Below are positions 1 through 64,000 of a stretch of DNA of 64,000 bases, piece after piece. The position numbers and the translations under genes are program-made. Numbering within the stretch: the first letter of the stretch is position 1; each line of letters opens with the position of its first letter. Under the pieces are notes generated by a model that saw only the letters and a program-made list of their open reading frames with translations, did not search any database and was not told the origin of the DNA. The stretch lies in assembly GCF_040947875.1 (NCBI RefSeq), contig NZ_JBFRXN010000002.1, positions 2,170,001 to 2,234,000 on the forward strand, given 5' to 3'. The stretch comes from Pseudomonas sp. MYb118 (GTDB lineage: Bacteria; Pseudomonadota; Gammaproteobacteria; Pseudomonadales; Pseudomonadaceae).

Positions 1-324
1 CAGCGCCTGGAGGGTGCCGAGCGCCAGTACCAACGGCAACTGACCGTGGCGACGCAGCTGCAACGCGCACAGGCACAAAGCCCAGCGGTTGCCCCCGCCA
101 CCGATCAGCCGCTGTCGTTGCGCGTCAGCGAAAGCGCCAGCACGGCCGGGCTCGAACTGCACCAGATGGACAGCGACAACGACCTGCTGCGCCTGACCGT
201 CAGCGGTGACGCGAAAACGCTGTTGCAATGGCTGGACCGTGCCGAGCGCGAGGGCGCGGCCTTGCAATCGCTGACCCTGGAAAAGCGCGACACGCTGCTG
301 GAGGCGCGGGCAGTGCTCAAATAG
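1..324 (+). CDS. GspM-like type II secretion protein, C-terminal part
   Basis: The reading frame is open from the first base of the window, so only the last 107 residues are visible and the true start lies upstream. The final ~50 residues, with a 'LLQWLDRAEREGAALQSL' segment followed by alternating hydrophobic residues and an 'EARAVL' end, look like the ferredoxin-like C-terminal domain of GspM/XcpZ. In that family GspM is an inner-membrane assembly-platform protein that binds GspL. No neighbouring gsp gene is visible to confirm this, so the family call rests on the tail alone. The gene is convergent with the MFS gene, with 33 bases between the stops. Confidence 0.6.
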   Translation, partial: QRLEGAERQYQRQLTVATQLQRAQAQSPAVAPATDQPLSLRVSESASTAGLELHQMDSDNDLLRLTVSGDAKTLLQWLDRAEREGAALQSLTLEKRDTLLEARAVLK

Positions 325-357
325 CGAGTGTCGAACCGTCGCCAACGATAACTCGGG

Positions 358-1632
358 CTAAAGGGTGGTGCCCGGCAATGGCGGCAGTTTGGCCAGCTTC
401 AGCGCGACCAGCAGTGCCACCACCAGCAGCGCGCCGATGAACAGGCCGATGCCGTTCCAGCCGCCGAGGTGCCAGAACACGCCGCCGGCGGTCCCGGCAA
501 TGCTCGAGCCAGCGTAGTAGCTGAACAGGTACAGCGACGAGGCCTGACCCTTGGCCTTGATGGCGCGGCGGCCGATCCAGCTGCTGGCCACCGAGTGGGC
601 GCCGAAGAAGCCGAAGGTGAAGATCAGCATGCCGATGATGACCACCGGCACCGGGGTGAACAGGGTCAGGGCAAGACCGACGAACATCAGTGCGATGGTG
701 GCCCAGAGCACCTGGCGACGGCCCAGCTTGTCGGCCAGGGCGCCGATTTTTGCCGAGCTGTAGATGCCCGACAGGTACACCACCGACAGCAGCCCGACGT
801 ACGCCTGGTCCATGTGATACGGCTCGGCCAGCAGGCGATAGCCGATGTAATTGAACAGAGTGACGAACGCACCCATCAGCACAAAGGCTTCGAGGAACAA
901 CAGCGGCAGGCCGGCATCCTTGAAGTGCATGGTGAACCCGTCCAGCAGGCTGCGCGGGTGCAGCGAGCGGGCGCGGAAGTTGCGCGACTCGGGGAGGATT
1001 TTCCAGAACACCGCCGCCAGGATCAGCGCCAGGCCACCGACCACCAGCATCGCCGTGTGCCAGCTGACGAAGTCGATCAACACCCCGGTGATCAGGCGCC
1101 CGCTCATCCCGCCAATGGCGTTGCCGCCGATGTACAGACCCATCGCCAGGCCGATGTGCTTGGGGTGAATCTCTTCGCTCAAGTAAGTCATGGCGACCGC
1201 CGCCAGACCGCTCAGCGACAGCCCGATCAATGCGCGCATCAGCAGCACGCCGTGCCAGCTCGGCATCATCGCGCTGGCAATGGTGCACAGCGCGGCGGCG
1301 GTCAGGGCGGTGACCATCACCGGCTTGCGCCCGACCCGGTCAGAGATCGGCCCGGTGATCAGCAGGCCGATGGCAAGCATGCCGGTGGCCACCGACAGGA
1401 TCAGGCTGCTTTGCGCCGCATTGATGGCGTACTCGTGGGACAGCAGCGGCATCATCGGCTGCACGCAGTACAGCAGCGCGAAGGTGGCAAAGCCGCCGCA
1501 AAACAACGCCAACACCGTGCGCATGAACATCGGTGTGCCTTTTTCGATGTAGATTTCCTTGAGCTCGGCGACGGCATCGCCGGTAGGGGCGGGAGGCACT
1601 TCATGGGCGAGTGGAGCGACAGCAGTTTTCAC
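358..1632 (-). CDS. MFS transporter, YnfM-type drug/solute exporter
   Basis: This 424-residue inner-membrane protein has the 12-helix major facilitator layout. After a soluble N-terminal stretch of ~45 residues, the first helix (FCGGFATFALLYCVQPMMPL) and the loop 2-3 motif 'GPISDRVGRKPVM' are clear MFS signatures. The frame can be extended to a GTG at 1653. I chose the GTG at 1632 because AAGAGGT lies just upstream of it and the earlier codon has no ribosome site. The gene is divergent from a LysR regulator 120 bases away, which suggests that regulator controls it. The substrate is unknown. From memory the pair corresponds to PA5030/PA5029 of P. aeruginosa. Confidence 0.9.
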   Translation of the reverse strand: MKTAVAPLAHEVPPAPTGDAVAELKEIYIEKGTPMFMRTVLALFCGGFATFALLYCVQPMMPLLSHEYAINAAQSSLILSVATGMLAIGLLITGPISDRVGRKPVMVTALTAAALCTIASAMMPSWHGVLLMRALIGLSLSGLAAVAMTYLSEEIHPKHIGLAMGLYIGGNAIGGMSGRLITGVLIDFVSWHTAMLVVGGLALILAAVFWKILPESRNFRARSLHPRSLLDGFTMHFKDAGLPLLFLEAFVLMGAFVTLFNYIGYRLLAEPYHMDQAYVGLLSVVYLSGIYSSAKIGALADKLGRRQVLWATIALMFVGLALTLFTPVPVVIIGMLIFTFGFFGAHSVASSWIGRRAIKAKGQASSLYLFSYYAGSSIAGTAGGVFWHLGGWNGIGLFIGALLVVALLVALKLAKLPPLPGTTL

Positions 1633-1680
1633 TTCAGACCTCTTGGGGGGCACAGCCGGTCAGGCAATGAAAAAAGCATA

Positions 1681-1711
1681 TAGCCGGCTAATGATTCAAT
1701 CCAATATATTG
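1681..1711. promoter_or_regulatory. Candidate LysR operator between the divergent MFS and LysR genes
   Basis: The 120-base gap between the two divergent genes contains two perfect 10-base palindromes, TAGCCGGCTA at 1681-1690 and CAATATATTG at 1702-1711. Their centres are 21 bases apart, about two helical turns. LysR-type regulators usually bind paired dyads in such a gap. The binding itself is inferred. Confidence 0.45.
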
Positions 1712-1752
1712 TTCGACCTGTTTAAGAGCTTTTACGACCTATTGGAGCTTTC

Positions 1753-2652
1753 ATGGAACTGCGCCACCTGCGCTATTTCATCGCCGTTGCCGAAGAACTG
1801 CATTTCGGCCGCGCGGCACAGATGCTGGGCATCTCGCAGCCACCGCTGAGTCAGCAGATCCAGGCATTGGAACAGGACATCGGTGCGCGCCTGTTCGAAC
1901 GCACCAATCGTCGGGTCGAGCTGAGCGAAGCCGGCCGGCTTTTCCTGGACGAAGCGCGGCTGGTGCTGGCGCAGGTCGATAAAGCCGCCGATGTGGCGCG
2001 GCGGGCGCAGTTGGGTGAGTTGGGAGAACTGAAGATCGGTTTCACCTCGTCGGCACCGTTCAACTCGACCATTCCCCAGGCGATTTTCACCTTCCGCCAG
2101 CAATTTCCTTCGGTGCATTTGACCCTGCGGGAAATGAGCAGTACCCAGGTGGCCGAAGCGTTGGTGGATGGCTCGATCGAGATCGGCATCATGCGCCCGC
2201 TCGGCTTGCCCGATTCGCTCAGCGTCGTCGAACTGACGCGCGAACCCCTGGTGGCGGTGCTCAGTTCCAAGGATCCGCTGGCGCTCGGCAGTGAAGACGG
2301 CCTGTTTCTGTCTGCCCTGGCGCACGAGCCCTTTGTGTTTTTCCCTCGCAGTTATGGCAGCGGCTTGTACGCGCAGTTGTTGAGCCTGGCGCGGGAGGCG
2401 GGATTCAGCCCGAACTTTGCCCAGGAGGCTGGTGAGGCGATGACCATCATCGGGCTGGTGGCCGCCGGCCTCGGCGTGTCGGTGCTGCCGGCGTCTTTTC
2501 AGCGCATGCGTATCGATGGCGTGGTGTATCGGTCGTTGCTCGACCCCGGGGCGATGTCGGCGGTGTGGCTGGCCCAGCGCAAGGGGCAGGTTTCGCCGAT
2601 GGCGACAGCGTTTGTCGAATTGCTGACCAAGGTCGAACCGCTCAAGCCCTGA
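1753..2652 (+). CDS. LysR-family transcriptional regulator
   Basis: This is a 299-residue regulator of normal LysR length. Residues 1-60 (MELRHLRYFIAVAEELHFGRAAQ...) form the winged helix-turn-helix, with the family pattern 'AAQMLGISQPPLSQQIQALE'. Residues ~90-295 are the periplasmic-binding-protein-like effector domain, containing 'LGELKIGFTSSAPFNSTIP'. A TTGGAGC ribosome site precedes the ATG. The divergent MFS gene is the likely target. The N-terminus resembles CatR/BenM-type regulators, but the effector cannot be read from sequence. Confidence 0.93.
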   Translation: MELRHLRYFIAVAEELHFGRAAQMLGISQPPLSQQIQALEQDIGARLFERTNRRVELSEAGRLFLDEARLVLAQVDKAADVARRAQLGELGELKIGFTSSAPFNSTIPQAIFTFRQQFPSVHLTLREMSSTQVAEALVDGSIEIGIMRPLGLPDSLSVVELTREPLVAVLSSKDPLALGSEDGLFLSALAHEPFVFFPRSYGSGLYAQLLSLAREAGFSPNFAQEAGEAMTIIGLVAAGLGVSVLPASFQRMRIDGVVYRSLLDPGAMSAVWLAQRKGQVSPMATAFVELLTKVEPLKP

Positions 2653-2662
2653 GTAATATCCC

Positions 2663-2948
2663 CTGTAGGAGCGAGCTTGCTCGCGATGGCGGCCTTCCGG
2701 TGTACATATCCGTTGCTGATGGCGCGGCTGCTTTTGGTTCCGCCCTTACTGCGGGTGACTTTGAAGTCCTGTAGGAGCGAGCTTGCTCGCGATGGCGGCC
2801 TTCCGGTGTACATATCCGTTGCTGCTGGCGCGGCTGCTTTTGATTCCGCCCTTACTGCGGGTGACTTTGAAGTCCTGTAGGAGCGAGCTTGCTCGCGATG
2901 GCGGCCTGACGGGTGTACATATCTGTTTTTGCGGGTGCGCCTGCTTTT
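2663..2948. repeat. Tandem 106 bp REP-containing units (three REP heads)
   Basis: CTGTAGGAGCGAGCTTGCTC begins at 2663, 2769 and 2875, giving a period of exactly 106 bases. The first two units carry a GTGTACATATCCGTTGCTG segment, a TTCCGCCCTTACTGCGGG hairpin and end in GACTTTGAAGTC. The third unit runs on into the full-length composite element that follows. The units look like truncated copies of that element. No gene is visible here. Confidence 0.9.
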
Positions 2949-3197
2949 GGTTCCGCCCTTACGGCGGGTGACTTTGGGGCGCCAAAGTCACCAAAACGCC
3001 CGGCCCCTGACGTACGGCCCTTCGCTGGCGCTCCGGGTTCCCTCGCTCCGGTCCTGCTCCGTGGGCGCGCCGCCATCGGCCATCCTTGGCCGAGGGCGGC
3101 TAACCCGGCATCCATGCCGGGTTGCCCACTGCGCAGAACCTCCACTCGGCCTTCCGACGGGGCAATCTGCGTCGCCTGTGAGATCGTGGTTCTGTTT
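2949..3197 (+). repeat. Full-length composite structured repeat, copy 1
   Basis: This ~250-base element recurs nearly identically at 23008-23257 and, inverted, at 50890-51136. It holds at least four hairpins: TCCGCCCTTACGGCGG, GGTGACTTTGG/CCAAAGTCACC, GGCCATCCTTGGCC and the ten-pair stem AACCCGGCAT/ATGCCGGGTT. It is bordered by REP units on both sides. Several frames stay open across it, but the three copies show no sign of a real gene (no ribosome site, no shared start). It encodes no transposase. Confidence 0.85.
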
Positions 3198-3405
3198 CTG
3201 TAGGAGCGAGCTTGCTCGCGATGGCGGCCCGGACACCGCCATCGCGGGCAGGCCCGCTCCCACAGTTACGGTGTGCACCGCGTATTTGGCCATGCAGCAG
3301 ACCCTGTAGGAGCGAGCATGCTCGCGATGGTCGTCAACGATGACGCGGGCAGTCTGATACCCCGCGGTGTTCGGGCCGCCATCGCGAGCAAGCTCGCTCC
3401 TACAA
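3198..3405. repeat. Two inverted REP pairs
   Basis: One REP pair spans 3198-3266, with a variant right arm carrying GGGCAGGCCCGCTCCCACAG. A second pair spans 3304-3405. The last bases of the second pair overlap the end of the ape ketosynthase gene, whose TAG stop at 3400-3402 is the TAG of the REP core CTTGTAGGAGCG. Confidence 0.9.
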
Positions 3406-4629
3406 GGGCCAGCGGCGGAAGATGAGCGAGGTGTTGACTCCGCCGAAGGCGAAGTTGTTGTTCATCACGTATTCGTTGTGCATCTGGCGGAACTCGCCGC
3501 GCAGGTAGTCGAGCTTGCCGCAGTGCGGGTCTACTTCGTCGAGGTTGAGGGTGTGGGCGTACAGGTCGCGGTTCATCATTTCGATGCTGAACCACGATTC
3601 CAGCGCGCCGCAGGCGCCGAGGGTGTGGCCGAGGAAGCTCTTCTGCGAGCTGATCGGCATGTGCTCGCCGAACAGGCTGCTGGTGGCGAGGGTTTCGGCG
3701 ATGTCGCCCTGTTCGGTGGCAGTGCCGTGGCCGTTGACGTAGCCGATGGCCGACGGCGGCAGACCGGCATCTTCCAGGGCCAGCTCCATGGCCCGGCGCA
3801 TGGTCGCCTGTTCCGGGCGGGTGGTGTGCTGGCCGTCGGCGTTGCTGCCGAAACCGACGAGTTCGGCGTGGATATGCGCGCCGCGCGCCAGGGCGTGTTC
3901 CAGTTCTTCGAGCACCAGCATGCCGCCGCCTTCACCGATCACCAGGCCATCGCGGCCGCTGTCATAAGGGCGCGGCGAGGTCTGCGGGGCGTCGTTTTTC
4001 AGGCTGGTGGCGTAGAGCGCATCGAACACCATGGCTTCGGTGGGGCACAACTCTTCGGCGCCGCCGGCGAGCATCAGTGGCAGGCGTCCGAACTTGATCG
4101 CTTCATAGGCGTAGCCGATGCCCTGGCTGCCACTGGTGCAGGCGCTGGAAGTCGGGATAAGCCGGCCGGTGAGGCCAAAGAAGATGCTGATATTGGCTGC
4201 CGTGGTGTGCGGCATCATGCGCACGTAGGAGTTGGCGTTGAGGCCTTCGGCGACGGAGTTGAGCAGCATGTTGCCGAACGCCTTGATCTCGTCGGTGCTG
4301 CCCGTGGACGAACCGCAGGCCACGCCCATGCGTCCGTCCTTGATCGACTCGTCACCCAGCAAGCCAGCGTCGGCCAATGCCTGTTCCGCCGCGCCGACGG
4401 CCAGGCGCGAAACCCGGCCCATGCTGCGTAGCTGCTTGCGGGTCCAGTGCCCCGGCACCTTGAAATCATCGACCGGCCCGGCCAGGCGCGTGTTGAGTTC
4501 GGTGAAGCGGTCCCACTCATCCATCCGGCGGATGCCGCTGCGGTTACTCGCGAAGTTGGCGGCAATGGTGGCCCAGTCGCTGCCCAGCGAAGTGATGCCG
4601 GCCATGCCGGTGACGACCACGCGTTTCAT
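3400..4629 (-). CDS. apeR: Aryl polyene beta-ketoacyl-ACP synthase (ApeR-type)
   Basis: This 409-residue thiolase-fold ketosynthase has the full Cys-His-His triad: C164 in 'SSACTSGSQ', His in 'NGHGTATEQGD' and His in 'KSFLGHTLGACG'. It should condense malonyl-ACP with an acyl chain in polyene synthesis. The ATG at 4629 is set by a TGATG overlap with the upstream ketoreductase stop, so the longer upstream extension of the frame is discarded. It is the last gene of the operon. Its stop codon is supplied by a REP unit (last residues ...RRWPL), so the original C-terminus may have been slightly altered. ApeR-type enzymes are described as the third ketosynthase of the pathway. Confidence 0.9.
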   Translation of the reverse strand: MKRVVVTGMAGITSLGSDWATIAANFASNRSGIRRMDEWDRFTELNTRLAGPVDDFKVPGHWTRKQLRSMGRVSRLAVGAAEQALADAGLLGDESIKDGRMGVACGSSTGSTDEIKAFGNMLLNSVAEGLNANSYVRMMPHTTAANISIFFGLTGRLIPTSSACTSGSQGIGYAYEAIKFGRLPLMLAGGAEELCPTEAMVFDALYATSLKNDAPQTSPRPYDSGRDGLVIGEGGGMLVLEELEHALARGAHIHAELVGFGSNADGQHTTRPEQATMRRAMELALEDAGLPPSAIGYVNGHGTATEQGDIAETLATSSLFGEHMPISSQKSFLGHTLGACGALESWFSIEMMNRDLYAHTLNLDEVDPHCGKLDYLRGEFRQMHNEYVMNNNFAFGGVNTSLIFRRWPL

Positions 4630-5357
4630 CAGCACAGGCCTCCGTTGACGGCCAGCACCTGGCGGGTGATGTAGGACGCTTCCGCCGACATCAGGAAGTT
4701 CACCGCGCCGGCCACCTCTTCGGGGGTGCCCATGCGCTGTGCGGGAATCATTTTCATCAGTTCTTCCACCGGCACGTTCTCGTCGAGCATGGCTGTGTCG
4801 ATCAGGCCGGGGGCGACACAGTTGACGGTGATCTTGCGTTTGCCCAGCTCGATCGCCAGTGCCTTGGCGGCGCCAATCAGGCCGGCCTTGGAGGCGCTGT
4901 AGTTGACCTGGCCGCGATTGCCGATCAAACCGGACACTGAGGTAATGCACACGATTCGCCCGGCGGCGCGACGACGGATCATCGGCATCATCACCGGGTG
5001 CAGCACGTTGTAGAAACCGTCGAGGTTGGTGCGCATCACCTGATCCCAATCATCCTCGCTCAGCGCCGGAAATGCACCGTCACGCGTCAGGCCGGCATTG
5101 AGCACCACGCCGTAGTAGGCGCCGTGGGCCTCGACATCGGCTTCCAGGATGGCCTTGCACGTGGCACGGTCGGATACGTCGAATTGCAGGACGCGGGCCT
5201 GGCGGCCGAGGGCTTCGATCTCCGCCTTCACCGCCTCGGCCTCTGCCAGGCCGCTGCGGCAGTGCAGCACGATGTCATGGCCAGCCTGGGCCAGGCGCAA
5301 GGCGATGGCGCGGCCGATGCCACGGCTGGAACCGGTGACCAGTACGGATTCAGTCAT
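4629..5357 (-). CDS. apeQ: Aryl polyene 3-ketoacyl-ACP reductase (ApeQ-type)
   Basis: This is a 242-residue short-chain dehydrogenase of the FabG type. The NADP(H)-binding glycine motif 'TGSSRGIG' is at residues 8-15, the 'NAG' motif follows helix 4, and the catalytic Ser...Tyr-x-x-x-Lys is 'TSVSGLIG...YSASKAG'. It reduces the 3-keto group left by the ketosynthase. It overlaps the upstream dehydratase by ATGA and the downstream ketosynthase by one base, so the three are very probably translated together. A housekeeping FabG role is unlikely given this location. Confidence 0.92.
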   Translation of the reverse strand: MTESVLVTGSSRGIGRAIALRLAQAGHDIVLHCRSGLAEAEAVKAEIEALGRQARVLQFDVSDRATCKAILEADVEAHGAYYGVVLNAGLTRDGAFPALSEDDWDQVMRTNLDGFYNVLHPVMMPMIRRRAAGRIVCITSVSGLIGNRGQVNYSASKAGLIGAAKALAIELGKRKITVNCVAPGLIDTAMLDENVPVEELMKMIPAQRMGTPEEVAGAVNFLMSAEASYITRQVLAVNGGLC

Positions 5358-5827
5358 GACGAGGTTCCTTGTGAAGAGCTTTGAGGTGTTTCATGCAGAT
5401 ATTGCTCGGCCTGGGGTGGACGGAACACATTCAGACGAGCGGTGGCGTGAATGCCGGGGGCGTTGATGTGGCATTCGAACACGCCCATGCCGTTGTCGTC
5501 TTCCAGCGAACGAATCCCGTGGATGGTCAGTTCGGTGCCGGCAGGGAAATGATCGACGTTGCATTCGAATTTGCGCGAGCCCAGCAGGAAGCCCAACTCC
5601 ACGGCATCGCCGCGTTGGCGGGCATGGCAACCGGCGAAGGCGGCGACGCTCTGGGCCATCAGCTCGATGCCCACCCATGCCGGCAGCCCGCCGTCCGGGC
5701 GACTGAACAGGCCGGGTTTGACAGTGAGGCGCGTGTGGATCTGCTCGGCATCGAACGCCAGGACCTGATCGATGAGAATCATGTCGCCCGCGTGGGGCAG
5801 CAGCTCGGCGAGCGGCCAGTCAATCAT
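5354..5827 (-). CDS. apeP: Aryl polyene 3-hydroxyacyl-ACP dehydratase (ApeP-type)
   Basis: This is a 157-residue hot-dog fold protein related to FabZ/FabA. The N-terminal 'LLPHAGDMILIDQVLAFD' carries the likely catalytic His, and the central helix is 'WVGIELMAQSVAAFAGCHA'. It should remove water from the 3-hydroxyacyl-ACP to leave the conjugated double bond. It sits between ketosynthase and ketoreductase genes with ATGA overlaps on both sides. The C-terminal tail is serine-rich and looks disordered. Confidence 0.9.
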   Translation of the reverse strand: MIDWPLAELLPHAGDMILIDQVLAFDAEQIHTRLTVKPGLFSRPDGGLPAWVGIELMAQSVAAFAGCHARQRGDAVELGFLLGSRKFECNVDHFPAGTELTIHGIRSLEDDNGMGVFECHINAPGIHATARLNVFRPPQAEQYLHETPQSSSQGTSS

Positions 5828-7020
5828 GGGGCGTCTCCGATAATCAGGCTGACGTTATTGCCACCGAAGGCAAAGGAGTTGCTCATCAGGTAGCGAGGTG
5901 CAATGGACGTCAGTTGATCGGTCGGGGTCACCCACTTCAAGGCGGGCAGTTCCGGGTCCTGCTGGCCGTCCCAGACATGGGGTGGCAGCGCTTGCCGATG
6001 GTTGTCCGCGCACAGGCTCAGCCAGCAGAACGCCGCTTCCAGCGCACCCGCCGCGCCCAGGGTGTGGCCGGTCATCGGTTTGGTCGAGGAGCACGGCACG
6101 CCCTGGGTGAACAGGGTGGTCACCGCCTGGCTTTCCATGGCGTCATTGTGAGGGGTCGCGGTGCCGTGCAGGTTCAGGTAGCTGATCTGTTCGGGTTGCA
6201 GGTGCGCCCGGGCCAGGGCCTTGCGCATGGCTTGCAGGGCGCCACGGCCGGTCGGTTCCGGTGCGGAAATATGGTGGGCGTCGGAGCTGGCGCCACTGCC
6301 GAGCAGGGCGATCGACGGTGTGTCGTTGGCCTGCCGGGTCATCAGGAACAGCGCCGCGGCTTCACCGATGTTGATGCCGTTGCGATTCACCGAGAACGGG
6401 TTGCAGCGCTGCGCCGAGACCGCTTCCAGCGCCGAGAAGCCGTTGAGAGTCAGTTTGCACAGGGTATCGACACCGCCGCACAGCACCGCATCGCATACAC
6501 CCAGGTCCAGCAGGCGCTGAGCGCTCATCAATGCCCGGGCGCTGGAAGTGCAGGCGGTGGAAATCACGTAGGCCGGGCCGCTCAATTGCAGCCAGTCGGC
6601 GAGGAAATTCGCCGGCGCCCCCAGTTCCTGTTGCTGATAATCGTAGTCGGCCGGAAATTGCTGCTCGCCGATGTAATGGGCCAGGCCACGGCTGGCTTCG
6701 TCGATGCCCGAGGTGCTGGTGCCCAGGACCACACCGATGCGCTCGCGGCCATAGGTGTGGATGGCGCGGTCGATGTCGCCCTGGATCTGCAACGCCGCTT
6801 CCAGCAGCAGTTGATTGTTGCGGCTGGCTTGCCATGCCATTTCAGGCGGGATCGCTGCCAATGCTCCTTGCACGGCGGCCACCGGTATCGAATGCTCCGG
6901 CACCCAGCCGGCCTCGCTGCGCATGCCGGAGCAATCGCCGGCGAACAGGTTGCGGGCGACCTGCTGTTTGTCCCGGCCCAGGGCGCAGATCACCCCGAGG
7001 GCGTTGAGGTAGGCGGTCAT
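5824..7020 (-). CDS. apeO: Aryl polyene beta-ketoacyl-ACP synthase (ApeO-type)
   Basis: This is a 398-residue ketosynthase with C157 in 'STACTSSARAL', His in 'LNLHGTATPHND' and His in 'KPMTGHTLGAAG'. In the characterised aryl polyene system the ApeO-type enzyme pairs with the Cys-less chain-length factor ApeC to elongate the chain. That partner is encoded at the head of the same operon (20915-21640). The start ATG overlaps the stop of the DUF3261 gene (ATGA). The gene leads the run ketosynthase, dehydratase, ketoreductase, ketosynthase that ends the operon, the same order as apeO-apeP-apeQ-apeR. Confidence 0.9.
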   Translation of the reverse strand: MTAYLNALGVICALGRDKQQVARNLFAGDCSGMRSEAGWVPEHSIPVAAVQGALAAIPPEMAWQASRNNQLLLEAALQIQGDIDRAIHTYGRERIGVVLGTSTSGIDEASRGLAHYIGEQQFPADYDYQQQELGAPANFLADWLQLSGPAYVISTACTSSARALMSAQRLLDLGVCDAVLCGGVDTLCKLTLNGFSALEAVSAQRCNPFSVNRNGINIGEAAALFLMTRQANDTPSIALLGSGASSDAHHISAPEPTGRGALQAMRKALARAHLQPEQISYLNLHGTATPHNDAMESQAVTTLFTQGVPCSSTKPMTGHTLGAAGALEAAFCWLSLCADNHRQALPPHVWDGQQDPELPALKWVTPTDQLTSIAPRYLMSNSFAFGGNNVSLIIGDAP

Positions 7021-7625
7021 GGCGTCTCACCGGTCAGCGGCGTGACCTGATAGGTCGGCCCCTTGGGCAGTTTCAGTTCAAAGTTCAGGGGTTGCGTGTA
7101 GCGCACGTCCCAGTATTCGGGCAGGGAACGTTGGGCGCCATGTTGCCAGGCATCGGGGTAGTTGGCCGGCAGTTCATCGCCGGGCGTCAGGGCGAACACC
7201 AGTGCGGCAAACAGCTCGCGCGCCTCGGGGTTGGGAGGCAGCAAACCGTCGGCCTGCCATCGGCCGTCGATCAGTTTCTGGCGGGCCTGCGGAATGCCCA
7301 GCAGGTCCATCATCGACCAGCGAATGCCCTGGCCTTCACGGGCGATCACCAGCACCCAGTCCTGGCGCTGACCGTCCTCCTGGCGCTGGATGTGCAGTTG
7401 CTGGGGCAGCGGCAGGTTGGGCGCCAGTTCGGGCATCGGCGCGCGGCTGGTGCAGGCGCTGAGCAACAGGAGCGCAGCAAGGATCCCTGTAGGAGCGAGC
7501 TTGCTCGCGATGGCGATCGCCCATCCGAATAATTTGCTGACTGACACGCCGCCATCGTCGGAACGCCGCCCGGAGACAAGCTCGCTCCTACAGGTAGGGT
7601 GTTTCATGCGGCTTGAGGTGAACAT
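7017..7625 (-). CDS. DUF3261 lipoprotein with a REP insertion in its signal region (ApeN-like)
   Basis: The 202-residue product has the DUF3261 body ('WVLVIAREGQGIRWSMMDLLGIPQARQ...') found in aryl polyene clusters. It is thought to be an outer-membrane lipoprotein of the export route. The ATG at 7625 is chosen because it forms TGATG with the methyltransferase stop and follows AAGGG. The N-terminus is odd. Residues 1-11 (MFTSSRMKHPT) look like a charged n-region, residues 48-57 (ILAALLLLSA) are the hydrophobic core, and C58 is the lipobox cysteine. The ~36 residues between them are the translation of an in-frame REP pair (7487-7594). Without it the signal peptide would be ordinary. A GTG at codon 27 (7547) could give an alternative start. 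Export may be impaired. Confidence 0.8.
   Translation of the reverse strand: MFTSSRMKHPTCRSELVSGRRSDDGGVSVSKLFGWAIAIASKLAPTGILAALLLLSACTSRAPMPELAPNLPLPQQLHIQRQEDGQRQDWVLVIAREGQGIRWSMMDLLGIPQARQKLIDGRWQADGLLPPNPEARELFAALVFALTPGDELPANYPDAWQHGAQRSLPEYWDVRYTQPLNFELKLPKGPTYQVTPLTGETP
7487..7594. repeat. REP pair inserted inside the DUF3261 signal-peptide coding region
   Basis: CCTGTAGGAGCGAGCTTGCTC at the left and a variant right arm ending CTCGCTCCTACAGG enclose 108 bases, exactly 36 codons, and no stop codon arises in the reading frame. The right arm has CGTCGGAACGCCGCCCGGAG in place of the usual GCGAG, the same variant arm as at 33410-33452. Confidence 0.92.
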
Positions 7626-8350
7626 CAGGCAACCCTTTCCAGCGGCTTGCGCGCCACCACGTTGACCAGAGTTTCTTCCCGTTGTCCGAAGGGTTTTGGC
7701 TGGCGCAGGCCGAAGCGTTCGAGCAGGCCGAAATCCGTGGAGCGGCTCCACCACAAGTAGGGGTAGGACACATTCTGCGGGGTGAACTCAAAGCCCTGGT
7801 GGGCAATCATCTGCAGGTATTGCGCGGCGCTCTTCTGCACGTGCATGGGGTGGCGGAACAGCCAGCGGATGACCCAGGTGTCGATGTAGGCCTCGGTGGA
7901 TTCGGCGAACAGCAGGTAACCGCCCGGCTTGAGCACACGGTAGAACTCGGCCAGGGCCTTTTCCTGCTCGACCAGGTGATGGAAGGTCTGGTGACAGAAC
8001 AGCAGGTCGACGCTGGCGTCCGGCACCGACAGGGTGGCGCAGTCGCTGCCGATCAGCTCCACCGGCATGCCCAGGCGGGCCGCCTCGGCGCTGCTGACCT
8101 CAAGGCTGTGTGGGTCGGCATCGACCCCGATCAGGCGCTTGGGCGCGAACGTCTGGTGCAGGTGCTGGAACGATTTGCCCTGGCCGCAACCGGCATCGAG
8201 CAGCACCGGCTGGTCGGGCAACGGTTCGCTGAACAGGCTGCGCAGGTCATTGATCGCGACGCGCAGCACGTGGTGCTGCCAGGTGTGGCTGCGCAGGAAC
8301 CAGAGGCCAAAGCGGGTTTCTTCGACGTAGTTGTCGCTCAAGTAATTCAT
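7625..8350 (-). CDS. SAM-dependent methyltransferase of the ape operon
   Basis: This is a 241-residue class I methyltransferase. Motif I is 'VLLDAGCGQGKS', followed by the acidic post-I 'IGVDADP', motif II 'VDLLFCHQTFHHL' and motif III 'LKPGGYLLFAES'. It has the UbiE/Methyltransf_11 layout. A plausible role is methylation of the aryl head group, as proposed for methyltransferases in aryl polyene clusters. It overlaps the flavin enzyme stop by ATGA and the DUF3261 start by one base. Whether it acts on oxygen or carbon cannot be read from sequence. Confidence 0.85.
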   Translation of the reverse strand: MNYLSDNYVEETRFGLWFLRSHTWQHHVLRVAINDLRSLFSEPLPDQPVLLDAGCGQGKSFQHLHQTFAPKRLIGVDADPHSLEVSSAEAARLGMPVELIGSDCATLSVPDASVDLLFCHQTFHHLVEQEKALAEFYRVLKPGGYLLFAESTEAYIDTWVIRWLFRHPMHVQKSAAQYLQMIAHQGFEFTPQNVSYPYLWWSRSTDFGLLERFGLRQPKPFGQREETLVNVVARKPLERVA

Positions 8351-9594
8351 GTTGCGTCCCTTGCACAGAGTTCTGACAGCATCCGCAGTCGGCGTTTGGG
8401 TTCGGCGACAAACGGGTTGCGTTCGTCCCAGGCGTAACCGGCCAGTATCGAGCTGATCATGCGGCGGATATCGGGTGAGCTGCCGGGATGATAAATCACA
8501 TCCTGGAAGGTGCCGGCGTACCAGCCTTCGACGTAGCAGCGGAACGTGTCGACGCCACGCTTGAGCGGCTCGGCGAACTCGCTCTGCCAGTCGACGCTTT
8601 CGCCTTGCAACTGGCGGTGCAGGACGGCGACGGCCATGCTTGCCGAGCGCATGGCGATGGTCACGCCGGAGGAGAATACCGGATCGAGGAACTCCGCGGC
8701 ATTCCCCAGCAACGCAAAGCCCGGCCCGTGCAGCGCCTTGACGTTGGCCGAATAGCCGCCGATGGCGCGTGCCGGGGTGTCCCACACGGCCTTGCCGAGT
8801 ATGCCGGCCAGGCTGGGCGTCTCGGCGATGAACTGGCGCAGGCAGTCGTCCAGGTCCTGCGGGCGCGCAGCGAAGTGCTCCGCCGCCGCGACCACGCCCA
8901 GCGAGCAGCGGCCATTGCTGAACGGGATGGTCCAGAACCAGATGTCGCGCTGGGTCGGGTGGGTGGTGATGAGGATTTTCGTGCGGTCGAAGCCCGGATG
9001 GTCGATGTTGTCCTCGATGTGGGTGAACACCGCCTGGCGCACCGGGAAGTTCGACGGCGCCTCGAGGTCCAGCAAGCGTGGCAGTACACGACCGTAGCCG
9101 CTGGCATCGAGCATGAAATCCGCTTCGATCTGGTACGCGCTGCCGTCCTCGCGCTGTACGCCCAACAGCGGTTTTGCCCGCTCGATATCGACGCTGACGA
9201 TGGTTTCGCCGTAGCGAATGTCCACGCCTTGCAGCGCTGCCTGATCGGCCAGCAGCTTGTCGAAATCGGCGCGCAGGACCTGGAAGGTGGTCGGTTTGCC
9301 GCCGCTGAAGGTGTCGCCGAAGTCGAATTGGCTGGTTTGCTCGCCCCAGGCGAACGCCGCACCGGTTTTCAGTTGGAAGCCGGCGGCGTTGACGGCATCG
9401 AGCATGCCGGCCTCTTCGACGAAGTCCAGGCAATGGGACAGCAGGCTTTCACCGATGGAAAACCGTGGAAAGTGCTGGCGCTCGATCACCAGCACGTCAT
9501 GCCCCTTGCGCTTGAGCAGGGCGGCGGCGATGGCGCCCGAAGGGCCGGCACCGATGATCACGACCTGGCGACGTTCCATTTCAACGGTTGGCAT
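8347..9594 (-). CDS. FAD-dependent oxidoreductase with halogenase-type WxWxIP motif
   Basis: This 415-residue flavoprotein has an N-terminal FAD-binding 'VVIIGAGPSGAIAA' (GxGxxG at 15-20), an 'ERQHFPRFSIGESLL' segment and, at residues 219-224, 'WFWTIP'. The last matches the WxWxIP motif known from flavin-dependent tryptophan and phenol halogenases. The protein belongs to the halogenase / geranylgeranyl reductase superfamily. Within the operon it could halogenate or hydroxylate the aryl ring, as in xanthomonadin and flexirubin pathways. The motif alone does not prove halogenation, and the catalytic lysine was not identified. It overlaps the antiporter gene by 14 bases and the methyltransferase gene by 4. 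Confidence 0.85.
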   Translation of the reverse strand: MPTVEMERRQVVIIGAGPSGAIAAALLKRKGHDVLVIERQHFPRFSIGESLLSHCLDFVEEAGMLDAVNAAGFQLKTGAAFAWGEQTSQFDFGDTFSGGKPTTFQVLRADFDKLLADQAALQGVDIRYGETIVSVDIERAKPLLGVQREDGSAYQIEADFMLDASGYGRVLPRLLDLEAPSNFPVRQAVFTHIEDNIDHPGFDRTKILITTHPTQRDIWFWTIPFSNGRCSLGVVAAAEHFAARPQDLDDCLRQFIAETPSLAGILGKAVWDTPARAIGGYSANVKALHGPGFALLGNAAEFLDPVFSSGVTIAMRSASMAVAVLHRQLQGESVDWQSEFAEPLKRGVDTFRCYVEGWYAGTFQDVIYHPGSSPDIRRMISSILAGYAWDERNPFVAEPKRRLRMLSELCARDAT

Positions 9595-10741
9595 GCGGAC
9601 TCCTTTGCGATTCGGCAGCGTTCAAGGGCATTCGATGCATGCCGACCAAGGCCGGCATCAGCGTCGCGATCAGGCCCATCAGCATCAGCGCGAAATACAG
9701 CGGCGGGCTGATGAGCTGTTGTTGCAGCAGCAGGTTGAGAAAGACGATCTCGCTCAAACCGCGAATGTTCAGCAGCACACTTTCGCGCCAGCGGCTGGCA
9801 CCGGAGAACGAGGCGCCGGCCCAGCCCAGGCCCAGCCAGTTGCCGAGCAGTTTACTGACCACCGGAAACAGCAGCAGCGCGCACAGCTGCAACCCGCTCA
9901 GGCTGTCCATGGCGCTGTGGACGTTGATCTGCACGATACCGAAGGTGAGGATCAGCGGGATCGCGACCCAGGTCTGCAAACGCGTGATCCAGTGCGCCGG
10001 CAGCGGCAGTACCAGCGGTACTTTCAGCGCGGCCATGCACAGCAGATAACCGATGCCAACAATCAATGCATTGAGCTTGTAGTGCTCGGCCATCACCAGC
10101 AGCGCGAAGAAGCCGATGCTGTACAGCTTTGGCTGGCGCAGACCTACGCCGCGCAGCAGCAATGGCACACCGGCGCAGGCTAGTGGCAGCAACAGACTGC
10201 TCAAGTGCAGGCTGCCCTGGGCAATGGCGAAAACCGTCCAGCAAGTGAGGTCGATCAGGATAGCGGTCTGTACCAGTCGGCGGGTGGCTGCGCTTGGGTA
10301 ACCGATATGGCGCAGGTACAGATACAACACCGGGATCGCGGTAATGGCGAACAGCAAGCCGACCGCCAGCGAGCTGATCCAGGGTTGTGCCGGCAATAGC
10401 CAGATAGCCGTCGCCAGCCCGCAGGCGAACGGCACGCAAAAGCTCGGCAGGGCGATTTTCAGGCTCTGGCGATCGAGTCGCAGGTCGATCACGTCACTGA
10501 GGATAAACCCCAGCAACAGGGCGAAGCTCAGACTGTAGAGGTTTTTCAGCCAGCCCGGCGCCACCAGCGCCGCGCCGCTCAACTGCCAGTGCGGCTCGAT
10601 CCAGAAGTACATCAGCAGCGGCAGGCCGATGGTGGCCAACAGCAATTGACTGACGATCGGGATCAGGCCGAAGTGCCGGCCCAGCCGCGTGGCCACGGCG
10701 AACAACGCCAGGGCCATGGCCCAGAACAACACGATCATCAT
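9581..10741 (-). CDS. Cation/proton antiporter-like membrane protein in the ape operon
   Basis: This 386-residue protein is almost wholly hydrophobic, with roughly 11-12 predicted helices and short polar loops. 'RHFGLIPIVSQLLLATIGLPLL', the central 'GLLFAITAIPVLYLYLRHIGY' and the late 'LLNIRGLSEIVFLNLLLQQQLI' resemble Na+/H+ exchangers of the CPA2 type. The start ATG at 10741 overlaps the MMPL stop (ATGA). Its role in the pathway is unknown. It could supply ion coupling to the neighbouring MMPL exporter or have been recruited as a lipid translocase. I know of no defined role for an antiporter in this pathway. Confidence 0.72.
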   Translation of the reverse strand: MMIVLFWAMALALFAVATRLGRHFGLIPIVSQLLLATIGLPLLMYFWIEPHWQLSGAALVAPGWLKNLYSLSFALLLGFILSDVIDLRLDRQSLKIALPSFCVPFACGLATAIWLLPAQPWISSLAVGLLFAITAIPVLYLYLRHIGYPSAATRRLVQTAILIDLTCWTVFAIAQGSLHLSSLLLPLACAGVPLLLRGVGLRQPKLYSIGFFALLVMAEHYKLNALIVGIGYLLCMAALKVPLVLPLPAHWITRLQTWVAIPLILTFGIVQINVHSAMDSLSGLQLCALLLFPVVSKLLGNWLGLGWAGASFSGASRWRESVLLNIRGLSEIVFLNLLLQQQLISPPLYFALMLMGLIATLMPALVGMHRMPLNAAESQRSPHANR

Positions 10742-13089
10742 GCTGCGGGCTCCGCGACGGTGGCGGCATGCGCCTGGCGACCGGCCCATGGCGCGAGCAG
10801 GAAGCTGAATGCCAGGCCCAGGCTCACCGACAGGCCAAAGTTGCTCACCGCCGGCGTGCTGGACACCGCCAACAGGCCGAACGACAGCCAGGTGGTCAGT
10901 GCGGCCAGCAGGGTGCCGAGCAGGCTGACGGCGGCACCACCGACCTGCTCGCGCATGAGGATCGCGTAGTCGACGCTGATCGCGGTGACCAGCAGCAGGC
11001 CGAACAGGCTGAACAGGGTCAACGGCTGACCGAGCCAGCCGAGGCTGGCGAGGCTGCACAACGCCGCCAGCAGCGGCAGGGCGACGATACGCAACGCACC
11101 ACCAAGACCGAACGGCAGCATCAGCACCAGCACGATCAGCGCGCAGGAGGCGAGTTTCAGTTCGGCGGCACTGATCTGCGTCTGGGCGAAGACCTTGTTC
11201 AGGTCACCGAGGCGATCCACCAGTTGCACACCCGGCAGGTCCTGGACCTGCACCCGTAACAGCGTGGAGTCGTTGAGGCCTTGCAGGCTGACCATGGCGG
11301 CCACGCCGTCGTCGGTCGCACCCAGCCACAAGGGCCGGTAGGGTTCGGCCAACGGCCCGGTCAACGCGCTGTCGATGTCTGTGGTGGGCAATGCCTGCAA
11401 CGTCGTCAGTTCGGCTTTCAGCGCGTCGAGGGGAACGCCCACGGCCAGCAGCGGTTGCCAGTGGCGGGGTAGCTGGCTCAGGGCCTCGCGCACCTGACGC
11501 TGTTCACTGGGTGGGCTGACCAGTTGATTGAGCGCCAGGTAACCGTTGAGTTTGTCCAGGTTGACCAACTGATCCAGGCGCTCGCTCAGGGCGGTCTGGC
11601 GTTCGAGCAATTGTTGTTGATCAGCGGCCCGCACCAGGAAGAACTGACTGGTGGGTTGATAGCCGGTGATGCGGGCGATGGCCCTGGCTTCGTCGGTCAA
11701 TTGCGCCGGTGCGCCGATCCATTGGCGGATGTCGTTTTTGCTCTCGAGTTGCAGCAGGCCGCCCACACAGAAGGCAATCAGCAACGCCAGCAGCACTGGC
11801 GTCCGCAGGACCTTCAGCAGCGCTTCGCGTCGCGCCAGGAGAAATTCGCAGACCCGCAACGGCCACTGCGCCGGGCGCAGATCCGCACCCTTGAGCAGCG
11901 CAGGCAGCAGGCACACCGCCGACAGGTAGGCGCCAACCAGACCGGCGGCGGAGAACACGGCGATCTGGGTCAGGGCCGGGAACGGCGTCCAGGCCAGCGC
12001 CAGGTAACCGATGCAACTGGTGATCAGGCTCAGCGTCAGGCCGGACAGGGTCAGGCGCAACGCCGGCCAACTGTGCCAGGGACGCAGGCTCCAGCTCTTG
12101 GACAGGTAGTGCAGCGGGTAGTCCACCGCGACGCCGATCAGGCTGGAGCCGAGCACCAGCGTCATCACGTGCATGCGCCCGAACAGCGCCACGCAGGCCA
12201 CCGCACCGAACAGCATGCCCACCAGTACCGGAACGAAGGCCAGCAACACCCGCCAGCGCCGGAAGGCCAGCAACAGCAACAGCAGAATGCCGACGGTGGC
12301 GCCGCCGCCGACCCAGGTGATTTCGCGCGTGGCCTGCTGCTGGCCGTTGGCGGCGTAGAGCAGGCCGCTGGCCGCCAGCAGTTGCACGTCGGCACGGGCC
12401 GCCTGTTCACGGCTGTGCTGGAGCAGCTCGGCCACTTGCAGCGGCAGGTTCATATCAAAGGCGTTGCCGGTGGTGCGTGCCCGCAGCAACACCCAGCTCT
12501 TGCCATCGGCATCGGCCACCAGCGCGCCGCTGCCGATGTCCAGTTGCACCGAGCCATGCTGCGGCTGGCTGTTCTGGATGCGCCCGGTCAGGCCCAGCCA
12601 GTCATCCTGGCTCGGCACCAGGCTGAACCCGGTGAAGGGGTCGAACAACGCTTGCACGCGCTGCTGGATAAAGGCGTCGGGGTGTTCGATCAGTTGCTGG
12701 CGATCGGTTTCCGAAAGCATCGCCAAACGACCTTGCAGCAGTTGCGTACGCAGTGCCGGCAGGTCGGCCTGCAGGGTCCACTGGACCTTTTCGAACAAAC
12801 CGCTGGCCTGCCATTGCTCGCCCAACCGTTGCGCCATGGCGACGGCTTGCTGGCGATCGGCATGACCGACCAGCACCAGCATTTCGCGGTTCAGCGGCTC
12901 CTGCATGCGCTGTTCGGCGCGCAGTTCCAGGGCATCCGGCGCGGTGCCTGGCACCAGCTCCATCAGATTGGCCGACAGCGGCGCACCGTCGCGCCATTGC
13001 CAGCCGGCGAGCGCGAGCACTGCCAGCAGCAGGAGCAGAAACAGGCGTGGCAACGCGCGTTCACTCGGCAAAGTCGGTTTGCTCCGCAT
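10738..13089 (-). CDS. MMPL/RND-type lipid exporter of the ape operon (ApeM-like)
   Basis: This 783-residue inner-membrane protein has one N-terminal helix (residues ~14-30), a large periplasmic domain, a block of five to six helices (~250-430), a second periplasmic domain and a second helix block (~640-780). That is the duplicated RND layout. 'VLGSSLIGVAVDYPLHYL' and 'LLLVTAISVDYAILM' carry the paired aspartates typical of proton-driven MMPL exporters. It probably lifts the polyene lipid out of the inner membrane. It starts inside the LolA-like gene (29-base overlap). Confidence 0.9.
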   Translation of the reverse strand: MRSKPTLPSERALPRLFLLLLLAVLALAGWQWRDGAPLSANLMELVPGTAPDALELRAEQRMQEPLNREMLVLVGHADRQQAVAMAQRLGEQWQASGLFEKVQWTLQADLPALRTQLLQGRLAMLSETDRQQLIEHPDAFIQQRVQALFDPFTGFSLVPSQDDWLGLTGRIQNSQPQHGSVQLDIGSGALVADADGKSWVLLRARTTGNAFDMNLPLQVAELLQHSREQAARADVQLLAASGLLYAANGQQQATREITWVGGGATVGILLLLLLAFRRWRVLLAFVPVLVGMLFGAVACVALFGRMHVMTLVLGSSLIGVAVDYPLHYLSKSWSLRPWHSWPALRLTLSGLTLSLITSCIGYLALAWTPFPALTQIAVFSAAGLVGAYLSAVCLLPALLKGADLRPAQWPLRVCEFLLARREALLKVLRTPVLLALLIAFCVGGLLQLESKNDIRQWIGAPAQLTDEARAIARITGYQPTSQFFLVRAADQQQLLERQTALSERLDQLVNLDKLNGYLALNQLVSPPSEQRQVREALSQLPRHWQPLLAVGVPLDALKAELTTLQALPTTDIDSALTGPLAEPYRPLWLGATDDGVAAMVSLQGLNDSTLLRVQVQDLPGVQLVDRLGDLNKVFAQTQISAAELKLASCALIVLVLMLPFGLGGALRIVALPLLAALCSLASLGWLGQPLTLFSLFGLLLVTAISVDYAILMREQVGGAAVSLLGTLLAALTTWLSFGLLAVSSTPAVSNFGLSVSLGLAFSFLLAPWAGRQAHAATVAEPAA

Positions 13090-13663
13090 CGCTCAAGGGC
13101 AGGGTGCTGGTGCTGTCGCGCATGCGCAATAGCGTGCGATCGCCCTGGGTTTCCAGCAGTTCGATGCTGTTCACCAGTTCACCGCCGGTGATGTTGATCT
13201 GATTGAACACTTGCTTGAGCAGCAGCGAGCGTGGGACCAGCGCCAGGGTCCAATTTTGCGCATCACCGCTCAGGGACAGTTCGAAGTCCCGTTGCAGGCC
13301 GCTGCTGTCGCCTTGCAAAACGGCGAGGAACAAACGGTTCTGCTCGGCGCCGGCGCTCTTGCCCGGCAGCATTTGCCAACCACCGGCGTCACGCCGGGCG
13401 ATGCCCTTGGCGGTGATGCGGTAATCCTGTTGCAGCGGGGTCTTGAGCAGCCACAGCAGTCCGTGGTTTTTCGCCAGAACGAAGGTGCCCTGGCTGGTCA
13501 GTGGCTGGGGCAGGGCACGCAGGTGTTTTTCCTGGGTGAACTGGCCGTGGATCACCTCGGGCCTGGCCAATTGATCGCTGAGCTGTTGCAGGTCGAATGC
13601 ATGGGCAATCGAGGACAGGCACAACAGCGCCAGTGCGGCGAATAAGCGTTCGAACAGGTTCAT
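13061..13663 (-). CDS. LolA-like periplasmic lipid carrier (ApeL-like)
   Basis: The 200-residue product has a Sec signal peptide (MNLFERLFAALALLCLSSIAHA, cleavage about residue 22). It is followed by 'VIHGQFTQEKHLRALPQPLTSQGTF', the pattern of the LolA/LolB half-barrel. It should carry the hydrophobic product across the periplasm between the MMPL exporter and the DUF3261 lipoprotein. It overlaps the thioesterase by ATGA. It is a dedicated paralogue, not housekeeping lolA, judging by its location in the operon. Confidence 0.85.
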   Translation of the reverse strand: MNLFERLFAALALLCLSSIAHAFDLQQLSDQLARPEVIHGQFTQEKHLRALPQPLTSQGTFVLAKNHGLLWLLKTPLQQDYRITAKGIARRDAGGWQMLPGKSAGAEQNRLFLAVLQGDSSGLQRDFELSLSGDAQNWTLALVPRSLLLKQVFNQINITGGELVNSIELLETQGDRTLLRMRDSTSTLPLSDAEQTDFAE

Positions 13664-14085
13664 GCCAGGACCCTTTCAACGGCATCGGTGAACACCTTGG
13701 GCGACGCCAGTTGCATCTCCCGGTTGCGCATGTCGACCGCCACCTGCACCGAGCTGGCACGGGTCAGGCGCTCGCCGGTCTCTACGTCGCTGATCAGGTA
13801 GCTGATCTTCAGGCGGTTTTCCCATTCCACCAGGTTGGCCCGCACGTTGAGCGTCTGGCCGAACACGGCGGCGCGCACGTAACGCAATTGCAGGTCGATC
13901 ACCGGCCATGCGTAACCCGACTCGACCATCGCGTTGTAGTTGTGGCCGATCCGGTCCAGCAACGCACAGCGGGCGACTTCCAGGTACTTGATGTAGTGGC
14001 CGTGCCAGACGACGTTCATGCTGTCGACGTCGAAGAACGGCACGAGGATTTGCGTATCGGTGTGCAGAACGCCCTTGCTACGCAT
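13660..14085 (-). CDS. Acyl-CoA/ACP thioesterase, 4HBT family (ApeK-like)
   Basis: The 141-residue product is a single hot-dog domain with 'VPFFDVDSMNVVWHGHYIKYLEVARCALLD'. This is the conserved D...(V/N)..H..Y..Y.E motif of 4-hydroxybenzoyl-CoA-type thioesterases. It may release or proof-read polyene intermediates. The ATG at 14085 is preferred over one 24 bases upstream because TGGAGGT lies right before it. It overlaps the ammonia-lyase stop by 8 bases. Confidence 0.87.
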   Translation of the reverse strand: MRSKGVLHTDTQILVPFFDVDSMNVVWHGHYIKYLEVARCALLDRIGHNYNAMVESGYAWPVIDLQLRYVRAAVFGQTLNVRANLVEWENRLKISYLISDVETGERLTRASSVQVAVDMRNREMQLASPKVFTDAVERVLA

Positions 14086-15622
14086 GCAACCTCCAGTGTT
14101 GTTCGCCAATGCGTTGCAGGCACAGGCGCAATTCGCCTTCCAGCGCGCGGTCTTCGATGACCGGGGCGAAGTCGCGGGCCAGCGCTTCGTGCATGGCGGC
14201 GAGGGCCGGTGGCAGGGGCCGCGCGTCCTCGGCCTGGCTGCGCAGCCACACGCCCTGGTTGGCCGCCAGCAAGGTCGCGGCGGCGACCTGTTCGGTCAGC
14301 TCCAGCACGCGGATCGCATCGCGGGCGGCGATGGTGCCCATGCTCACCTTGTCCTGGTTGTGGCATTCGGTGGAGCGCGAGAACACGCTGGCCGGCATGG
14401 TGTTTTTCAAGGCTTCGGCGGTCCAGGCGCTGGCGCCGATCTGCACGGCCTTGAAGCCGTGGTTGAGCATGGCGCGATCCGCCGTGGCCCCGGACAGGTT
14501 GCTCGGAAGGCCATGGTTGTAGCGCTCGTCAACCAGCAGCGCGAGCTGGCGATCAAGCAGGTCGGCGACGTTGGCCACCAGGTTTTTCAGGCTGTCCATG
14601 GCGAACGCGATATGGCCGCCGTAGAAGTGCCCGCCGTGCAGCACGCGTTCGGCTTCGGCGTCGATGATCGGGTTGTCGTTGGCGCTGTTGAGCTCGGTCT
14701 CGATGAACGAGCGCAGCCAGTTCAGGCTATCGGCCAGCACGCCGAGCACGTGGGGCGCGCAGCGCAGGGAATAGCGGTCTTGCAGGCGATGCAGCGGTGC
14801 GGTCGGCGCGTCGATGGCCAGATCCTGACGCAGCCATCGGGCAACCTGCATCTGCCCCGGATGGGGTTTGGCGGCGAACAGGCGCTCGTCGAAGTGTTCC
14901 GGGTTGCCCTGCAGGGCGACCACGTTCAACGCGGTGATGCGCGTCGCCAGTTGCAGCAGGTAATCGGCGCGGGCATAGGCCAGGCAGGCCAGGCCGGTCA
15001 TCACGGCGGTGCCGTTCATCAGCGCCAGCGCTTCCTTGGGGCGCAACACCAGCGGCTGCCAGCCCAGTTCGCGGTGCACATCGGCCGCCTGGCGGCGTTC
15101 GCCGCGATACATCACTTCACGTTCGCCGGACAGGGTCGCGGCCACGTACGACAGCGGCGTCAGGTCACCGCTGGCGCCGACCGAACCCTCTTCGGGAATC
15201 AGCGGCAGGATGTCGTGTTCGAGGAAGGCTTGCAGGCGCTCCAGCAGCTCGACGCGCACCCCGGACACGCCGTGGCACAGCGACTGCAAGCGCGCGGCCA
15301 GCACCGCGCGGGTGGCCTGGGCGTCCAGCAGCTTGCCCAGCCCGCAACCGTGGAACGTGAACAGGTGCTGCGGCAGCGCCTCGACGTGATGCAACGGCAC
15401 CGCCACCACGCAGGAGTCGCCATAACCGGTGGTCACGCCATAGATCACGCCTTCCTTGTCCAGCAACGAATCGAGGAAGCGCGCGCCCTTGGCGATGCGC
15501 TCGCGGTAGGCCGGGTCGTCCTGCAATCGCGTGGGCACCTGGCGGCTGGCCAGCGCGCGCACGTCTTCGATGCGCAAAGGGAGTTCGCCGAAGGTTACCG
15601 GCTCAAGCGTTGGCGTCGTCAT
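14078..15622 (-). CDS. Histidine/aromatic amino acid ammonia-lyase (HAL/PAL/TAL family)
   Basis: This 514-residue enzyme has the Ala-Ser-Gly triad at residues 150-152 ('GSVGASGDLTPLSY'), which forms the MIO prosthetic group. It has the active-site Tyr in 'YGVTTGYG' (61-68) and 'LNSANDNPII' further on. It removes ammonia from an aromatic amino acid to give a cinnamate-type acid. Here that would be the aryl starter for the acyl-AMP ligase encoded upstream, because no chorismate lyase gene is present. The substrate-selectivity pair reads Phe-His (89-91 region, 'FTFHGCG'), unlike the Ser-His, His-Leu and Phe-Leu that I recall for HAL, TAL and PAL, so the substrate is uncertain. The start codon lies 20 bases inside the acyltransferase gene. 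Confidence 0.9.
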   Translation of the reverse strand: MTTPTLEPVTFGELPLRIEDVRALASRQVPTRLQDDPAYRERIAKGARFLDSLLDKEGVIYGVTTGYGDSCVVAVPLHHVEALPQHLFTFHGCGLGKLLDAQATRAVLAARLQSLCHGVSGVRVELLERLQAFLEHDILPLIPEEGSVGASGDLTPLSYVAATLSGEREVMYRGERRQAADVHRELGWQPLVLRPKEALALMNGTAVMTGLACLAYARADYLLQLATRITALNVVALQGNPEHFDERLFAAKPHPGQMQVARWLRQDLAIDAPTAPLHRLQDRYSLRCAPHVLGVLADSLNWLRSFIETELNSANDNPIIDAEAERVLHGGHFYGGHIAFAMDSLKNLVANVADLLDRQLALLVDERYNHGLPSNLSGATADRAMLNHGFKAVQIGASAWTAEALKNTMPASVFSRSTECHNQDKVSMGTIAARDAIRVLELTEQVAAATLLAANQGVWLRSQAEDARPLPPALAAMHEALARDFAPVIEDRALEGELRLCLQRIGEQHWRLHA

Positions 15623-16550
15623 CGGTCTTCCAGAAAGGGTAAAAGTTGAACCATTGTTGGGGCGCCTCAAGGCAATAGTGGCCCAGGCGTTCGGCGTAGC
15701 GGGTCGCCCATTGTTCTATGACCTGTTCGCGCTCGTTGCGTTTCCAGATGATGGCGTCGGCGAATGGCTCGAGGGTCAGGCGATAATCGCCATCGGCTTT
15801 CTTCAGGCACAGCAACAGGTTGACCGGGCACTTCAGCAATCCGGCCAGCAGCCACGGCCCTTGCGGGAACCTGGCTGGATGGCCGAGGAAGTCCACGGTC
15901 ACCGTGCGTGCGCCATGCAGCGGCACGCGATCACCGGCAATCGCCAGCCACTCGCCGCGCTCCAGGCGTTCGTGCAGTTGCAGCATGATCACCGGGTCCA
16001 ACTCGCTGACCTGGATCAGCCGCAGGTTGGTCGCGCCGGCTTCACCGAGCAGGCGGTTGAACTGCTCGGCGTGCTTGGTGTGCACCAGCACGTTCATCGT
16101 GACCTTTTCGCCGATTTCCGCCAGCGCCCGGCAGACTTCGAGGTTGCCCAAGTGGGCGCCCACCAGCAATTGCCCGCGGCTGCCGCGCAACTGATTGCGC
16201 AGCAGGGCCGGGTCGATGATTTCGATCTGGTCGATGCTCAGCTTGCCGTTCCACACGTCGAGCTTGTCGAGCATCGAATCGGCGAAGGCCATGAACTGGC
16301 CGAACACCCGCCAGTGGCTGGGGCGCAATTGGGCGCGACCGCTCCAGTCGGCCAGGCGCTGCTGGTACTGCCAGGCGCTGTGGCGGGCGCTGCGGCCGAA
16401 TAGGAAAAAGTACAGGACGATGCCGTACAGCAACGGGCTGAGCAGGCGACGGCCGAGCACTTTGGCGGCGAACGCGGTGAATTTCATCAGCCAGAAGCTG
16501 CCGCGCTCCTGGCGGTCGGCCCAGTGTTGCTTGTCGACTTCGTCGCTCAT
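15603..16550 (-). CDS. Lipid A-type lysophospholipid acyltransferase of the ape operon
   Basis: This is a 315-residue protein of the HtrB/LpxL acyltransferase family. After an N-terminal hydrophobic segment (~35-55), 'GQLLVGAHLGNLEVCRAL' carries an H-x(4)-E variant of the catalytic motif. 'LERGEWLAIAGDRVPL' and 'FLGHPARFPQGPWLLAGLLKCPV' are further family blocks. It probably attaches the polyene acyl chain, or a second acyl group, to a lipid or sugar acceptor. It overlaps the glycosyltransferase by ATGA. In some clusters the two activities are fused, whereas here they are separate genes. Confidence 0.87.
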   Translation of the reverse strand: MSDEVDKQHWADRQERGSFWLMKFTAFAAKVLGRRLLSPLLYGIVLYFFLFGRSARHSAWQYQQRLADWSGRAQLRPSHWRVFGQFMAFADSMLDKLDVWNGKLSIDQIEIIDPALLRNQLRGSRGQLLVGAHLGNLEVCRALAEIGEKVTMNVLVHTKHAEQFNRLLGEAGATNLRLIQVSELDPVIMLQLHERLERGEWLAIAGDRVPLHGARTVTVDFLGHPARFPQGPWLLAGLLKCPVNLLLCLKKADGDYRLTLEPFADAIIWKRNEREQVIEQWATRYAERLGHYCLEAPQQWFNFYPFWKTDDDANA

Positions 16551-17281
16551 GCGCGCCACCGCCGCCAGAGGATCACCGGAGCACGCAGCAACATGCCGAA
16601 AAACAGCCGGGTGTGCATGCTCGAAATCAGTACGTTGTCGTGGAACATGCGAAAGTGCGAGACGCCATCCAGCGGGTAATGCACCTTGGTGGGCAGCCAG
16701 CGCATCGGCTGGTTGCGCCAGGCCAGGCGCACCAGGATGTCCGAATCGAAGTCCATGCGCTTGCCGATCCGCGCCGAGTCGATCAGCGCCAGCACCGGCG
16801 GTAGCGGGTAGACCCGAAAGCCGCACATGGAATCGCGGATCTGCAGCGACAGGGTGTTGATCCACACCATCACGTGGGTCAGGTAGCGCGCGTACAGGCG
16901 ACCTTTGGGCACGCTGTCGTCATACTGCGGGTAACCACAGATCAGCGCGCGGGGGTGGGCCCGTGATTGCGCGATGAACACCTTCACGTCCTGCAAGTCG
17001 TGCTGGCCGTCGGCATCCACTTGCAAGGCGTGGCTGAAGCCCAGGCGCGAAGCTTCGCGCAGGCCGGTCATGACCGCACCACCCTTGCCCTGGTTGGCGG
17101 CGAGGCGAATCAGGTAGACCATTTCGCGCTGTGCCAGCCGATCCAGCACCGCCGCGCAAGGTTTGTCGCTGGCGTCGTCGACCAGAATGCACGGCAGGCC
17201 GCAGTCGATCAGTGCATCGACCACGGTGGTGATGGCGGTTTCGTGGTTGTAGACCGGGATGATGGCGCAGGGGCTATGCAT
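16547..17281 (-). CDS. Glycosyltransferase family 2 of the ape operon
   Basis: The 244-residue product is a GT-A fold glycosyltransferase. 'AIIPVYNHETAITTVVDAL' opens the domain, 'ILVDDASD' follows, and 'ALQVDADGQHDLQDV' holds the metal-binding DxD motif near residue 95. 'DFDSDILVRLAW' carries the putative catalytic acidic residues. It resembles dolichol-phosphate mannosyltransferase-like GT2 enzymes. It could add a sugar to the polyene carrier lipid. It is the only gene in the operon separated from its upstream neighbour by a real gap (125 bases filled with REP units). Confidence 0.87.
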   Translation of the reverse strand: MHSPCAIIPVYNHETAITTVVDALIDCGLPCILVDDASDKPCAAVLDRLAQREMVYLIRLAANQGKGGAVMTGLREASRLGFSHALQVDADGQHDLQDVKVFIAQSRAHPRALICGYPQYDDSVPKGRLYARYLTHVMVWINTLSLQIRDSMCGFRVYPLPPVLALIDSARIGKRMDFDSDILVRLAWRNQPMRWLPTKVHYPLDGVSHFRMFHDNVLISSMHTRLFFGMLLRAPVILWRRWRA

Positions 17282-17311
17282 GTCCGTGTACCTCAGCTAA
17301 ACCGAGGTGAC

Positions 17312-17380
17312 TGCATCGCGAGCAAGCCCGCTCCCACAATGGACAACGCGCCCCCCTGTAGGAGCGAGCTTGCTCGCGAT
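17312..17380. repeat. REP pair inside the ape operon
   Basis: A right-arm REP (ATCGCGAGCAAGCCCGCTCC) lies at 17312-17338 and a left-arm unit (CTGTAGGAGCGAGCTTGCTC) at 17356-17380. They occupy the only sizeable gap in the operon, between the ligase/dehydratase stop and the glycosyltransferase start. They could attenuate transcription or stabilise the upstream transcript. Confidence 0.88.
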
Positions 17381-17406
17381 CGAGTGCACAGCACTCGCCA
17401 AAAACC

Positions 17407-19086
17407 TTAAACATCCAAGGCCTCCAGCAATATCCGCCCACTGGAACACGTCGCCGTCTCATTGCGATAAGCGAAATACACCTTGCCGCGAGCCGGGTCG
17501 TAACGCAGGTGCAACTGAATTTCATCCCCCGGACGCACCAGTTGCTGGAATTTCAGCACTTCCATGCCGGCGAATTTCGGCGGCAGGTCCATCAACTGCT
17601 GGCCCAGTTGCAGCGCCCATTCCACCTGCACCACGCCGGGCAAGACCGGGGCCTGGGGGAAATGGCCGCTGAAATAGGCCAGGTCCGGCGGCACCGCCAG
17701 CTGCAGGCTCCACTCGCCTTCGGTTTCGCTCTGCTCGAGAACTTCCGGTGCCTTGGGACGCGGCGCCATCAGCAGCGCTTCCACGTCAGCCTGGGGCAGC
17801 TTGCCCTGAGTGTTCAACGGCAACTGCCGCAGCAGGCGCCAGCGGCGCGGCAGGGCAAGGGCTTCGCAATGCTGGCTCAGGTGCTGGCGCAGCGCCTGGG
17901 TAAGCGCGCGCCGCCCCAGGTTGCGCAGGGCATGCAAACCCGTTTCGCTGAGGACCAGCAGCGCACCCAGCGAAGCACGATTTTCCTGGACCACGCCCAG
18001 ACGCGCCTCGGCGACCCATTCATGGTCCATGAGTGCCTGTTCCAGCATCGGCAGGGAAATGCGTTTTTCTTCCAGTTTGACGATCCGGTCCAGGCGACCC
18101 AGCAGTTCGAAACGACCATCGGCGGCGATTCGCGCCGCATCGGCGGTGTGCTCGATGTGACCGGATGGCAGGTACGGCGAGGCGATCAGCAGCGCGCCGT
18201 CACTGTCCTGGCTCAATTCGACACCGGCAAAGGCTTGCCACAGCGCATCGCCCTGGCGCCAGGCGATACCGCCGGTTTCCGAGCTGCCGAGGATTTCCGT
18301 CGGCCATTGTTGCAGGCGTTGCTGCAGGCTCTGCGCTGCCTCGGCGGGCAAGGCGCCGCCCGAGGAAAACACCCGGCGTACCGCGCTCAAGGCTGGCCAG
18401 TCGAGGTTGTCGCCCATGCGCTTGAGCAATGCCGGGCTGGCGACCCAGGCAAATGCCGGATGCTCGCGGCTGGCACGCTGCAAGTCTTCGGGGAAGGCCA
18501 GTTGTTTGCGCACGAATGGCCGGCCGGCGCACAACGGCCACAACACACGGAACAGCAGGCCGTAAATATGTTGGGTGGCGACGCTGCCAATTACCCAGGC
18601 ATCCGCCAGGTCAGCGCCCCACAGTTGCTCCAGGGCCTCGACTTCGTTGGCCAGCTGGCGCAGGGTCTTGTCGATGCGCTTGGGCTCACCGCTGGAGCCG
18701 GAGGTGCACAGGCTCAACGTGCAGTGATCGAGGTCGAGGGCAGCGGGAGTCGCTGGCGCCTGGCGATAATCGTCCAGGTGCGCATCATCGACCTGGTCGG
18801 TCAGCCACAGATCGACGTCGTTCGCCCAGCGCTGGCGGGTCTGCGGCTGCAGGTCGGCCGGCAGCAGCACGCTGACCCCGGCACGCCACGCGCCAAGCAG
18901 GGCAATGGCCAGGTCGGCGGCGTCTTCCAGGTGCACGGCGATGCGCCGCACGCCCTGGGCCTGCAACGCGGCAGCCAGGCCCAGGGCCTGTTCGCACAGT
19001 TGCGCGTGATCCAGCGACGGCGCGGCCGTCACGGTGCGTTGTGGTTGTGCCTTGAGCAACAGCTGCTCAAGTTTTATCCAATTCAT
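17407..19086 (-). CDS. Acyl-AMP ligase fused to a 3-hydroxyacyl-ACP dehydratase (ApeH-ApeI type)
   Basis: This 559-residue protein has two domains. Residues 1-~435 are an ANL-family adenylating enzyme with '[15 protein letters not shown]' (phosphate loop, 125-139) and '[14 protein letters not shown]'. It should activate the aryl acid and load it onto an acyl carrier protein. Residues ~455-559 form a hot-dog dehydratase with '[20 protein letters not shown]', His 475 being the likely catalytic residue. In the E. coli-type cluster these are two genes (apeH, apeI). The ATG at 19086 is fixed by an ATGA overlap with the upstream membrane protein. The upstream extension of the frame is ignored. Confidence 0.88.
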
Positions 19087-19628
19087 GGGCGGCCTCGTAC
19101 CCGTTGTCGTATGAGCCATTCAATGGCAAACATCAGGCCGATCAACCCGTAGGAAATCAGGCCGGTGTACAACATCCACCAACTCAACGGCGCCCAGACG
19201 GTCAGGGCGGCCGCGCATAATCCGTTGCAGAAGAAAAACACGCACCAGGCGATGGTGACCTGCCGGGTGTAGCGAACGCCCTTGGCCGGCAAGTCGGGCT
19301 CACGCAACCGCGCCACGCGCTCGATCATCGGTGGGCCGTATTTCAGGCTCAACCCGAACAGCACCAGCATGAAGCCGCTGATCAGCACCGGGTACCAGCG
19401 CAGCATGGCAGGGCTGTCGAACAGCGCCAGCAGCAGGCAGAACACGATGGCGACGCTGGCCATCCACAGGCTGCCGGGCTTGCGTACCCCGGTCAGCGCC
19501 CGCGCCAGCCACAGGCTGCCCAGCAACAGGCCGAACTGCCAGGGCGCGAAATGCTCCATGCCGAAATACACCGCGAAGGGGTACAGCAGGCCCGCCAGCA
19601 GCAGGCCGAGGCCGATCAGTCGCCTCAT
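19083..19628 (-). CDS. COG4648-type membrane protein of the ape operon (ApeG-like)
   Basis: The 181-residue product has about five membrane helices (for example 'LIGLGLLLAGLLYPFAVYFG' and 'WMASVAIVFCLLLALF') and a conserved basic loop 'REPDLPAKGVRYTRQVTIAWC'. That loop is typical of the COG4648 family found in aryl polyene and related clusters. Its function is not established. It overlaps the ACP gene and the ligase gene by ATGA on either side, so it is part of the core translation-coupled block. Confidence 0.8.
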   Translation of the reverse strand: MRRLIGLGLLLAGLLYPFAVYFGMEHFAPWQFGLLLGSLWLARALTGVRKPGSLWMASVAIVFCLLLALFDSPAMLRWYPVLISGFMLVLFGLSLKYGPPMIERVARLREPDLPAKGVRYTRQVTIAWCVFFFCNGLCAAALTVWAPLSWWMLYTGLISYGLIGLMFAIEWLIRQRVRGRP

Positions 19629-19879
19629 GCGGCTGGTTGCACCAGACGGTAGACCGCCTCGACCACATCGTTGACGGTGCGCACCGACTTGAATTCTTCG
19701 GCGGCGATTTTCTTGCCGGTCTGACGCTTGATGTGGTCGATCAGGTCGACGGCGTCGATGCTGTCGATTTCCAGGTCCTGGTACAGGTTGGAATCGAGGC
19801 TCACACGTTCACGGTCCAGCTCGAAGAGTTCGACCAGGGCATCGCGCAGGGTGTTGAAAATGTCTTCACGAGTTTGCAT
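19625..19879 (-). CDS. apeF: Acyl carrier protein 2 of the ape operon (ApeF-type)
   Basis: The 84-residue product is an acyl carrier protein with the phosphopantetheine attachment serine S40 in 'LEIDSIDAVDL'. It differs clearly from the other carrier in the operon (19889-20149), so the two probably serve different steps, for example starter loading and chain extension. It is separated from the first carrier gene by 9 bases and overlaps the next gene by ATGA. Confidence 0.93.
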   Translation of the reverse strand: MQTREDIFNTLRDALVELFELDRERVSLDSNLYQDLEIDSIDAVDLIDHIKRQTGKKIAAEEFKSVRTVNDVVEAVYRLVQPAA

Positions 19880-19888
19880 GTTCCGGTC

Positions 19889-20149
19889 TCAAGCTGCCTG
19901 TTTTGCAGTGACGAACGCCGCAAGGCTTGCCACGTTGCTGAAATGGTTACGGGTGTCCTTGGCGTCGGCGTCGATCTTGATGCCGTACTTTTTCTGGATC
20001 GCCAGGCCCAGCTCCAGGGCGTCGACGGAATCCAGGCCCAGGCCTTCGCCGAACAGTGTCTGATCGTCGCCGATGTCCTGGACACTGATGTCTTCAAGGC
20101 CCAGGGCATCAATGATCAGTTCTTTGATTTCACGGTGTAGATCGCTCAT
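19889..20149 (-). CDS. apeE: Acyl carrier protein 1 of the ape operon (ApeE-type)
   Basis: The 86-residue product is an acyl carrier protein with the attachment serine S41 in 'LGLDSVDALEL'. It has the usual acidic four-helix composition. It begins 20 bases inside the acyltransferase gene. A longer spacing (~9 bases) to the second carrier suggests that one has its own ribosome site. Confidence 0.93.
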   Translation of the reverse strand: MSDLHREIKELIIDALGLEDISVQDIGDDQTLFGEGLGLDSVDALELGLAIQKKYGIKIDADAKDTRNHFSNVASLAAFVTAKQAA

Positions 20150-20939
20150 CTTCGGCGAGCTCCTGAGTAAAGTAGTGATGCAGGTAATCGTTGAGCTTGC
20201 GCGAGGCTTGAGGCGCCGGTCCTTGCGCAGCGAAGGCCTGTGGGTCTATATCGGCGCCCACGCAGAAACTGAAGTGCACGCGCCGTTTGGGAATTCGATA
20301 CCAGGGGTCGGCCTTGGTCAGGGTGGTCGGATTGACCTTGATCACCACCGGGGTGAGGATTTTCGCACCGCGCAGGGCGATCGCTGCGGCACCCCGATGA
20401 AAGGCCGGTGCTTGTCCAGGCTGGGTGCGCGTGCCCTCGGGAAAGATGATCAGGGTCTGGCCACTTTTCAAGGCGTCGGCGGCGGCGTCGAGCATGTCCA
20501 TGCTGCCATCGTTGCTGATGTATTGGGTGCGCCGCAGCGGACCACGGGTGAAGGGGTTTTCCCACAGGCTGCTCTTGACCACGCAGTTGGCATGGCGCAC
20601 CAGGCCGATCAGGAAAACCACGTCGATCAGCGACGGGTGATTGGCGATGATCATCTGTCCCGGGCGACCGAGGTTTTCCGCACCGCGGATGTCGTAGGTC
20701 AGCACGCCGCTGCGCGCCATGATCCGCACGAACAGCCAGAAACAGCGGCTGACGGTCTTGCGTGCGCGCAGCCGATGGGTTTCCGCATTGCCGGGCAGGC
20801 AGGCCAGAAGCGGGAAAATCACCAGGCGCAGGCACAGGCCGGCGATCCCGAACAGGGCAAAGCTTGCGGCAGTCGCCAGCCAACGCCAGTAATAGGCGTC
20901 GCGGTTTTTTTCGCTCACAGGTTGCGTTGCCAGGTCCAT
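20130..20939 (-). CDS. 1-acylglycerol-3-phosphate-type acyltransferase (ApeD-like)
   Basis: The 269-residue product belongs to the PlsC acyltransferase family. It has two N-terminal hydrophobic segments (20-50), the catalytic 'IIANHPSLIDVVFL' (H-x(4)-D) and 'LIIFPEGTRTQPG' (acceptor-binding). A further family block is 'LTPVVIKVNPTTLTK'. The start ATG at 20939 lies 25 bases within the chain-length factor gene. The longer upstream frame is antisense-like noise and was dropped. It probably prepares the lipid that carries the polyene. Confidence 0.88.
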   Translation of the reverse strand: MDLATQPVSEKNRDAYYWRWLATAASFALFGIAGLCLRLVIFPLLACLPGNAETHRLRARKTVSRCFWLFVRIMARSGVLTYDIRGAENLGRPGQMIIANHPSLIDVVFLIGLVRHANCVVKSSLWENPFTRGPLRRTQYISNDGSMDMLDAAADALKSGQTLIIFPEGTRTQPGQAPAFHRGAAAIALRGAKILTPVVIKVNPTTLTKADPWYRIPKRRVHFSFCVGADIDPQAFAAQGPAPQASRKLNDYLHHYFTQELAEDERSTP

Positions 20940-21640
20940 ACGCGATTTTTCCAGGCATGTTGGCAGGTAGTGTGCTGGCCGAGCAGGGCAGGCAAGAGAT
21001 TCAGGGCATGCGGCCAGTGGGCTTTGGACAACGTATCCGGGGTGCTGTTCAGGGACAGCTGCCAGTCGTTGCCGGGTGTCAGCAACAAACCGACCGCGTA
21101 AGGAAACGGGACATCGTCGATCCAGTTGCCATAGGCCTCGGGCGGCTGTTCTTCGGTAATGATCAGCAGCACGGCGGGGGCTCCCTCCGCCAGCAGTGCG
21201 GCAGCCTCCAGCATGCCGTGTTCCAGACCGTCGCCAGCGGCGGCCAGGGCTGTCATTTCGCTGGTCTCGCCACGCATGATCGACCACAGGCCAATGACCG
21301 CGTTATGCACCGAAAGGCTGAACTGGGTGGGCGACAGTGGCTGCTCGGCCGCCAGGTCGCTGAGAATGTCGAAGGTGCGTGGGGTTTCGCCGTGCCGGGA
21401 AATAAAGACCAACGGTAAATCGGACCGACCATCGGCCAATGGCCAGCCGACGCTGAACGCCATTCGGGCGAGGCGGCTGAGCCTGCGCCGTTGCATGGCC
21501 GGCAGAAAGGAAACGTCGGGGGCGGCGTCGCTGCCTTGCGGCGTGATCGGGTGTTGGCTCCAGGCCTGCCAGTCTTCGGCACTTTCGAACCCGGGAGCCC
21601 AGGCGCGCCATTGGGCGATGTTGAAGTTGATCACAGGCAT
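20915..21640 (-). CDS. apeC: Beta-ketoacyl synthase-like chain-length factor (ApeC-type)
   Basis: The 241-residue product is a short ketosynthase-like protein (Ketoacyl-synt_2 family). The segment 'FSLSVHNAVIGLWSIMRGET' stands where active ketosynthases have the catalytic Cys, and no Cys is present there. In the studied aryl polyene system the ApeC-type subunit pairs with ApeO and limits chain length. GGGA lies just upstream of the ATG at 21640. This is the first gene of the 20-gene operon, so the operon promoter should be upstream of 21640. Confidence 0.87.
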   Translation of the reverse strand: MPVINFNIAQWRAWAPGFESAEDWQAWSQHPITPQGSDAAPDVSFLPAMQRRRLSRLARMAFSVGWPLADGRSDLPLVFISRHGETPRTFDILSDLAAEQPLSPTQFSLSVHNAVIGLWSIMRGETSEMTALAAAGDGLEHGMLEAAALLAEGAPAVLLIITEEQPPEAYGNWIDDVPFPYAVGLLLTPGNDWQLSLNSTPDTLSKAHWPHALNLLPALLGQHTTCQHAWKNRVWTWQRNL

Positions 21641-21994
21641 TCATCCCGCCCCTGCGGGCTTTCTTGACGCGGCGAGTCGAAAAACAGCGGTTCACCTGAC
21701 GTGACGCTGCGCGCAGAGTGGCGCGCATTATCCCGGTGCGGCGAGCACGTAGCAAATGCTGGTTACATTTTGCTCAACGAAGTTTACCGTCTGGTGAGTG
21801 CGTTGCTGTGGTACGCCGATTATCCATGTTGCATTGGCTGTTTCTATCAGCCTTGAGAGCGTTTTGCGGGCGAGATTTCGGCTTTTGCGGTGAGGGGGCG
21901 TACCGAACGATGTAGTCCTTCTGCCAGGGAGGTAGCAAAGCGGCGCCGTGGACTACTACACTCGGTCATTCTTTAGATACACGGAGGTTTTGAC
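21641..21994. promoter_or_regulatory. Divergent promoter region between the ape operon and the ParA-like gene
   Basis: This 354-base gap is free of genes and REP units. It must contain the start of the ape operon (minus strand) and of the ParA-like gene (plus strand). I see a good ribosome site (GGAGG) before 21995 but no clear -35/-10 pair or operator. The 21700-21860 part is noticeably richer in AT than the flanking genes. Confidence 0.5.
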
Positions 21995-22765
21995 ATGCGG
22001 CGCGTGGTGTTCAATCAGAAAGGTGGCGTGGGCAAATCCAGCATTGCCTGCAACCTGGCGGCGGTCAGCGCCAGCGAGGGTTATCGCACCCTGCTGGTGG
22101 ATCTCGATGCCCAGGCCAATTCGACTCAATACCTCACCGGCCTCACGGGTGAAGACATCCCCATGGGCATTGCCGACTTCTTCAAGCAGACGCTGTCTTC
22201 GGGGCCTTTTTCGAAGAAAAACCGGGTCGATATCTACGAAACTCCGTTCGATAACCTCCATGTCATCACCGCCACCGCCGAATTGGCCGACTTGCAGCCC
22301 AAGCTTGAGGCCAAGCACAAGATCAACAAGCTGCGTAAATTGCTCGAAGACCTGGACGGGGAATACGACCGAATCTACCTGGATACGCCGCCGGCACTGA
22401 ATTTTTACGCGGTTTCGGCGCTGATTGCCGCTGATCGCGTGCTGATCCCTTTTGATTGCGACAGTTTTTCCCGTCAGGCGCTGTATGGCCTGCTGTCGGA
22501 AATCGAGGAATTGAAAGAGGATCACAACGAGGGGCTGGAAGTCGAAGGGATCGTCGTCAACCAGTTCCAGGCCCGCGCCAGCCTGCCCCAGCAGATGCTC
22601 GACGAGTTGATCGCCGAGGGTTTGCCGGTGTTGCCGGTGTATCTGAATTCGTCGGTGCGTATGCGGGAGTCGCATCAGGCCAGCACGCCGCTGATTCATC
22701 TTGACCCGCGACACAAGCTGACCCAGCAGTTTCTTGAGTTGCACAATCTTCTGGAAAGCGCCTGA
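21995..22765 (+). CDS. Orphan ParA-family ATPase
   Basis: This 256-residue P-loop ATPase carries the deviant Walker A 'QKGGVGKSS' (residues 8-16) with the signature lysine of ParA/MinD proteins. Walker A' is 'LLVDLDAQANSTQYL' and Walker B-like 'IYLDTPPAL'. No parB or DNA-binding partner is adjacent, so it is not the chromosome segregation ParA. From memory it corresponds to PA5028 of P. aeruginosa, where it lies beside the LysR gene found here at 1753. A role in positioning a protein complex is possible but not shown. GGAGG precedes the ATG. Confidence 0.88.
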   Translation: MRRVVFNQKGGVGKSSIACNLAAVSASEGYRTLLVDLDAQANSTQYLTGLTGEDIPMGIADFFKQTLSSGPFSKKNRVDIYETPFDNLHVITATAELADLQPKLEAKHKINKLRKLLEDLDGEYDRIYLDTPPALNFYAVSALIAADRVLIPFDCDSFSRQALYGLLSEIEELKEDHNEGLEVEGIVVNQFQARASLPQQMLDELIAEGLPVLPVYLNSSVRMRESHQASTPLIHLDPRHKLTQQFLELHNLLESA

Positions 22766-22777
22766 ACCCACCGGCCC

Positions 22778-23007
22778 CTGTAGGAGCGAGCTTGCTCGCG
22801 ATGGCGGCCTTCCGGTGTACATATCCATTGCCGCCGGCCGCTTCAGGTTCCGCCCCTGTGGGAGCGGGCTTGCCCGCGATGGCGGCCTTCTGGTGTACAT
22901 ATCCGTTGTTGCTGGCCGCTTCAGGTTTCGCCCCTGTGGGAGCGGGCTTGCTCGCGATGGCGGCCTGACGGGTGTACATATCCATTGCTGCGGTCACGCC
23001 TGCTATT
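22778..23007. repeat. Three direct REP units
   Basis: REP heads begin at 22778 (CTGTAGGAGCGAGC), 22856 and 22934 (CTGTGGGAGCGGGC). Each is followed by GTGTACATATCC, with a period of 78 bases. They lead into the second full composite repeat. No gene is visible. Confidence 0.9.
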
Positions 23008-23257
23008 GGTTCCGCCCTTACGGCGGGTTACTTTGTCGCGCCAAAGTAACCAAAACGCCTGGCCCCTGACGTACGGCCCTTCGCTGACGCTCAGGGTTCC
23101 CTCGCTCCGGTCCTGCTCCGTGGGCCCGCCGCCATCGGCCATCCTTGGCCGAGGGCGGCTAACCCGGCATCCATGCCGGGTTGCCCACTGCGCAGAACCT
23201 CCACTCGGCCTTCCGACGGGGCAATCTGCGTCGCCTGTGGAATCGTGGTTTTGCTTT
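23008..23257 (+). repeat. Full-length composite structured repeat, copy 2
   Basis: It matches copy 1 (2949-3197) almost base for base. In the main hairpin the stem reads GGTTACTTTG/CAAAGTAACC instead of GGTGACTTTG/CAAAGTCACC, a paired G-C to T-A change that keeps the stem. Confidence 0.87.
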
Positions 23258-23290
23258 CTGTAGGAGCGAGCATGCTCGCGATGGTGGATC
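23258..23290 (+). repeat. REP unit upstream of trxC terminus
   Basis: A single REP head with the GAGCATGCTC loop variant closes the second repeat cluster, 43 bases from the trxC stop. Confidence 0.85.
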
Positions 23291-23332
23291 AGGCGCAGCG
23301 GGCTTTCAGGCAGCCCGCGTTATAAAGGCAGT

Positions 23333-23767
23333 CTAAATCCCCTGGCTGCGCAGCCAATTCATCAATTGCGGCAACGGAAACGCTCCGCTCTGGCGCGCCA
23401 CTTCCCGGCCATTTTTGAACAGGATGAGGCTCGGAATCGAGCGGATCCCCAGCTGCGCCGACAGTTGCTGGTTGGCTTCACTGTCCAGCTTGGCCAGCCG
23501 GCACTTGCCCGCCAATTGTGCGGCCGCTTGCTCGAACACTGGGGCAAACGACTTGCAGGGCCCGCACCAGTCCGCCCACACATCCACCAGCAGCGGCAGG
23601 TCGCCCTTGATCTGGCTGGCGTAGTCACCTTGCTTGAGTTCGAAAGGCTTGCTCAGCAGCACTTCGGCCTTGCAGCGACCGCACTTGGGCTGATCGCCCA
23701 GGCGATCGGCGGGAATGCGGTTGAGGCCGTTGCAGTGCGGGCAGGGAATGAGGAGTGGGTCGGTCAT
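23333..23767 (-). CDS. trxC: Thioredoxin 2 (TrxC) with zinc-binding N-terminus
   Basis: The 144-residue product has two CxxC pairs at its N-terminus (C9/C12 and C29/C32), which bind zinc in TrxC. The thioredoxin domain has the active site 'WCGPC' at 67-71 and the cis-proline 'IRSIPSLILF'. It is a cytoplasmic disulfide reductase usually linked to oxidative stress. The length and domain order are typical. It is transcribed towards the repeat cluster, which may act as its 3' border. Confidence 0.95.
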   Translation of the reverse strand: MTDPLLIPCPHCNGLNRIPADRLGDQPKCGRCKAEVLLSKPFELKQGDYASQIKGDLPLLVDVWADWCGPCKSFAPVFEQAAAQLAGKCRLAKLDSEANQQLSAQLGIRSIPSLILFKNGREVARQSGAFPLPQLMNWLRSQGI

Positions 23768-23884
23768 GATCGGGCTCTTTGCTGTGGGCGGTTCATGCCG
23801 GTTATCTGGAGTCTCTGATGAGCATTATCAAGCACTTTTTCGCGTGCTACTTTGATGCCCTAATCGAGAGTTCGGAGTTGTCCC

Positions 23885-24070
23885 ATGGATTTGGATGTGA
23901 TGAAGCAAATGGAGCCGGATGTTCAGGAAGAGTCACTGGCGCGTCCCGAGATCAAAACCCGTTACAGCGTTGCGCAGCTCTTGGAAGGTGCCGAGGAGTT
24001 GGCCGGCCTGAATGCGCAGACCGCTTCTGCCTGTAATGGGAACTCGACGGGGCGCGAGCTCCCTATCTAA
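23885..24070 (+). CDS. Small antitoxin-like protein (C-terminal MazE/AbrB-type tail)
   Basis: This 61-residue frame starts with ATG 5 bases after GGAGTTGT. The segment 'KTRYSVAQLLEGAEELAGLN...TGREL' resembles the C-terminal toxin-binding part of MazE/AbrB-fold antitoxins ('RYSLEELL...VGREL'). The DNA-binding N-terminal half of that family is missing, and there is no toxin gene next to it. It may be a remnant, a free antitoxin tail or an unrelated small protein. It is convergent with selO. Confidence 0.5.
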   Translation: MDLDVMKQMEPDVQEESLARPEIKTRYSVAQLLEGAEELAGLNAQTASACNGNSTGRELPI

Positions 24071-24080
24071 ATTGACCTCC

Positions 24081-25577
<1,497 letters not shown>

Positions 25578-25592
25578 CTAGGGATAGGGGCG

Positions 25593-28500
25593 TTAGTCGA
25601 GCTTGGCCGGTGGTGGCTCTTGCAGCGGTTTGTTGCCTGGCAGCGGCACGATGGTTTTGGCTTCCGGTTCGATCGGCACCATTTTGTATTCCTGGCCGTG
25701 GGTGTTTTTGAGGTAAACCTCCATCTGCCGGAACGAAATGTTGATGTGCTGTTTCTTGAACTCGCGGTTGATGAAGCGGTTGACCTCGTCGAGCACGGGG
25801 TTGCGGTCGCCGAGGTCGCGCACGTGCATGCGCAGCTCGTGGTCGAGGGTGCTTTCGCCGAAGTTGAGGAAGTACACGTGCGGCTCCGGTTCCTTGAGCA
25901 CCCGCGGGTTTTCCCGTGCGGCCTTGAGCAGCAGTTCTTTCACCAGGTCCAGGTCGGAACCGTAGTCGACCCCGAGTTTGAGCGTCACCCGGGTGATGGT
26001 ATCGGTCAGCGACCAGTTGATCAGTTGCCCGGTAATGAACGTCTTGTTCGGGACAATGATGTCCTTGCGGTCGAAGTCGGTGATGGTCGTGGCGCGGATG
26101 CGGATCTTGCTGACCGTGCCCGACAGGTTGCCGATGGTGATGGTGTCACCGATCCGCACCGGGCGCTCGAACAGGATCATGATCCCGGAAATGAAGTTGG
26201 CGAAGATCTCCTGCATGCCGAAGCCCAGGCCCACCGACAGCGCGGCCACCAGCCACTGCAACTTGTCCCAGCTGACGCCGAGGGTCGACAGGGTCGAGAC
26301 GAAACCGACACCGGCGATCACGTAGGACAGCAGCGTGGTGGTCGCGTAGGCACTGCCCTGGGCGAGGTCGAGCTTGGACAGCACGAACACTTCCAGCAGG
26401 CCCGGCAGGTTGCGCGCCAGGGCGAAGGTGATGCCGATGATGATCAGCGCACCCAGCATGTCGCCGATGCTGATCGGCACCATGCTCATGTTGGCGCCGG
26501 TGCCGCTGGTGTATTCGTAGAGGGTGACGTTGTCCAGGTACGAGAACACCGAGATCAGGTCCGACCAGACCCAGTACAGCGCCGCGATGAAGCCGCCCAG
26601 CAGGGCCAGGCGAATCAGGCGCAGGGACTGTTCGTTGACCTTTTCGATGTCCAGGGTCGGCTCTTCGATCACCGCCTCGCCGTCGCCGGCTTCTTTGGCT
26701 GCCTGACGCTTGGCCAGGGCGCGCTGGTAGGCGAGGCGCCGTGCCGCGACGCTGAGCCCGCGCACGAAGGTGGCTTCGATCACCAGCCAGAACATCAGCA
26801 GGTACAGGGTATTGATCAAACGGTCGCTGAGCTTCAGCGCGGTGTAGTAGTAGCCGAAGCACACCGCCACGAACAGCGCGATCGGCAGGGCCGTGAACAT
26901 GACCCCGACCGCCTTGCGGAACAGCGAGGCGTTCTTGTGGGTCGGGCTGCTGATCAGCAGGCGGCTGAGCAGCAGTGCCATCAGCGCGTAGCAGGTCAGC
27001 ACCACCGGCATGCCGAGCACGTCGTCGGCCAGTGCCGCCGGTTGCAGTTCCGCCACCGCGACCACCGCCACCAGGGCCATGACCACCAGGCCGAGCCGGC
27101 GAACCCAGGCTTGCAGGAATTCGACCTGGGGCTTTTCCCAGCGGAAGTGCAGTTCGGCGACGCCACCCGGGGCGAGGATCCGGTAGGCGGTGTAGAACAC
27201 CAGCCAGGCCATGGCCATTTGCAGCAGCGCCGCGCCCATGTTGGCGTTCTGCCCGCGCGCGTCGATTTGCAGCGCCAGGCCACACAGGGCCAGGCCCAGG
27301 GCGACGGGCAGCGCCAGCAGGATATTGATCAGGATCGCCTGGGGCGTGTGCAACTGGCTGTCACGCTTGAAGTGGCCGATGTCCTGGTGGACCTTGTTCA
27401 GGCGTGCGTACAGGCTTTTGCGCCGCCACAGCAGGGCGCCGATCAGCAGCACCAGCGGCAGGAACAGCAGCGGCCGCTGCGTCAGGCCGTCGCTCAACTC
27501 GCTGACGCTGGAGGCTAGCGGCAGGGTGGCGATCTGGCGTTGCAGGCGCTCGGGCACGCCGCGCATCCATTCCGGGTCCAGCGGCTTGTTGCTCGGGATC
27601 CAGAACATTTGCTCGTCGAGTGTCGCGCGCAGGCTTTGCGCGGTGCTCAGCAGTTGTTTCTGGTTGAGTTGCAGGGTGATGGATTCGTTGAGCACCGCGC
27701 TGAGTTCGCGGTTCAGGCGTTCGAGCAGGTCGGCGCGGGTGGTGGCCAGTTCCAGCAGGCTCTTGCGCAATTGCTGGGTGACCTGCTCGGGCGGCTGGGT
27801 CGACAGCAGGTTATCGACATAGGTGGCCGGGTTGCTGAGCAATTCGCGCTGCTGGCTCACTTCGAACTGATACAGGCGAATGTCGGCGATCTGGTCGGCG
27901 AGGTCACGATCGACCTTGAGGCGCGGCAGGCCCTGCTTCTGCTTGTAGAGAATCTTCGACAGCAGCAGGCTGCCCTTGAGTACGTTGATCTGCTCGTCCA
28001 GGGCCGCGTCGCTCTGGGTCACGTTGTCCAGCAACTGCTTGGTTTGCAGGTTCTGCTGGGTGACGACGTTCAGGCGGTCGGTGCTCTTGAGCAGGTAGTC
28101 GGACAGCTTGAGGTTGGCCGCGCTCTCGCTGGCCAGCAGGGCGCTGCCGCCGGACTTCTGCGCTTCGATGGACTGCTGCGTCACGGTTTCCTGGGACTGG
28201 GCCAGGCGCTTCTGGTTGATCAGGGTTTGCAGTTCCTGGATTTCCCGGTCCAGGCGGTCGGATTTTTCCGTGAGCAGGTCATGCTGGCTGTTACCCAGGT
28301 CCTGCAACTGACTGTTGCCGGCCAGTTCCTGGCGGCGCAGCGGGATCAAGGCATTGAGGGCCGCCAACTCGGCGTTGAGCAAGTCGCGCTGCTCGCCGCT
28401 CAAGGTCTTGCCGGCATCTTTACCGGCCTTGAGGATGTTGTTGATCTGCTGGATGCGCGTCTGGCTGCTGGAAATTTCCGCCTGGGCGCGCTCGGGACGG

Positions 28501-28943
28501 GTCTGGGCGGTGATGACCAGGCTGTTGGCATCCGCCAGGGCCTTTTGCATGTCGCTTTGCTGGGTCGAACGCTCGGTGAGCATCTGTTCCAGCTGGGAAA
28601 TGGACTCTTTGGTGAAGCGCTGGGCCACCGGTGGCACGCTGGTGGCCTTGAGCCGGGTCAGCTCGCGCTGGTTCTCGATGGTCTGCTTGGGAGCGGTGGC
28701 CAGTTGCTGCTTGATGTCGGCCAGCTTCTGCTCGTAGTCACGCTGATTGCCAAGCTGGGTCAGGGTGTTTTGCAGAATGGTCTGCAAGGCTTTCTGATCG
28801 GCTTCCGGCAATTTGCGATCGGCGATCTTGTCCAGGCTGGCCTGTACGGTTTCGCGGGACGGCGGTTCGGCCGCTTGCACAGAGCCGACGATAAGGCTCA
28901 GGCCCAGCAGGGCCGAGATGAAAAAGGTACGCAGGGTCGACAT
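25593..28943 (-). CDS. mscK: Mechanosensitive channel MscK/KefA-type (MscS superfamily)
   Basis: The 1116-residue product begins with a signal peptide ([25 protein letters not shown]). About 450 residues of periplasmic coiled coil follow, then roughly 11 helices (~480-900). It ends with the MscS pore and beta domain, including '[35 protein letters not shown]'. It releases solutes when the membrane is stretched and, in MscK, is modulated by external potassium. It lies 36 bases downstream of cvrA, a potassium/proton antiporter, which supports a shared role in potassium and turgor control. Confidence 0.93.
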   Translation of the reverse strand: [1116 protein letters not shown]

Positions 28944-28979
28944 AGATTTCGATCGGGAACAAAAGGCGAAGTGTGGAGT

Positions 28980-30722
28980 TTAGAGGAAGAGTCCGGGACC
29001 CGGGCGACTTCCTTCGGGGAATCTGACGCCCACTTTGCCGATCTTGTTCCCGTCCATGACCGCGACGGTCCACAGGGTGTTGTTCCAGTCCACCTGGTCG
29101 CCGACCACCGGTGCACCCCCGACTTTCTGTGCAATGAAGCGACCCAGGGACATGTCCGGGTCGATGCCTTCGACCTTCAACCCGTACAGGGCAGCAACCG
29201 CGGCCAGCTGGGCGTCTCCTTCGAGTACGAAGTCGCCGAAGAAGCGCAAATCCAGACCCCGTTGCGGTGCCTGGCTGAACAGTTTTCCGAGGGCCGGCAG
29301 GTTGTGTTCATGGCCGATTACACACAGCAAATCATCGACTTCCAGCACCGTACTACCCGACGGATGGAGCAATTGTTGACCACGAAACAGGGCTGCGATC
29401 CGGGTGCCTTCGGGCATTTTCAGCTCGCGAAGGGGTGAACCGATGCACCATTTCTCGGCGCCGAGGCGATAAACGAACAACTCCCACTCGCTGGTGACGT
29501 GCACTTCCAGGGCGGCGCGGGAGATCGGCGCCGGCTCGGGTGGAACGGTCACCTTCAGCAGCTTGGCCACCCACGGCAGGCTGGTGCCCTGCACCAGCAG
29601 CGAGACCAGCACGATGAAGAACGCCAGGTTGAAGTACAGCTGGGCATTGGGCAGCCCCGCCATCAGCGGGAACACCGCCAGAATGATCGGCACCGCACCG
29701 CGCAGGCCGACCCAGGAAATGAAGGCCTTCTCGCGACCATGGAACGCCTTGAACGGCAGCAGGCCGGCGATGACCGACAACGGGCGTGCCACCAGGATCA
29801 TCCACAGGGCCAGGCCCAGGGCGGGCAGGGCGATAGGCAGCAGGTCATGTGGCGTGACCAGCAGGCCCAGCACCAGGAACATGCCGATCTGCGCCAGCCA
29901 GGCCATGCCGTCGAGCATGTGCAAAATGCCATGACGGCTGCGCACAGGACGGTTGCCGATCACCAGGCCGCACAGATAGACCGCCAGGAAGCCGCTGCCG
30001 TGCAGGGCGTTGGTCAGGGCGAATACCACCAGGCCGCCGGCGATGACCAGGATCGGATACAGGCCGGTGGCCAGGTTGATCCGGTTGACCAGTTGCAGCA
30101 TCAACCAGCCGCCACCCAGCCCGATCACGCCACCGATACCGAATTCGCGCACCAGGTGCAGCAACAGGTCCCAGTGCAAACCGGTCTGGCCGCTGGCGAG
30201 CATGTCGATCAGGGTCACGGTGAGGAACACCGCCATCGGGTCGTTGCTGCCCGATTCGATCTCCAGGCTGGCGGTCACCCGTTCGTTCAGGCCCTTGCCG
30301 CCCAGCAGCGAGAACACCGCCGCGGCGTCCGTTGAGCCGACGATGGCGCCGATCAGCAGGCCCTGGATCAGGTTCAGGTCGAACAACCAGGCGGCGACCA
30401 TGCCGGTCAGCCCGGTGGTGATCAACACCCCGACCGTGGCCAGCGACAAGGCCGGCCAGAGCGCCACGCGGAAACTCGAGACCCGGGTGCGCAAGCCACC
30501 GTCGAGCAGGATGACTGCCAGCGCGAGGTTGCCGACCAGGTAGGCCGTCGGGTAGTTGTCGAAAATGATGCCGCCGCCATCGACGCCGGCGGTCATGCCC
30601 ACGGCCAGGATGATCACCAGGATCGGGATGCCGAGGCGCGAGGACAGTGAGCTCACCAGAATGCTTGCACCTACCAGCAACGCGCCGATCAAGAACAGGC
30701 TGTTGATGGTTGTCGCATTCAA
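28980..30722 (-). CDS. cvrA: Potassium/proton antiporter CvrA (NhaP2)
   Basis: The 580-residue product is a CPA1 antiporter with 12-13 helices ('[17 protein letters not shown]', '[29 protein letters not shown]', '[15 protein letters not shown]'). A cytoplasmic TrkA-C/CorC-like tail follows residue ~400. The start is a TTG at 30722: it gives the family N-terminus ([16 protein letters not shown]) and TGGAG lies 8 bases before it, while in-frame upstream codons have no ribosome site. It exports potassium in exchange for protons and is likely the first gene of cvrA-mscK-selO. Confidence 0.92.
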
Positions 30723-30831
30723 GGGCAGTACTCCAGAAAGCTGAAAAGGCGGGCACAAACTGACCATGTAGTCTGCGTGCCAGCGATTCTAACCTGTTGA
30801 AATGTGATGCTGTCAAACGGGTTTGAACACT

Positions 30832-30939
30832 GATCGTTCCCACGTGCAGCAAAGGAACGCAGCCCGGGACGCTCTGCGTCCCGACAGCCGAACGCGGAGC
30901 GTCCATGGAGGCATTCCCACGCTGAGCATGGGAACGATC
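30832..30939. repeat. 108 bp inverted repeat, GATCGTTCCCACG type
   Basis: The element begins GATCGTTCCCACG and ends GGGAACGATC, with inner GGACGCTCTGCGTCC and CGCGGAGCGTCC segments that also pair. It is a different family from the REP units. It lies between the chemoreceptor stop and the cvrA start. Confidence 0.88.
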
Positions 30940-30957
30940 AAACGTCAGGCCGAATGG

Positions 30958-32583
30958 TTAAAGGCTGAACCGCCCCACCATCGTATTCAGATCCACCGCC
31001 AGGCGCGACAGCTCGTTGCTGGCCGCACTGGTCTGGTTGGCGCCGGTGGCCGATTGCACCGACAGGTCACGAATGTTCACCAGGTTGCGATCCACTTCAC
31101 GGGCCACCTGCGCCTGTTCTTCGGCGGCGCTGGCGATGACCAGGTTGCGTTCGTTGATCTCGACGATGGCGCTATTGATGGTGTCCAGCGACAGGCCGGC
31201 GCCGCGGGCGATGTTCAAGGTCGACTCGGCGCGCTCGGTGCTGTTGCGCATCGAGTCCACGGCCTGTTCGGTGCCGTTTTGGATGCTGCCGATCATGCGT
31301 TCGATTTCGCTGGTCGACTGCTGGGTGCGATGAGCCAGCGCGCGCACTTCATCGGCCACCACGGCAAAGCCGCGACCGGCTTCACCGGCACGGGCCGCTT
31401 CGATGGCGGCGTTCAGGGCCAGCAGGTTGGTCTGGTCCGCCAGGCCACGGATCACATCCAGCACCTTGCCGATGTCGCGGGATTCGTTGGCCAGCTCGCC
31501 AATCAGGGTGGCGGTGCTCTGTACGTCGGTGCTCATGCGCTCAATGGCGCTGACGGTTTCCTGCACCAGATCACGGCCGTCACCCGCCGACGTGGTGGCG
31601 TTCTTCGACGCTTCGGAGGTGCTCACCGCGTTGCGGGCCACTTCTTCCACGGCACTGGTCATCTCGTTGACGGCAGTGGCGGCCTGTTCGATTTCGTTGT
31701 TCTGCTGAGTCAGGCCACGGGCGCTCTCGTCGGTGACGCTGTTGAGCTCTTCGGCGGCGGACGCCAGTTGCGTGGCCGAACCGGAAATACGTTGCAGGGT
31801 GTCGCGCAGCTTGTCCTGCATCTTGGCCATGGCGGCCAGCAGGCGGCCGGCTTCGTCCTGGCCATCGACGGTGATCGGGCGCGTCAGGTTGCCCTCGGCG
31901 ATCGTTTCGGCGGCGCTCAGGGCGTTGGCGATGGGCTTGGTGATGCTGTTGGTCAGCAACCAGGCAAACAGGAAGGTCAGGGCGGTCGCGATGACCAGCA
32001 GGAGCACGACCAGATTGAACGCCGTATCGTACTGGTCGGCGGATTGCTGGTTGGTGTCGAGGGTTTGCTGGGTGTTGATCTCCAGCAGCTTGGCCAGCAC
32101 GGTGTTGATGGCCTCGGAGTTGCTCAACAGGTCAGTGTTGAGCAGGTTGCGCAGGTCATCGACCTGATTGCTGCGCGACAGGGTCTTCATCCGGTCTTCG
32201 ATCTGGCGGTATTGCCCCAGCAGCTGCACGTATTGATCGTAGGCGGCGCGCTCTTGCGGGCTGGCGATCAGTTTTTCGTAAATGGCCTGGGCGGTGCGGA
32301 TCTGTTGGTTGCGCATGTCCAGCAGGTCCATGGTCTTCTGCTGGACGTCCGCCTCGCGGTTCACCAGCAGGCGGTAGGAGAGCACGCGCAGGCGCAGGGT
32401 CAGTTGGGTGAACTCGTCGAGCGCCTTGATGCTGGGCACGCTGTTGCTGGCAATGTCCTCGGCGGCGCCGCGAATCTTGCTCATCTGATTCAAGGCGAAC
32501 ACGCCGAGGATCATCATCAAACCGCCAATCAGGGCAAAGCTGAGGAACGCCCGCGGGGCGATATTCGTATTACGAAGGGACAT
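30958..32583 (-). CDS. Methyl-accepting chemotaxis protein
   Basis: The 541-residue product has an N-terminal helix (~10-32) and a periplasmic four-helix-bundle sensor (~33-185). The second helix is 'FNLVVLLLVIATALTFLFAWLL', followed by a HAMP domain (~210-265) and the signalling coiled coil. The hairpin tip 'LADQTNLLALNAAIEAARAGEAGRGFAVVADEVR' is fully conserved and binds CheA/CheW. The ligand is unknown. There is no C-terminal CheR-binding pentapeptide. A FliA-type promoter lies 57 bases upstream. Confidence 0.95.
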   Translation of the reverse strand: MSLRNTNIAPRAFLSFALIGGLMMILGVFALNQMSKIRGAAEDIASNSVPSIKALDEFTQLTLRLRVLSYRLLVNREADVQQKTMDLLDMRNQQIRTAQAIYEKLIASPQERAAYDQYVQLLGQYRQIEDRMKTLSRSNQVDDLRNLLNTDLLSNSEAINTVLAKLLEINTQQTLDTNQQSADQYDTAFNLVVLLLVIATALTFLFAWLLTNSITKPIANALSAAETIAEGNLTRPITVDGQDEAGRLLAAMAKMQDKLRDTLQRISGSATQLASAAEELNSVTDESARGLTQQNNEIEQAATAVNEMTSAVEEVARNAVSTSEASKNATTSAGDGRDLVQETVSAIERMSTDVQSTATLIGELANESRDIGKVLDVIRGLADQTNLLALNAAIEAARAGEAGRGFAVVADEVRALAHRTQQSTSEIERMIGSIQNGTEQAVDSMRNSTERAESTLNIARGAGLSLDTINSAIVEINERNLVIASAAEEQAQVAREVDRNLVNIRDLSVQSATGANQTSAASNELSRLAVDLNTMVGRFSL

Positions 32584-32639
32584 GGTGGGTACCGAAAATG
32601 AGCGCGCCCGTGCGGCGCTGAAACTGAGGTCTGCGTGAC

Positions 32640-32666
32640 TTATCGGTCATACGACTAAAGTCTTGA
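32640..32666 (-). promoter_or_regulatory. Probable FliA (sigma-28) promoter of the chemoreceptor gene
   Basis: On the minus strand TCAA is followed after exactly 15 bases by ACCGATAA. The FliA consensus is TAAA-N15-GCCGATAA, so there are two mismatches and perfect spacing. The -10 element ends 57 bases before the ATG. Chemoreceptor genes are classic FliA targets. Confidence 0.72.
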
Positions 32667-32858
32667 GGGTGGCACCTTTATATTGCAGATCATCCGTGGC
32701 GACGAAGTGCAGGAACCAGATCCGCCAATCAGAGTCTCTAGGGTTCGCCGAGGAAGGCACCCGCCAGGAAAATCAAGGGCTTGCGCCGTTGCAGCCCTGG
32801 CATCCGTGGTGACTTTTCTTTATCGTACGCGCCCTTTGAAAATGCCTGGAAAATCAAA

Positions 32859-33089
32859 ATGTTGGAAGCATCCCTCAGCCAATTGGAACAACTGGTCAGC
32901 GACCTCGTGCAACAGAATCAGAGCCTGCTTGGCACCAATCAGGCCCTGAGCGCGGAACTGGCCGGGCTCAAGGATGAAAACGAAAGCCTGCAACTGAACC
33001 TGATGGAGCAGGAAGAGAAACACGGTGCCACTGCCGCTCGCATCCAGGCCCTGGTTGAACGTGTCAGCGCCGGTCCGGTCAGCGCATGA
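32859..33089 (+). CDS. Small coiled-coil protein (TIGR02449/ZapB-like) paired with a ZapA-like gene
   Basis: This 76-residue product is a heptad-rich coiled coil ('LEQLVSDLVQQNQSLLGTNQALSAELAGLKDENESLQLNLMEQEEK') with little else. Such proteins precede zapA in Pseudomonas and resemble the division coiled coil ZapB. The start at 32859 is chosen because the coiled coil begins there and the upstream frame lacks a ribosome site. It overlaps the next gene by ATGA. Confidence 0.8.
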   Translation: MLEASLSQLEQLVSDLVQQNQSLLGTNQALSAELAGLKDENESLQLNLMEQEEKHGATAARIQALVERVSAGPVSA

Positions 33090-33388
33090 GTGTCGCTGGC
33101 GCGGGGGTGAAAGTCGTCTCGATCCTGGGGGAGGACTATTCGATCAAGGCACCGGCCGGGGAAGAACAGACCCTGCTCGATGCGGCGATGATGCTCAAGG
33201 CGGCCCTGGCCGAGACCAAGCGCAAGTACCCGACGCTGATCGGTGACCGGCTGCTGGTGCTGGCCGCGATGAATCTGTGCTCGCAACAGATCGAAATGCA
33301 GAAGCGGCACAAGCTGGAACTCGACCGTTACCAAGAGCAAGTCAGCGCCACGGTTGAAGTGATCGCCAAGACGATCAATCAGGGTTGA
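33086..33388 (+). CDS. ZapA-like cell division protein, divergent
   Basis: The 100-residue product has the ZapA layout: 'VKVVSILGEDYSIKAPAGEEQTLLDAAMMLKAALAE' (beta strand and helix 1) followed by 'GDRLLVLAAMNLCSQQIEMQKRH' and a C-terminal coiled coil. ZapA bundles FtsZ at the septum. The sequence differs from the standard Pseudomonas ZapA as I recall it, and the usual 6S RNA and ygfA genes do not follow. This may be a second, specialised copy. Confidence 0.75.
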   Translation: MSVAGAGVKVVSILGEDYSIKAPAGEEQTLLDAAMMLKAALAETKRKYPTLIGDRLLVLAAMNLCSQQIEMQKRHKLELDRYQEQVSATVEVIAKTINQG

Positions 33389-33409
33389 GTCAGGCGTTGG
33401 CTGTGCTGA

Positions 33410-33494
33410 CGCCATCGTCGGATCGCCGCCCGGAGCAAGCCCGCTCCCACAGGTTTCCCGAACCCCCTGTAGGAGCGGGCTTGCCCGCGATAGG
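33410..33494. repeat. REP pair, variant right arm
   Basis: The right arm at 33410-33452 carries CGTCGGATCGCCGCCCGGAG before CAAGCCCGCTCC, like the arm in the DUF3261 gene. A normal left unit with GGGCTTGCCC follows at 33466-33494. It separates the ZapA-like gene from the convergent acyl-CoA dehydrogenase. Confidence 0.88.
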
Positions 33495-33520
33495 ATTTCA
33501 GCCGCGCTACAAAACCCGGA

Positions 33521-35323
33521 TCAGAACCACTCATCCTGCATGTTCAGGCAAACATCGTCCCGAGCCTCAAGAATCGCCAGCTCATGGTGGCAACCCGGTA
33601 CTTCCCAGGTCAGGAAGTAGCGCGCCGCCTGCAGCTTGCCTTTATAGAAGCTCACATCCGCCGCATTGCCCTTGGCCAGGCCCTGTTCGGCGCGGATGGC
33701 CTGCTCCAGCCAGCGCCAGCCGATCACCGTATGCCCGAACACTTTCAGGTACAGCGCCGAATTCGCCAGGCTGCTGTTGACCTTGCCCTGGGCGAGGTCC
33801 GTCAGCAGGCCGATGGTCACGCCTTGCAGTCGTGCCACCAGCTTCTCCAGCGGTTCACGCAGTGGCGTCAGCGATTCGAAGGCCTGTGCCCGCTCGGCTG
33901 TGTCGGCGATCAGGCGGATCAGTTGCTTGAGCCCGGCACCACCGTTCTGCGCCAGTTTGCGTCCGAGCAGGTCCAGTGACTGGATGCCGTGGGTGCCTTC
34001 GTGGATCGGGTTCAGGCGGTTGTCGCGGTAGTACTGCTCCACCGGGTACTCGCGGGTGTAGCCGTGGCCGCCAAGGATCTGGATCGCCAGCTCGTTGGCC
34101 TTGAGACAGAACTCCGACGGCCAGGATTTGACGATCGGGGTCAGCAGGTCCAGCAGCTCATGGGCCTGCTTGCGCTCGGCCTCGGTTTCCAGCGTGGTGG
34201 TGTCATCGAACAGCCGCGCGGCATACAAGCCCAGGTCGAACGAGCCTTCGACGTAGGCCTTTTGCGTCAGCAGCATGCGCTTGACGTCGGCGTGGGCGAT
34301 GATCGCCACCGGCGCGGTGGTCGGGTCCTTGCTGTCCGGCACCCGGCCCTGCGGGCGTTCGCGGGCGTATTCCAGCGAGTACAGGTAGCCGGCATAGCCG
34401 AGCATCACCGCACCCATACCGACGCCGATCCGCGCCTCGTTCATCATCTGGAACATGTAGCTCAGGCCGTGGTGCGGCTTGCCCACCAGATAGCCGACAC
34501 ACTCGCCGTTATCGCCGAAGTTCAGCGCCGTGGACGTGGTGCCGCGCCAGCCCATCTTGTGGAACAACCCGGCCAGCAGCACGTCGTTGCGCGGGCCGAG
34601 GCTGCCGTCATCGTTGACCAGGAACTTGGGCACGATGAACAGCGAGATGCCCTTCACCCCGGCCGGTGCATCCGGCAACTTGGCCAGCACCATATGCACG
34701 ATGTTTTCCGACAGCGGGTGATCGCCGCCGGAGATGAAGATCTTGTTGCCCTTGAGGCGATAGGTGCCGTCAGGCGCAGGTTCGGCGCGTGTACGAATAT
34801 CCGACAGCGAAGAGCCGGCATGGGGCTCGGTCAACGCCATGGTGCCGAAGAAGCGGCCGTCGATCATCGGTTGCAGGAAGCGCCGCTTCTGCTCGTCGGT
34901 GCCGAAACTCTCGATCAGGTTCGCCGCGCCCATGGTCAGGAACGGGTACGAGGTCGATGCCGCGTTGGCCGACTGGAAGTGGGCGAAGCAGGCCTGCGAC
35001 AACAGCGTCGGCAACTGCATGCCACCGGCCTCGAAGCTGCGTGCGGCATTGAGGAAGCCGGCTTCGAGGAACGCATCCACCGCCGGTTTGACTTCCGGAA
35101 TCAGAATCGCCTGGCCGTCCTCGTAGCGAGGCTCGTTCTCGTCGCCCTTGCGGTTGTGCGGGGCGAAGAACTTCTCGGCGATGTTGCGGGCAGTGCCGAG
35201 GGCGGCATCGAAGGTTTCGCGGTTGTGCTCGGCGAAACGCTCACGCTGGGTCAGGCCTTCGGCGTCGAGGACTTCATACAGCTCGAAAGCCAGATTGCGG
35301 GAACTGAGCAACGTCTCGGACAT
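33521..35323 (-). CDS. Acyl-CoA dehydrogenase, long (600 aa) type
   Basis: This flavoenzyme has the acyl-CoA dehydrogenase core: 'GTMALTEPHAGSSLSDI' (FAD/substrate contact), 'YLVGKPHHGLSYMFQMMNEARIGVGMGAV' and 'ILGGHGYTREYPVEQYYRDNRLNPIHEGTHGIQSLDLLGRK'. The E in 'IHEGTHGIQ' is the likely catalytic base. The extra C-terminal ~130 residues place it with the DmdC/AcdA group acting on medium or thio-substituted acyl-CoAs. It stands alone, bordered by REP pairs on both sides. From memory it matches PA5020. Confidence 0.92.
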   Translation of the reverse strand: MSETLLSSRNLAFELYEVLDAEGLTQRERFAEHNRETFDAALGTARNIAEKFFAPHNRKGDENEPRYEDGQAILIPEVKPAVDAFLEAGFLNAARSFEAGGMQLPTLLSQACFAHFQSANAASTSYPFLTMGAANLIESFGTDEQKRRFLQPMIDGRFFGTMALTEPHAGSSLSDIRTRAEPAPDGTYRLKGNKIFISGGDHPLSENIVHMVLAKLPDAPAGVKGISLFIVPKFLVNDDGSLGPRNDVLLAGLFHKMGWRGTTSTALNFGDNGECVGYLVGKPHHGLSYMFQMMNEARIGVGMGAVMLGYAGYLYSLEYARERPQGRVPDSKDPTTAPVAIIAHADVKRMLLTQKAYVEGSFDLGLYAARLFDDTTTLETEAERKQAHELLDLLTPIVKSWPSEFCLKANELAIQILGGHGYTREYPVEQYYRDNRLNPIHEGTHGIQSLDLLGRKLAQNGGAGLKQLIRLIADTAERAQAFESLTPLREPLEKLVARLQGVTIGLLTDLAQGKVNSSLANSALYLKVFGHTVIGWRWLEQAIRAEQGLAKGNAADVSFYKGKLQAARYFLTWEVPGCHHELAILEARDDVCLNMQDEWF

Positions 35324-35443
35324 GGCGGCCTACCTTTTTTTGGAATGGGCCGAGTCTAAGGTGGGGGAATGGGGGAGGTATAGGATGATTGATTGGCGTG
35401 ATGTTGGAGCCCTGCACCCACTTTGCAGGTGTTACAAAAACAA

Positions 35444-35536
35444 CTGTGGGAGCGAGCCTGCTCGCGATGACGATCTTCCATTCAACAGGGTTGTTGACTG
35501 GTAGACCGCTATCGCGAGCAGGCTCGCTCCCACAGG
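35444..35536. repeat. REP pair upstream of the acyl-CoA dehydrogenase
   Basis: An inverted pair (CTGTGGGAGCGAGCCTGCTC and its complement) sits between the acyl-CoA dehydrogenase start and the putA stop. Confidence 0.9.
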
Positions 35537-35560
35537 GGGTAAGTGCCCGGCTTTCCTGGA

Positions 35561-38500
35561 TTAACCGATGGTCATCAAGCTGGCATTACCACCCGCCGCC
35601 GCGGTGTTGACGCTCAACGCCCGCTCGATCACCAGGCGTTCCAGGGCAATGTTGGACTCGCCCTGGGACAGACCCTGCACGCCGACGATGGCGCCGGCAC
35701 GCTTGGCCACCTGCTGGCAGACCGCACGCAACTGGTCGGAATGGCCATGATGCAGGACGGCATCGAACACCACTTCGTCCTTGTGCCAGTCGGCCACGCG
35801 CTTGATGCGCGCCTGAATGTCCTTCGGTAGGCTTGCGAACAGTGCCTTGCTCACGTCGGTTTCCGGCCATACCGCCGAACCGCCCACCGCCAGCACGGCG
35901 GCCAGTTGGGTCAACAGGTCGCCTTCGATGTCCGCCAGGCACAGCACGTGCTCGCGCGGCAGGATCGCATAGCTGTTGCGCTCGCCGGTCGGGCCGGCCA
36001 GGACGCGGGTGATGCCGCTTTGCGACTGGCCGGCGAACTGCGTGCACAGGGCGCTCAGGTCAGTGAGCTGCTGGCTGTCGGCCCAGGCCTTGAGGGCGGT
36101 CAGCGGCTGGCTCATGGCATCGCGCAGGCGAACATCCGGTGCGGCAATGGCATCACCGCGAGCGAAGGATTGCTCAATCGCATCGGCAGGACGGGTCGAC
36201 AGCAGGCGGTACAGGTACAGCGGACCACCGGCTTTCGGGCCGGTGCCCGACAGGCCTTCGCCACCGAACGGCTGCACGCCGACCACGGCACCGACGATAT
36301 TGCGGTTGACGTAGACGTTACCGGCATTGACGGTGTCGATCACCTTGGCGATGGTCTCGTCGATGCGGGTATGCACGCCCAGTGTCAGGCCGTAGCCGGA
36401 TGCGTTGATCTGGCCGATCAACTGGTCGATGTCCTTGCGCTTGTAGCGAACCACGTGCAGCACCGGGCCGAAGATCTCCCGTTGCAGTTCGTCGAAGCTT
36501 TCCAGTTCGATCAGCGTTGGCATCACGAAGGTGCCGCGCTTGACTTCCTCGGCATCGGCGATGGCAACCTGGTAGACGTTGCGACCTTTGTCACGCATGG
36601 CCTGGATGTGCTTCTCGATGCCAGCCTTGGCTTCGGCGTCGATCACCGGGCCGATGTCCACGCTCAGGCGCTCCGGGTTGCCGAGACGGCTTTCAGCCAT
36701 CGCGCCCTTGAGCATTTCGATGACGCGGTCGGCGGAATCTTCCTGCAAGCACAGCACGCGCAGTGCCGAGCAACGCTGGCCGGCGCTGTCGAATGCCGAG
36801 GACACGACGTCGATTACCACTTGTTCAGTCAGTGCCGAGGAGTCGACGATCATCGCGTTTTGGCCACCGGTTTCGGCGATCAGCGGAATCGGACGGCCCT
36901 GGTTGTCCAGGCGACCGGCGATGTTGCGTTGCAGCAGGCGCGCCACTTCGGTGGAACCGGTGAACATCACGCCCTTGACGCGCTCGTCGCCGACCAGGCC
37001 GGCACCCACGGTTTCGCCGCGGCCCGGCAGCAGTTGCAGCACGCCTTCAGGAATACCGGCTTCGAGCAGCAGGCGTACGGCCTGGGCCGCCACCAGCGGG
37101 GTTTGCTCGGCGGGCTTGGCCAGGACCGGGTTACCGGCGGCGAGGGCGGCAGCCACCTGGCCGCTGAAGATCGCCAGCGGGAAGTTCCACGGGCTGATGC
37201 ACACCACCGGGCCCAGCGGGCGGTGGGCGTCGTTGCTGAAATCGTTGCGGGCCTGCACCGCGTAGTAACGCAGGAAGTCCACGGCTTCACGCACTTCGGC
37301 GATGGCGTTGGCGTAGGTCTTGCCGGCTTCGCGGGCCAGAAGGCCCATCAGCGGCTGGATCTCGGCTTCCATCAGGTCGGCGGCGCGTTCCAGGATCGCG
37401 GCGCGTTCGGCCGGCGGGGTGGCCTGCCAGATCGGCGCGGCGTTGAGGGCGCACTGGATGGCGTTGTCGACGTCTTCGACGGTGGCTTCCTGCACATGGC
37501 CGACCACGTCACGCAGATCCGACGGGTTGAGGACCGGTGCAGGGGCTTCGGTGCTGGACGCGCAACCGAGCATCGGCGCGGCTTTCCAGTTGTTGTGGGC
37601 GGTGGCCAGCAAGGCGCAGGACAGCGACGCCAGGCGATGTTCGTTGGCCATGTCGATGCCGGCGGAGTTGGCGCGTTCGGCGCCATACAGGTCACGCGGC
37701 AGCGGAATGCGCGGGTGCGGCAGGCCGAAGCCGCCTTCGGCCGTGGCCATTTTCTCGATGCTGGCGACCGGATCGGCCACCAGTTCCTGGATCGAAATCG
37801 ACTGGTCGGCGATACGGTTGACGAACGAGGTGTTCGCGCCGTTTTCCAGCAGGCGACGCACCAGGTAAGCCAGCAGGGTTTCGTGGGTACCAACCGGAGC
37901 GTACACGCGGCACGGACGGTTCAGCTTGCCTTCGGAAACCTTGCCTACCACTTGTTCGTACAGCGGTTCACCCATGCCGTGCAGGCATTGGAACTCGTAC
38001 TGGCCCGGGTAATAGTTTTGACCGGCGATGTGATAAATGGCCGACAGGGTGTGGGCGTTGTGCGTGGCGAACTGCGGGTAGATGACTTCCGGCACCGACA
38101 GCAGTTTGCGTGCGCAGGCGATGTAGGACACGTCGGTGTACACCTTGCGGGTGTAGACCGGGTAGCCTTCCAGGCCTTCGACCTGGGCGCGCTTGATTTC
38201 GCTGTCCCAGTACGCACCTTTCACCAGGCGGATCATCAGGCGATGACGGCTGCGGCGAGCCAGGTCGATCACATAGTCGATCACATACGGGCAACGCTTC
38301 TGGTACGCCTGGATAACGAAGCCGATACCGTTCCAGCCGGTCAGTTGCGGTTCGAAGCACAGGCGCTCGAGCAGATCCAGCGACAGTTCGAGGCGGTCGG
38401 CTTCCTCGGCGTCGATGTTCAGGCCGATGTCGTACTGCTTGGCCAGCAGGGTCAGCGACAGCAGGCGCGGGTACAGCTCATCCATCACGCGCTCGTACTG

Positions 38501-39514
38501 GGCGCGGCTGTAGCGCGGGTGCAGGGCGGACAGCTTGATGGAAATGCCCGGGCCTTCATAAATCCCACGACCGTGAGACGCCTTGCCGATCGAGTGAATG
38601 GCTTGTTCGTACGAGGCCAGGTACTTCTGCGCATCATGCTCGGTGAGGGCGGCCTCACCCAGCATGTCGTAGGAGTAACGGAAACCCTTGGATTCGAACT
38701 TGCTGGCGTTGGCCAGGGCTTCGGCGATGGTTTCGCCAGTGACGAACTGCTCGCCCATCAGGCGCATGGCCATGTCGACGCCCTTGCGGATCATCGGCTC
38801 GCCGCTCTTGCCGATGATGCGGCTCAGCGACGAAGTCAGGCCGGCTTCGTTGTGCGTGGAGACCAGCTTGCCGGTCAGCAACAGGCCCCAGGTGGCGGCG
38901 TTGACGAACAGCGACGGGCTGTTGCCCAGGTGTGGCTGCCAGTTGCCGGTGCTGATCTTGTCGCGGATCAGCGCGTCACGGGTGCCTTTGTCCGGGATGC
39001 GCAACAGCGCTTCGGCCAGGCACATCAGGGCGACGCCTTCCTGGGACGACAGGGAAAATTCCTGCAACAGGCCCTGAACGATCCCAGCACGGCCGCCGGC
39101 GCTTTTCTGGTTGCGCAGTTTTTCGGCAATCGAGGCCGCCAGCTTGTTGGTGGCGTCGGCCATCGGTGCCGGCAGGCGAGCCTGCTCGATCAGCATCGGT
39201 ACCACTTCCGGCTCGGGGCGGCGGTAGGCGGCGGTGATCGAGGCACGCAGCACCGATTGCGGCAGGATGCTTTCAGCGAATTCGAGGAAGCACTGGTGAG
39301 CGTGGTCGACATTCAGCTCGCCGGCGTCGTCCGTGGTTGCCGCGGCCAGGCCGTTCAGCTCGGTCAGGGTTGCACCACCCTCGAGTTTTTCCAGGTAATT
39401 GAAAATTGCCTGCTTGATCAGCCAGTGCGGAGTGCGATCAATCGAGGTCGCGGCGGCCTTCAGGCGCTCGCGGGTCGGGTCGTCAAGTTTGACGCCAAGG
39501 GTGGTGGTAGCCAT
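35561..39514 (-). CDS. putA: Trifunctional proline utilisation protein PutA
   Basis: The 1317-residue product starts with a ribbon-helix-helix DNA-binding domain (residues 1-45, 'MATTTLGVKLDDPTRERLKAAATSI'). The FAD-dependent proline dehydrogenase barrel follows (~250-570, 'GAYWDSEIKRAQVEGLEGYPVYTRK'). Then comes the P5C/glutamate-semialdehyde dehydrogenase (~650-1130, with 'ETGGQNAMIVDSSAL' and 'SAFDSAGQRCSALRVL' holding the catalytic Cys), and a C-terminal domain follows. It turns proline into glutamate and, without proline, represses the put genes. The start at 39514 follows GAGGATAAAAAC, and a longer upstream frame is ignored. It is divergent from putP. Confidence 0.97.
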   Translation of the reverse strand: MATTTLGVKLDDPTRERLKAAATSIDRTPHWLIKQAIFNYLEKLEGGATLTELNGLAAATTDDAGELNVDHAHQCFLEFAESILPQSVLRASITAAYRRPEPEVVPMLIEQARLPAPMADATNKLAASIAEKLRNQKSAGGRAGIVQGLLQEFSLSSQEGVALMCLAEALLRIPDKGTRDALIRDKISTGNWQPHLGNSPSLFVNAATWGLLLTGKLVSTHNEAGLTSSLSRIIGKSGEPMIRKGVDMAMRLMGEQFVTGETIAEALANASKFESKGFRYSYDMLGEAALTEHDAQKYLASYEQAIHSIGKASHGRGIYEGPGISIKLSALHPRYSRAQYERVMDELYPRLLSLTLLAKQYDIGLNIDAEEADRLELSLDLLERLCFEPQLTGWNGIGFVIQAYQKRCPYVIDYVIDLARRSRHRLMIRLVKGAYWDSEIKRAQVEGLEGYPVYTRKVYTDVSYIACARKLLSVPEVIYPQFATHNAHTLSAIYHIAGQNYYPGQYEFQCLHGMGEPLYEQVVGKVSEGKLNRPCRVYAPVGTHETLLAYLVRRLLENGANTSFVNRIADQSISIQELVADPVASIEKMATAEGGFGLPHPRIPLPRDLYGAERANSAGIDMANEHRLASLSCALLATAHNNWKAAPMLGCASSTEAPAPVLNPSDLRDVVGHVQEATVEDVDNAIQCALNAAPIWQATPPAERAAILERAADLMEAEIQPLMGLLAREAGKTYANAIAEVREAVDFLRYYAVQARNDFSNDAHRPLGPVVCISPWNFPLAIFSGQVAAALAAGNPVLAKPAEQTPLVAAQAVRLLLEAGIPEGVLQLLPGRGETVGAGLVGDERVKGVMFTGSTEVARLLQRNIAGRLDNQGRPIPLIAETGGQNAMIVDSSALTEQVVIDVVSSAFDSAGQRCSALRVLCLQEDSADRVIEMLKGAMAESRLGNPERLSVDIGPVIDAEAKAGIEKHIQAMRDKGRNVYQVAIADAEEVKRGTFVMPTLIELESFDELQREIFGPVLHVVRYKRKDIDQLIGQINASGYGLTLGVHTRIDETIAKVIDTVNAGNVYVNRNIVGAVVGVQPFGGEGLSGTGPKAGGPLYLYRLLSTRPADAIEQSFARGDAIAAPDVRLRDAMSQPLTALKAWADSQQLTDLSALCTQFAGQSQSGITRVLAGPTGERNSYAILPREHVLCLADIEGDLLTQLAAVLAVGGSAVWPETDVSKALFASLPKDIQARIKRVADWHKDEVVFDAVLHHGHSDQLRAVCQQVAKRAGAIVGVQGLSQGESNIALERLVIERALSVNTAAAGGNASLMTIG

Positions 39515-39586
39515 GTTTTTATCCTCATGTTTGCCACGACGGCGTGGCATCAGCTGGCCGCAAGATTAGCCGTGCGCCGAAACAGG

Positions 39587-39826
39587 TGCAACCGGGTGCA
39601 ACCCTTTTTTTGCTGGAAGGCGGCGCAACTCGTCAGGAAATGGATTTTGGGACGAAAGTCCCGCTCCTGCTTGGTGCTTTTACTTCTAGCAAAGTGTTGT
39701 CACTGAGCCAAAAAGGAGCAAAAACCGCTGTTTACGAAGGTAATCCGACTAGGTGCAACTAATTCTCAAGAAATGGGTTGCACCTTATTTGCTTTGTTGC
39801 ATAGGATTCGGGCCCCAAGGTGCAAC
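39587..39826. promoter_or_regulatory. put control region with six GTTGCA/TGCAAC sites
   Basis: The putA-putP gap (39515-39975) carries TGCAAC at 39587, 39597, 39754 and 39821 and GTTGCA at 39777 and 39796. Most are embedded in GGTGCAAC or GGTTGCACC. GTTGCA is the known operator core of the E. coli PutA ribbon-helix-helix domain. The first two sites are 10 bases apart, one helical turn. The region is AT-rich and contains no gene. Confidence 0.75.
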
Positions 39827-39975
39827 CTGTTGAAGGGCAGGTGTACCGGCTGATGGCTTTCCTGGGGAAACATCAGTCATAAATGCACGGCATCCCGAAT
39901 CGTCTGTCAAACGTCATCGTTTGCGCGCGGTTCACTCGCCGCTGCTACATAAAAACAAAGCCAGGGCGTCACTTA

Positions 39976-41454
39976 ATGAGCAATCCAACCCTGATCACGT
40001 TCGTGATCTACATCGCAGCAATGGTACTGATCGGCTTCATGGCCTATCGCTCCACCAACAACCTTTCCGATTACATTCTGGGCGGCCGCAGCCTCGGTAG
40101 CGTCGTCACGGCCCTGTCTGCCGGTGCCTCCGACATGAGCGGCTGGTTGCTGATGGGCCTGCCGGGCGCCATCTACATGTCCGGCCTGTCCGAAAGCTGG
40201 ATCGCCATCGGCCTGATCGTCGGCGCTTACCTCAACTGGCTGTTCGTGGCCGGCCGTCTGCGCGTGCAGACCGAGCACAACGGCGATGCGCTGACCCTGC
40301 CGGACTACTTCTCCAGCCGTTTCGAAGACAAGAGCGGCCTGCTGCGGATCATCTCTGCCATCGTGATCCTGGTGTTCTTCACCATCTACTGCGCCTCCGG
40401 CATCGTGGCCGGTGCCCGTCTGTTCGAAAGCACCTTCGGCATGTCCTACGAGACGGCGCTGTGGGCCGGCGCTGCGGCGACCATTGCCTACACCTTCGTC
40501 GGTGGTTTCCTGGCGGTCAGCTGGACGGACACCGTACAGGCCACGCTGATGATCTTCGCGCTGCTGCTGACGCCGATCATCGTGCTGCTGGCCACCGGTG
40601 GCGTCGACACCACCTTCCTGGCCATCGAAGCGCAAAACCCAAGCAACTTCGACATGCTGCGCAACACCACCTTCATCGGCATCATCTCGCTGATGGGCTG
40701 GGGCCTGGGCTACTTCGGCCAGCCGCACATCCTCGCGCGTTTCATGGCGGCGGATTCGGTCAAGTCGATCGCCAACGCCCGCCGCATCTCCATGACCTGG
40801 ATGATCCTGTGCCTGGGTGGCACCGTAGCCGTGGGCTTCTTCGGTATCGCCTACTTCTCGGCCAACCCTGATGTGGCTGGTCCCGTGACCGAGAACCACG
40901 AGCGCGTGTTCATCGAGCTGGCCAAGATCCTGTTCAACCCATGGCTTGCCGGTGTGCTGCTGTCGGCCATCCTGGCTGCCGTGATGAGCACCCTGAGCTG
41001 CCAGTTGCTGGTGTGCTCGAGCGCCCTGACCGAAGACTTCTACAAGACTTTCCTGCGTAAATCGGCTTCCCAGCTGGAACTGGTCTGGGTCGGTCGTGCC
41101 ATGGTGCTGCTGGTTGCACTGGTGGCCATCGCCATGGCCGCCAACCCGGAAAACCGCGTACTGGGCCTGGTGAGCTACGCCTGGGCCGGCTTCGGTGCCG
41201 CCTTCGGTCCGGTGGTGCTGATTTCGGTAATCTGGAAAGACATGACCCGCAACGGCGCACTGGCCGGCATCCTGGTCGGTGCGATCACCGTGATCGTGTG
41301 GAAGCACTTCGAGCTGCTGGGCCTGTACGAAATCATCCCGGGCTTCATCTTCGCCAGCCTGGCGATCTACATCGTCAGCAAGCTGGGCGCGCCGACTCAC
41401 GGCATGCTCCAGCGTTTCGCAGCTGCCGAGGCTGATTACCGCCTGAACAAGTGA
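39976..41454 (+). CDS. putP: Sodium/proline symporter PutP
   Basis: The 492-residue product is an SSS-family transporter with about 13 helices. It has 'NNLSDYILGGRSLGSVVTALSAGASDMSGWLLMGLPGAIY' (the Na+-site segment of TM2) and 'GWGLGYFGQPHILARFMAADSVKSI' (family signature). Later 'LSAILAAVMSTLSCQLLVCSSALTEDFYK' is also a family block. It brings proline in with sodium for PutA. The start at 39976 is chosen because the protein matches the PutP N-terminus there and the 31 upstream residues look unlike it. Confidence 0.97.
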   Translation: MSNPTLITFVIYIAAMVLIGFMAYRSTNNLSDYILGGRSLGSVVTALSAGASDMSGWLLMGLPGAIYMSGLSESWIAIGLIVGAYLNWLFVAGRLRVQTEHNGDALTLPDYFSSRFEDKSGLLRIISAIVILVFFTIYCASGIVAGARLFESTFGMSYETALWAGAAATIAYTFVGGFLAVSWTDTVQATLMIFALLLTPIIVLLATGGVDTTFLAIEAQNPSNFDMLRNTTFIGIISLMGWGLGYFGQPHILARFMAADSVKSIANARRISMTWMILCLGGTVAVGFFGIAYFSANPDVAGPVTENHERVFIELAKILFNPWLAGVLLSAILAAVMSTLSCQLLVCSSALTEDFYKTFLRKSASQLELVWVGRAMVLLVALVAIAMAANPENRVLGLVSYAWAGFGAAFGPVVLISVIWKDMTRNGALAGILVGAITVIVWKHFELLGLYEIIPGFIFASLAIYIVSKLGAPTHGMLQRFAAAEADYRLNK

Positions 41455-41493
41455 CAGGGGGAGCGGCGGCTCCGACCTTTCGCTGAACAACAA

Positions 41494-41531
41494 ACGGCCC
41501 GCTTCCTGATTGGAGGCGGGCCGTTTTTTTT
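41494..41531 (+). terminator. Rho-independent terminator of putP
   Basis: The stem ACGGCCCGC / GCGGGCCGT with a 13-base loop is followed by eight T. It lies 40 bases after the putP stop. Confidence 0.93.
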
Positions 41532-41689
41532 GTGAAGGCATTTTTTAGGGTTGTCTGTAGTTTGTCCTGTCGAGTCTTGAAGGAAAAATCTCTAAAAAAT
41601 ACGGACCGATCTGTTTTTCCTGTCTCAGCACGAATCGCCGTACCTGCTCATGCAGAATCGGTCGCTTTCATTTTGCAGAGACACATCGG

Positions 41690-43606
41690 ATGTTCGCTCT
41701 CGCTGATCAATCGCGTTTCACGCTGACCGTGGATGGCAGCCGGCATGATCTCAAGGTGCTCGAGTTCACCGGCAAGGACGCTATCAGCCAGCCTTTCCGT
41801 TTCGACCTGGAGCTGGTCAGCGCAAGGCCGGACATTGAACTGGAAAGCCTGCTGCACCGTCAGGCGTTTCTACAGTTCGATGCACAAGGCAGCGGTGTGC
41901 ATGGTCAGATTTTTCGCGTGGGCCAGGGGGATAGCACGGGGCGCCTGACGCGCTATCAGATCAGCCTGGTCCCGCGCCTGGCTTACCTCGACCAGCGGAC
42001 CAATCAGCGGATCTTCCAGCATAAAAGCGTGCCGGCGATCATCACGCAGATCCTCGAGGATCACGGCATCCTGAGCGATGCCTTCGCGTTCCAGCTCGGC
42101 AGTGATTACGCCGTTCGCGAGTATTGCGTGCAATACGCGGAAAGTGACCTCGCGTTCATTCAGCGACTGTGCGCAGAAGTCGGCATTCACTACCATTTTC
42201 AGCACAGCCCCGGCGGACATCTGCTGGTGTTTGCCGACGGCCAGACGTTCTTCCCGCGTTTGCCTTCGCCGACGCCCTACCACCCCGGTAGCGGGATGGT
42301 TGCGCAAAGGCCGGCGATCAAGCGTTTCAGCGTGCGCCTGGAAACCCGTACGACGGCGGTCACCTTGCGCGATTACGACTTCCACAAGCCACGCCTGCAA
42401 CTTGAAAGCCGCATCGACAACCAGCAGGTGCCGGTGCTGGAAAGCTATGGTTTTCCAGGGCGGTTCACTGATCGCGAACAGGGCAATGACCTGGCACGAC
42501 GAACCCTGGAGCGGCACAACGTGGATTACCGCCAGGCCCAAGGGATCAGTGATGAGGCCTGCCTGGTCAGCGGGCATTTCCTGCAACTGACCGAGCATCC
42601 GCGCCAGGCCTGGAACGATCTGTGGCTGGTCACGAGCATCGAGCACCACGGGCGTCAGGTGCAAGTGCTGGAAGAGTTGGCCGGCGGTGTCGAGGCGGAC
42701 GACTTCCAGGGCTACCGCAATACTTTTCTGGCGACGCCGTGGGATGTGTTCTTTCGCGCGCCAGCGCTGGCCAAGCCGCTGGTCGCTGGTTATCAATCGG
42801 CGGTCGTCACCGGTCCATCCGGCAGCGACATCCATTGCGACGAGTATGGGCGGGTCAAGGTCCAGCTCGCCTGGGATCGAGAAGGGCAGCGCGACGGGCA
42901 TACCAGTTGCTGGTTGCGCGTTGCGACGGGGTGGGCCCATGACGGCTATGGCATCGTCCTGACGCCCAGGGTTGGCATGGAAGTGCTGGTGGGGTTCGTC
43001 GATGGCGATGTCGACAAGCCGGTGGTCATGGGCTGTGTGGCCAATGGTTCCAATCGGCCACCCCTGGGGCTGCCCGCTGACAGCACTCGCAGCATTTTCC
43101 GCAGCCAAAGCAGTCCGGGTGGTCGTGGCAGCAACGAAATCCGCATCGAGGACCGTGCCGGTGCCGAGGAAATCTACCTGCGCGCCCAGCGAAACTGGAC
43201 TCAGCATGTGCTGAACGATCTGCACGTCCAGGCCGACGGTCAGCGCCGCACGGTTATCGGGGCAAACGATGAGCTGCAGGTTCACGGCGACCGGCACATC
43301 CGGGTCGCCAGTCAGACGGTCAAGGCCAGCGGGCAATTCCATGTCGGTGCCGCGCAGCAAGTGGTGATTGATGGTGGGGCAAGCGCGACGATTCAGGCGG
43401 GTGGGCACTGGATCAACATCGGCCCGGCCGGGATCTTCAGCAGCGTACCGATTCAGGTGGGTGGGGCGCCGATGCCGGCAATCGGCGCTTCGCCCGTGCA
43501 GCGCGTACTGGCGCCGCTGAGTGCCGCGCAGGTACTGAGCCTGAAAAGCGCCGCACCCTTCTGTGAGGAATGTGAACGCTGCAAGGGAGGTGCCTGTGCA
43601 GCCTGA
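41690..43606 (+). CDS. vgrG: Type VI secretion tip protein VgrG
   Basis: The 638-residue product has the gp27-like N-terminal part ('FTLTVDGSRHDLKVLEFTGKDAISQPFRFDLELVS', residues ~8-42; 'YCVQYAESDLAFIQRLCAEVGIHYHFQH'). The gp5-like OB domain ('DEYGRVKVQLAWDREGQ...SCWLRVATGWAHDGYGI') comes next, then a needle with repeated strands ('GDRHIRVASQTVKASGQFHVGAAQQ'). The last 20 residues are cysteine-rich ('CEECERCKGGAC'). There is no enzymatic C-terminal extension. No other T6SS structural genes are present, so it is an orphan vgrG island that depends on an apparatus encoded elsewhere. Confidence 0.95.
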   Translation: MFALADQSRFTLTVDGSRHDLKVLEFTGKDAISQPFRFDLELVSARPDIELESLLHRQAFLQFDAQGSGVHGQIFRVGQGDSTGRLTRYQISLVPRLAYLDQRTNQRIFQHKSVPAIITQILEDHGILSDAFAFQLGSDYAVREYCVQYAESDLAFIQRLCAEVGIHYHFQHSPGGHLLVFADGQTFFPRLPSPTPYHPGSGMVAQRPAIKRFSVRLETRTTAVTLRDYDFHKPRLQLESRIDNQQVPVLESYGFPGRFTDREQGNDLARRTLERHNVDYRQAQGISDEACLVSGHFLQLTEHPRQAWNDLWLVTSIEHHGRQVQVLEELAGGVEADDFQGYRNTFLATPWDVFFRAPALAKPLVAGYQSAVVTGPSGSDIHCDEYGRVKVQLAWDREGQRDGHTSCWLRVATGWAHDGYGIVLTPRVGMEVLVGFVDGDVDKPVVMGCVANGSNRPPLGLPADSTRSIFRSQSSPGGRGSNEIRIEDRAGAEEIYLRAQRNWTQHVLNDLHVQADGQRRTVIGANDELQVHGDRHIRVASQTVKASGQFHVGAAQQVVIDGGASATIQAGGHWINIGPAGIFSSVPIQVGGAPMPAIGASPVQRVLAPLSAAQVLSLKSAAPFCEECERCKGGACAA

Positions 43607-44330
43607 GCGCCTGTCTCCCCATGATTGGCTGACCCGGCAGCCGCTGAAATCGGACGAGCGGTTGTTCGTGATTCTCGCCAACGCCAGCGACGCCGAACCG
43701 TTGCAAGCCTGGCGCAGCTCCAGCCCGGAGCACCCGGCAGCACCGATCTGGGCCGACACCGTTTACGCCGAATGGGAAGCGGTGATGCCTTACGTCGCCA
43801 TCGTTGCTGTCGGCAGCGAGTTTTTGCAGTGGGTCGCGACGACCGAGGCCTGCGACTGGGGATGGCTGGTGGTTTCAGCCGCGCCGCCGGACCTGCTGGT
43901 CGAACACCTGCGCGGCCTGACGCAGGTGCGATTGCCCGATGGTAGTGCGGTATTTTTCCGCTTCTGGGACGGGCGTTTTCTGCAGCCGATCCTTCAGTGT
44001 CCGCAGGTCGATGCCACGCGGTTGCTGCCATTTGCACGGCGTTGCCTGATCAACGGTCAATCGTTCGAGATCCATGCGCCCGTGCTGGGGGCGTCGCGGG
44101 ATTTCCCATGGTGGCAAGTGCCCGAAGCGCTGCTGGATCAACTTGCCGGGCATTCGACGGTGACGCAGGTGAGCAACCTGCTCAATTGGCTGAGCGAGCA
44201 CCACCCCGATCTGTTCGAAGCCTTCTCCGACAGCGTTCTGCAGCGCAAGGTGTCTGTTTTCCTTGAGGCCCCGGAGCCGTCGCCTATGGCCTTGGTGCAA
44301 TACCTCAAGACCGAACTCACCCCTCTGTAG
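43596..44330 (+). CDS. DUF4123 adaptor/chaperone for a T6SS effector
   Basis: This 244-residue protein is of the DUF4123 (Tap-1/TEC) type, with 'LFVILANASDAEPLQAW', 'VGSEFLQWVATTEACDWGWLVVS' and 'RFWDGRFLQPIL'. Such adaptors load an effector onto VgrG. The GTG at 43596 is the start because GGGAGG lies 5 bases upstream, inside the end of vgrG (11-base overlap). The TAG stop is the TAG of a REP unit (ACC CCT CTG TAG). No effector gene follows; the next gene is rlmJ. The cargo may have been lost or is encoded elsewhere. Confidence 0.88.
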   Translation: MQPERLSPHDWLTRQPLKSDERLFVILANASDAEPLQAWRSSSPEHPAAPIWADTVYAEWEAVMPYVAIVAVGSEFLQWVATTEACDWGWLVVSAAPPDLLVEHLRGLTQVRLPDGSAVFFRFWDGRFLQPILQCPQVDATRLLPFARRCLINGQSFEIHAPVLGASRDFPWWQVPEALLDQLAGHSTVTQVSNLLNWLSEHHPDLFEAFSDSVLQRKVSVFLEAPEPSPMALVQYLKTELTPL

Positions 44331-44415
44331 GAGCGAGCTTGCTCGCGATGGTGGCTCCGGCACCGCAGTGCTTCAGGCAGCCATCGTTATCGTTAACGAT
44401 CATCGCGAGCAAGCA
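44325..44415. repeat. REP pair with truncated right arm
   Basis: The left unit begins at 44325 inside the last codons of the DUF4123 gene. The right arm ends abruptly at CGCGAGCAAGC, lacking the TCGCTCCTACAG half, and is followed by a run of G. Confidence 0.87.
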
Positions 44416-44473
44416 GGGGGGCGGACGTACACCGGCACACAAGGTAAACTGGCGGGCCTGCGCAGGAGCAATC

Positions 44474-45310
44474 ATGAATTATCGTCACGCCTTCCATGCC
44501 GGCAATCACGCCGATGTGTTCAAACACCTGACCTTGACCCGCCTCATCGCCCTGATGTCGCGCAAGGAGCAGCCGTTCGCCTATCTCGACACCCACGCCG
44601 GCATTGGTCTGTATGACCTGCAAGGCGATCAGGCGAACCGTACCGGCGAGTACCTGGAAGGCATCGCGCGCTTGTGGGATCAGCCGGACCTGCCGGCGCT
44701 GACCGCCGACTACATGAAAGTGCTGCACGACATGAACCCGGATGGCCAGTTGCGCTATTACCCTGGCTCGCCGGAGCTAGCGCGCCGGCTGACGCGCCAG
44801 CAGGACCGGGTGATGCTCAACGAGAAACACCCCGAAGACGGCGTGCTGCTCAAGGACAACATGGCCGGCGATCGTCGTGTGAAAGTGCACCTGGGCGAAG
44901 GCTGGCACGTGGCTCGGGCCATGTTGCCGGTGCAGGAAAAGCGCGCGGTGATGTTGATCGACCCGCCGTTCGAGCAGCTCGATGAGATGCAACGTTGTGC
45001 CGCCTCGCTGAAAGAAGCGGTGGGGCGCATGCGCCAGACGGTGGCGGCGATCTGGTACCCGGTGAAGGACCAACGCATGTTGCGTCGTTTTTATCAGGAC
45101 CTGGCCGGCACGGGCGCGCCCAAGCTGCTGCGCGTGGAGTTGCTGGTGCATCCGCTGGAAACGCCCAACAGCCTGAATGGCTCCGGGCTGGCGATTGCCA
45201 ATCCGCCGTGGGGCCTGGAAGAGGAACTGCGCGAGCTGCTGCCGTGGCTGGCCGAGAAACTGGGACAGACCCAGGGCGGCTGGAAGATGGACTGGTTGAT
45301 CGCTGAGTAG
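44474..45310 (+). CDS. rlmJ: 23S rRNA (adenine2030-N6)-methyltransferase RlmJ
   Basis: The 278-residue product opens 'MNYRHAFHAGNHADVFKHLTL', the family N-terminus. It has SAM-binding 'AYLDTHAGIGLYDL' and the N6-adenine methylation motif 'LIDPPFEQLDEM' (DPPF). It modifies A2030 of 23S rRNA. GGAG lies 7 bases before the ATG. REP pairs border it on both sides. Length matches the family (~280). Confidence 0.95.
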   Translation: MNYRHAFHAGNHADVFKHLTLTRLIALMSRKEQPFAYLDTHAGIGLYDLQGDQANRTGEYLEGIARLWDQPDLPALTADYMKVLHDMNPDGQLRYYPGSPELARRLTRQQDRVMLNEKHPEDGVLLKDNMAGDRRVKVHLGEGWHVARAMLPVQEKRAVMLIDPPFEQLDEMQRCAASLKEAVGRMRQTVAAIWYPVKDQRMLRRFYQDLAGTGAPKLLRVELLVHPLETPNSLNGSGLAIANPPWGLEEELRELLPWLAEKLGQTQGGWKMDWLIAE

Positions 45311-45317
45311 CAATTAC

Positions 45318-45410
45318 CTGTAGGAGCGAGCTTGCTCGCGATGGCGGTGTATCAGTTTACGTTGATTCCGACTGACAGATCGCTATCGCGAGCAAGCTCG
45401 CTCCTACAGG
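45318..45410. repeat. REP pair between rlmJ and msrA
   Basis: A near-perfect inverted REP pair lies between two convergent genes, 8 bases after the rlmJ stop and 10 before the msrA stop. Its stem-loops may serve as a two-way terminator. Confidence 0.92.
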
Positions 45411-45420
45411 ACGGTAAGAA

Positions 45421-46068
45421 TCAGATCGGGCAAGTCACGCCAGTGCCGCCAATCCCGCAGTAGCCTTCAGGGTTCTTGGCCAGGTACTGCTGGTGATACG
45501 CCTCGGCGAAGTACACCGTTGGCGCCTGGTCGATTTCGGTGGTGATGGTGCCCTGGCCGGCTTTTGACAGCTCCGCCTGGAATACCGCCTTGCTGCGTTC
45601 GGCGGCGGCCAGTTGCTCGGGGCTGGTGGCGTAGATTACCGAACGGTATTGAGTGCCGATGTCGTTACCCTGACGCATGCCCTGGGTCGGGTTGTGCAGT
45701 TCCCAGAACATTTTCAGCAGCTCGTCGTAGCTGACTTTTTCCGGCTCGTAGACCACCAGTACGACTTCGCTGTGACCGGTCAGGCCCGAGCACACTTCCT
45801 CGTACGTCGGGTTCGGCGTGAAGCCGCCTGCGTAACCCACGGCGGTGCTGACCACGCCTTCGCGCTGCCAGAAACGGCGTTCCGCGCCCCAGAAGCAGCC
45901 CAGGCCGAAGATCGCAAAATCCACGTTGGCGGCAAATGGGCCGAGCAACGGCGTGCCGTTGACGAAATGGGTTTCCGGCAGGGTCATTGGGGTTTCGCGG
46001 CCGGGCAAAGCTTGTTCTTGGGTAGGTAGCACGTTTTTGTTCACCAGAATTTCCGAGCGCAAGACCAT
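45421..46068 (-). CDS. msrA: Peptide methionine-S-sulfoxide reductase MsrA
   Basis: The 215-residue product has the catalytic '[12 protein letters not shown]' with C58, 'TAVGYAGG' and '[32 protein letters not shown]'. 'GTQYRSVIY' follows. The C-terminal '[11 protein letters not shown]' carries the resolving cysteines. It repairs oxidised methionine (S form). It lies downstream of a dipA-type gene in the same direction, as in P. aeruginosa from memory. Confidence 0.96.
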
Positions 46069-46138
46069 AAGCAGTCCCCTCAGTCAGATTGAGATGTGAT
46101 TGATCAGACCGCCAGTGTGCCCGAGTGTTACGCCGCTG

Positions 46139-48832
46139 TCAGGCGATTGGGCCGCGCGGGTAGCGTTTGAGCTTGTCGATCAGCTCGGAGCCGGGAATGG
46201 GGCGGTCGAACAGGTAGCCCTGGCCGACGTCGCAACGATGACGGCGCAGGAACGCCAACTGCTCGGCGGTCTCGATGCCTTCGGCCACGACCTTGAGTTT
46301 CAGGTTGTGCGCCATGGCCACCACTGCGGAAGTGATTTCCATGTCGTCCTGATTGTCCGGGATTTCGTGAATGAAGCTGCGGTCGATCTTGATGATGTCG
46401 ATGGGGAATTTTTTCAGGTAACTAAGTGACGAGTAACCGGTACCGAAGTCGTCCATGGCCAGGGTCAGGCCCAGGCGCTTGAGTTGGTCGAGCTGCAGGT
46501 GGGTGTCCTCGGTGGCTTCCAGCAGCAGCCCTTCGGTCAGTTCCAGCTCCAGCAGGTTCGGTGGCAGTGCTTCTTCCTTGAGGATATTGGCGATCGAGGA
46601 CACCAGGTCCGGGTCGGAGAACTGCTTGGGTGACAGGTTGATCGCCACTTGCAGGTTGCCCAGGCCGGCGGCCGTCAGCTGTTTGCTCATGCGGCACGCC
46701 TGGCGCGCGATCCATTTACCAATCGGGATGATCAGGCCGGTCTCTTCCGCCACACTGATGAACTGGTCCGGGCGGATCATGCCTTTTTCCGGGTGGTTCC
46801 AGCGCAGGAGCGCTTCCATACCCAGCAGGCGACCCGAGCGCAGGCACAGCTTGGGTTGGTAGAACACGTCCAGTTCATTTTGGGTCAGGGCCCGTCGCAG
46901 GTTGTTCTCGACGAACAGCTTGTAGCTGGCTTCGGCGTTGAGCGCTTCGGTGAACACCTGCACCTGATGCTTGCCGTTGGCCTTGGCCTTGTGCAGCGCC
47001 AGGCCGGCGTTGCGCATCAGGGTTTGCGGATCGCGGCCATGCAGTGGCGCGCAGGCAAGGCCCACGGAGCCGGTAACGCTGATCAACTGGTTGTCGACGA
47101 ACATCGGCTTGTCGAGGGTTGCCAGCAACTGGTTGGCAACCTGCTGGCCCGAGGTCAGGTCGGTGTTGTCCAGCAGCACGGCGAACTCGTTACTGGCGAA
47201 GCGCGCCAGGCTGCCACTCGGCGACAGGCTGTTGCGCAGGCGGCGCGCCAGGCTGATCAGCAGTTTGTCGCCAGTCTGGTGACCGAGGCTGTCGTTGATC
47301 CGCTTGAAGTTGTCGATGTCCACCAGCAACAGGCTGATCGGGGTATCGCTGTCTCGGGCGAAGCGTTCATCGAGGTTGCGGATGAAGGCCGGGCGATTGC
47401 CCAGGTTGGTCAGGTTGTCGGTGTAGGCCAGACGCTCGATGCGCTGCTGGGCGAGCTTGGTCTGGGTGATGTCTTCGTAGATGCCGATGTAGTGCGTCAG
47501 CTCGCGGTTGTCGCCATACACCTTGGAAATCGACAACTGGCCCCAGTAGGGCTCGAGGTTTTTCCGCCGGCTCTTGAACTCGCCTTGCCAGCTGTTGCTC
47601 TTGGCCAGCGACGAAGGGGCATCGAACAGCAGCTCGCTGAGGTTCTCCAGGGCCGGCAACTCGGCCAGCCGCTGGCCGTGGACTTCTTCGGTGCTGTATT
47701 GGGTGATCGCGGTAAAGCTTGGGTTGACGTACTCCACCACGCCGTCGCAATTGACCAGCAAGAAGGCGTTGGCGCTTTGCTCGACCGCGCGCTGGAACAG
47801 GTGCAAAGCGCTGGTGGCGGTGCGCCGGTTGTGGTTGTTGATGACCTGGGCGAACTGATCGGCCAGCTCGCCGGCGAAGGCGATTTCATCCGATTGCCAG
47901 GCACGGGTTTCCCCGGACTGCTCAAGGCACAGCACGCCAACCACCTGGCCGTCGACGCGGATGCTGGCGTCGAGCATTGCGTTCACATCCCGCGGTCGCA
48001 GGCTTTCGGCCATGTCCCGGGTGCGAGGGTCGATATTGGCGTTGTGCGCATCAATCGCACGGCTGCCATGCAGCGCTTCCATGTAATCGGGGAAGCCACT
48101 GATGTTGATCGGCTCGGGCAGCTCATAAGCCTGGGTGCCACGGTGATACGCCGAAATCGGCACCAGCATCGAGCCTTCCAGGTTCCACAGGCTGGCGCAG
48201 TCGATCTGGTAGATGTCACAGGCGCTGCGGGTAATCAGCTCGGCGGCCTCCTGCAGGGAGTTGCCGGTGCTGTAGCGCTGGCGCGTCAGCAGCAGGATCA
48301 GGTCCTGCTGGGCGCGAACCCGGTCCAGGTGCAGGAGTTGTTCCTGCTGGGCGCGCTGATTGAGTTCCAGGGCGATTTGCAGGCGGCTGTTCTGGGTTTC
48401 CAGATCCAGCGCCGGCATCAGCGGCTCGCCCTCGAAGACGCCGTCGACCACCATCAGGTAGCCGCGCAGCAGGTGTCTGTTGTGTTGTTTGTAGGCTTCG
48501 CCCAGTTCCAGCAGGCTCAAGGTGCCAGCGGCAGTGTGCAGGGTATAGCGGATCAGGTAATGCGGATTGTTGGCCAGTTGCTGCTGAATGGCGTCATGCA
48601 ACTGATAGCGCGCTTCCGGTTCCATCAGGCTGGCGTAGGGCGAGCCAACCAGCGCGCACAGTTCCACCGCCGGGAGGCCGAACTGTCGCTCGCAATTGGG
48701 ATCGAGAAACAGCAGGGCCCAGCTCGGTTCATTCAGCCTTTCGAAACGCAGCATGCCGAGGCGCGAGGGCACCGGCAATTGCGTCACTACCTCGGCCACC
48801 ATACGGCTGGCGGCATCGGGTTGGCTTTTCAT
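46139..48832 (-). CDS. dipA: Cyclic-di-GMP phosphodiesterase, DipA-type (PAS-GAF-PAS-degenerate GGDEF-EAL)
   Basis: The 897-residue product has PAS-like residues ~25-130, a GAF domain ~185-330 and a second PAS ~345-460. The GGDEF domain (~465-630) has its signature replaced by ASNEF (546-550). The EAL domain (~640-890) keeps E673-A-L, 'NLSPKQF', 'DDFGTGYSSLSYL' and 'IKIDRSFI'. It should therefore break down c-di-GMP but not make it, and the damaged GGDEF may sense GTP. P. aeruginosa DipA has the same layout and, from memory, the same neighbours (aceF and msrA), hence the name. No membrane segment is visible. Confidence 0.88.
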   Translation of the reverse strand: MKSQPDAASRMVAEVVTQLPVPSRLGMLRFERLNEPSWALLFLDPNCERQFGLPAVELCALVGSPYASLMEPEARYQLHDAIQQQLANNPHYLIRYTLHTAAGTLSLLELGEAYKQHNRHLLRGYLMVVDGVFEGEPLMPALDLETQNSRLQIALELNQRAQQEQLLHLDRVRAQQDLILLLTRQRYSTGNSLQEAAELITRSACDIYQIDCASLWNLEGSMLVPISAYHRGTQAYELPEPINISGFPDYMEALHGSRAIDAHNANIDPRTRDMAESLRPRDVNAMLDASIRVDGQVVGVLCLEQSGETRAWQSDEIAFAGELADQFAQVINNHNRRTATSALHLFQRAVEQSANAFLLVNCDGVVEYVNPSFTAITQYSTEEVHGQRLAELPALENLSELLFDAPSSLAKSNSWQGEFKSRRKNLEPYWGQLSISKVYGDNRELTHYIGIYEDITQTKLAQQRIERLAYTDNLTNLGNRPAFIRNLDERFARDSDTPISLLLVDIDNFKRINDSLGHQTGDKLLISLARRLRNSLSPSGSLARFASNEFAVLLDNTDLTSGQQVANQLLATLDKPMFVDNQLISVTGSVGLACAPLHGRDPQTLMRNAGLALHKAKANGKHQVQVFTEALNAEASYKLFVENNLRRALTQNELDVFYQPKLCLRSGRLLGMEALLRWNHPEKGMIRPDQFISVAEETGLIIPIGKWIARQACRMSKQLTAAGLGNLQVAINLSPKQFSDPDLVSSIANILKEEALPPNLLELELTEGLLLEATEDTHLQLDQLKRLGLTLAMDDFGTGYSSLSYLKKFPIDIIKIDRSFIHEIPDNQDDMEITSAVVAMAHNLKLKVVAEGIETAEQLAFLRRHRCDVGQGYLFDRPIPGSELIDKLKRYPRGPIA

Positions 48833-49024
48833 GGAAGGAAACTCGCTTCGAAAGTGCTGATCGCGCCGGGCTCACGCCCTCTTTACTGTTGCGTGCGGCA
48901 AGGTTGCATCATTGCGACACCGACTGACAAGAGACATGAAGGCCAAGTGCTATAAGAATATGTCGGCAGAGGCGAAGATTTCTTCAGTTTAGGGCGAAAA
49001 CTGCTGTATCAGACCCTCTGGGCA

Positions 49025-50419
49025 TTAACGCAACGTGAAGTTCAGCGATTGCAGCCACTTGCCGTACCTGTCGTAGTAACTGACGCGCAACTGCTCTGCT
49101 TCCACCAGCAGGTGGGCGAAATTGTCCTGGCTGATCACCGCACTGGTCAGTTGGTGGCGATACTCGCCGGCCTCTGTGCGGGCCAGCGGTTGATCGAGGA
49201 TGAAGGTCGAGGCCTTGGCGTAAGGCAGAAACAGGCTGTTGCACAGCGGTGAGGAGACAATGGTGTGGACTTCGAAGTCGGGGTCTTCGCTGTGGCTCAG
49301 TCGACTGGTCAGCGAACCGTGGACATCGCCACAGACGAAGAAGACGTTTTTGATCCGCTGTGTGCGAATAGTCTCCAGCAGGCGTAGCCGTTGCTCTGGA
49401 AACGCCTTCCAGGCATCGCCGCCGGGGCTTTTGCCGTCCGGATAGAACATCACGCTGGTGACCACGAATTTGACCCGTGCGGGGCTCTGGATCAGCCAGT
49501 TGCACAAAGCCTCCTCCTGTTCTTCGTCAAGCATGCGGCGATTGTCGGCGGACAGATTGCGCCGGCTGCGGCTGTCGGTGACGAACCATTCGATATCGCC
49601 GTGGGTGATCGGGTACCAGTAACGCCGCGGGAGATCCTCGACCGTGCCATCGCCACGCCGTTCGAGGGCCGGGCCGTGGCTGGCCTGGTACAGCTCGTAC
49701 GCCGCCATCGTATTGTTGTAGAGCACATCGTCCTGGGGACTTCTGTTGGCCGGCCAGTTGTCTTCGATCTCGTGGTCGTCGAGGATCATGTACGTCGGCA
49801 GACTGGCCATCAGGTTGGCAATGTGCGGTTGGGAGAAGGCTGTGCGGTACTTGTGCAGGATGGCCTTGTATTCGCGGTCAGGTGCGATGATGTTCAAATC
49901 GTCGATATAGACCTGGTCGCCGATCATCAGCAACGCGTTGACGGCGGCTTCGCTGCGCTGCGCCAGGTGGTGGATCGAAGCGAAGATCCGGTCACCCAGC
50001 TGGGGCAGCGAAGGCAGGCCGGCGGTCATGCGCAGGTATCGACAGGACCCGACAATGTACCCCCTCGGCAGCGCAGAACGGTCTGACGGCGTGGTAAAGC
50101 GATAGACCTTGCCAGGCCAGTGCAGCAACCATTGCTCAAGCGCCTCCAAGCCAGGCGCCGGCAGCCAGCCTGCCTGGTACTCATATTCGGTGTTGGCCGC
50201 GAGCGGGGTCAGGGTCACCACCTCGCACATATCCCGCGCTTCTGTCAGCTGAATGAACGCGGGGCTGGACCAGTCAGACTCGCCCGCACGTCGAAAACGC
50301 AGGCCGGCAAATACCATGGCACCTACCTGAACGTCCCCACGCAGGAAAATCCGCGCGTGACGGGAGGTCGTGTGACCAACGATCGGGCCAACAGTGGGGA
50401 TAAGCATCTTGAATTGCAT
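49025..50419 (-). CDS. PhoD-family metallophosphatase
   Basis: The product has the PhoD-like phosphatase domain: 'IVGSCRYLRM', 'ALLMIGDQVYIDDLN' (metal-binding GDQVY), 'MILDDHEIEDNWP' and 'FFVCGDVHGSLTSRL'. An N-terminal fibronectin-like segment ('VGPIVGHTTSRHARIFLRGDV...') is typical. I see no Tat or Sec signal peptide, so it is probably cytoplasmic, unlike classic secreted PhoD. Start codons at 50458 (GTG), 50419 or 50404 are possible. None has a strong ribosome site, and 50419 is a compromise. The substrate is unknown. Confidence 0.85.
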   Translation of the reverse strand: MQFKMLIPTVGPIVGHTTSRHARIFLRGDVQVGAMVFAGLRFRRAGESDWSSPAFIQLTEARDMCEVVTLTPLAANTEYEYQAGWLPAPGLEALEQWLLHWPGKVYRFTTPSDRSALPRGYIVGSCRYLRMTAGLPSLPQLGDRIFASIHHLAQRSEAAVNALLMIGDQVYIDDLNIIAPDREYKAILHKYRTAFSQPHIANLMASLPTYMILDDHEIEDNWPANRSPQDDVLYNNTMAAYELYQASHGPALERRGDGTVEDLPRRYWYPITHGDIEWFVTDSRSRRNLSADNRRMLDEEQEEALCNWLIQSPARVKFVVTSVMFYPDGKSPGGDAWKAFPEQRLRLLETIRTQRIKNVFFVCGDVHGSLTSRLSHSEDPDFEVHTIVSSPLCNSLFLPYAKASTFILDQPLARTEAGEYRHQLTSAVISQDNFAHLLVEAEQLRVSYYDRYGKWLQSLNFTLR

Positions 50420-50526
50420 TCGAAGGGGTACTTGCCTGGCCAATGGATTGTTGGCCACAGCCTAGAGATCGGCGGGGGAAAAATACCGGGGTGAAGTGGA
50501 TGGCGTACGTAAGATCTGTCAGCCCT

Positions 50527-50889
50527 ATCTGTAGGAACAAATTTGTCGAGGCTTCACGATGAAAGCCCAGACACCGCAGACATTCAGACAGCCCGCGTCA
50601 TCCTTAACGACCCTCGCGACCCACGATCCCACGATCCCACAGGCGCCGCAGATTGCCCCGCCGTAAGGGCGGAACCTTAAGCGGCCGTTACCACAGAAAC
50701 AGATATGTACACCGTAAGGCCGCCATCGCGGGCAAGCCCGCTCCCACAGGAACCCCACCGTACCTGTAGGAGCGAGTTCACTCGCGATGGCGGCCCAGAT
50801 ACCGCAAGCATTCAGGCAGCCCACGTCATCGTTAACGACCATCGCGACGGTTCGACGCCTCGACAGGCTCGCTCCCACAAAAAACTGAA
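50527..50889. repeat. REP units plus an internally deleted composite repeat
   Basis: REP or REP-like units lie at 50527-50560 (variant AACAAATTTGTCGAGGCTTC), 50720-50750, 50764-50795 and 50839-50880. At 50634-50719 the two ends of the composite repeat are joined directly (GATTGCCCCG at 50651-50660 followed by CCGTAAGGGCGG at 50661). The middle 193 bases present in copy 3 are missing. No gene is visible. Confidence 0.83.
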
Positions 50890-51136
50890 ACAGAGCCACG
50901 ATCCCACAGGCGCCACAGATTGCCCCGTCGGAAGGCCGAGTGGAGGTTCTGCGCAGTGGGCAACCCGGCATGGATGCCGGGTTAGCCGCCCTCGGCCAAG
51001 GATGGCCGATGGCGGCGGGCCCACGGAGCAGGACCGGAGCGAGGGAACCCGGAGCGCCAGCGAAGGGCCGTACGTCAGGGGCGGGGCGTTTTGGTTACTT
51101 TGGCGCGACAAAGTAACCCGCCGTAAGGGCGGAACC
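50890..51136 (-). repeat. Full-length composite structured repeat, copy 3 (inverted)
   Basis: It is the reverse complement of copies 1 and 2 and has the GGTTACTTTG/CAAAGTAACC stem of copy 2. It retains the GGCGGCTAACCCGGCATCC hairpin block and the end next to a REP unit. Confidence 0.86.
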
Positions 51137-51318
51137 TTAAGCGGCCGTGACCGCAGAAACGGATATGTACACCCCTAAAGACGCCATCGCGAGCAAGCTC
51201 GCTCCTACAGAGAGTCAAAGTCACCCGCCGTAAGGGCGGAACCAATAGCAGGCGTGACCGCAGCAATGGATATGTACACCCGTCAGGCCGCCATCGCGAG
51301 CAGGCTCGCTCCCACAGG
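51137..51318. repeat. Truncated composite units with two REP heads
   Basis: Two units with GATATGTACACC (or its variant) and CCGCCGTAAGGGCGG carry REP arms at 51183-51210 and 51289-51318. They correspond, inverted, to the 106 bp tandem units near 2663. Confidence 0.85.
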
Positions 51319-51347
51319 GGGGGCAGGGCCATTGAAAAACCGCAGGC

Positions 51348-51377
51348 AAAAAAAAGCCCCGCCAAATTGACGGGGTT
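51348..51377 (-). terminator. Rho-independent terminator of aceEF
   Basis: On the minus strand CCCCG / CGGGG with a 9-base loop is followed by C and eight T. It lies ~70 bases after the aceF stop. Confidence 0.9.
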
Positions 51378-51448
51378 GAGGTACGAGCGTGGCGCTCGAA
51401 AAACAGCGAACGCGGTCGGCCCTCCGGTGAGGGAGGGCCAATCGGTTG

Positions 51449-53413
51449 TTACAGCAGAATGGTGCGAATGTCCGCCAGCAAATCGCTCAGACGCTTGGTG
51501 AAGCGTGCCGCAGCGGCGCCGTTGATCACACGGTGATCGTAGGACAGCGACAGAGGCAGCATCAGCTTAGGCTGGAAGGCCTTGCCGTCCCAGACCGGCT
51601 GGATGGTTGCCTTGGAAACACCGAGGATCGCCACTTCCGGCGCGTTGACGATCGGCGTGAAGCCGGTGCCGCCAATGTGGCCGAGGCTGGAAATGGTGAA
51701 GCAGGCGCCCTGCATCTCGTCCGACGAGAGCTTCTTGGTCCGGGCTTTTTCAGCCAGGGAAGCGGCCTCGGCGGCCAGTTGCAGCAGGCTCTTCTGGTCG
51801 ACGTTCTTGATGACCGGTACCAGCAGGCCATCCGGAGTGTCGACGGCGAAGCCCACGTTCACGTATTTCTTGCGGATGATCGCCTTGCCGCTTGGCGCCA
51901 GCGAGCTGTTGAAGTCCGGCAGTTCCTTGAGCAGGTGCGCGCAGGACTTGAGCAGCAACGGCAGGATGGTCAGCTTGACGCCGGCCTTCTCTGCGACGGC
52001 TTTCTGTGCAACGCGGAACGCTTCGAGCTCGGTGATATCCGCCGAGTCGAATTGCGTCACGTGTGGCACGTTCAGCCAGCTGCGGTGCAGGTTGGCGGCG
52101 CCGACCTGCATCAGGCGGGTCATCGGCACTTCTTCGATTTCACCGAAGCGGCTGAAGTCGACTTCCGGAATCGGCGGGATGCCTGCACCACCGGTGGCGC
52201 CGGCAGCAGCGGCCGGGGCCTGGGTGGCCTTCTGCATCATGGCCTTGACGTACGCCTGCACGTCTTCTTTGAGGATGCGACCGTGCGGACCGCTGGCGCC
52301 GACAGCGCTCAGCTCGACGCCGAACTCGCGGGCCAGTTGACGCACGGCTGGGCCGGCGTGAACCTTGGCGCCCGGCTTGGCCGGTGCAGCGACTGGCGCA
52401 GCAGCAGGAGCCGACGCAGCCGGTGCAGCGGCCGGAGCGGCAGCTGGGGCAGGAGCGCTTGGAGCGGCGGCGGCAGGTGCCGCGGCAGCCGGAGCGGCGC
52501 CTTTGACTTTGAGCTTGAGGATCAGGTCGCCAGTGCCGACTTCATCGTCGAGCTTCACGGAGACGCTTTCCACCACGCCAGCGGCAGGCGATGGAATTTC
52601 CATGCTCGCCTTGTCGGATTCCAGGGTGATCAGCGACTGGTCGGCTTCGACGCTGTCGCCGGCCTTGACCAGCACTTCGATGATCTTGGCCTTGCCCGCC
52701 GAACCGATGTCCGGAACGTGGATGTCCTGGACGCTGTCGGCAACCGGGGCTGCCGGTGCGGCAGCGGCAGGGGCTGGCGCAGCAGCGGCCGGAGCAGCAG
52801 CCTGGGCTGGAGCGGCAGCAGCAGGCGCCGCAGCACCCACCACTTCCAGGTCCAGGATCAGGTCGCCGGTGCCGACTTCATCGTTGAGCTTGACGCTGAT
52901 GGCCTTGATCACGCCAGCGGCAGGCGATGGGATTTCCATGCTCGCCTTGTCGGATTCCAGGGTGATCAGCGACTGGTCAGCCTCGACGGTGTCGCCGACC
53001 TTGACCTGGATCTCGATGATCTGTGCCTTGCCGGCCGAACCGATGTCCGGCACGTGCACCTGCTGGACCGAAGCGGCAGCAGGGGCGGCAGGAGCAGCGG
53101 CGGGTGCAGCAGCAGGGGCGGCGGCCGGAGCCGCTTTTTCCGCAGGCGCAGCAGCCGGCGCAGGGGCCGCAGCAGCGGCGCCCTCGACTTCCAGCTCGAG
53201 CAGTTCGTCGCCTTCTTTCAGGCGATCGCCCAGCTTCACTTTCAGGCTCTTGATGATACCGGCCTTCGGCGCAGGCACTTCCATGCTCGCCTTGTCCGAT
53301 TCCAGCGTCAGGATGCTCTGGTCGGCTTCGATACGGTCGCCGACCTTCACAAACAGTTCAATTACTTCACCTTCACCGCTGCCGATGTCAGGTACGCGAA
53401 TGAGTTCGCTCAC
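51449..53413 (-). CDS. aceF: Dihydrolipoamide acetyltransferase, pyruvate dehydrogenase E2
   Basis: The 654-residue product has three N-terminal lipoyl domains, each with 'LESDKASME' (first lipoyl lysine K41). They are joined by long Ala/Pro linkers. A peripheral-subunit binding domain follows ('AGPAVRQLAREFGVELSAVGASGPHGRILKEDVQAYV'). The catalytic domain ends in 'LSYDHRVINGAAAARF', with the active-site His. It passes acetyl groups from E1 to CoA. It lies 11 bases after aceE in one operon. Three lipoyl domains match the E. coli form. Confidence 0.97.
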   Translation of the reverse strand: MSELIRVPDIGSGEGEVIELFVKVGDRIEADQSILTLESDKASMEVPAPKAGIIKSLKVKLGDRLKEGDELLELEVEGAAAAAPAPAAAPAEKAAPAAAPAAAPAAAPAAPAAASVQQVHVPDIGSAGKAQIIEIQVKVGDTVEADQSLITLESDKASMEIPSPAAGVIKAISVKLNDEVGTGDLILDLEVVGAAAPAAAAPAQAAAPAAAAPAPAAAAPAAPVADSVQDIHVPDIGSAGKAKIIEVLVKAGDSVEADQSLITLESDKASMEIPSPAAGVVESVSVKLDDEVGTGDLILKLKVKGAAPAAAAPAAAAPSAPAPAAAPAAAPAASAPAAAPVAAPAKPGAKVHAGPAVRQLAREFGVELSAVGASGPHGRILKEDVQAYVKAMMQKATQAPAAAAGATGGAGIPPIPEVDFSRFGEIEEVPMTRLMQVGAANLHRSWLNVPHVTQFDSADITELEAFRVAQKAVAEKAGVKLTILPLLLKSCAHLLKELPDFNSSLAPSGKAIIRKKYVNVGFAVDTPDGLLVPVIKNVDQKSLLQLAAEAASLAEKARTKKLSSDEMQGACFTISSLGHIGGTGFTPIVNAPEVAILGVSKATIQPVWDGKAFQPKLMLPLSLSYDHRVINGAAAARFTKRLSDLLADIRTILL

Positions 53414-53424
53414 GGAATCTCTCC

Positions 53425-56070
53425 TCAGCAGTCCAGTGGGTTGCGTTTTTCCGGGTCGATCCCGAACTTGGCGATGGCTTCAGACACCACCTTGGGTTCG
53501 ATATCGCCACGGTCAGCCAGTGCTTCAAGGGCTGCCAACACCACGAAATGACGGTCGACTTCGAAGAAATGACGCAGTTTCTTGCGGCTGTCGCTGCGGC
53601 CGAAACCGTCGGTGCCCAGGACTTTGAATTCCTTGGACGGTACCCACTGACGGATCTGCTCGGCGAACAGTTTCATGTAGTCGGTCGAAGCGATGACCGG
53701 ACCCTTACGGCCAGTCAGGCACTCTTCAACGTAGCTGCGCTTAGGCTTCTGGCCAGGGTGCAGGCGGTTGGTGCGCTCGACGGCCAGGCCATCGCGACGC
53801 AGTTCGTTGAAGCTGGTGACGCTCCAGACGTCGGCGCCGACGTTGAACTCTTCACGCAGGATCTTCGCCGCTTCACGCACTTCACGCAGGATGGTGCCGG
53901 AGCCCATCAGCTGAACGTGATGCGCCGCTTCGCGGGTGTCTTCCTCGAGCAGGTACATGCCTTTCTTGATGCCTTCTTCGGCACCGGCAGGCATGGCTGG
54001 CTGCTGGTAGGACTCGTTCATCACGGTGATGTAGTAGAAGACGTCCTGTTGCTCTTCGGTCATCTTCTTCATGCCGTCCTGGATGATCACCGCCAGCTCG
54101 TAGCCGTAGGTTGGATCATAGGTGCGGCAGTTCGGGATGGTGGCAGCCAGCAGGTGGCTGTGACCGTCTTCGTGCTGCAGGCCTTCACCGTTGAGGGTGG
54201 TACGGCCGGCGGTGCCGCCGATCAGGAAGCCACGGGTACGGCTGTCGCCAGCGGCCCAGGCCAGGTCACCGATACGCTGGAAGCCGAACATCGAGTAGAA
54301 GATGTAGAACGGCAGCATCGGCTGGTTGTGGCTGGAGTACGAAGTACCGGCAGCGATGAAGGAGCTCATGGCGCCCGCTTCGTTGATGCCTTCTTCGAGG
54401 ATCTGGCCCTTCTTGTCTTCCTTGTAGAACATCACCTGGTCTTTATCGACTGGCTCGTAGAGCTGGCCGACGGACGAGTAGATGCCCAACTGACGGAACA
54501 TGCCTTCCATACCGAAGGTACGGGCTTCGTCCGGGATGATCGGGACGATGCGCGGGCCGATTTCCTTGTCCTTGACCAGCTGCGCAAGGATGCGCACGAA
54601 AGCCATGGTGGTGGAGATTTCACGGTCGCCCGAGCCGTCGAGGATCGCCTTGAGGGTGTCCAGCGACGGGGTCGGTACGCTGAAGCTCTGCGCGCGACGC
54701 TGTGGCACGAAACCACCCAGTGCGGCACGACGCTCGCTCAGGTAGCGGGCTTCGGCGCTGTTTGGCTCAGGCTTGAAGAACGGCAGGTTTTCCAGCTCTT
54801 CGTCCCGGACCGGGATGTCGAAGCGGTCGCGGAACAGCTTCAGGCTGTCGACGTCGACTTTCTTGGTGTTGTGCGCGGTGTTTTTCGCTTCGCCGGCACC
54901 GGTGCCATAACCCTTGATGGTCTTGGCCAGGATGACGGTAGGCTGGTCCTTGTGGTTGACCGCCTGGTGGTACGCCGCGTAGACCTTGTACGGGTCGTGG
55001 CCGCCACGGTTGAGCTTCCAGATCTCGTCGTCGGACAGATCGGCAACCATCGCCTTGAGTTCTGGCGAGTTGAAGAAGTGCTCACGCACGAATGCGCCGT
55101 CTTTGGCTTTGTAGTTCTGGTACTCGCCGTCGATGACTTCGTCCATGCGGCGTTGCAGGATGCCGTCGACGTCCTTGGCCAGCAGTGGGTCCCAGAAACG
55201 GCCCCAGATGACTTTCGATACGTTCCACTGCGCACCACGGAACACGCCTTCGAGTTCCTGGATGATCTTGCCGTTGCCGCGAACCGGGCCGTCGAGGCGC
55301 TGCAGGTTGCAGTTGATGACGAAGATCAGGTTGTCGAGCTTCTCGCGGCCAGCCAGCGAGATCGCGCCCAGGGATTCCGGCTCGTCGCACTCGCCGTCGC
55401 CCAGGAAGCACCAGATCTTCTGCTTGCCGGCAGGAATGAAGCCACGGGCTTCCAGGTACTTCATGAAACGCGCCTGGTAGATCGCCTGGATCGGGCCCAG
55501 ACCCATGGATACGGTCGGGAACTGCCAGAAGTCAGGCATCAGCCAAGGGTGCGGGTAGGACGACAGGCCCTGACCGTCGACTTCCTGGCGGAAGTTGTTC
55601 ATCTGTTCTTCGCTGATGCGGCCTTCCATGAATGCGCGGGCGTAGACGCCTGGCGAGGTGTGGCCCTGGAAGTAGATCAGGTCGCCGCCGTGTTCGTCGG
55701 TCGGGGCCTGGAAGAAATAGTTGAAGCCGATGTCGTACAGGGTGGCGCTGGAGGCGAAGCTGGAGATGTGACCGCCCAGGTCAGAATCTTTCAGGTTCGT
55801 ACGCATCACCATGGCCATCGCGTTCCAGCGTACCAGCGAGCGAATGCGGCGTTCCATGAACAGGTCGCCAGGCATGCGTGCTTCGTGGGTAACGGGAATG
55901 GTGTTGCGGTATGGCGTGGTGATGGCGTAAGGCAATTGCGAACCGCTGCGGGTTGCGAGTTCGCCCATACGGGTCATCAGATAGTGAGCACGGTCTTCGC
56001 CTTCTTTGTCGAGAACCGATTCCAGGGCGTCCAGCCATTCCTGGGTTTCGACGGGATCGAGGTCTTGCAT
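53425..56070 (-). CDS. aceE: Pyruvate dehydrogenase E1 component
   Basis: The 881-residue product is the homodimeric E1 of the pyruvate dehydrogenase complex, with thiamine diphosphate-binding 'IWCFLGDGECDEPESLGAISLAGREKLDNLIFVINCNLQ'. The N-terminus is 'MQDLDPVETQEWLDALESVL', the family N-terminus, so the ATG at 56070 is chosen over a longer frame. It decarboxylates pyruvate and hands the acetyl group to AceF. It is the first gene of aceEF and divergent from glnE. Confidence 0.97.
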   Translation of the reverse strand: MQDLDPVETQEWLDALESVLDKEGEDRAHYLMTRMGELATRSGSQLPYAITTPYRNTIPVTHEARMPGDLFMERRIRSLVRWNAMAMVMRTNLKDSDLGGHISSFASSATLYDIGFNYFFQAPTDEHGGDLIYFQGHTSPGVYARAFMEGRISEEQMNNFRQEVDGQGLSSYPHPWLMPDFWQFPTVSMGLGPIQAIYQARFMKYLEARGFIPAGKQKIWCFLGDGECDEPESLGAISLAGREKLDNLIFVINCNLQRLDGPVRGNGKIIQELEGVFRGAQWNVSKVIWGRFWDPLLAKDVDGILQRRMDEVIDGEYQNYKAKDGAFVREHFFNSPELKAMVADLSDDEIWKLNRGGHDPYKVYAAYHQAVNHKDQPTVILAKTIKGYGTGAGEAKNTAHNTKKVDVDSLKLFRDRFDIPVRDEELENLPFFKPEPNSAEARYLSERRAALGGFVPQRRAQSFSVPTPSLDTLKAILDGSGDREISTTMAFVRILAQLVKDKEIGPRIVPIIPDEARTFGMEGMFRQLGIYSSVGQLYEPVDKDQVMFYKEDKKGQILEEGINEAGAMSSFIAAGTSYSSHNQPMLPFYIFYSMFGFQRIGDLAWAAGDSRTRGFLIGGTAGRTTLNGEGLQHEDGHSHLLAATIPNCRTYDPTYGYELAVIIQDGMKKMTEEQQDVFYYITVMNESYQQPAMPAGAEEGIKKGMYLLEEDTREAAHHVQLMGSGTILREVREAAKILREEFNVGADVWSVTSFNELRRDGLAVERTNRLHPGQKPKRSYVEECLTGRKGPVIASTDYMKLFAEQIRQWVPSKEFKVLGTDGFGRSDSRKKLRHFFEVDRHFVVLAALEALADRGDIEPKVVSEAIAKFGIDPEKRNPLDC

Positions 56071-56181
56071 GGCTTGCTCCAGGGCGGAAAGGCTACCAGA
56101 ATCGGTTGCCTGAGTGAGCGACTGGCCTTGTGGGCAGACGTTATGAATTCTTGGATTGCCGAGAGGTAGGTTCCGGCGGCG

Positions 56182-56247
56182 TGTAGTTTTACTACAAATC
56201 ATCGGGCATTTCAGCTATCCGAATGTATATACGAGTAGTAAAACTAC
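56182..56247. promoter_or_regulatory. Paired TGTAGT/ACTACA palindromes in the aceE-glnE intergenic region
   Basis: TGTAGTTTTACTACA (56182-56196) and GTAGTAAAACTAC (56235-56247) are the same dyad (GTAGT-N3-ACTAC) in opposite orientation, with centres ~52 bases apart. An AT-rich TGTATATAC lies between them. The 384-base gap (56071-56454) is otherwise free of repeats and genes. This looks like an operator for a dimeric regulator of aceEF, with possible looping. Confidence 0.65.
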
Positions 56248-56454
56248 AGGTGAGCGGCTTATGGCCTCCAGCTGCGTTGTGAGAATAATCGTTAAGGTTG
56301 GTCTTTTGCCAACCATAAAAGGTGAAAGCTTGATGCTGACTGCCAAAAATGAAGATTTTTCAGCTATTTCTAACCTTTGTTCGACAGTCGATCAGGTAGT
56401 GCGAACTGAAAAAACACTACATGCAGCCCTCCACACGCCGATCAAGGATAGACC

Positions 56455-59394
56455 ATGAGCCTGCCTTCGCTTGCCGAACTTCCCGGCATCCTCCTGCCGT
56501 TGGTCACCCGCGCCGAGCAGTCGTTCCGTGCGGCTGTGGAGGCACTCGGGGGTGACCATGGCCTGGCCAGCTGGACCACTGAACGCTGGGCACAGTTTGC
56601 CCGCGTCACTGCGGCCAGCGACTTCGTCATTGAACAGAGTGTTCGTGACCCTTTGATGTTGCTCGCGCTGGTGCAGTCCGGCGAACTGGATCGTCCCTTC
56701 GCGCCGGGCGAGTTGTGCGGACAAATCGCCGCAGCGGTCAATGAGGCGCAGACCGAGGACGAACTCGGCCGCGCCCTGCGTCGCCAGCGTACCCGCCATC
56801 AGGTGCGGATCATCTGGCGTGACCTGACCCGCCAGGCCGATCTGGTGCAGACCTGCCGCGACCTCTCGGACATGGCCGATGCCAGCATCGACCAGGCCTA
56901 TCAGTGGTTGTACAAGCGTCATTGCGAGCAGTTCGGCGTGCCGACCGGCCGGCGCAGCGGCGAGCCGCAGCAGATGGTCATCCTCGGCATGGGCAAGCTG
57001 GGGGCGGTCGAGCTGAACCTGTCCTCGGACATCGACCTGATCTTCGCCTACCCCGAAGGCGGCGAAACCGTCGGGGTGAAGCGCTCGCTGGATAACCAGG
57101 AATTCTTCATCCGCCTTGGCCAGCGCCTGATCAAGGCACTGGACCCGATGACCGTCGACGGGTTCGTCTTCCGCGTCGACATGCGCCTGCGTCCGTATGG
57201 CTCGTCCGGTGCACTGGTGCTCAGCTTCAATGCACTGGAGCAGTATTACCAGGACCAGGGCCGCGACTGGGAACGCTACGCGATGATCAAGTCGCGGGTG
57301 GTGGCGGGCGACCAGGTCAGCGGCGCGCAATTGCAGGAAATGCTGCGGCCGTTCGTGTACCGGCGTTACCTGGACTTCTCGGCCATCGAAGCGCTGCGCA
57401 CCATGAAGCAGCTGATCCAGCAGGAAGTGCGGCGCAAGGGCATGGCCGATAACATCAAGCTCGGCTCCGGCGGCATTCGCGAAGTGGAGTTCATCGCCCA
57501 GGCGTTCCAGTTGATCCACGGCGGGCGCGACCTGAGCCTGCAGCAGCGCCCTCTATTAAAGGTACTGGGCACACTCGAAGGCCAGGGCTACCTGCCGCCC
57601 GCGGTGGTCAGCGAGTTGCGCGAAGGCTACGAGTTCCTGCGCTACACCGAGCACGCGATCCAGGCGATTGCCGATCGCCAGACCCAGATGCTGCCGGACG
57701 GCGCACAGGATCAGGCGCGGATTGCCTTTATGCTGGGTTTTGATGACTGGGCGGCCTTCCATGAACGGTTGATGTTCTGGCGTGATCGAGTGGCCTGGCA
57801 CTTTGGCCAGGTGATCGCTGATCCCGATGAAGAGGCGGGCGCCGAAAGCGAAGTGGTGGTCGGCGGCGAATGGCTGCCGCTGTGGGAAGAAGCGCAGGAC
57901 GAAGAAGCGGCATGCCGTCAGTTGCAAGAGGGCGGTTTCAGCGATGCCGGCAAAGCCCTGAAAGCCTTGGCTGGTCTGCGCAGCAGCCCGCAGTTGCGGG
58001 CGATGCAGCGTTTGGGCCGCGAGCGCCTGGATGCCTTTATTCCAAGGCTGCTGGCCCAGGCTGTCGAGCACAGCAATCCCGACCTGGTGCTCGAGCGTGT
58101 ACTGCCATTGGTGGAAGCCGTGGCCCGGCGGTCCGCCTATCTGGTGCTGCTGACCGAAAACCCCGGAGCCTTGCGCCGCCTGCTGACCTTGTGCGCCGCC
58201 AGTCCGTGGATCGCCGAGCAGATCACCCGCTTCCCGCTGTTGCTCGATGAACTGCTCAACGAAGGCCGGTTGTTCAAGCCACCGCTGGCGCCGGAGCTGG
58301 CGGCCGAATTGCGCGAGCGCCTGACGCGCATCCCCGAGGACGACCTCGAGCAGCAAATGGAAGCCCTGCGCCATTTCAAGCTGGCACACCGCCTGCGCGT
58401 CGCCGCCTCGGAAATCGCCGGACACCTGCCGTTGATGAAGGTCAGCGATTACCTGACCTGGCTGGCCGAAGCGATTCTCGAGCAGGTGCTGGCCCTGGCC
58501 TGGCGCCAGACCGTGGCCAAGTACGGCACACCGTTGCGCAACGACGGCACGTTGTGCGATCCGGGCTTCATCATCGTCGGTTATGGCAAGGTCGGCGGCC
58601 TGGAACTGGGCCATGGTTCCGACCTGGACCTGGTGTTCATCCACGACGGCGATCCGCAGGCGGAAACCGACGGGCCGAAATCCATCGACGGTGCGCAGTT
58701 CTTTACCCGGCTGGGGCAGCGGATCATCCACTTGCTCACGGCCCAGACCAACTCCGGCCAGTTGTACGAAGTGGACATGCGTCTGCGACCCTCCGGGGCG
58801 TCGGGGCTGCTGGTCAGTTCGCTGGGGGCGTTTGCCCGCTACCAGGAAAACGAAGCCTGGACCTGGGAGCATCAGGCTCTGGTGCGGGCGCGGGTGCTGG
58901 TGGGTAGCCAGGATGTCGGCGAGGCGTTCGAGAAAGTGCGCGCCGCCATCTTGGGCAAAACCCGTGACCTGGCGAAGCTGCGCCAGGAGGTCAGCGAGAT
59001 GCGCGCCAAGATGCGCGATAACCTGGGCAGCAAGAGCACCGGGGCCGGCACGGCGGCGAATGCCTTTGAGGCCACGGCGCCATTCGACCTCAAGCAGGAC
59101 GCCGGAGGTATCGTCGATATTGAATTTATGGTGCAATACGCCGCCCTGGCGTGGTCCGAAACACACCCGCCATTGCTGCGCTGGACGGACAATATCCGCA
59201 TTCTGGAAGAGCTGGAACACGAAGGGCTGATGCCTGCCGAAGACGCCAGCCTGTTGCGCGAGGCCTATAAAGCCTACCGCTCCGCCGCTCACCGGCAGGC
59301 CTTGCAGAAGGATCCGGGGGTAATACCGGGCGACCAGTTCGTGGACGAACGGCGGCAGGTGATGCGGATTTGGCGTGAACTGGGGCTAAGCTGA
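56455..59394 (+). CDS. glnE: Bifunctional glutamine synthetase adenylyltransferase/adenylyl-removing enzyme
   Basis: The 979-residue product has two nucleotidyltransferase domains. The N-terminal one (deadenylation) has 'LSSDIDLIFAYPEGGET' and the C-terminal one (adenylation) has 'HGSDLDLVFIHDGDPQ', joined by a helical regulatory region. It switches glutamine synthetase off and on in answer to PII and glutamine. The length fits the family. It is divergent from aceE. Confidence 0.97.
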   Translation: MSLPSLAELPGILLPLVTRAEQSFRAAVEALGGDHGLASWTTERWAQFARVTAASDFVIEQSVRDPLMLLALVQSGELDRPFAPGELCGQIAAAVNEAQTEDELGRALRRQRTRHQVRIIWRDLTRQADLVQTCRDLSDMADASIDQAYQWLYKRHCEQFGVPTGRRSGEPQQMVILGMGKLGAVELNLSSDIDLIFAYPEGGETVGVKRSLDNQEFFIRLGQRLIKALDPMTVDGFVFRVDMRLRPYGSSGALVLSFNALEQYYQDQGRDWERYAMIKSRVVAGDQVSGAQLQEMLRPFVYRRYLDFSAIEALRTMKQLIQQEVRRKGMADNIKLGSGGIREVEFIAQAFQLIHGGRDLSLQQRPLLKVLGTLEGQGYLPPAVVSELREGYEFLRYTEHAIQAIADRQTQMLPDGAQDQARIAFMLGFDDWAAFHERLMFWRDRVAWHFGQVIADPDEEAGAESEVVVGGEWLPLWEEAQDEEAACRQLQEGGFSDAGKALKALAGLRSSPQLRAMQRLGRERLDAFIPRLLAQAVEHSNPDLVLERVLPLVEAVARRSAYLVLLTENPGALRRLLTLCAASPWIAEQITRFPLLLDELLNEGRLFKPPLAPELAAELRERLTRIPEDDLEQQMEALRHFKLAHRLRVAASEIAGHLPLMKVSDYLTWLAEAILEQVLALAWRQTVAKYGTPLRNDGTLCDPGFIIVGYGKVGGLELGHGSDLDLVFIHDGDPQAETDGPKSIDGAQFFTRLGQRIIHLLTAQTNSGQLYEVDMRLRPSGASGLLVSSLGAFARYQENEAWTWEHQALVRARVLVGSQDVGEAFEKVRAAILGKTRDLAKLRQEVSEMRAKMRDNLGSKSTGAGTAANAFEATAPFDLKQDAGGIVDIEFMVQYAALAWSETHPPLLRWTDNIRILEELEHEGLMPAEDASLLREAYKAYRSAAHRQALQKDPGVIPGDQFVDERRQVMRIWRELGLS

Positions 59395-59411
59395 AGGCCT
59401 CGCCCAGGCCA

Positions 59412-59519
59412 CTGTAGGAGCGAGCTTGCTCGCGATGGCGCCAGCACATTCAACCCATGTGTTGACTGAGACACCGCCATCGCGACGGTTCGACGCCTCG
59501 ACAAGCTCGCTCCTACAGT
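59412..59519. repeat. REP pair with extended right arm, glnE-waaF gap
   Basis: The left unit begins CTGTAGGAGCGAGC at 59412. The right arm carries GACGGTTCGACGCCTCGAC in place of GCGAG before AAGCTCGCTCCTACAG, the same variant as at 50839-50880. It separates glnE from the LPS core genes. Confidence 0.88.
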
Positions 59520-59591
59520 TGCAATGCAGTGTTTTGTAGAATTCTCGAGGCGGGGAGGCGTATGCCTCCCCGGTTCGTTTTTGGAAACCAC

Positions 59592-60626
59592 ATGAAAATT
59601 CTGATCGTTGGGCCCAGTTGGGTCGGTGACATGGTGATGGCGCAGACACTGTTCCAGTGTCTCAAGCAGCGCCACCCGCAATGCGAGATCAATGTCCTGG
59701 CCCCCGAGTGGAGCCGGCCGATTCTCGAACGCATGCCCGAAGTTCGCCAGGCCTTGAGCTTCCCGCTCGGCCACGGCGTGCTGGAGCTGGCGACTCGCCG
59801 GCGCATCGGCAAATCCCTGGCCGGTCAGTACGACCAGGCGATCCTGCTGCCCAATTCCCTGAAGTCCGCACTGGTGCCGTTTTTTGCCGGCATTCCCAAG
59901 CGCACCGGCTGGCGTGGCGAGTTCCGCTACGGCTTGCTCAATGATGTGCGCACGCTGGACAAAGAGCGTTACCCGCTGATGATCGAGCGTTTCATGGCCC
60001 TGGCCTACGAGCCCGGTCTTGAACTGCCCAAGCCCTATCCAAGGCCGTCCCTGCAGATCGACCCGGTCACCCGTGAAGCGGCGCTGGCGAAATTCGGCCT
60101 GACCCTCGACCGTCCGGTGCTGGCGCTGTGTCCTGGCGCCGAGTTCGGCGAATCCAAGCGCTGGCCATCCGAGCATTACGCCAAGGTCGCCGAGGCGAAG
60201 ATCCGTGAGGGCTGGCAAGTCTGGTTGTTCGGTTCGAAAAACGACCATGGGGTGGGCGAAGACATCCGCGCGCGGCTGATCCCCGGCCTGCGCGAGGAGT
60301 CGGTCAACCTCAGTGGCGGCACGTCCCTGGCCGAAGCCATCGACCTGTTGTCCTGCGCCGACTCGGTGGTGTCCAACGACTCGGGCCTGATGCACGTCGC
60401 GGCGGCGCTGAACCGTCCGCTGGTGGCGGTCTATGGCTCGACATCGCCGGGCTTCACCCCGCCACTGGCCGAGCACGTGGAGATCGTGCGCCTGGGCATC
60501 GAATGCAGCCCGTGCTTTGATCGCACGTGCCGTTTCGGTCATTACAACTGCCTGCGCCAACTGATGCCGCAAGCGGTGAACGAAGCCTTGCAGAAGTTGC
60601 AGGGCACAGCGGTCGAGGTCCAATAG
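59592..60626 (+). CDS. waaF: ADP-heptose:LPS heptosyltransferase II
   Basis: This 344-residue GT9 glycosyltransferase opens 'MKILIVGPSWVGDMVMAQTLFQCLKQR', the WaaF N-terminus. It has 'LCPGAEFGESKRWPSEHYAKVAEA' and 'VVSNDSGLMHVAAALNRPLVAVYGSTSPGFTPPL' (sugar-nucleotide site). It adds the second heptose to the LPS inner core. I chose the ATG at 59592 because the family N-terminus starts there. It is the first visible gene of the core operon. Confidence 0.95.
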   Translation: MKILIVGPSWVGDMVMAQTLFQCLKQRHPQCEINVLAPEWSRPILERMPEVRQALSFPLGHGVLELATRRRIGKSLAGQYDQAILLPNSLKSALVPFFAGIPKRTGWRGEFRYGLLNDVRTLDKERYPLMIERFMALAYEPGLELPKPYPRPSLQIDPVTREAALAKFGLTLDRPVLALCPGAEFGESKRWPSEHYAKVAEAKIREGWQVWLFGSKNDHGVGEDIRARLIPGLREESVNLSGGTSLAEAIDLLSCADSVVSNDSGLMHVAAALNRPLVAVYGSTSPGFTPPLAEHVEIVRLGIECSPCFDRTCRFGHYNCLRQLMPQAVNEALQKLQGTAVEVQ

Positions 60627-60627
60627 T

Positions 60628-61689
60628 TTGCGGGTTCTGCTGATCAAGACTTCTTCGCTGGGCGACGTGATTCACGCGTTGCCGGCGTTGACCGACGCGG
60701 CCCGGGCGATTCCCGGCATCACGTTCGACTGGGTGGTGGAAGAAGGCTTCGCCGAGATCCCGACCTGGCACCCTGCCGTGGGCAAGGTCATTCCGGTGGC
60801 GATTCGCCGCTGGCGCAAAAACCTCTGGCAGACCATCAAGAGTGGCGAGTGGAAGCGCTTCAAGCAAAGTGTTCGTGCCACCAAATATGACCTGGTGATT
60901 GATGCTCAGGGCCTGTTGAAGAGCGCCTGGCTCACCCGTTACATCAAGGCGCCGGTGGCGGGCCTGGATAAAAACTCCGCCCGGGAGCCGATCGCGGCGC
61001 GTTTTTACGACCGGCGCCTGTCGGTTGCGCGCGGCCAGCATGCCGTGGAGCGCGTGCGTCAGTTGTTTGCCATTGCGCTGGGTTACGACCTGCCCAAGGG
61101 GTTGGGGGATTACGGCCTGAGCGTCGAGCGTCTGGTGGAATTGCCGCGCAAGAACCCCTACGTGCTGTTCCTGCATGGCACCACCTGGGACACCAAACAC
61201 TGGCCCGAAGCCTACTGGCGCGAACTGGCCGAGCGGGTTGGCTACCTGGGTGTCGGCGTGAAGCTGGCCTGGGGCAACCCGGCGGAAAAGGCCCGCGCCG
61301 AGCGGATCGCCAAGGACATGCGCCATGTCGAAGTGCTGCCCCGGCTGAATCTGGCAGGTGTCGGCAAGGTTCTGGCCGGCGCGCAGGCCTGCGTGGCGGT
61401 GGACACGGGCCTTGGGCATCTGGCCGCTGCGCTCGATGTGCCGACGCTGTCGCTGTTCGGTCCGACCAACCCCGGATTGACCGGCGCCTATGGCAAATCG
61501 CAGATTCACATTGCCAGTGACTTCCCCTGCGCGCCGTGCCTGTCAAAGAAATGCACTTATCAACCGACGGCCGAAGATGCCCGCCGGTTCGACCTCAAGC
61601 GCGAGTGGCCATTGTGCTTCACACGCCTGAATCCCGAGCGTGTCGCGACCCGACTGAGCACGTTGTTACTGGCTGAGGAGCTGCGCTGA
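60628..61689 (+). CDS. waaC: ADP-heptose:LPS heptosyltransferase I
   Basis: This 353-residue GT9 enzyme has 'RVLLIKTSSLGDVIHALPALTDAARAIPG' at the N-terminus and 'VLFLHGTTWDTKHWPEAYW' and 'CVAVDTGLGHLAAALDVPTLSLFGPTNP' later. It adds the first heptose to Kdo. The start is a TTG, one base after the waaF stop, which fits tight coupling to waaF. A few of these core genes use such rare starts. Confidence 0.95.
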   Translation: MRVLLIKTSSLGDVIHALPALTDAARAIPGITFDWVVEEGFAEIPTWHPAVGKVIPVAIRRWRKNLWQTIKSGEWKRFKQSVRATKYDLVIDAQGLLKSAWLTRYIKAPVAGLDKNSAREPIAARFYDRRLSVARGQHAVERVRQLFAIALGYDLPKGLGDYGLSVERLVELPRKNPYVLFLHGTTWDTKHWPEAYWRELAERVGYLGVGVKLAWGNPAEKARAERIAKDMRHVEVLPRLNLAGVGKVLAGAQACVAVDTGLGHLAAALDVPTLSLFGPTNPGLTGAYGKSQIHIASDFPCAPCLSKKCTYQPTAEDARRFDLKREWPLCFTRLNPERVATRLSTLLLAEELR

Positions 61690-62810
61690 TGCAATTGGCA
61701 TTTGTCTTGTACAAGTATTTTCCATTCGGCGGTTTGCAGCGCGATTTCATGCGCATCGCCCTGGAGTGCCAGCAGCGTGGTCACCAGATCCGTGTCTACA
61801 CGCTGATCTGGGAGGGCGATGTTCCCCCTGGTTTCGAAGTGCTGGTGGCACCGGTCAAGGCGTTCTTCAACCATCGGCGCAACGAAAAGCTCACTGAGTG
61901 GATGGAGGCCGACCTGGCCAAGCGCCCGGTGGATCGTCTGATCGGCTTCAACAAGATGCCGGGCCTGGACGTCTACTATGCCGCCGACGGCTGTTTCGAA
62001 GACAAGGCACAGAACCTGCGCAACTCGCTGTACCGTCGTTGGGGCCGCTACCGGCACTTCGCCGAGTACGAGCGAGCGGTGTTTGCCAAGGATGCCAAGA
62101 CCGAAGTGCTGATGATTTCCGAGGTTCAGCAACCGCTCTTCATCAAGCATTACGACACGCCGCTGGAGCGTTTCCATCTGTTGCCGCCGGGTATTTCCCA
62201 GGATCGCCGCGCACCGCCGAACGCCGCCGAGATCCGTGCCGATTTCCGTCGTGAATTCAGCCTCGAGGACGATGACCTGTTGCTGGTGCAGATCGGCTCC
62301 GGGTTCAAGACCAAGGGCGTGGACCGCAGCCTCAAGGCGCTGGCCGCGTTGCCCGCCGACCTGAAGAAACGCACCCGGCTGTTTGTAATTGGCCAGGATG
62401 ACCCCAAATTGTTCCAGATGCAGAGTGCCACGCTGGGGCTTGGCGACAACGTCACGTTCCTCAAGGGCCGCAGTGATATCCCGCGTTTCCTGCTCGGTGC
62501 CGATCTGTTGATTCACCCGGCGTACAACGAAAACACCGGGACCGTCCTGCTCGAAGCCCTGGTGGCCGGTTTGCCGGTGCTGGTCAGCGCGGTGTGTGGC
62601 TATGCCCATTACATTGCCGAAGCCGATGCCGGCCGGGTGCTGGATGAGCCGTTCGAGCAGGAACAACTGACGCAATACCTGACGGCGATGTTGAACGATG
62701 CACCTGCGCGGGCGGCCTGGCGCCGCAACGGTCTGGCCTTCGCCGAGACGGCCGACCTCTACAGCATGCCGCAGCACGCGGCCGATGTGATTCTGGCGGA
62801 GCACGCTTAA
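61689..62810 (+). CDS. waaG: LPS core glucosyltransferase I
   Basis: This 373-residue GT4 enzyme opens 'MQLAFVLYKYFPFGGLQRDFMRIALECQQRGH'. Its nucleotide-sugar site has 'LLVQIGSGFKTKGVDRSLKALAAL' and 'LLIHPAYNENTGTVLLEALVAGLPVLVSAVCGYAHYI' (the E-x7-E motif). It adds the first outer-core hexose. Its ATG overlaps the waaC stop by one base (TGATG). Confidence 0.95.
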   Translation: MQLAFVLYKYFPFGGLQRDFMRIALECQQRGHQIRVYTLIWEGDVPPGFEVLVAPVKAFFNHRRNEKLTEWMEADLAKRPVDRLIGFNKMPGLDVYYAADGCFEDKAQNLRNSLYRRWGRYRHFAEYERAVFAKDAKTEVLMISEVQQPLFIKHYDTPLERFHLLPPGISQDRRAPPNAAEIRADFRREFSLEDDDLLLVQIGSGFKTKGVDRSLKALAALPADLKKRTRLFVIGQDDPKLFQMQSATLGLGDNVTFLKGRSDIPRFLLGADLLIHPAYNENTGTVLLEALVAGLPVLVSAVCGYAHYIAEADAGRVLDEPFEQEQLTQYLTAMLNDAPARAAWRRNGLAFAETADLYSMPQHAADVILAEHA

Positions 62811-63616
62811 TGAAGTTGATGCTGGCTGAACCGTTCAAGAGCCTGTGGGCCGGACGCGACCCGTTCGCCGAGGTCGAAGGGCTCAAGGGCGAGGTGTACC
62901 GCGAGCTTGAAGCGCGGCGCACATTGCGCACCGAAGTGGATGGCAACGGGTTTTTCGTGAAGATCCACCGCGGCATTGGCTGGGGCGAGATCTTCAAGAA
63001 CCTGCTGACCGCCAAGCTGCCGGTGCTGGGCGCCGGCCAGGAGTGGCAGGCGATCCAGCGCCTGCAGGAAGTCGGCGTGCCGACCATGACCGCCGTGGCC
63101 TATGGCGAAAGGGGCAGCAACCCGGCGGACCAGCACTCGTTCATCGTCACCGAAGAGCTGGCCCCGACCATCAGCCTCGAAGACTTCAGCATCGACTGGG
63201 TCAAGCAGCCGCCGGAGCCCAGGCTCAAGCGCGCGCTGATCGCCGAGGTCGCACGCATGACCGGCATGATGCACCGCGCCGGGGTCAATCACCGCGACTG
63301 CTACATCTGCCACTTCCTGCTGCACACCGACAAACCGGTGACGCATGAAGACTTCAAGCTTTCGGTGATCGACCTGCACCGTGCCCAGACCCGCCCGGCG
63401 ATTACCCAGCGCTGGCGCAACAAGGATCTGGCGGCGTTGTACTTTTCGGCCCTGGACATCGGCCTGACCCGTCGCGACAAGCTGCGTTTCCTCAAGGGCT
63501 ACTTCCAGCAGCCGCTGCGCCAGATCCTGGCAGAGGAAGCGGCTTTGCTCGCCTGGCTCGACGGCAAGGCCAACAAGCTTTACGAACGCAAGCAGCGATA
63601 CGGGGATGCGCTCTGA
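62810..63616 (+). CDS. waaP: LPS core heptose(I) kinase WaaP
   Basis: This 268-residue small-molecule kinase has an eukaryotic-protein-kinase-like fold. K51 in 'GFFVKIHRGIGWGE' is the candidate ATP lysine. D163 in 'NHRDCYICHFLLH' is the catalytic aspartate, and 'LSVIDLHRAQ' holds the metal-binding Asp. It phosphorylates inner-core heptose I, which outer-membrane integrity requires in Pseudomonas. It overlaps waaG by one base. Confidence 0.95.
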   Translation: MKLMLAEPFKSLWAGRDPFAEVEGLKGEVYRELEARRTLRTEVDGNGFFVKIHRGIGWGEIFKNLLTAKLPVLGAGQEWQAIQRLQEVGVPTMTAVAYGERGSNPADQHSFIVTEELAPTISLEDFSIDWVKQPPEPRLKRALIAEVARMTGMMHRAGVNHRDCYICHFLLHTDKPVTHEDFKLSVIDLHRAQTRPAITQRWRNKDLAALYFSALDIGLTRRDKLRFLKGYFQQPLRQILAEEAALLAWLDGKANKLYERKQRYGDAL

Positions 63617-64000
63617 TGTCGGGCTGGAATCTGGAACCTGCCTACAGCGATCTGGCTGACGATTTCGGCAGCCTTGAGGCCGTGTTTGCCCTTAAGGGCG
63701 AGCAGTTGACCCGCGATCCGCTGTCCGAGGTCGTTCGTGTCCAGCTCAAGGGCGTGAACTATTACGTCAAGCGCTACGTGGGCGCCGGCAAGGGCCTGCG
63801 TCGTTACCTGGGCAAGCCACGGGTCAAAATGGAGTGGCAGAACCTCAAGCGCTTCGCCAAGTGGGGTATCCCCACGGCCGAGGTCGTGGCCTGGGGCCTG
63901 GAGCGGCGCGGTGCGGCCTATGACCGCGGGGCGATGATCACCCGTGAGCTGCCACGCACCGAAGACCTCAATGCCTTGGCCGAGCGCAATGATCCCAAGC
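63616..64000 (+). CDS. LPS core kinase-family protein (InaA/WapP-like), truncated by window end
   Basis: The first 128 residues are visible and the frame is open at the edge. 'DPLSEVVRVQLKGVNYYVKRYVGAGKG' and 'WGIPTAEVVAWGLERRG' are typical of the lipopolysaccharide kinase (Kdo/WaaP, InaA) family. In P. aeruginosa the gene after waaP is, from memory, wapP, another core heptose kinase, so this is probably its counterpart. The ATG overlaps the waaP stop (TGATG). Catalytic residues lie beyond the window. Confidence 0.85.
   Translation, partial: MSGWNLEPAYSDLADDFGSLEAVFALKGEQLTRDPLSEVVRVQLKGVNYYVKRYVGAGKGLRRYLGKPRVKMEWQNLKRFAKWGIPTAEVVAWGLERRGAAYDRGAMITRELPRTEDLNALAERNDPK

Follow-up and report, generated by a model that had tools for sequence, protein, structure and literature searches.

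A REPIN, in which two inverted REP arms enclose a loop, lies in frame within the signal-peptide codons of a LolB-like lipoprotein gene of Pseudomonas sp. MYb118, and comparison with related loci indicates that it is translated. Our overall reading of these sequences is that an old REPIN insertion is probably read from a TGATG start as a long n-region, with the reading frame and its openness under selection and the loop-encoded residues free to change. The features concerned are listed in Table 1; "the window" denotes the whole stretch of 64,000 nucleotides that was analysed (contig NZ_JBFRXN010000002.1, positions 2,170,001 to 2,234,000), in whose coordinates all positions are given.

Table 1. 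Features of the lipoprotein locus in the window.
Feature	Position	Strand	Remark
SAM-dependent methyltransferase gene	7625..8350	-	upstream neighbour with overlapping stop
TGATG	7623..7627	-	methyltransferase stop overlapping the lipoprotein ATG start
LolB-like (ApeN/DUF3261-like) lipoprotein gene	7017..7625	-	202 aa; open frame and homologs; putatively translated through the REPIN
REPIN	7488..7592	-	105 bp = 35 codons, TGTAGG...CCTACA, residues 12-46; 5' arm is the long-loop variant
REP arm, 5' on gene strand	7577..7594	-	
In-frame GTG within the REPIN loop	7545..7547	-	candidate alternative start
REP arm, 3' on gene strand	7486..7503	-	codes for SKLAPTG, in which Lys42 is the last positive charge ahead of the hydrophobic core
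Hydrophobic core and lipobox	7452..7484	-	ILAALLLLSA-C58; shorter than in relatives

The lipoprotein frame is uninterrupted from the ATG at 7625 to the stop at 7017. Eleven codons separate the start from the REPIN, after which come the hydrophobic core and Cys58. By inspection, residues 54-58 form the lipobox LLSAC, with Cys58 at 7454-7452, as in a lipoprotein signal. The neighbouring genes encode the methyltransferase, a halogenase/FAD-oxidoreductase-like protein, an MMPL-type exporter, a ketoacyl synthase and an ApeP-type dehydratase, and the cluster is of the aryl-polyene type. According to an excerpt of PMC8253772, ApeN is a LolB-like protein with DUF3261 that is encoded in aryl polyene clusters. 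The window gene likewise has genes for a ketoacyl synthase and an ApeP-type dehydratase as neighbours and shares its cluster with an MMPL-type exporter gene, but it differs from ApeN as presented in that excerpt in having a REPIN in its signal and in its weak Pfam match. The PF11659 (DUF3261) HMM gave no match to the window protein, the Pfam gathering score not being reached, and weak matches to four of seven alignment members (best E 0.019). HMM support for the DUF3261 label used in the first-pass annotation is weak; the label rests mainly on the cluster context, and the lipoprotein is called ApeN/DUF3261-like here.

The two arms of the window REPIN, 18 bp each, are 100% complementary and inverted around the loop. 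Together with the open frame, they bear out the earlier proposal that a REP pair sits in frame inside a lipoprotein signal region. The insert had been given as 108 bases adding 36 residues; it does contain a REP pair with both arms, but 108 includes flanking bases, and the REPIN itself has the length given in Table 1. Genome-wide, the 22-nt REP core with at most two mismatches was found 1,367 times in the forward and 1,322 times in the reverse orientation, against 0 matches of a reversed-pattern control, which excludes a chance origin of the pair. A second REPIN of equal 103-bp GTAG-to-CTAC length is located at 59414-59516 of the window. On both sides of a Y1_Tnp gene (L259, G000:C2:1388295-1388615), which matches PF01797, there are REPINs of the window type, and this gene is likely the RAYT of the window REPIN population. 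REPs are named for being extragenic. The window element has the inverted arms, the genome-wide population and the associated REP-flanked Y1 transposase gene of a REPIN, and lies within a gene instead of strictly outside genes. The element may be mobile; its copy number, absence in relatives and arm types that track the host are indirect signs. Elsewhere in the window, REPs are grouped in the same orientation at 2665-3320, 22780-23274 and 50733-51315, with spacings of about 106, 78 and 107-131 bp, respectively, and one gap of about 325 bp per group.

Homologs of the lipoprotein occurred in 324 of the 398 Pseudomonas genomes searched. For comparison, we used 30 and 100 loci among the matches listed and 80 of 127 named loci, which left 177 distinct loci after de-duplication. 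This sample is non-random: homologs were ranked by similarity to a REPIN-containing query and the best part of the list was used, so that it leans to REPIN carriers, and species counts represent non-independent events. Among the 177 loci, 86 matched both REP arms, 8 matched one arm and 83 matched neither. An insertion specific to this strain, as first assumed, is contradicted by the 86 loci with both arms at the same place, while the insert-free allele sought by alignment with relatives was found among the 83 loci matching neither arm. Among the loci examined, the 36 residues were not found in any Pseudomonas lacking REPs, and the 59 REP-bearing relatives that were counted all have their own REP populations. 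Two of the 86 two-arm loci (L078 and L081) have only a single 24-bp REP that matches both arm patterns and no REPIN, and one of the eight one-arm matches (L117) was judged by eye to be chance. Carriers among the named records include P. mandelii OWC5, P. lini, P. frederiksbergensis, P. gregormendelii, P. moorei and P. jessenii DSM 17150, whereas P. umsongensis DSM 16611, P. mucoides, P. simiae, P. cedrina and the P. mandelii-labelled strains 6A1 and RIT-562 are examples without the element.

The element was 90 bp long in 71 of the 86 two-arm loci, 100 bp in five, 105 bp in five, 24 bp in two, and 87, 89 and 120 bp in one each; the 89-bp element is that of L092, which is out of frame and has a core spacing of 62. 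In the five 100-bp elements, at distinct loci, the 5' arm sits in another frame. Since they are in frame as wholes and 100 is not a multiple of 3, their flanks compensate. By eye, six loci appeared scar-like, with few or no REP bases remaining and the frame still kept (L012, L029, L054, L059, L234 and L241). A different in-frame repeat, encoding a peptide like WRGGLPPLGCEAAP...RGQAPSPQ, lies upstream of the lipobox in L026 (the same locus as L180, its P. arsenicoxydans E3 record), counted above among the one-arm loci, and in L232 (Pseudomonas sp. ANT_J12), counted among those without arms, indicating that more than one element family has used the signal-peptide site. At L087, the inverted repeat is longer than the REP arms and extends outward on both sides into the flanking sequence, as though REPIN and flanks had changed jointly.

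Searching for further proteins that carry a REPIN returned 17 database matches. The 12 examined belonged either to this family or to REP-rich open frames lacking Pfam domains, and no second gene was among them. The window and 40 stretches of 20 kb together hold 39 REPINs, and 12 open frames of at least 130 aa span one. By eye, only the frame at the window locus, which was given beforehand, was gene-like with homologous protein on both sides.

The gene's frame was open through the whole element in all 86 two-arm loci, and an in-frame ATG lay upstream of the element in 82 of them, the exceptions being L032, L092, L183 and L201, the last of which lies where its contig begins. TGATG preceded the element in 74 of the 86. 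From this start to the core, 73 of the 74 were in frame and open, with 16 distinct distances between 87 and 183 nt. The exception was L092, at 143 nt, which is out of frame through one missing base in an A-run; this single-contig genome has a listed completeness of 95%, and the frameshift is possibly a sequencing error or a dying allele. The 12 two-arm loci without an upstream TGATG, some of which have TAATG, were assessed by the open-frame test. L032 (also L203; P. fluorescens PS645) has TGATT, that is, ATT in place of ATG, with the REPIN in frame behind it, and would need an ATT start or another start upstream. The annotation of database entries with NCBI names (P0003, P0005, P0008, P0013 and P0015) starts upstream of the REPIN, and annotated proteins including the REPIN stretch exist. 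The gene tree requires at least 18 changes of length among 68 taxa with a distance above 30 nt (a lower bound from soft polytomies; the set includes L110 and L130, at 33 nt and without REPIN), and only L092 leaves the frame.

In the distance scan, values for L018, L019, L029, L038, L069 and L115 were set by hand, and L039, L040, L043 and L131 have none. Besides L092, the scan flagged the distances of L033 (74) and L135 (215) as not multiples of 3. L033 has no upstream methyltransferase match, its TGATG match falls inside the loop, and its frame is open from an upstream ATG; L135, which lacks a REPIN, has a start of its own close to the core. A methyltransferase match directly upstream was also absent in L018, L019, L038 and 12 others of the 130 loci, in some of which the lipoprotein gene appears directly after the oxidoreductase gene.

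Stop codons and core spacing were compared with REPINs elsewhere, and substitution rates between the loop and the mature protein. All 42 locus REPINs were free of stops in the gene's frame, as against 56 of 186 oriented copies elsewhere (Fisher 7e-19, ignoring shared ancestry). The other two frames showed no difference (35/42 versus 140/186, p 0.32; 9/42 versus 28/186, p 0.35). The background consisted of 93 REPINs of spacing 63 in both orientations, 17 from the window, L001-L008 and L139-L178, and 76 from three genomes. When the locus loops were grouped into 15 clusters (single linkage, 8 of 44 differences) and each cluster was taken as one trial, treated as independent, the probability was 0.30^15 = 1.5e-8. 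Among 130 loci, 44 REPINs were recognised by the strict core pattern, with a spacing of 63 in 42, 62 in one (L092) and 73 in one (L041). Across 59 genomes, spacings of 63 and 62 numbered 9,043 and 4,037, respectively, and our comparison rests on this genome-wide ratio, which is less extreme than a smaller baseline of 30 REPINs in 40 stretches (63 in 14 and 62 in 13; Fisher 5e-6 versus the locus). The loop had a dN/dS of 1.01 and the mature protein one of 0.20, as pooled descriptive values from 61 related and overlapping pairs of 42 loci (mature synonymous divergence below 0.40, loops less than 30% different). The arm values (0.56 and 4.36) are uninterpretable because the palindromes constrain the arms. 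These results indicate that the frame and its openness are constrained and the encoded residues are not, and as comparative data they point to translation of the locus REPIN.

The 3' arm of typical loci encodes a Lys or Arg a short way ahead of the hydrophobic core. Between the element and the Cys, 14 of the 86 two-arm loci, the window included, have no Arg or Lys, and in the window genome and some others the Lys/Arg of the 3' arm is the nearest positive charge left before the core. These residues may be used functionally as n-region charge. In the window, the sequence after the insert is an incomplete core, with a 24-nt alignment gap relative to relatives. The first-pass annotation had the flanking parts joining into a normal-looking signal once the insert is removed; what follows the insert is not the relatives' full core and carries no Arg or Lys before the Cys.

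We propose that a RAYT-mobilised REPIN inserted into the N-terminal signal-peptide codons of an ApeN-like gene in an ancestor of many Pseudomonas species. Translation from the overlapping TGATG start would then proceed through the REPIN, giving a precursor whose n-region is about 35 or more residues longer than in insert-free relatives. Judging from the lipobox and conservation, signal peptidase II would cut off the whole extension and leave the mature lipoprotein unchanged. Selection would maintain a length that is a multiple of 3 and a stop-free gene frame, the pattern seen in the comparison of loci, with no detectable selection on loop-encoded residues save the 3'-arm Lys/Arg before the core. 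Within this limit, the element appears to keep changing: its arms come to match whichever REP type prevails in the host, its loop is exchanged or degenerates, and in some lineages nothing but scars is left; retyping would occur by gene conversion or re-insertion.

Translation might instead start downstream of the REPIN, at an ATG, GTG or TTG by the core, or inside it at the GTG at 7547, so that the REPIN would be an untranslated 5' element. The same is argued in an excerpt of PMC3733652, where most N-terminal REPs, located at the 5' end of ORFs in P. putida, C. koseri and S. maltophilia, are judged not to be coding. Downstream of the element, 18 of the 86 loci have an in-frame ATG, and GTG or TTG occurs in many more, the window's GTG recurs at its position in 10 of 42 typical locus loops, and insert-free relatives begin beside the core (MIRFLLLG). 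However, such a start would not predict that the frame is kept and stops are avoided both before the REPIN and within it, and in 12 of the 86 loci no in-frame ATG, GTG or TTG exists between the element and the last 8 codons before the Cys; we consider it improbable. It is also decidedly unlikely that the REPIN is kept for regulation, as an mRNA hairpin just after the start codon that tunes translation. The REPIN region folds at -76.2 kcal/mol (z -2.96), with 3 of 200 shuffles equal or better, and arm types match at most loci where both could be typed (see below), but arm pairing is expected of any REPIN and regulation alone predicts no avoidance of stops in a single frame. The hairpin is dispensable, given the 83 of 177 loci without either arm and the several scars. 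A third alternative, an inactive gene or a mislocalised product in strains with the REPIN, is very improbable: the 57 residues ahead of the lipobox Cys are long and L092 is frameshifted, but the mature protein is conserved among REPIN-bearing loci (dN/dS as above), and an internal stop occurs in only one of the matches listed, L135, which has no REPIN. Among the three outcomes envisaged by the first-pass annotation, export from the long N-terminus agrees best with the data, since across relatives the gene's frame is both kept and held free of stops; the GTG start is confined to a minority of loops, and a dead product does not fit the mature dN/dS. Strain accident, pseudogene and pure mRNA element were considered as readings of the locus and ranked low.

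Whichever way the element is read, its origin is a separate question. In 59 of 93 exactly typed arms (52 of 59 genomes), the type at the locus was the one of five REP types most frequent in the host; 5,000 shuffles of the genomes averaged 21.9 and reached at most 47, and shared ancestry contributes to the observed match. Where both arms were exactly typed, they were of equal type in 36 of 41 loci. The distribution could, somewhat improbably in our view, stem from many unrelated insertions at a hotspot and not from one or a few old insertions retyped in place. In its favour, presence on a 114-taxon tree (leaving out L033, L135, L039, L040, L043 and L131) requires 16 changes (at least 30 when shuffled), or 5 when weak nodes are collapsed, and other acquisitions at the site did occur, namely the 100-bp elements with the other-frame 5' arm and the unrelated repeat. 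On the other hand, flanks are alignable between loci with different arm types, and locus loops differ from each other at a mean of 14.5 of 44 positions, compared with 18.9 between locus and background and 18.7 within the background. The same holds across arm types (15.5 versus 19.4, the latter from 11 background loops). Alignable flanks and closer loops across arm types suggest in-place replacement of the arms or the whole element. Tentatively, and as a possibility that we rate somewhat below even, the REPIN may be young sequence at an old site, kept in one signal peptide across species divergence, retyped to the host's REPs, filtered for frame and stops, and serving in some lineages as a source of n-region charge. 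If this is true, such a long-resident, retyped locus is a natural recorder of REPIN turnover and of tolerable n-region length.

The first-pass annotation called an in-frame coding insertion unusual. Intragenic GTAG and CGTC REPs are known from PMC3733652, an excerpt of which describes REP dimers and groups in ORFs that encode 20-30 residues, or more for clusters, and notes N-terminal cases, though evidence comparable to that presented here does not appear in that excerpt. Most N-terminal copies are judged non-coding there, whereas frame, stops, spacing and dN/dS across many species suggest translation at the present locus. In the portion of Bertels and Rainey (2011; PMC3116915) consulted, which concerns Pseudomonas REPIN/RAYT systems, REPs are counted in extragenic space. 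The window REPIN resembles those systems in its two inverted arms and loop, thousands of REP copies and a REPIN-flanked Y1 transposase gene, and differs from them, as described there, in lying within a gene and apparently being read as protein. Rickettsia palindromic elements (RPE), cited in the same excerpt of PMC3733652, are palindromic in-frame repeats in likely functional proteins. They belong to other bacteria and other element families, whereas here a signal peptide is involved and arms track the host's REPs, so that the analogy is one of behaviour only. In-frame REP and RPE insertions are thus already known; searches of the open-licence literature found neither a report of a signal peptide that contains a REPIN nor one of such an element being translated over a long residence in a Pseudomonas signal peptide.

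The locus provides a natural comparative series of full elements, longer and shorter variants, scars and insert-free alleles, which suggests that genes can carry a mobile hairpin in translated form, with only its frame constrained. It makes testable how long and how arbitrary the n-region of a lipoprotein may be, and how REPINs get replaced at a fixed site.
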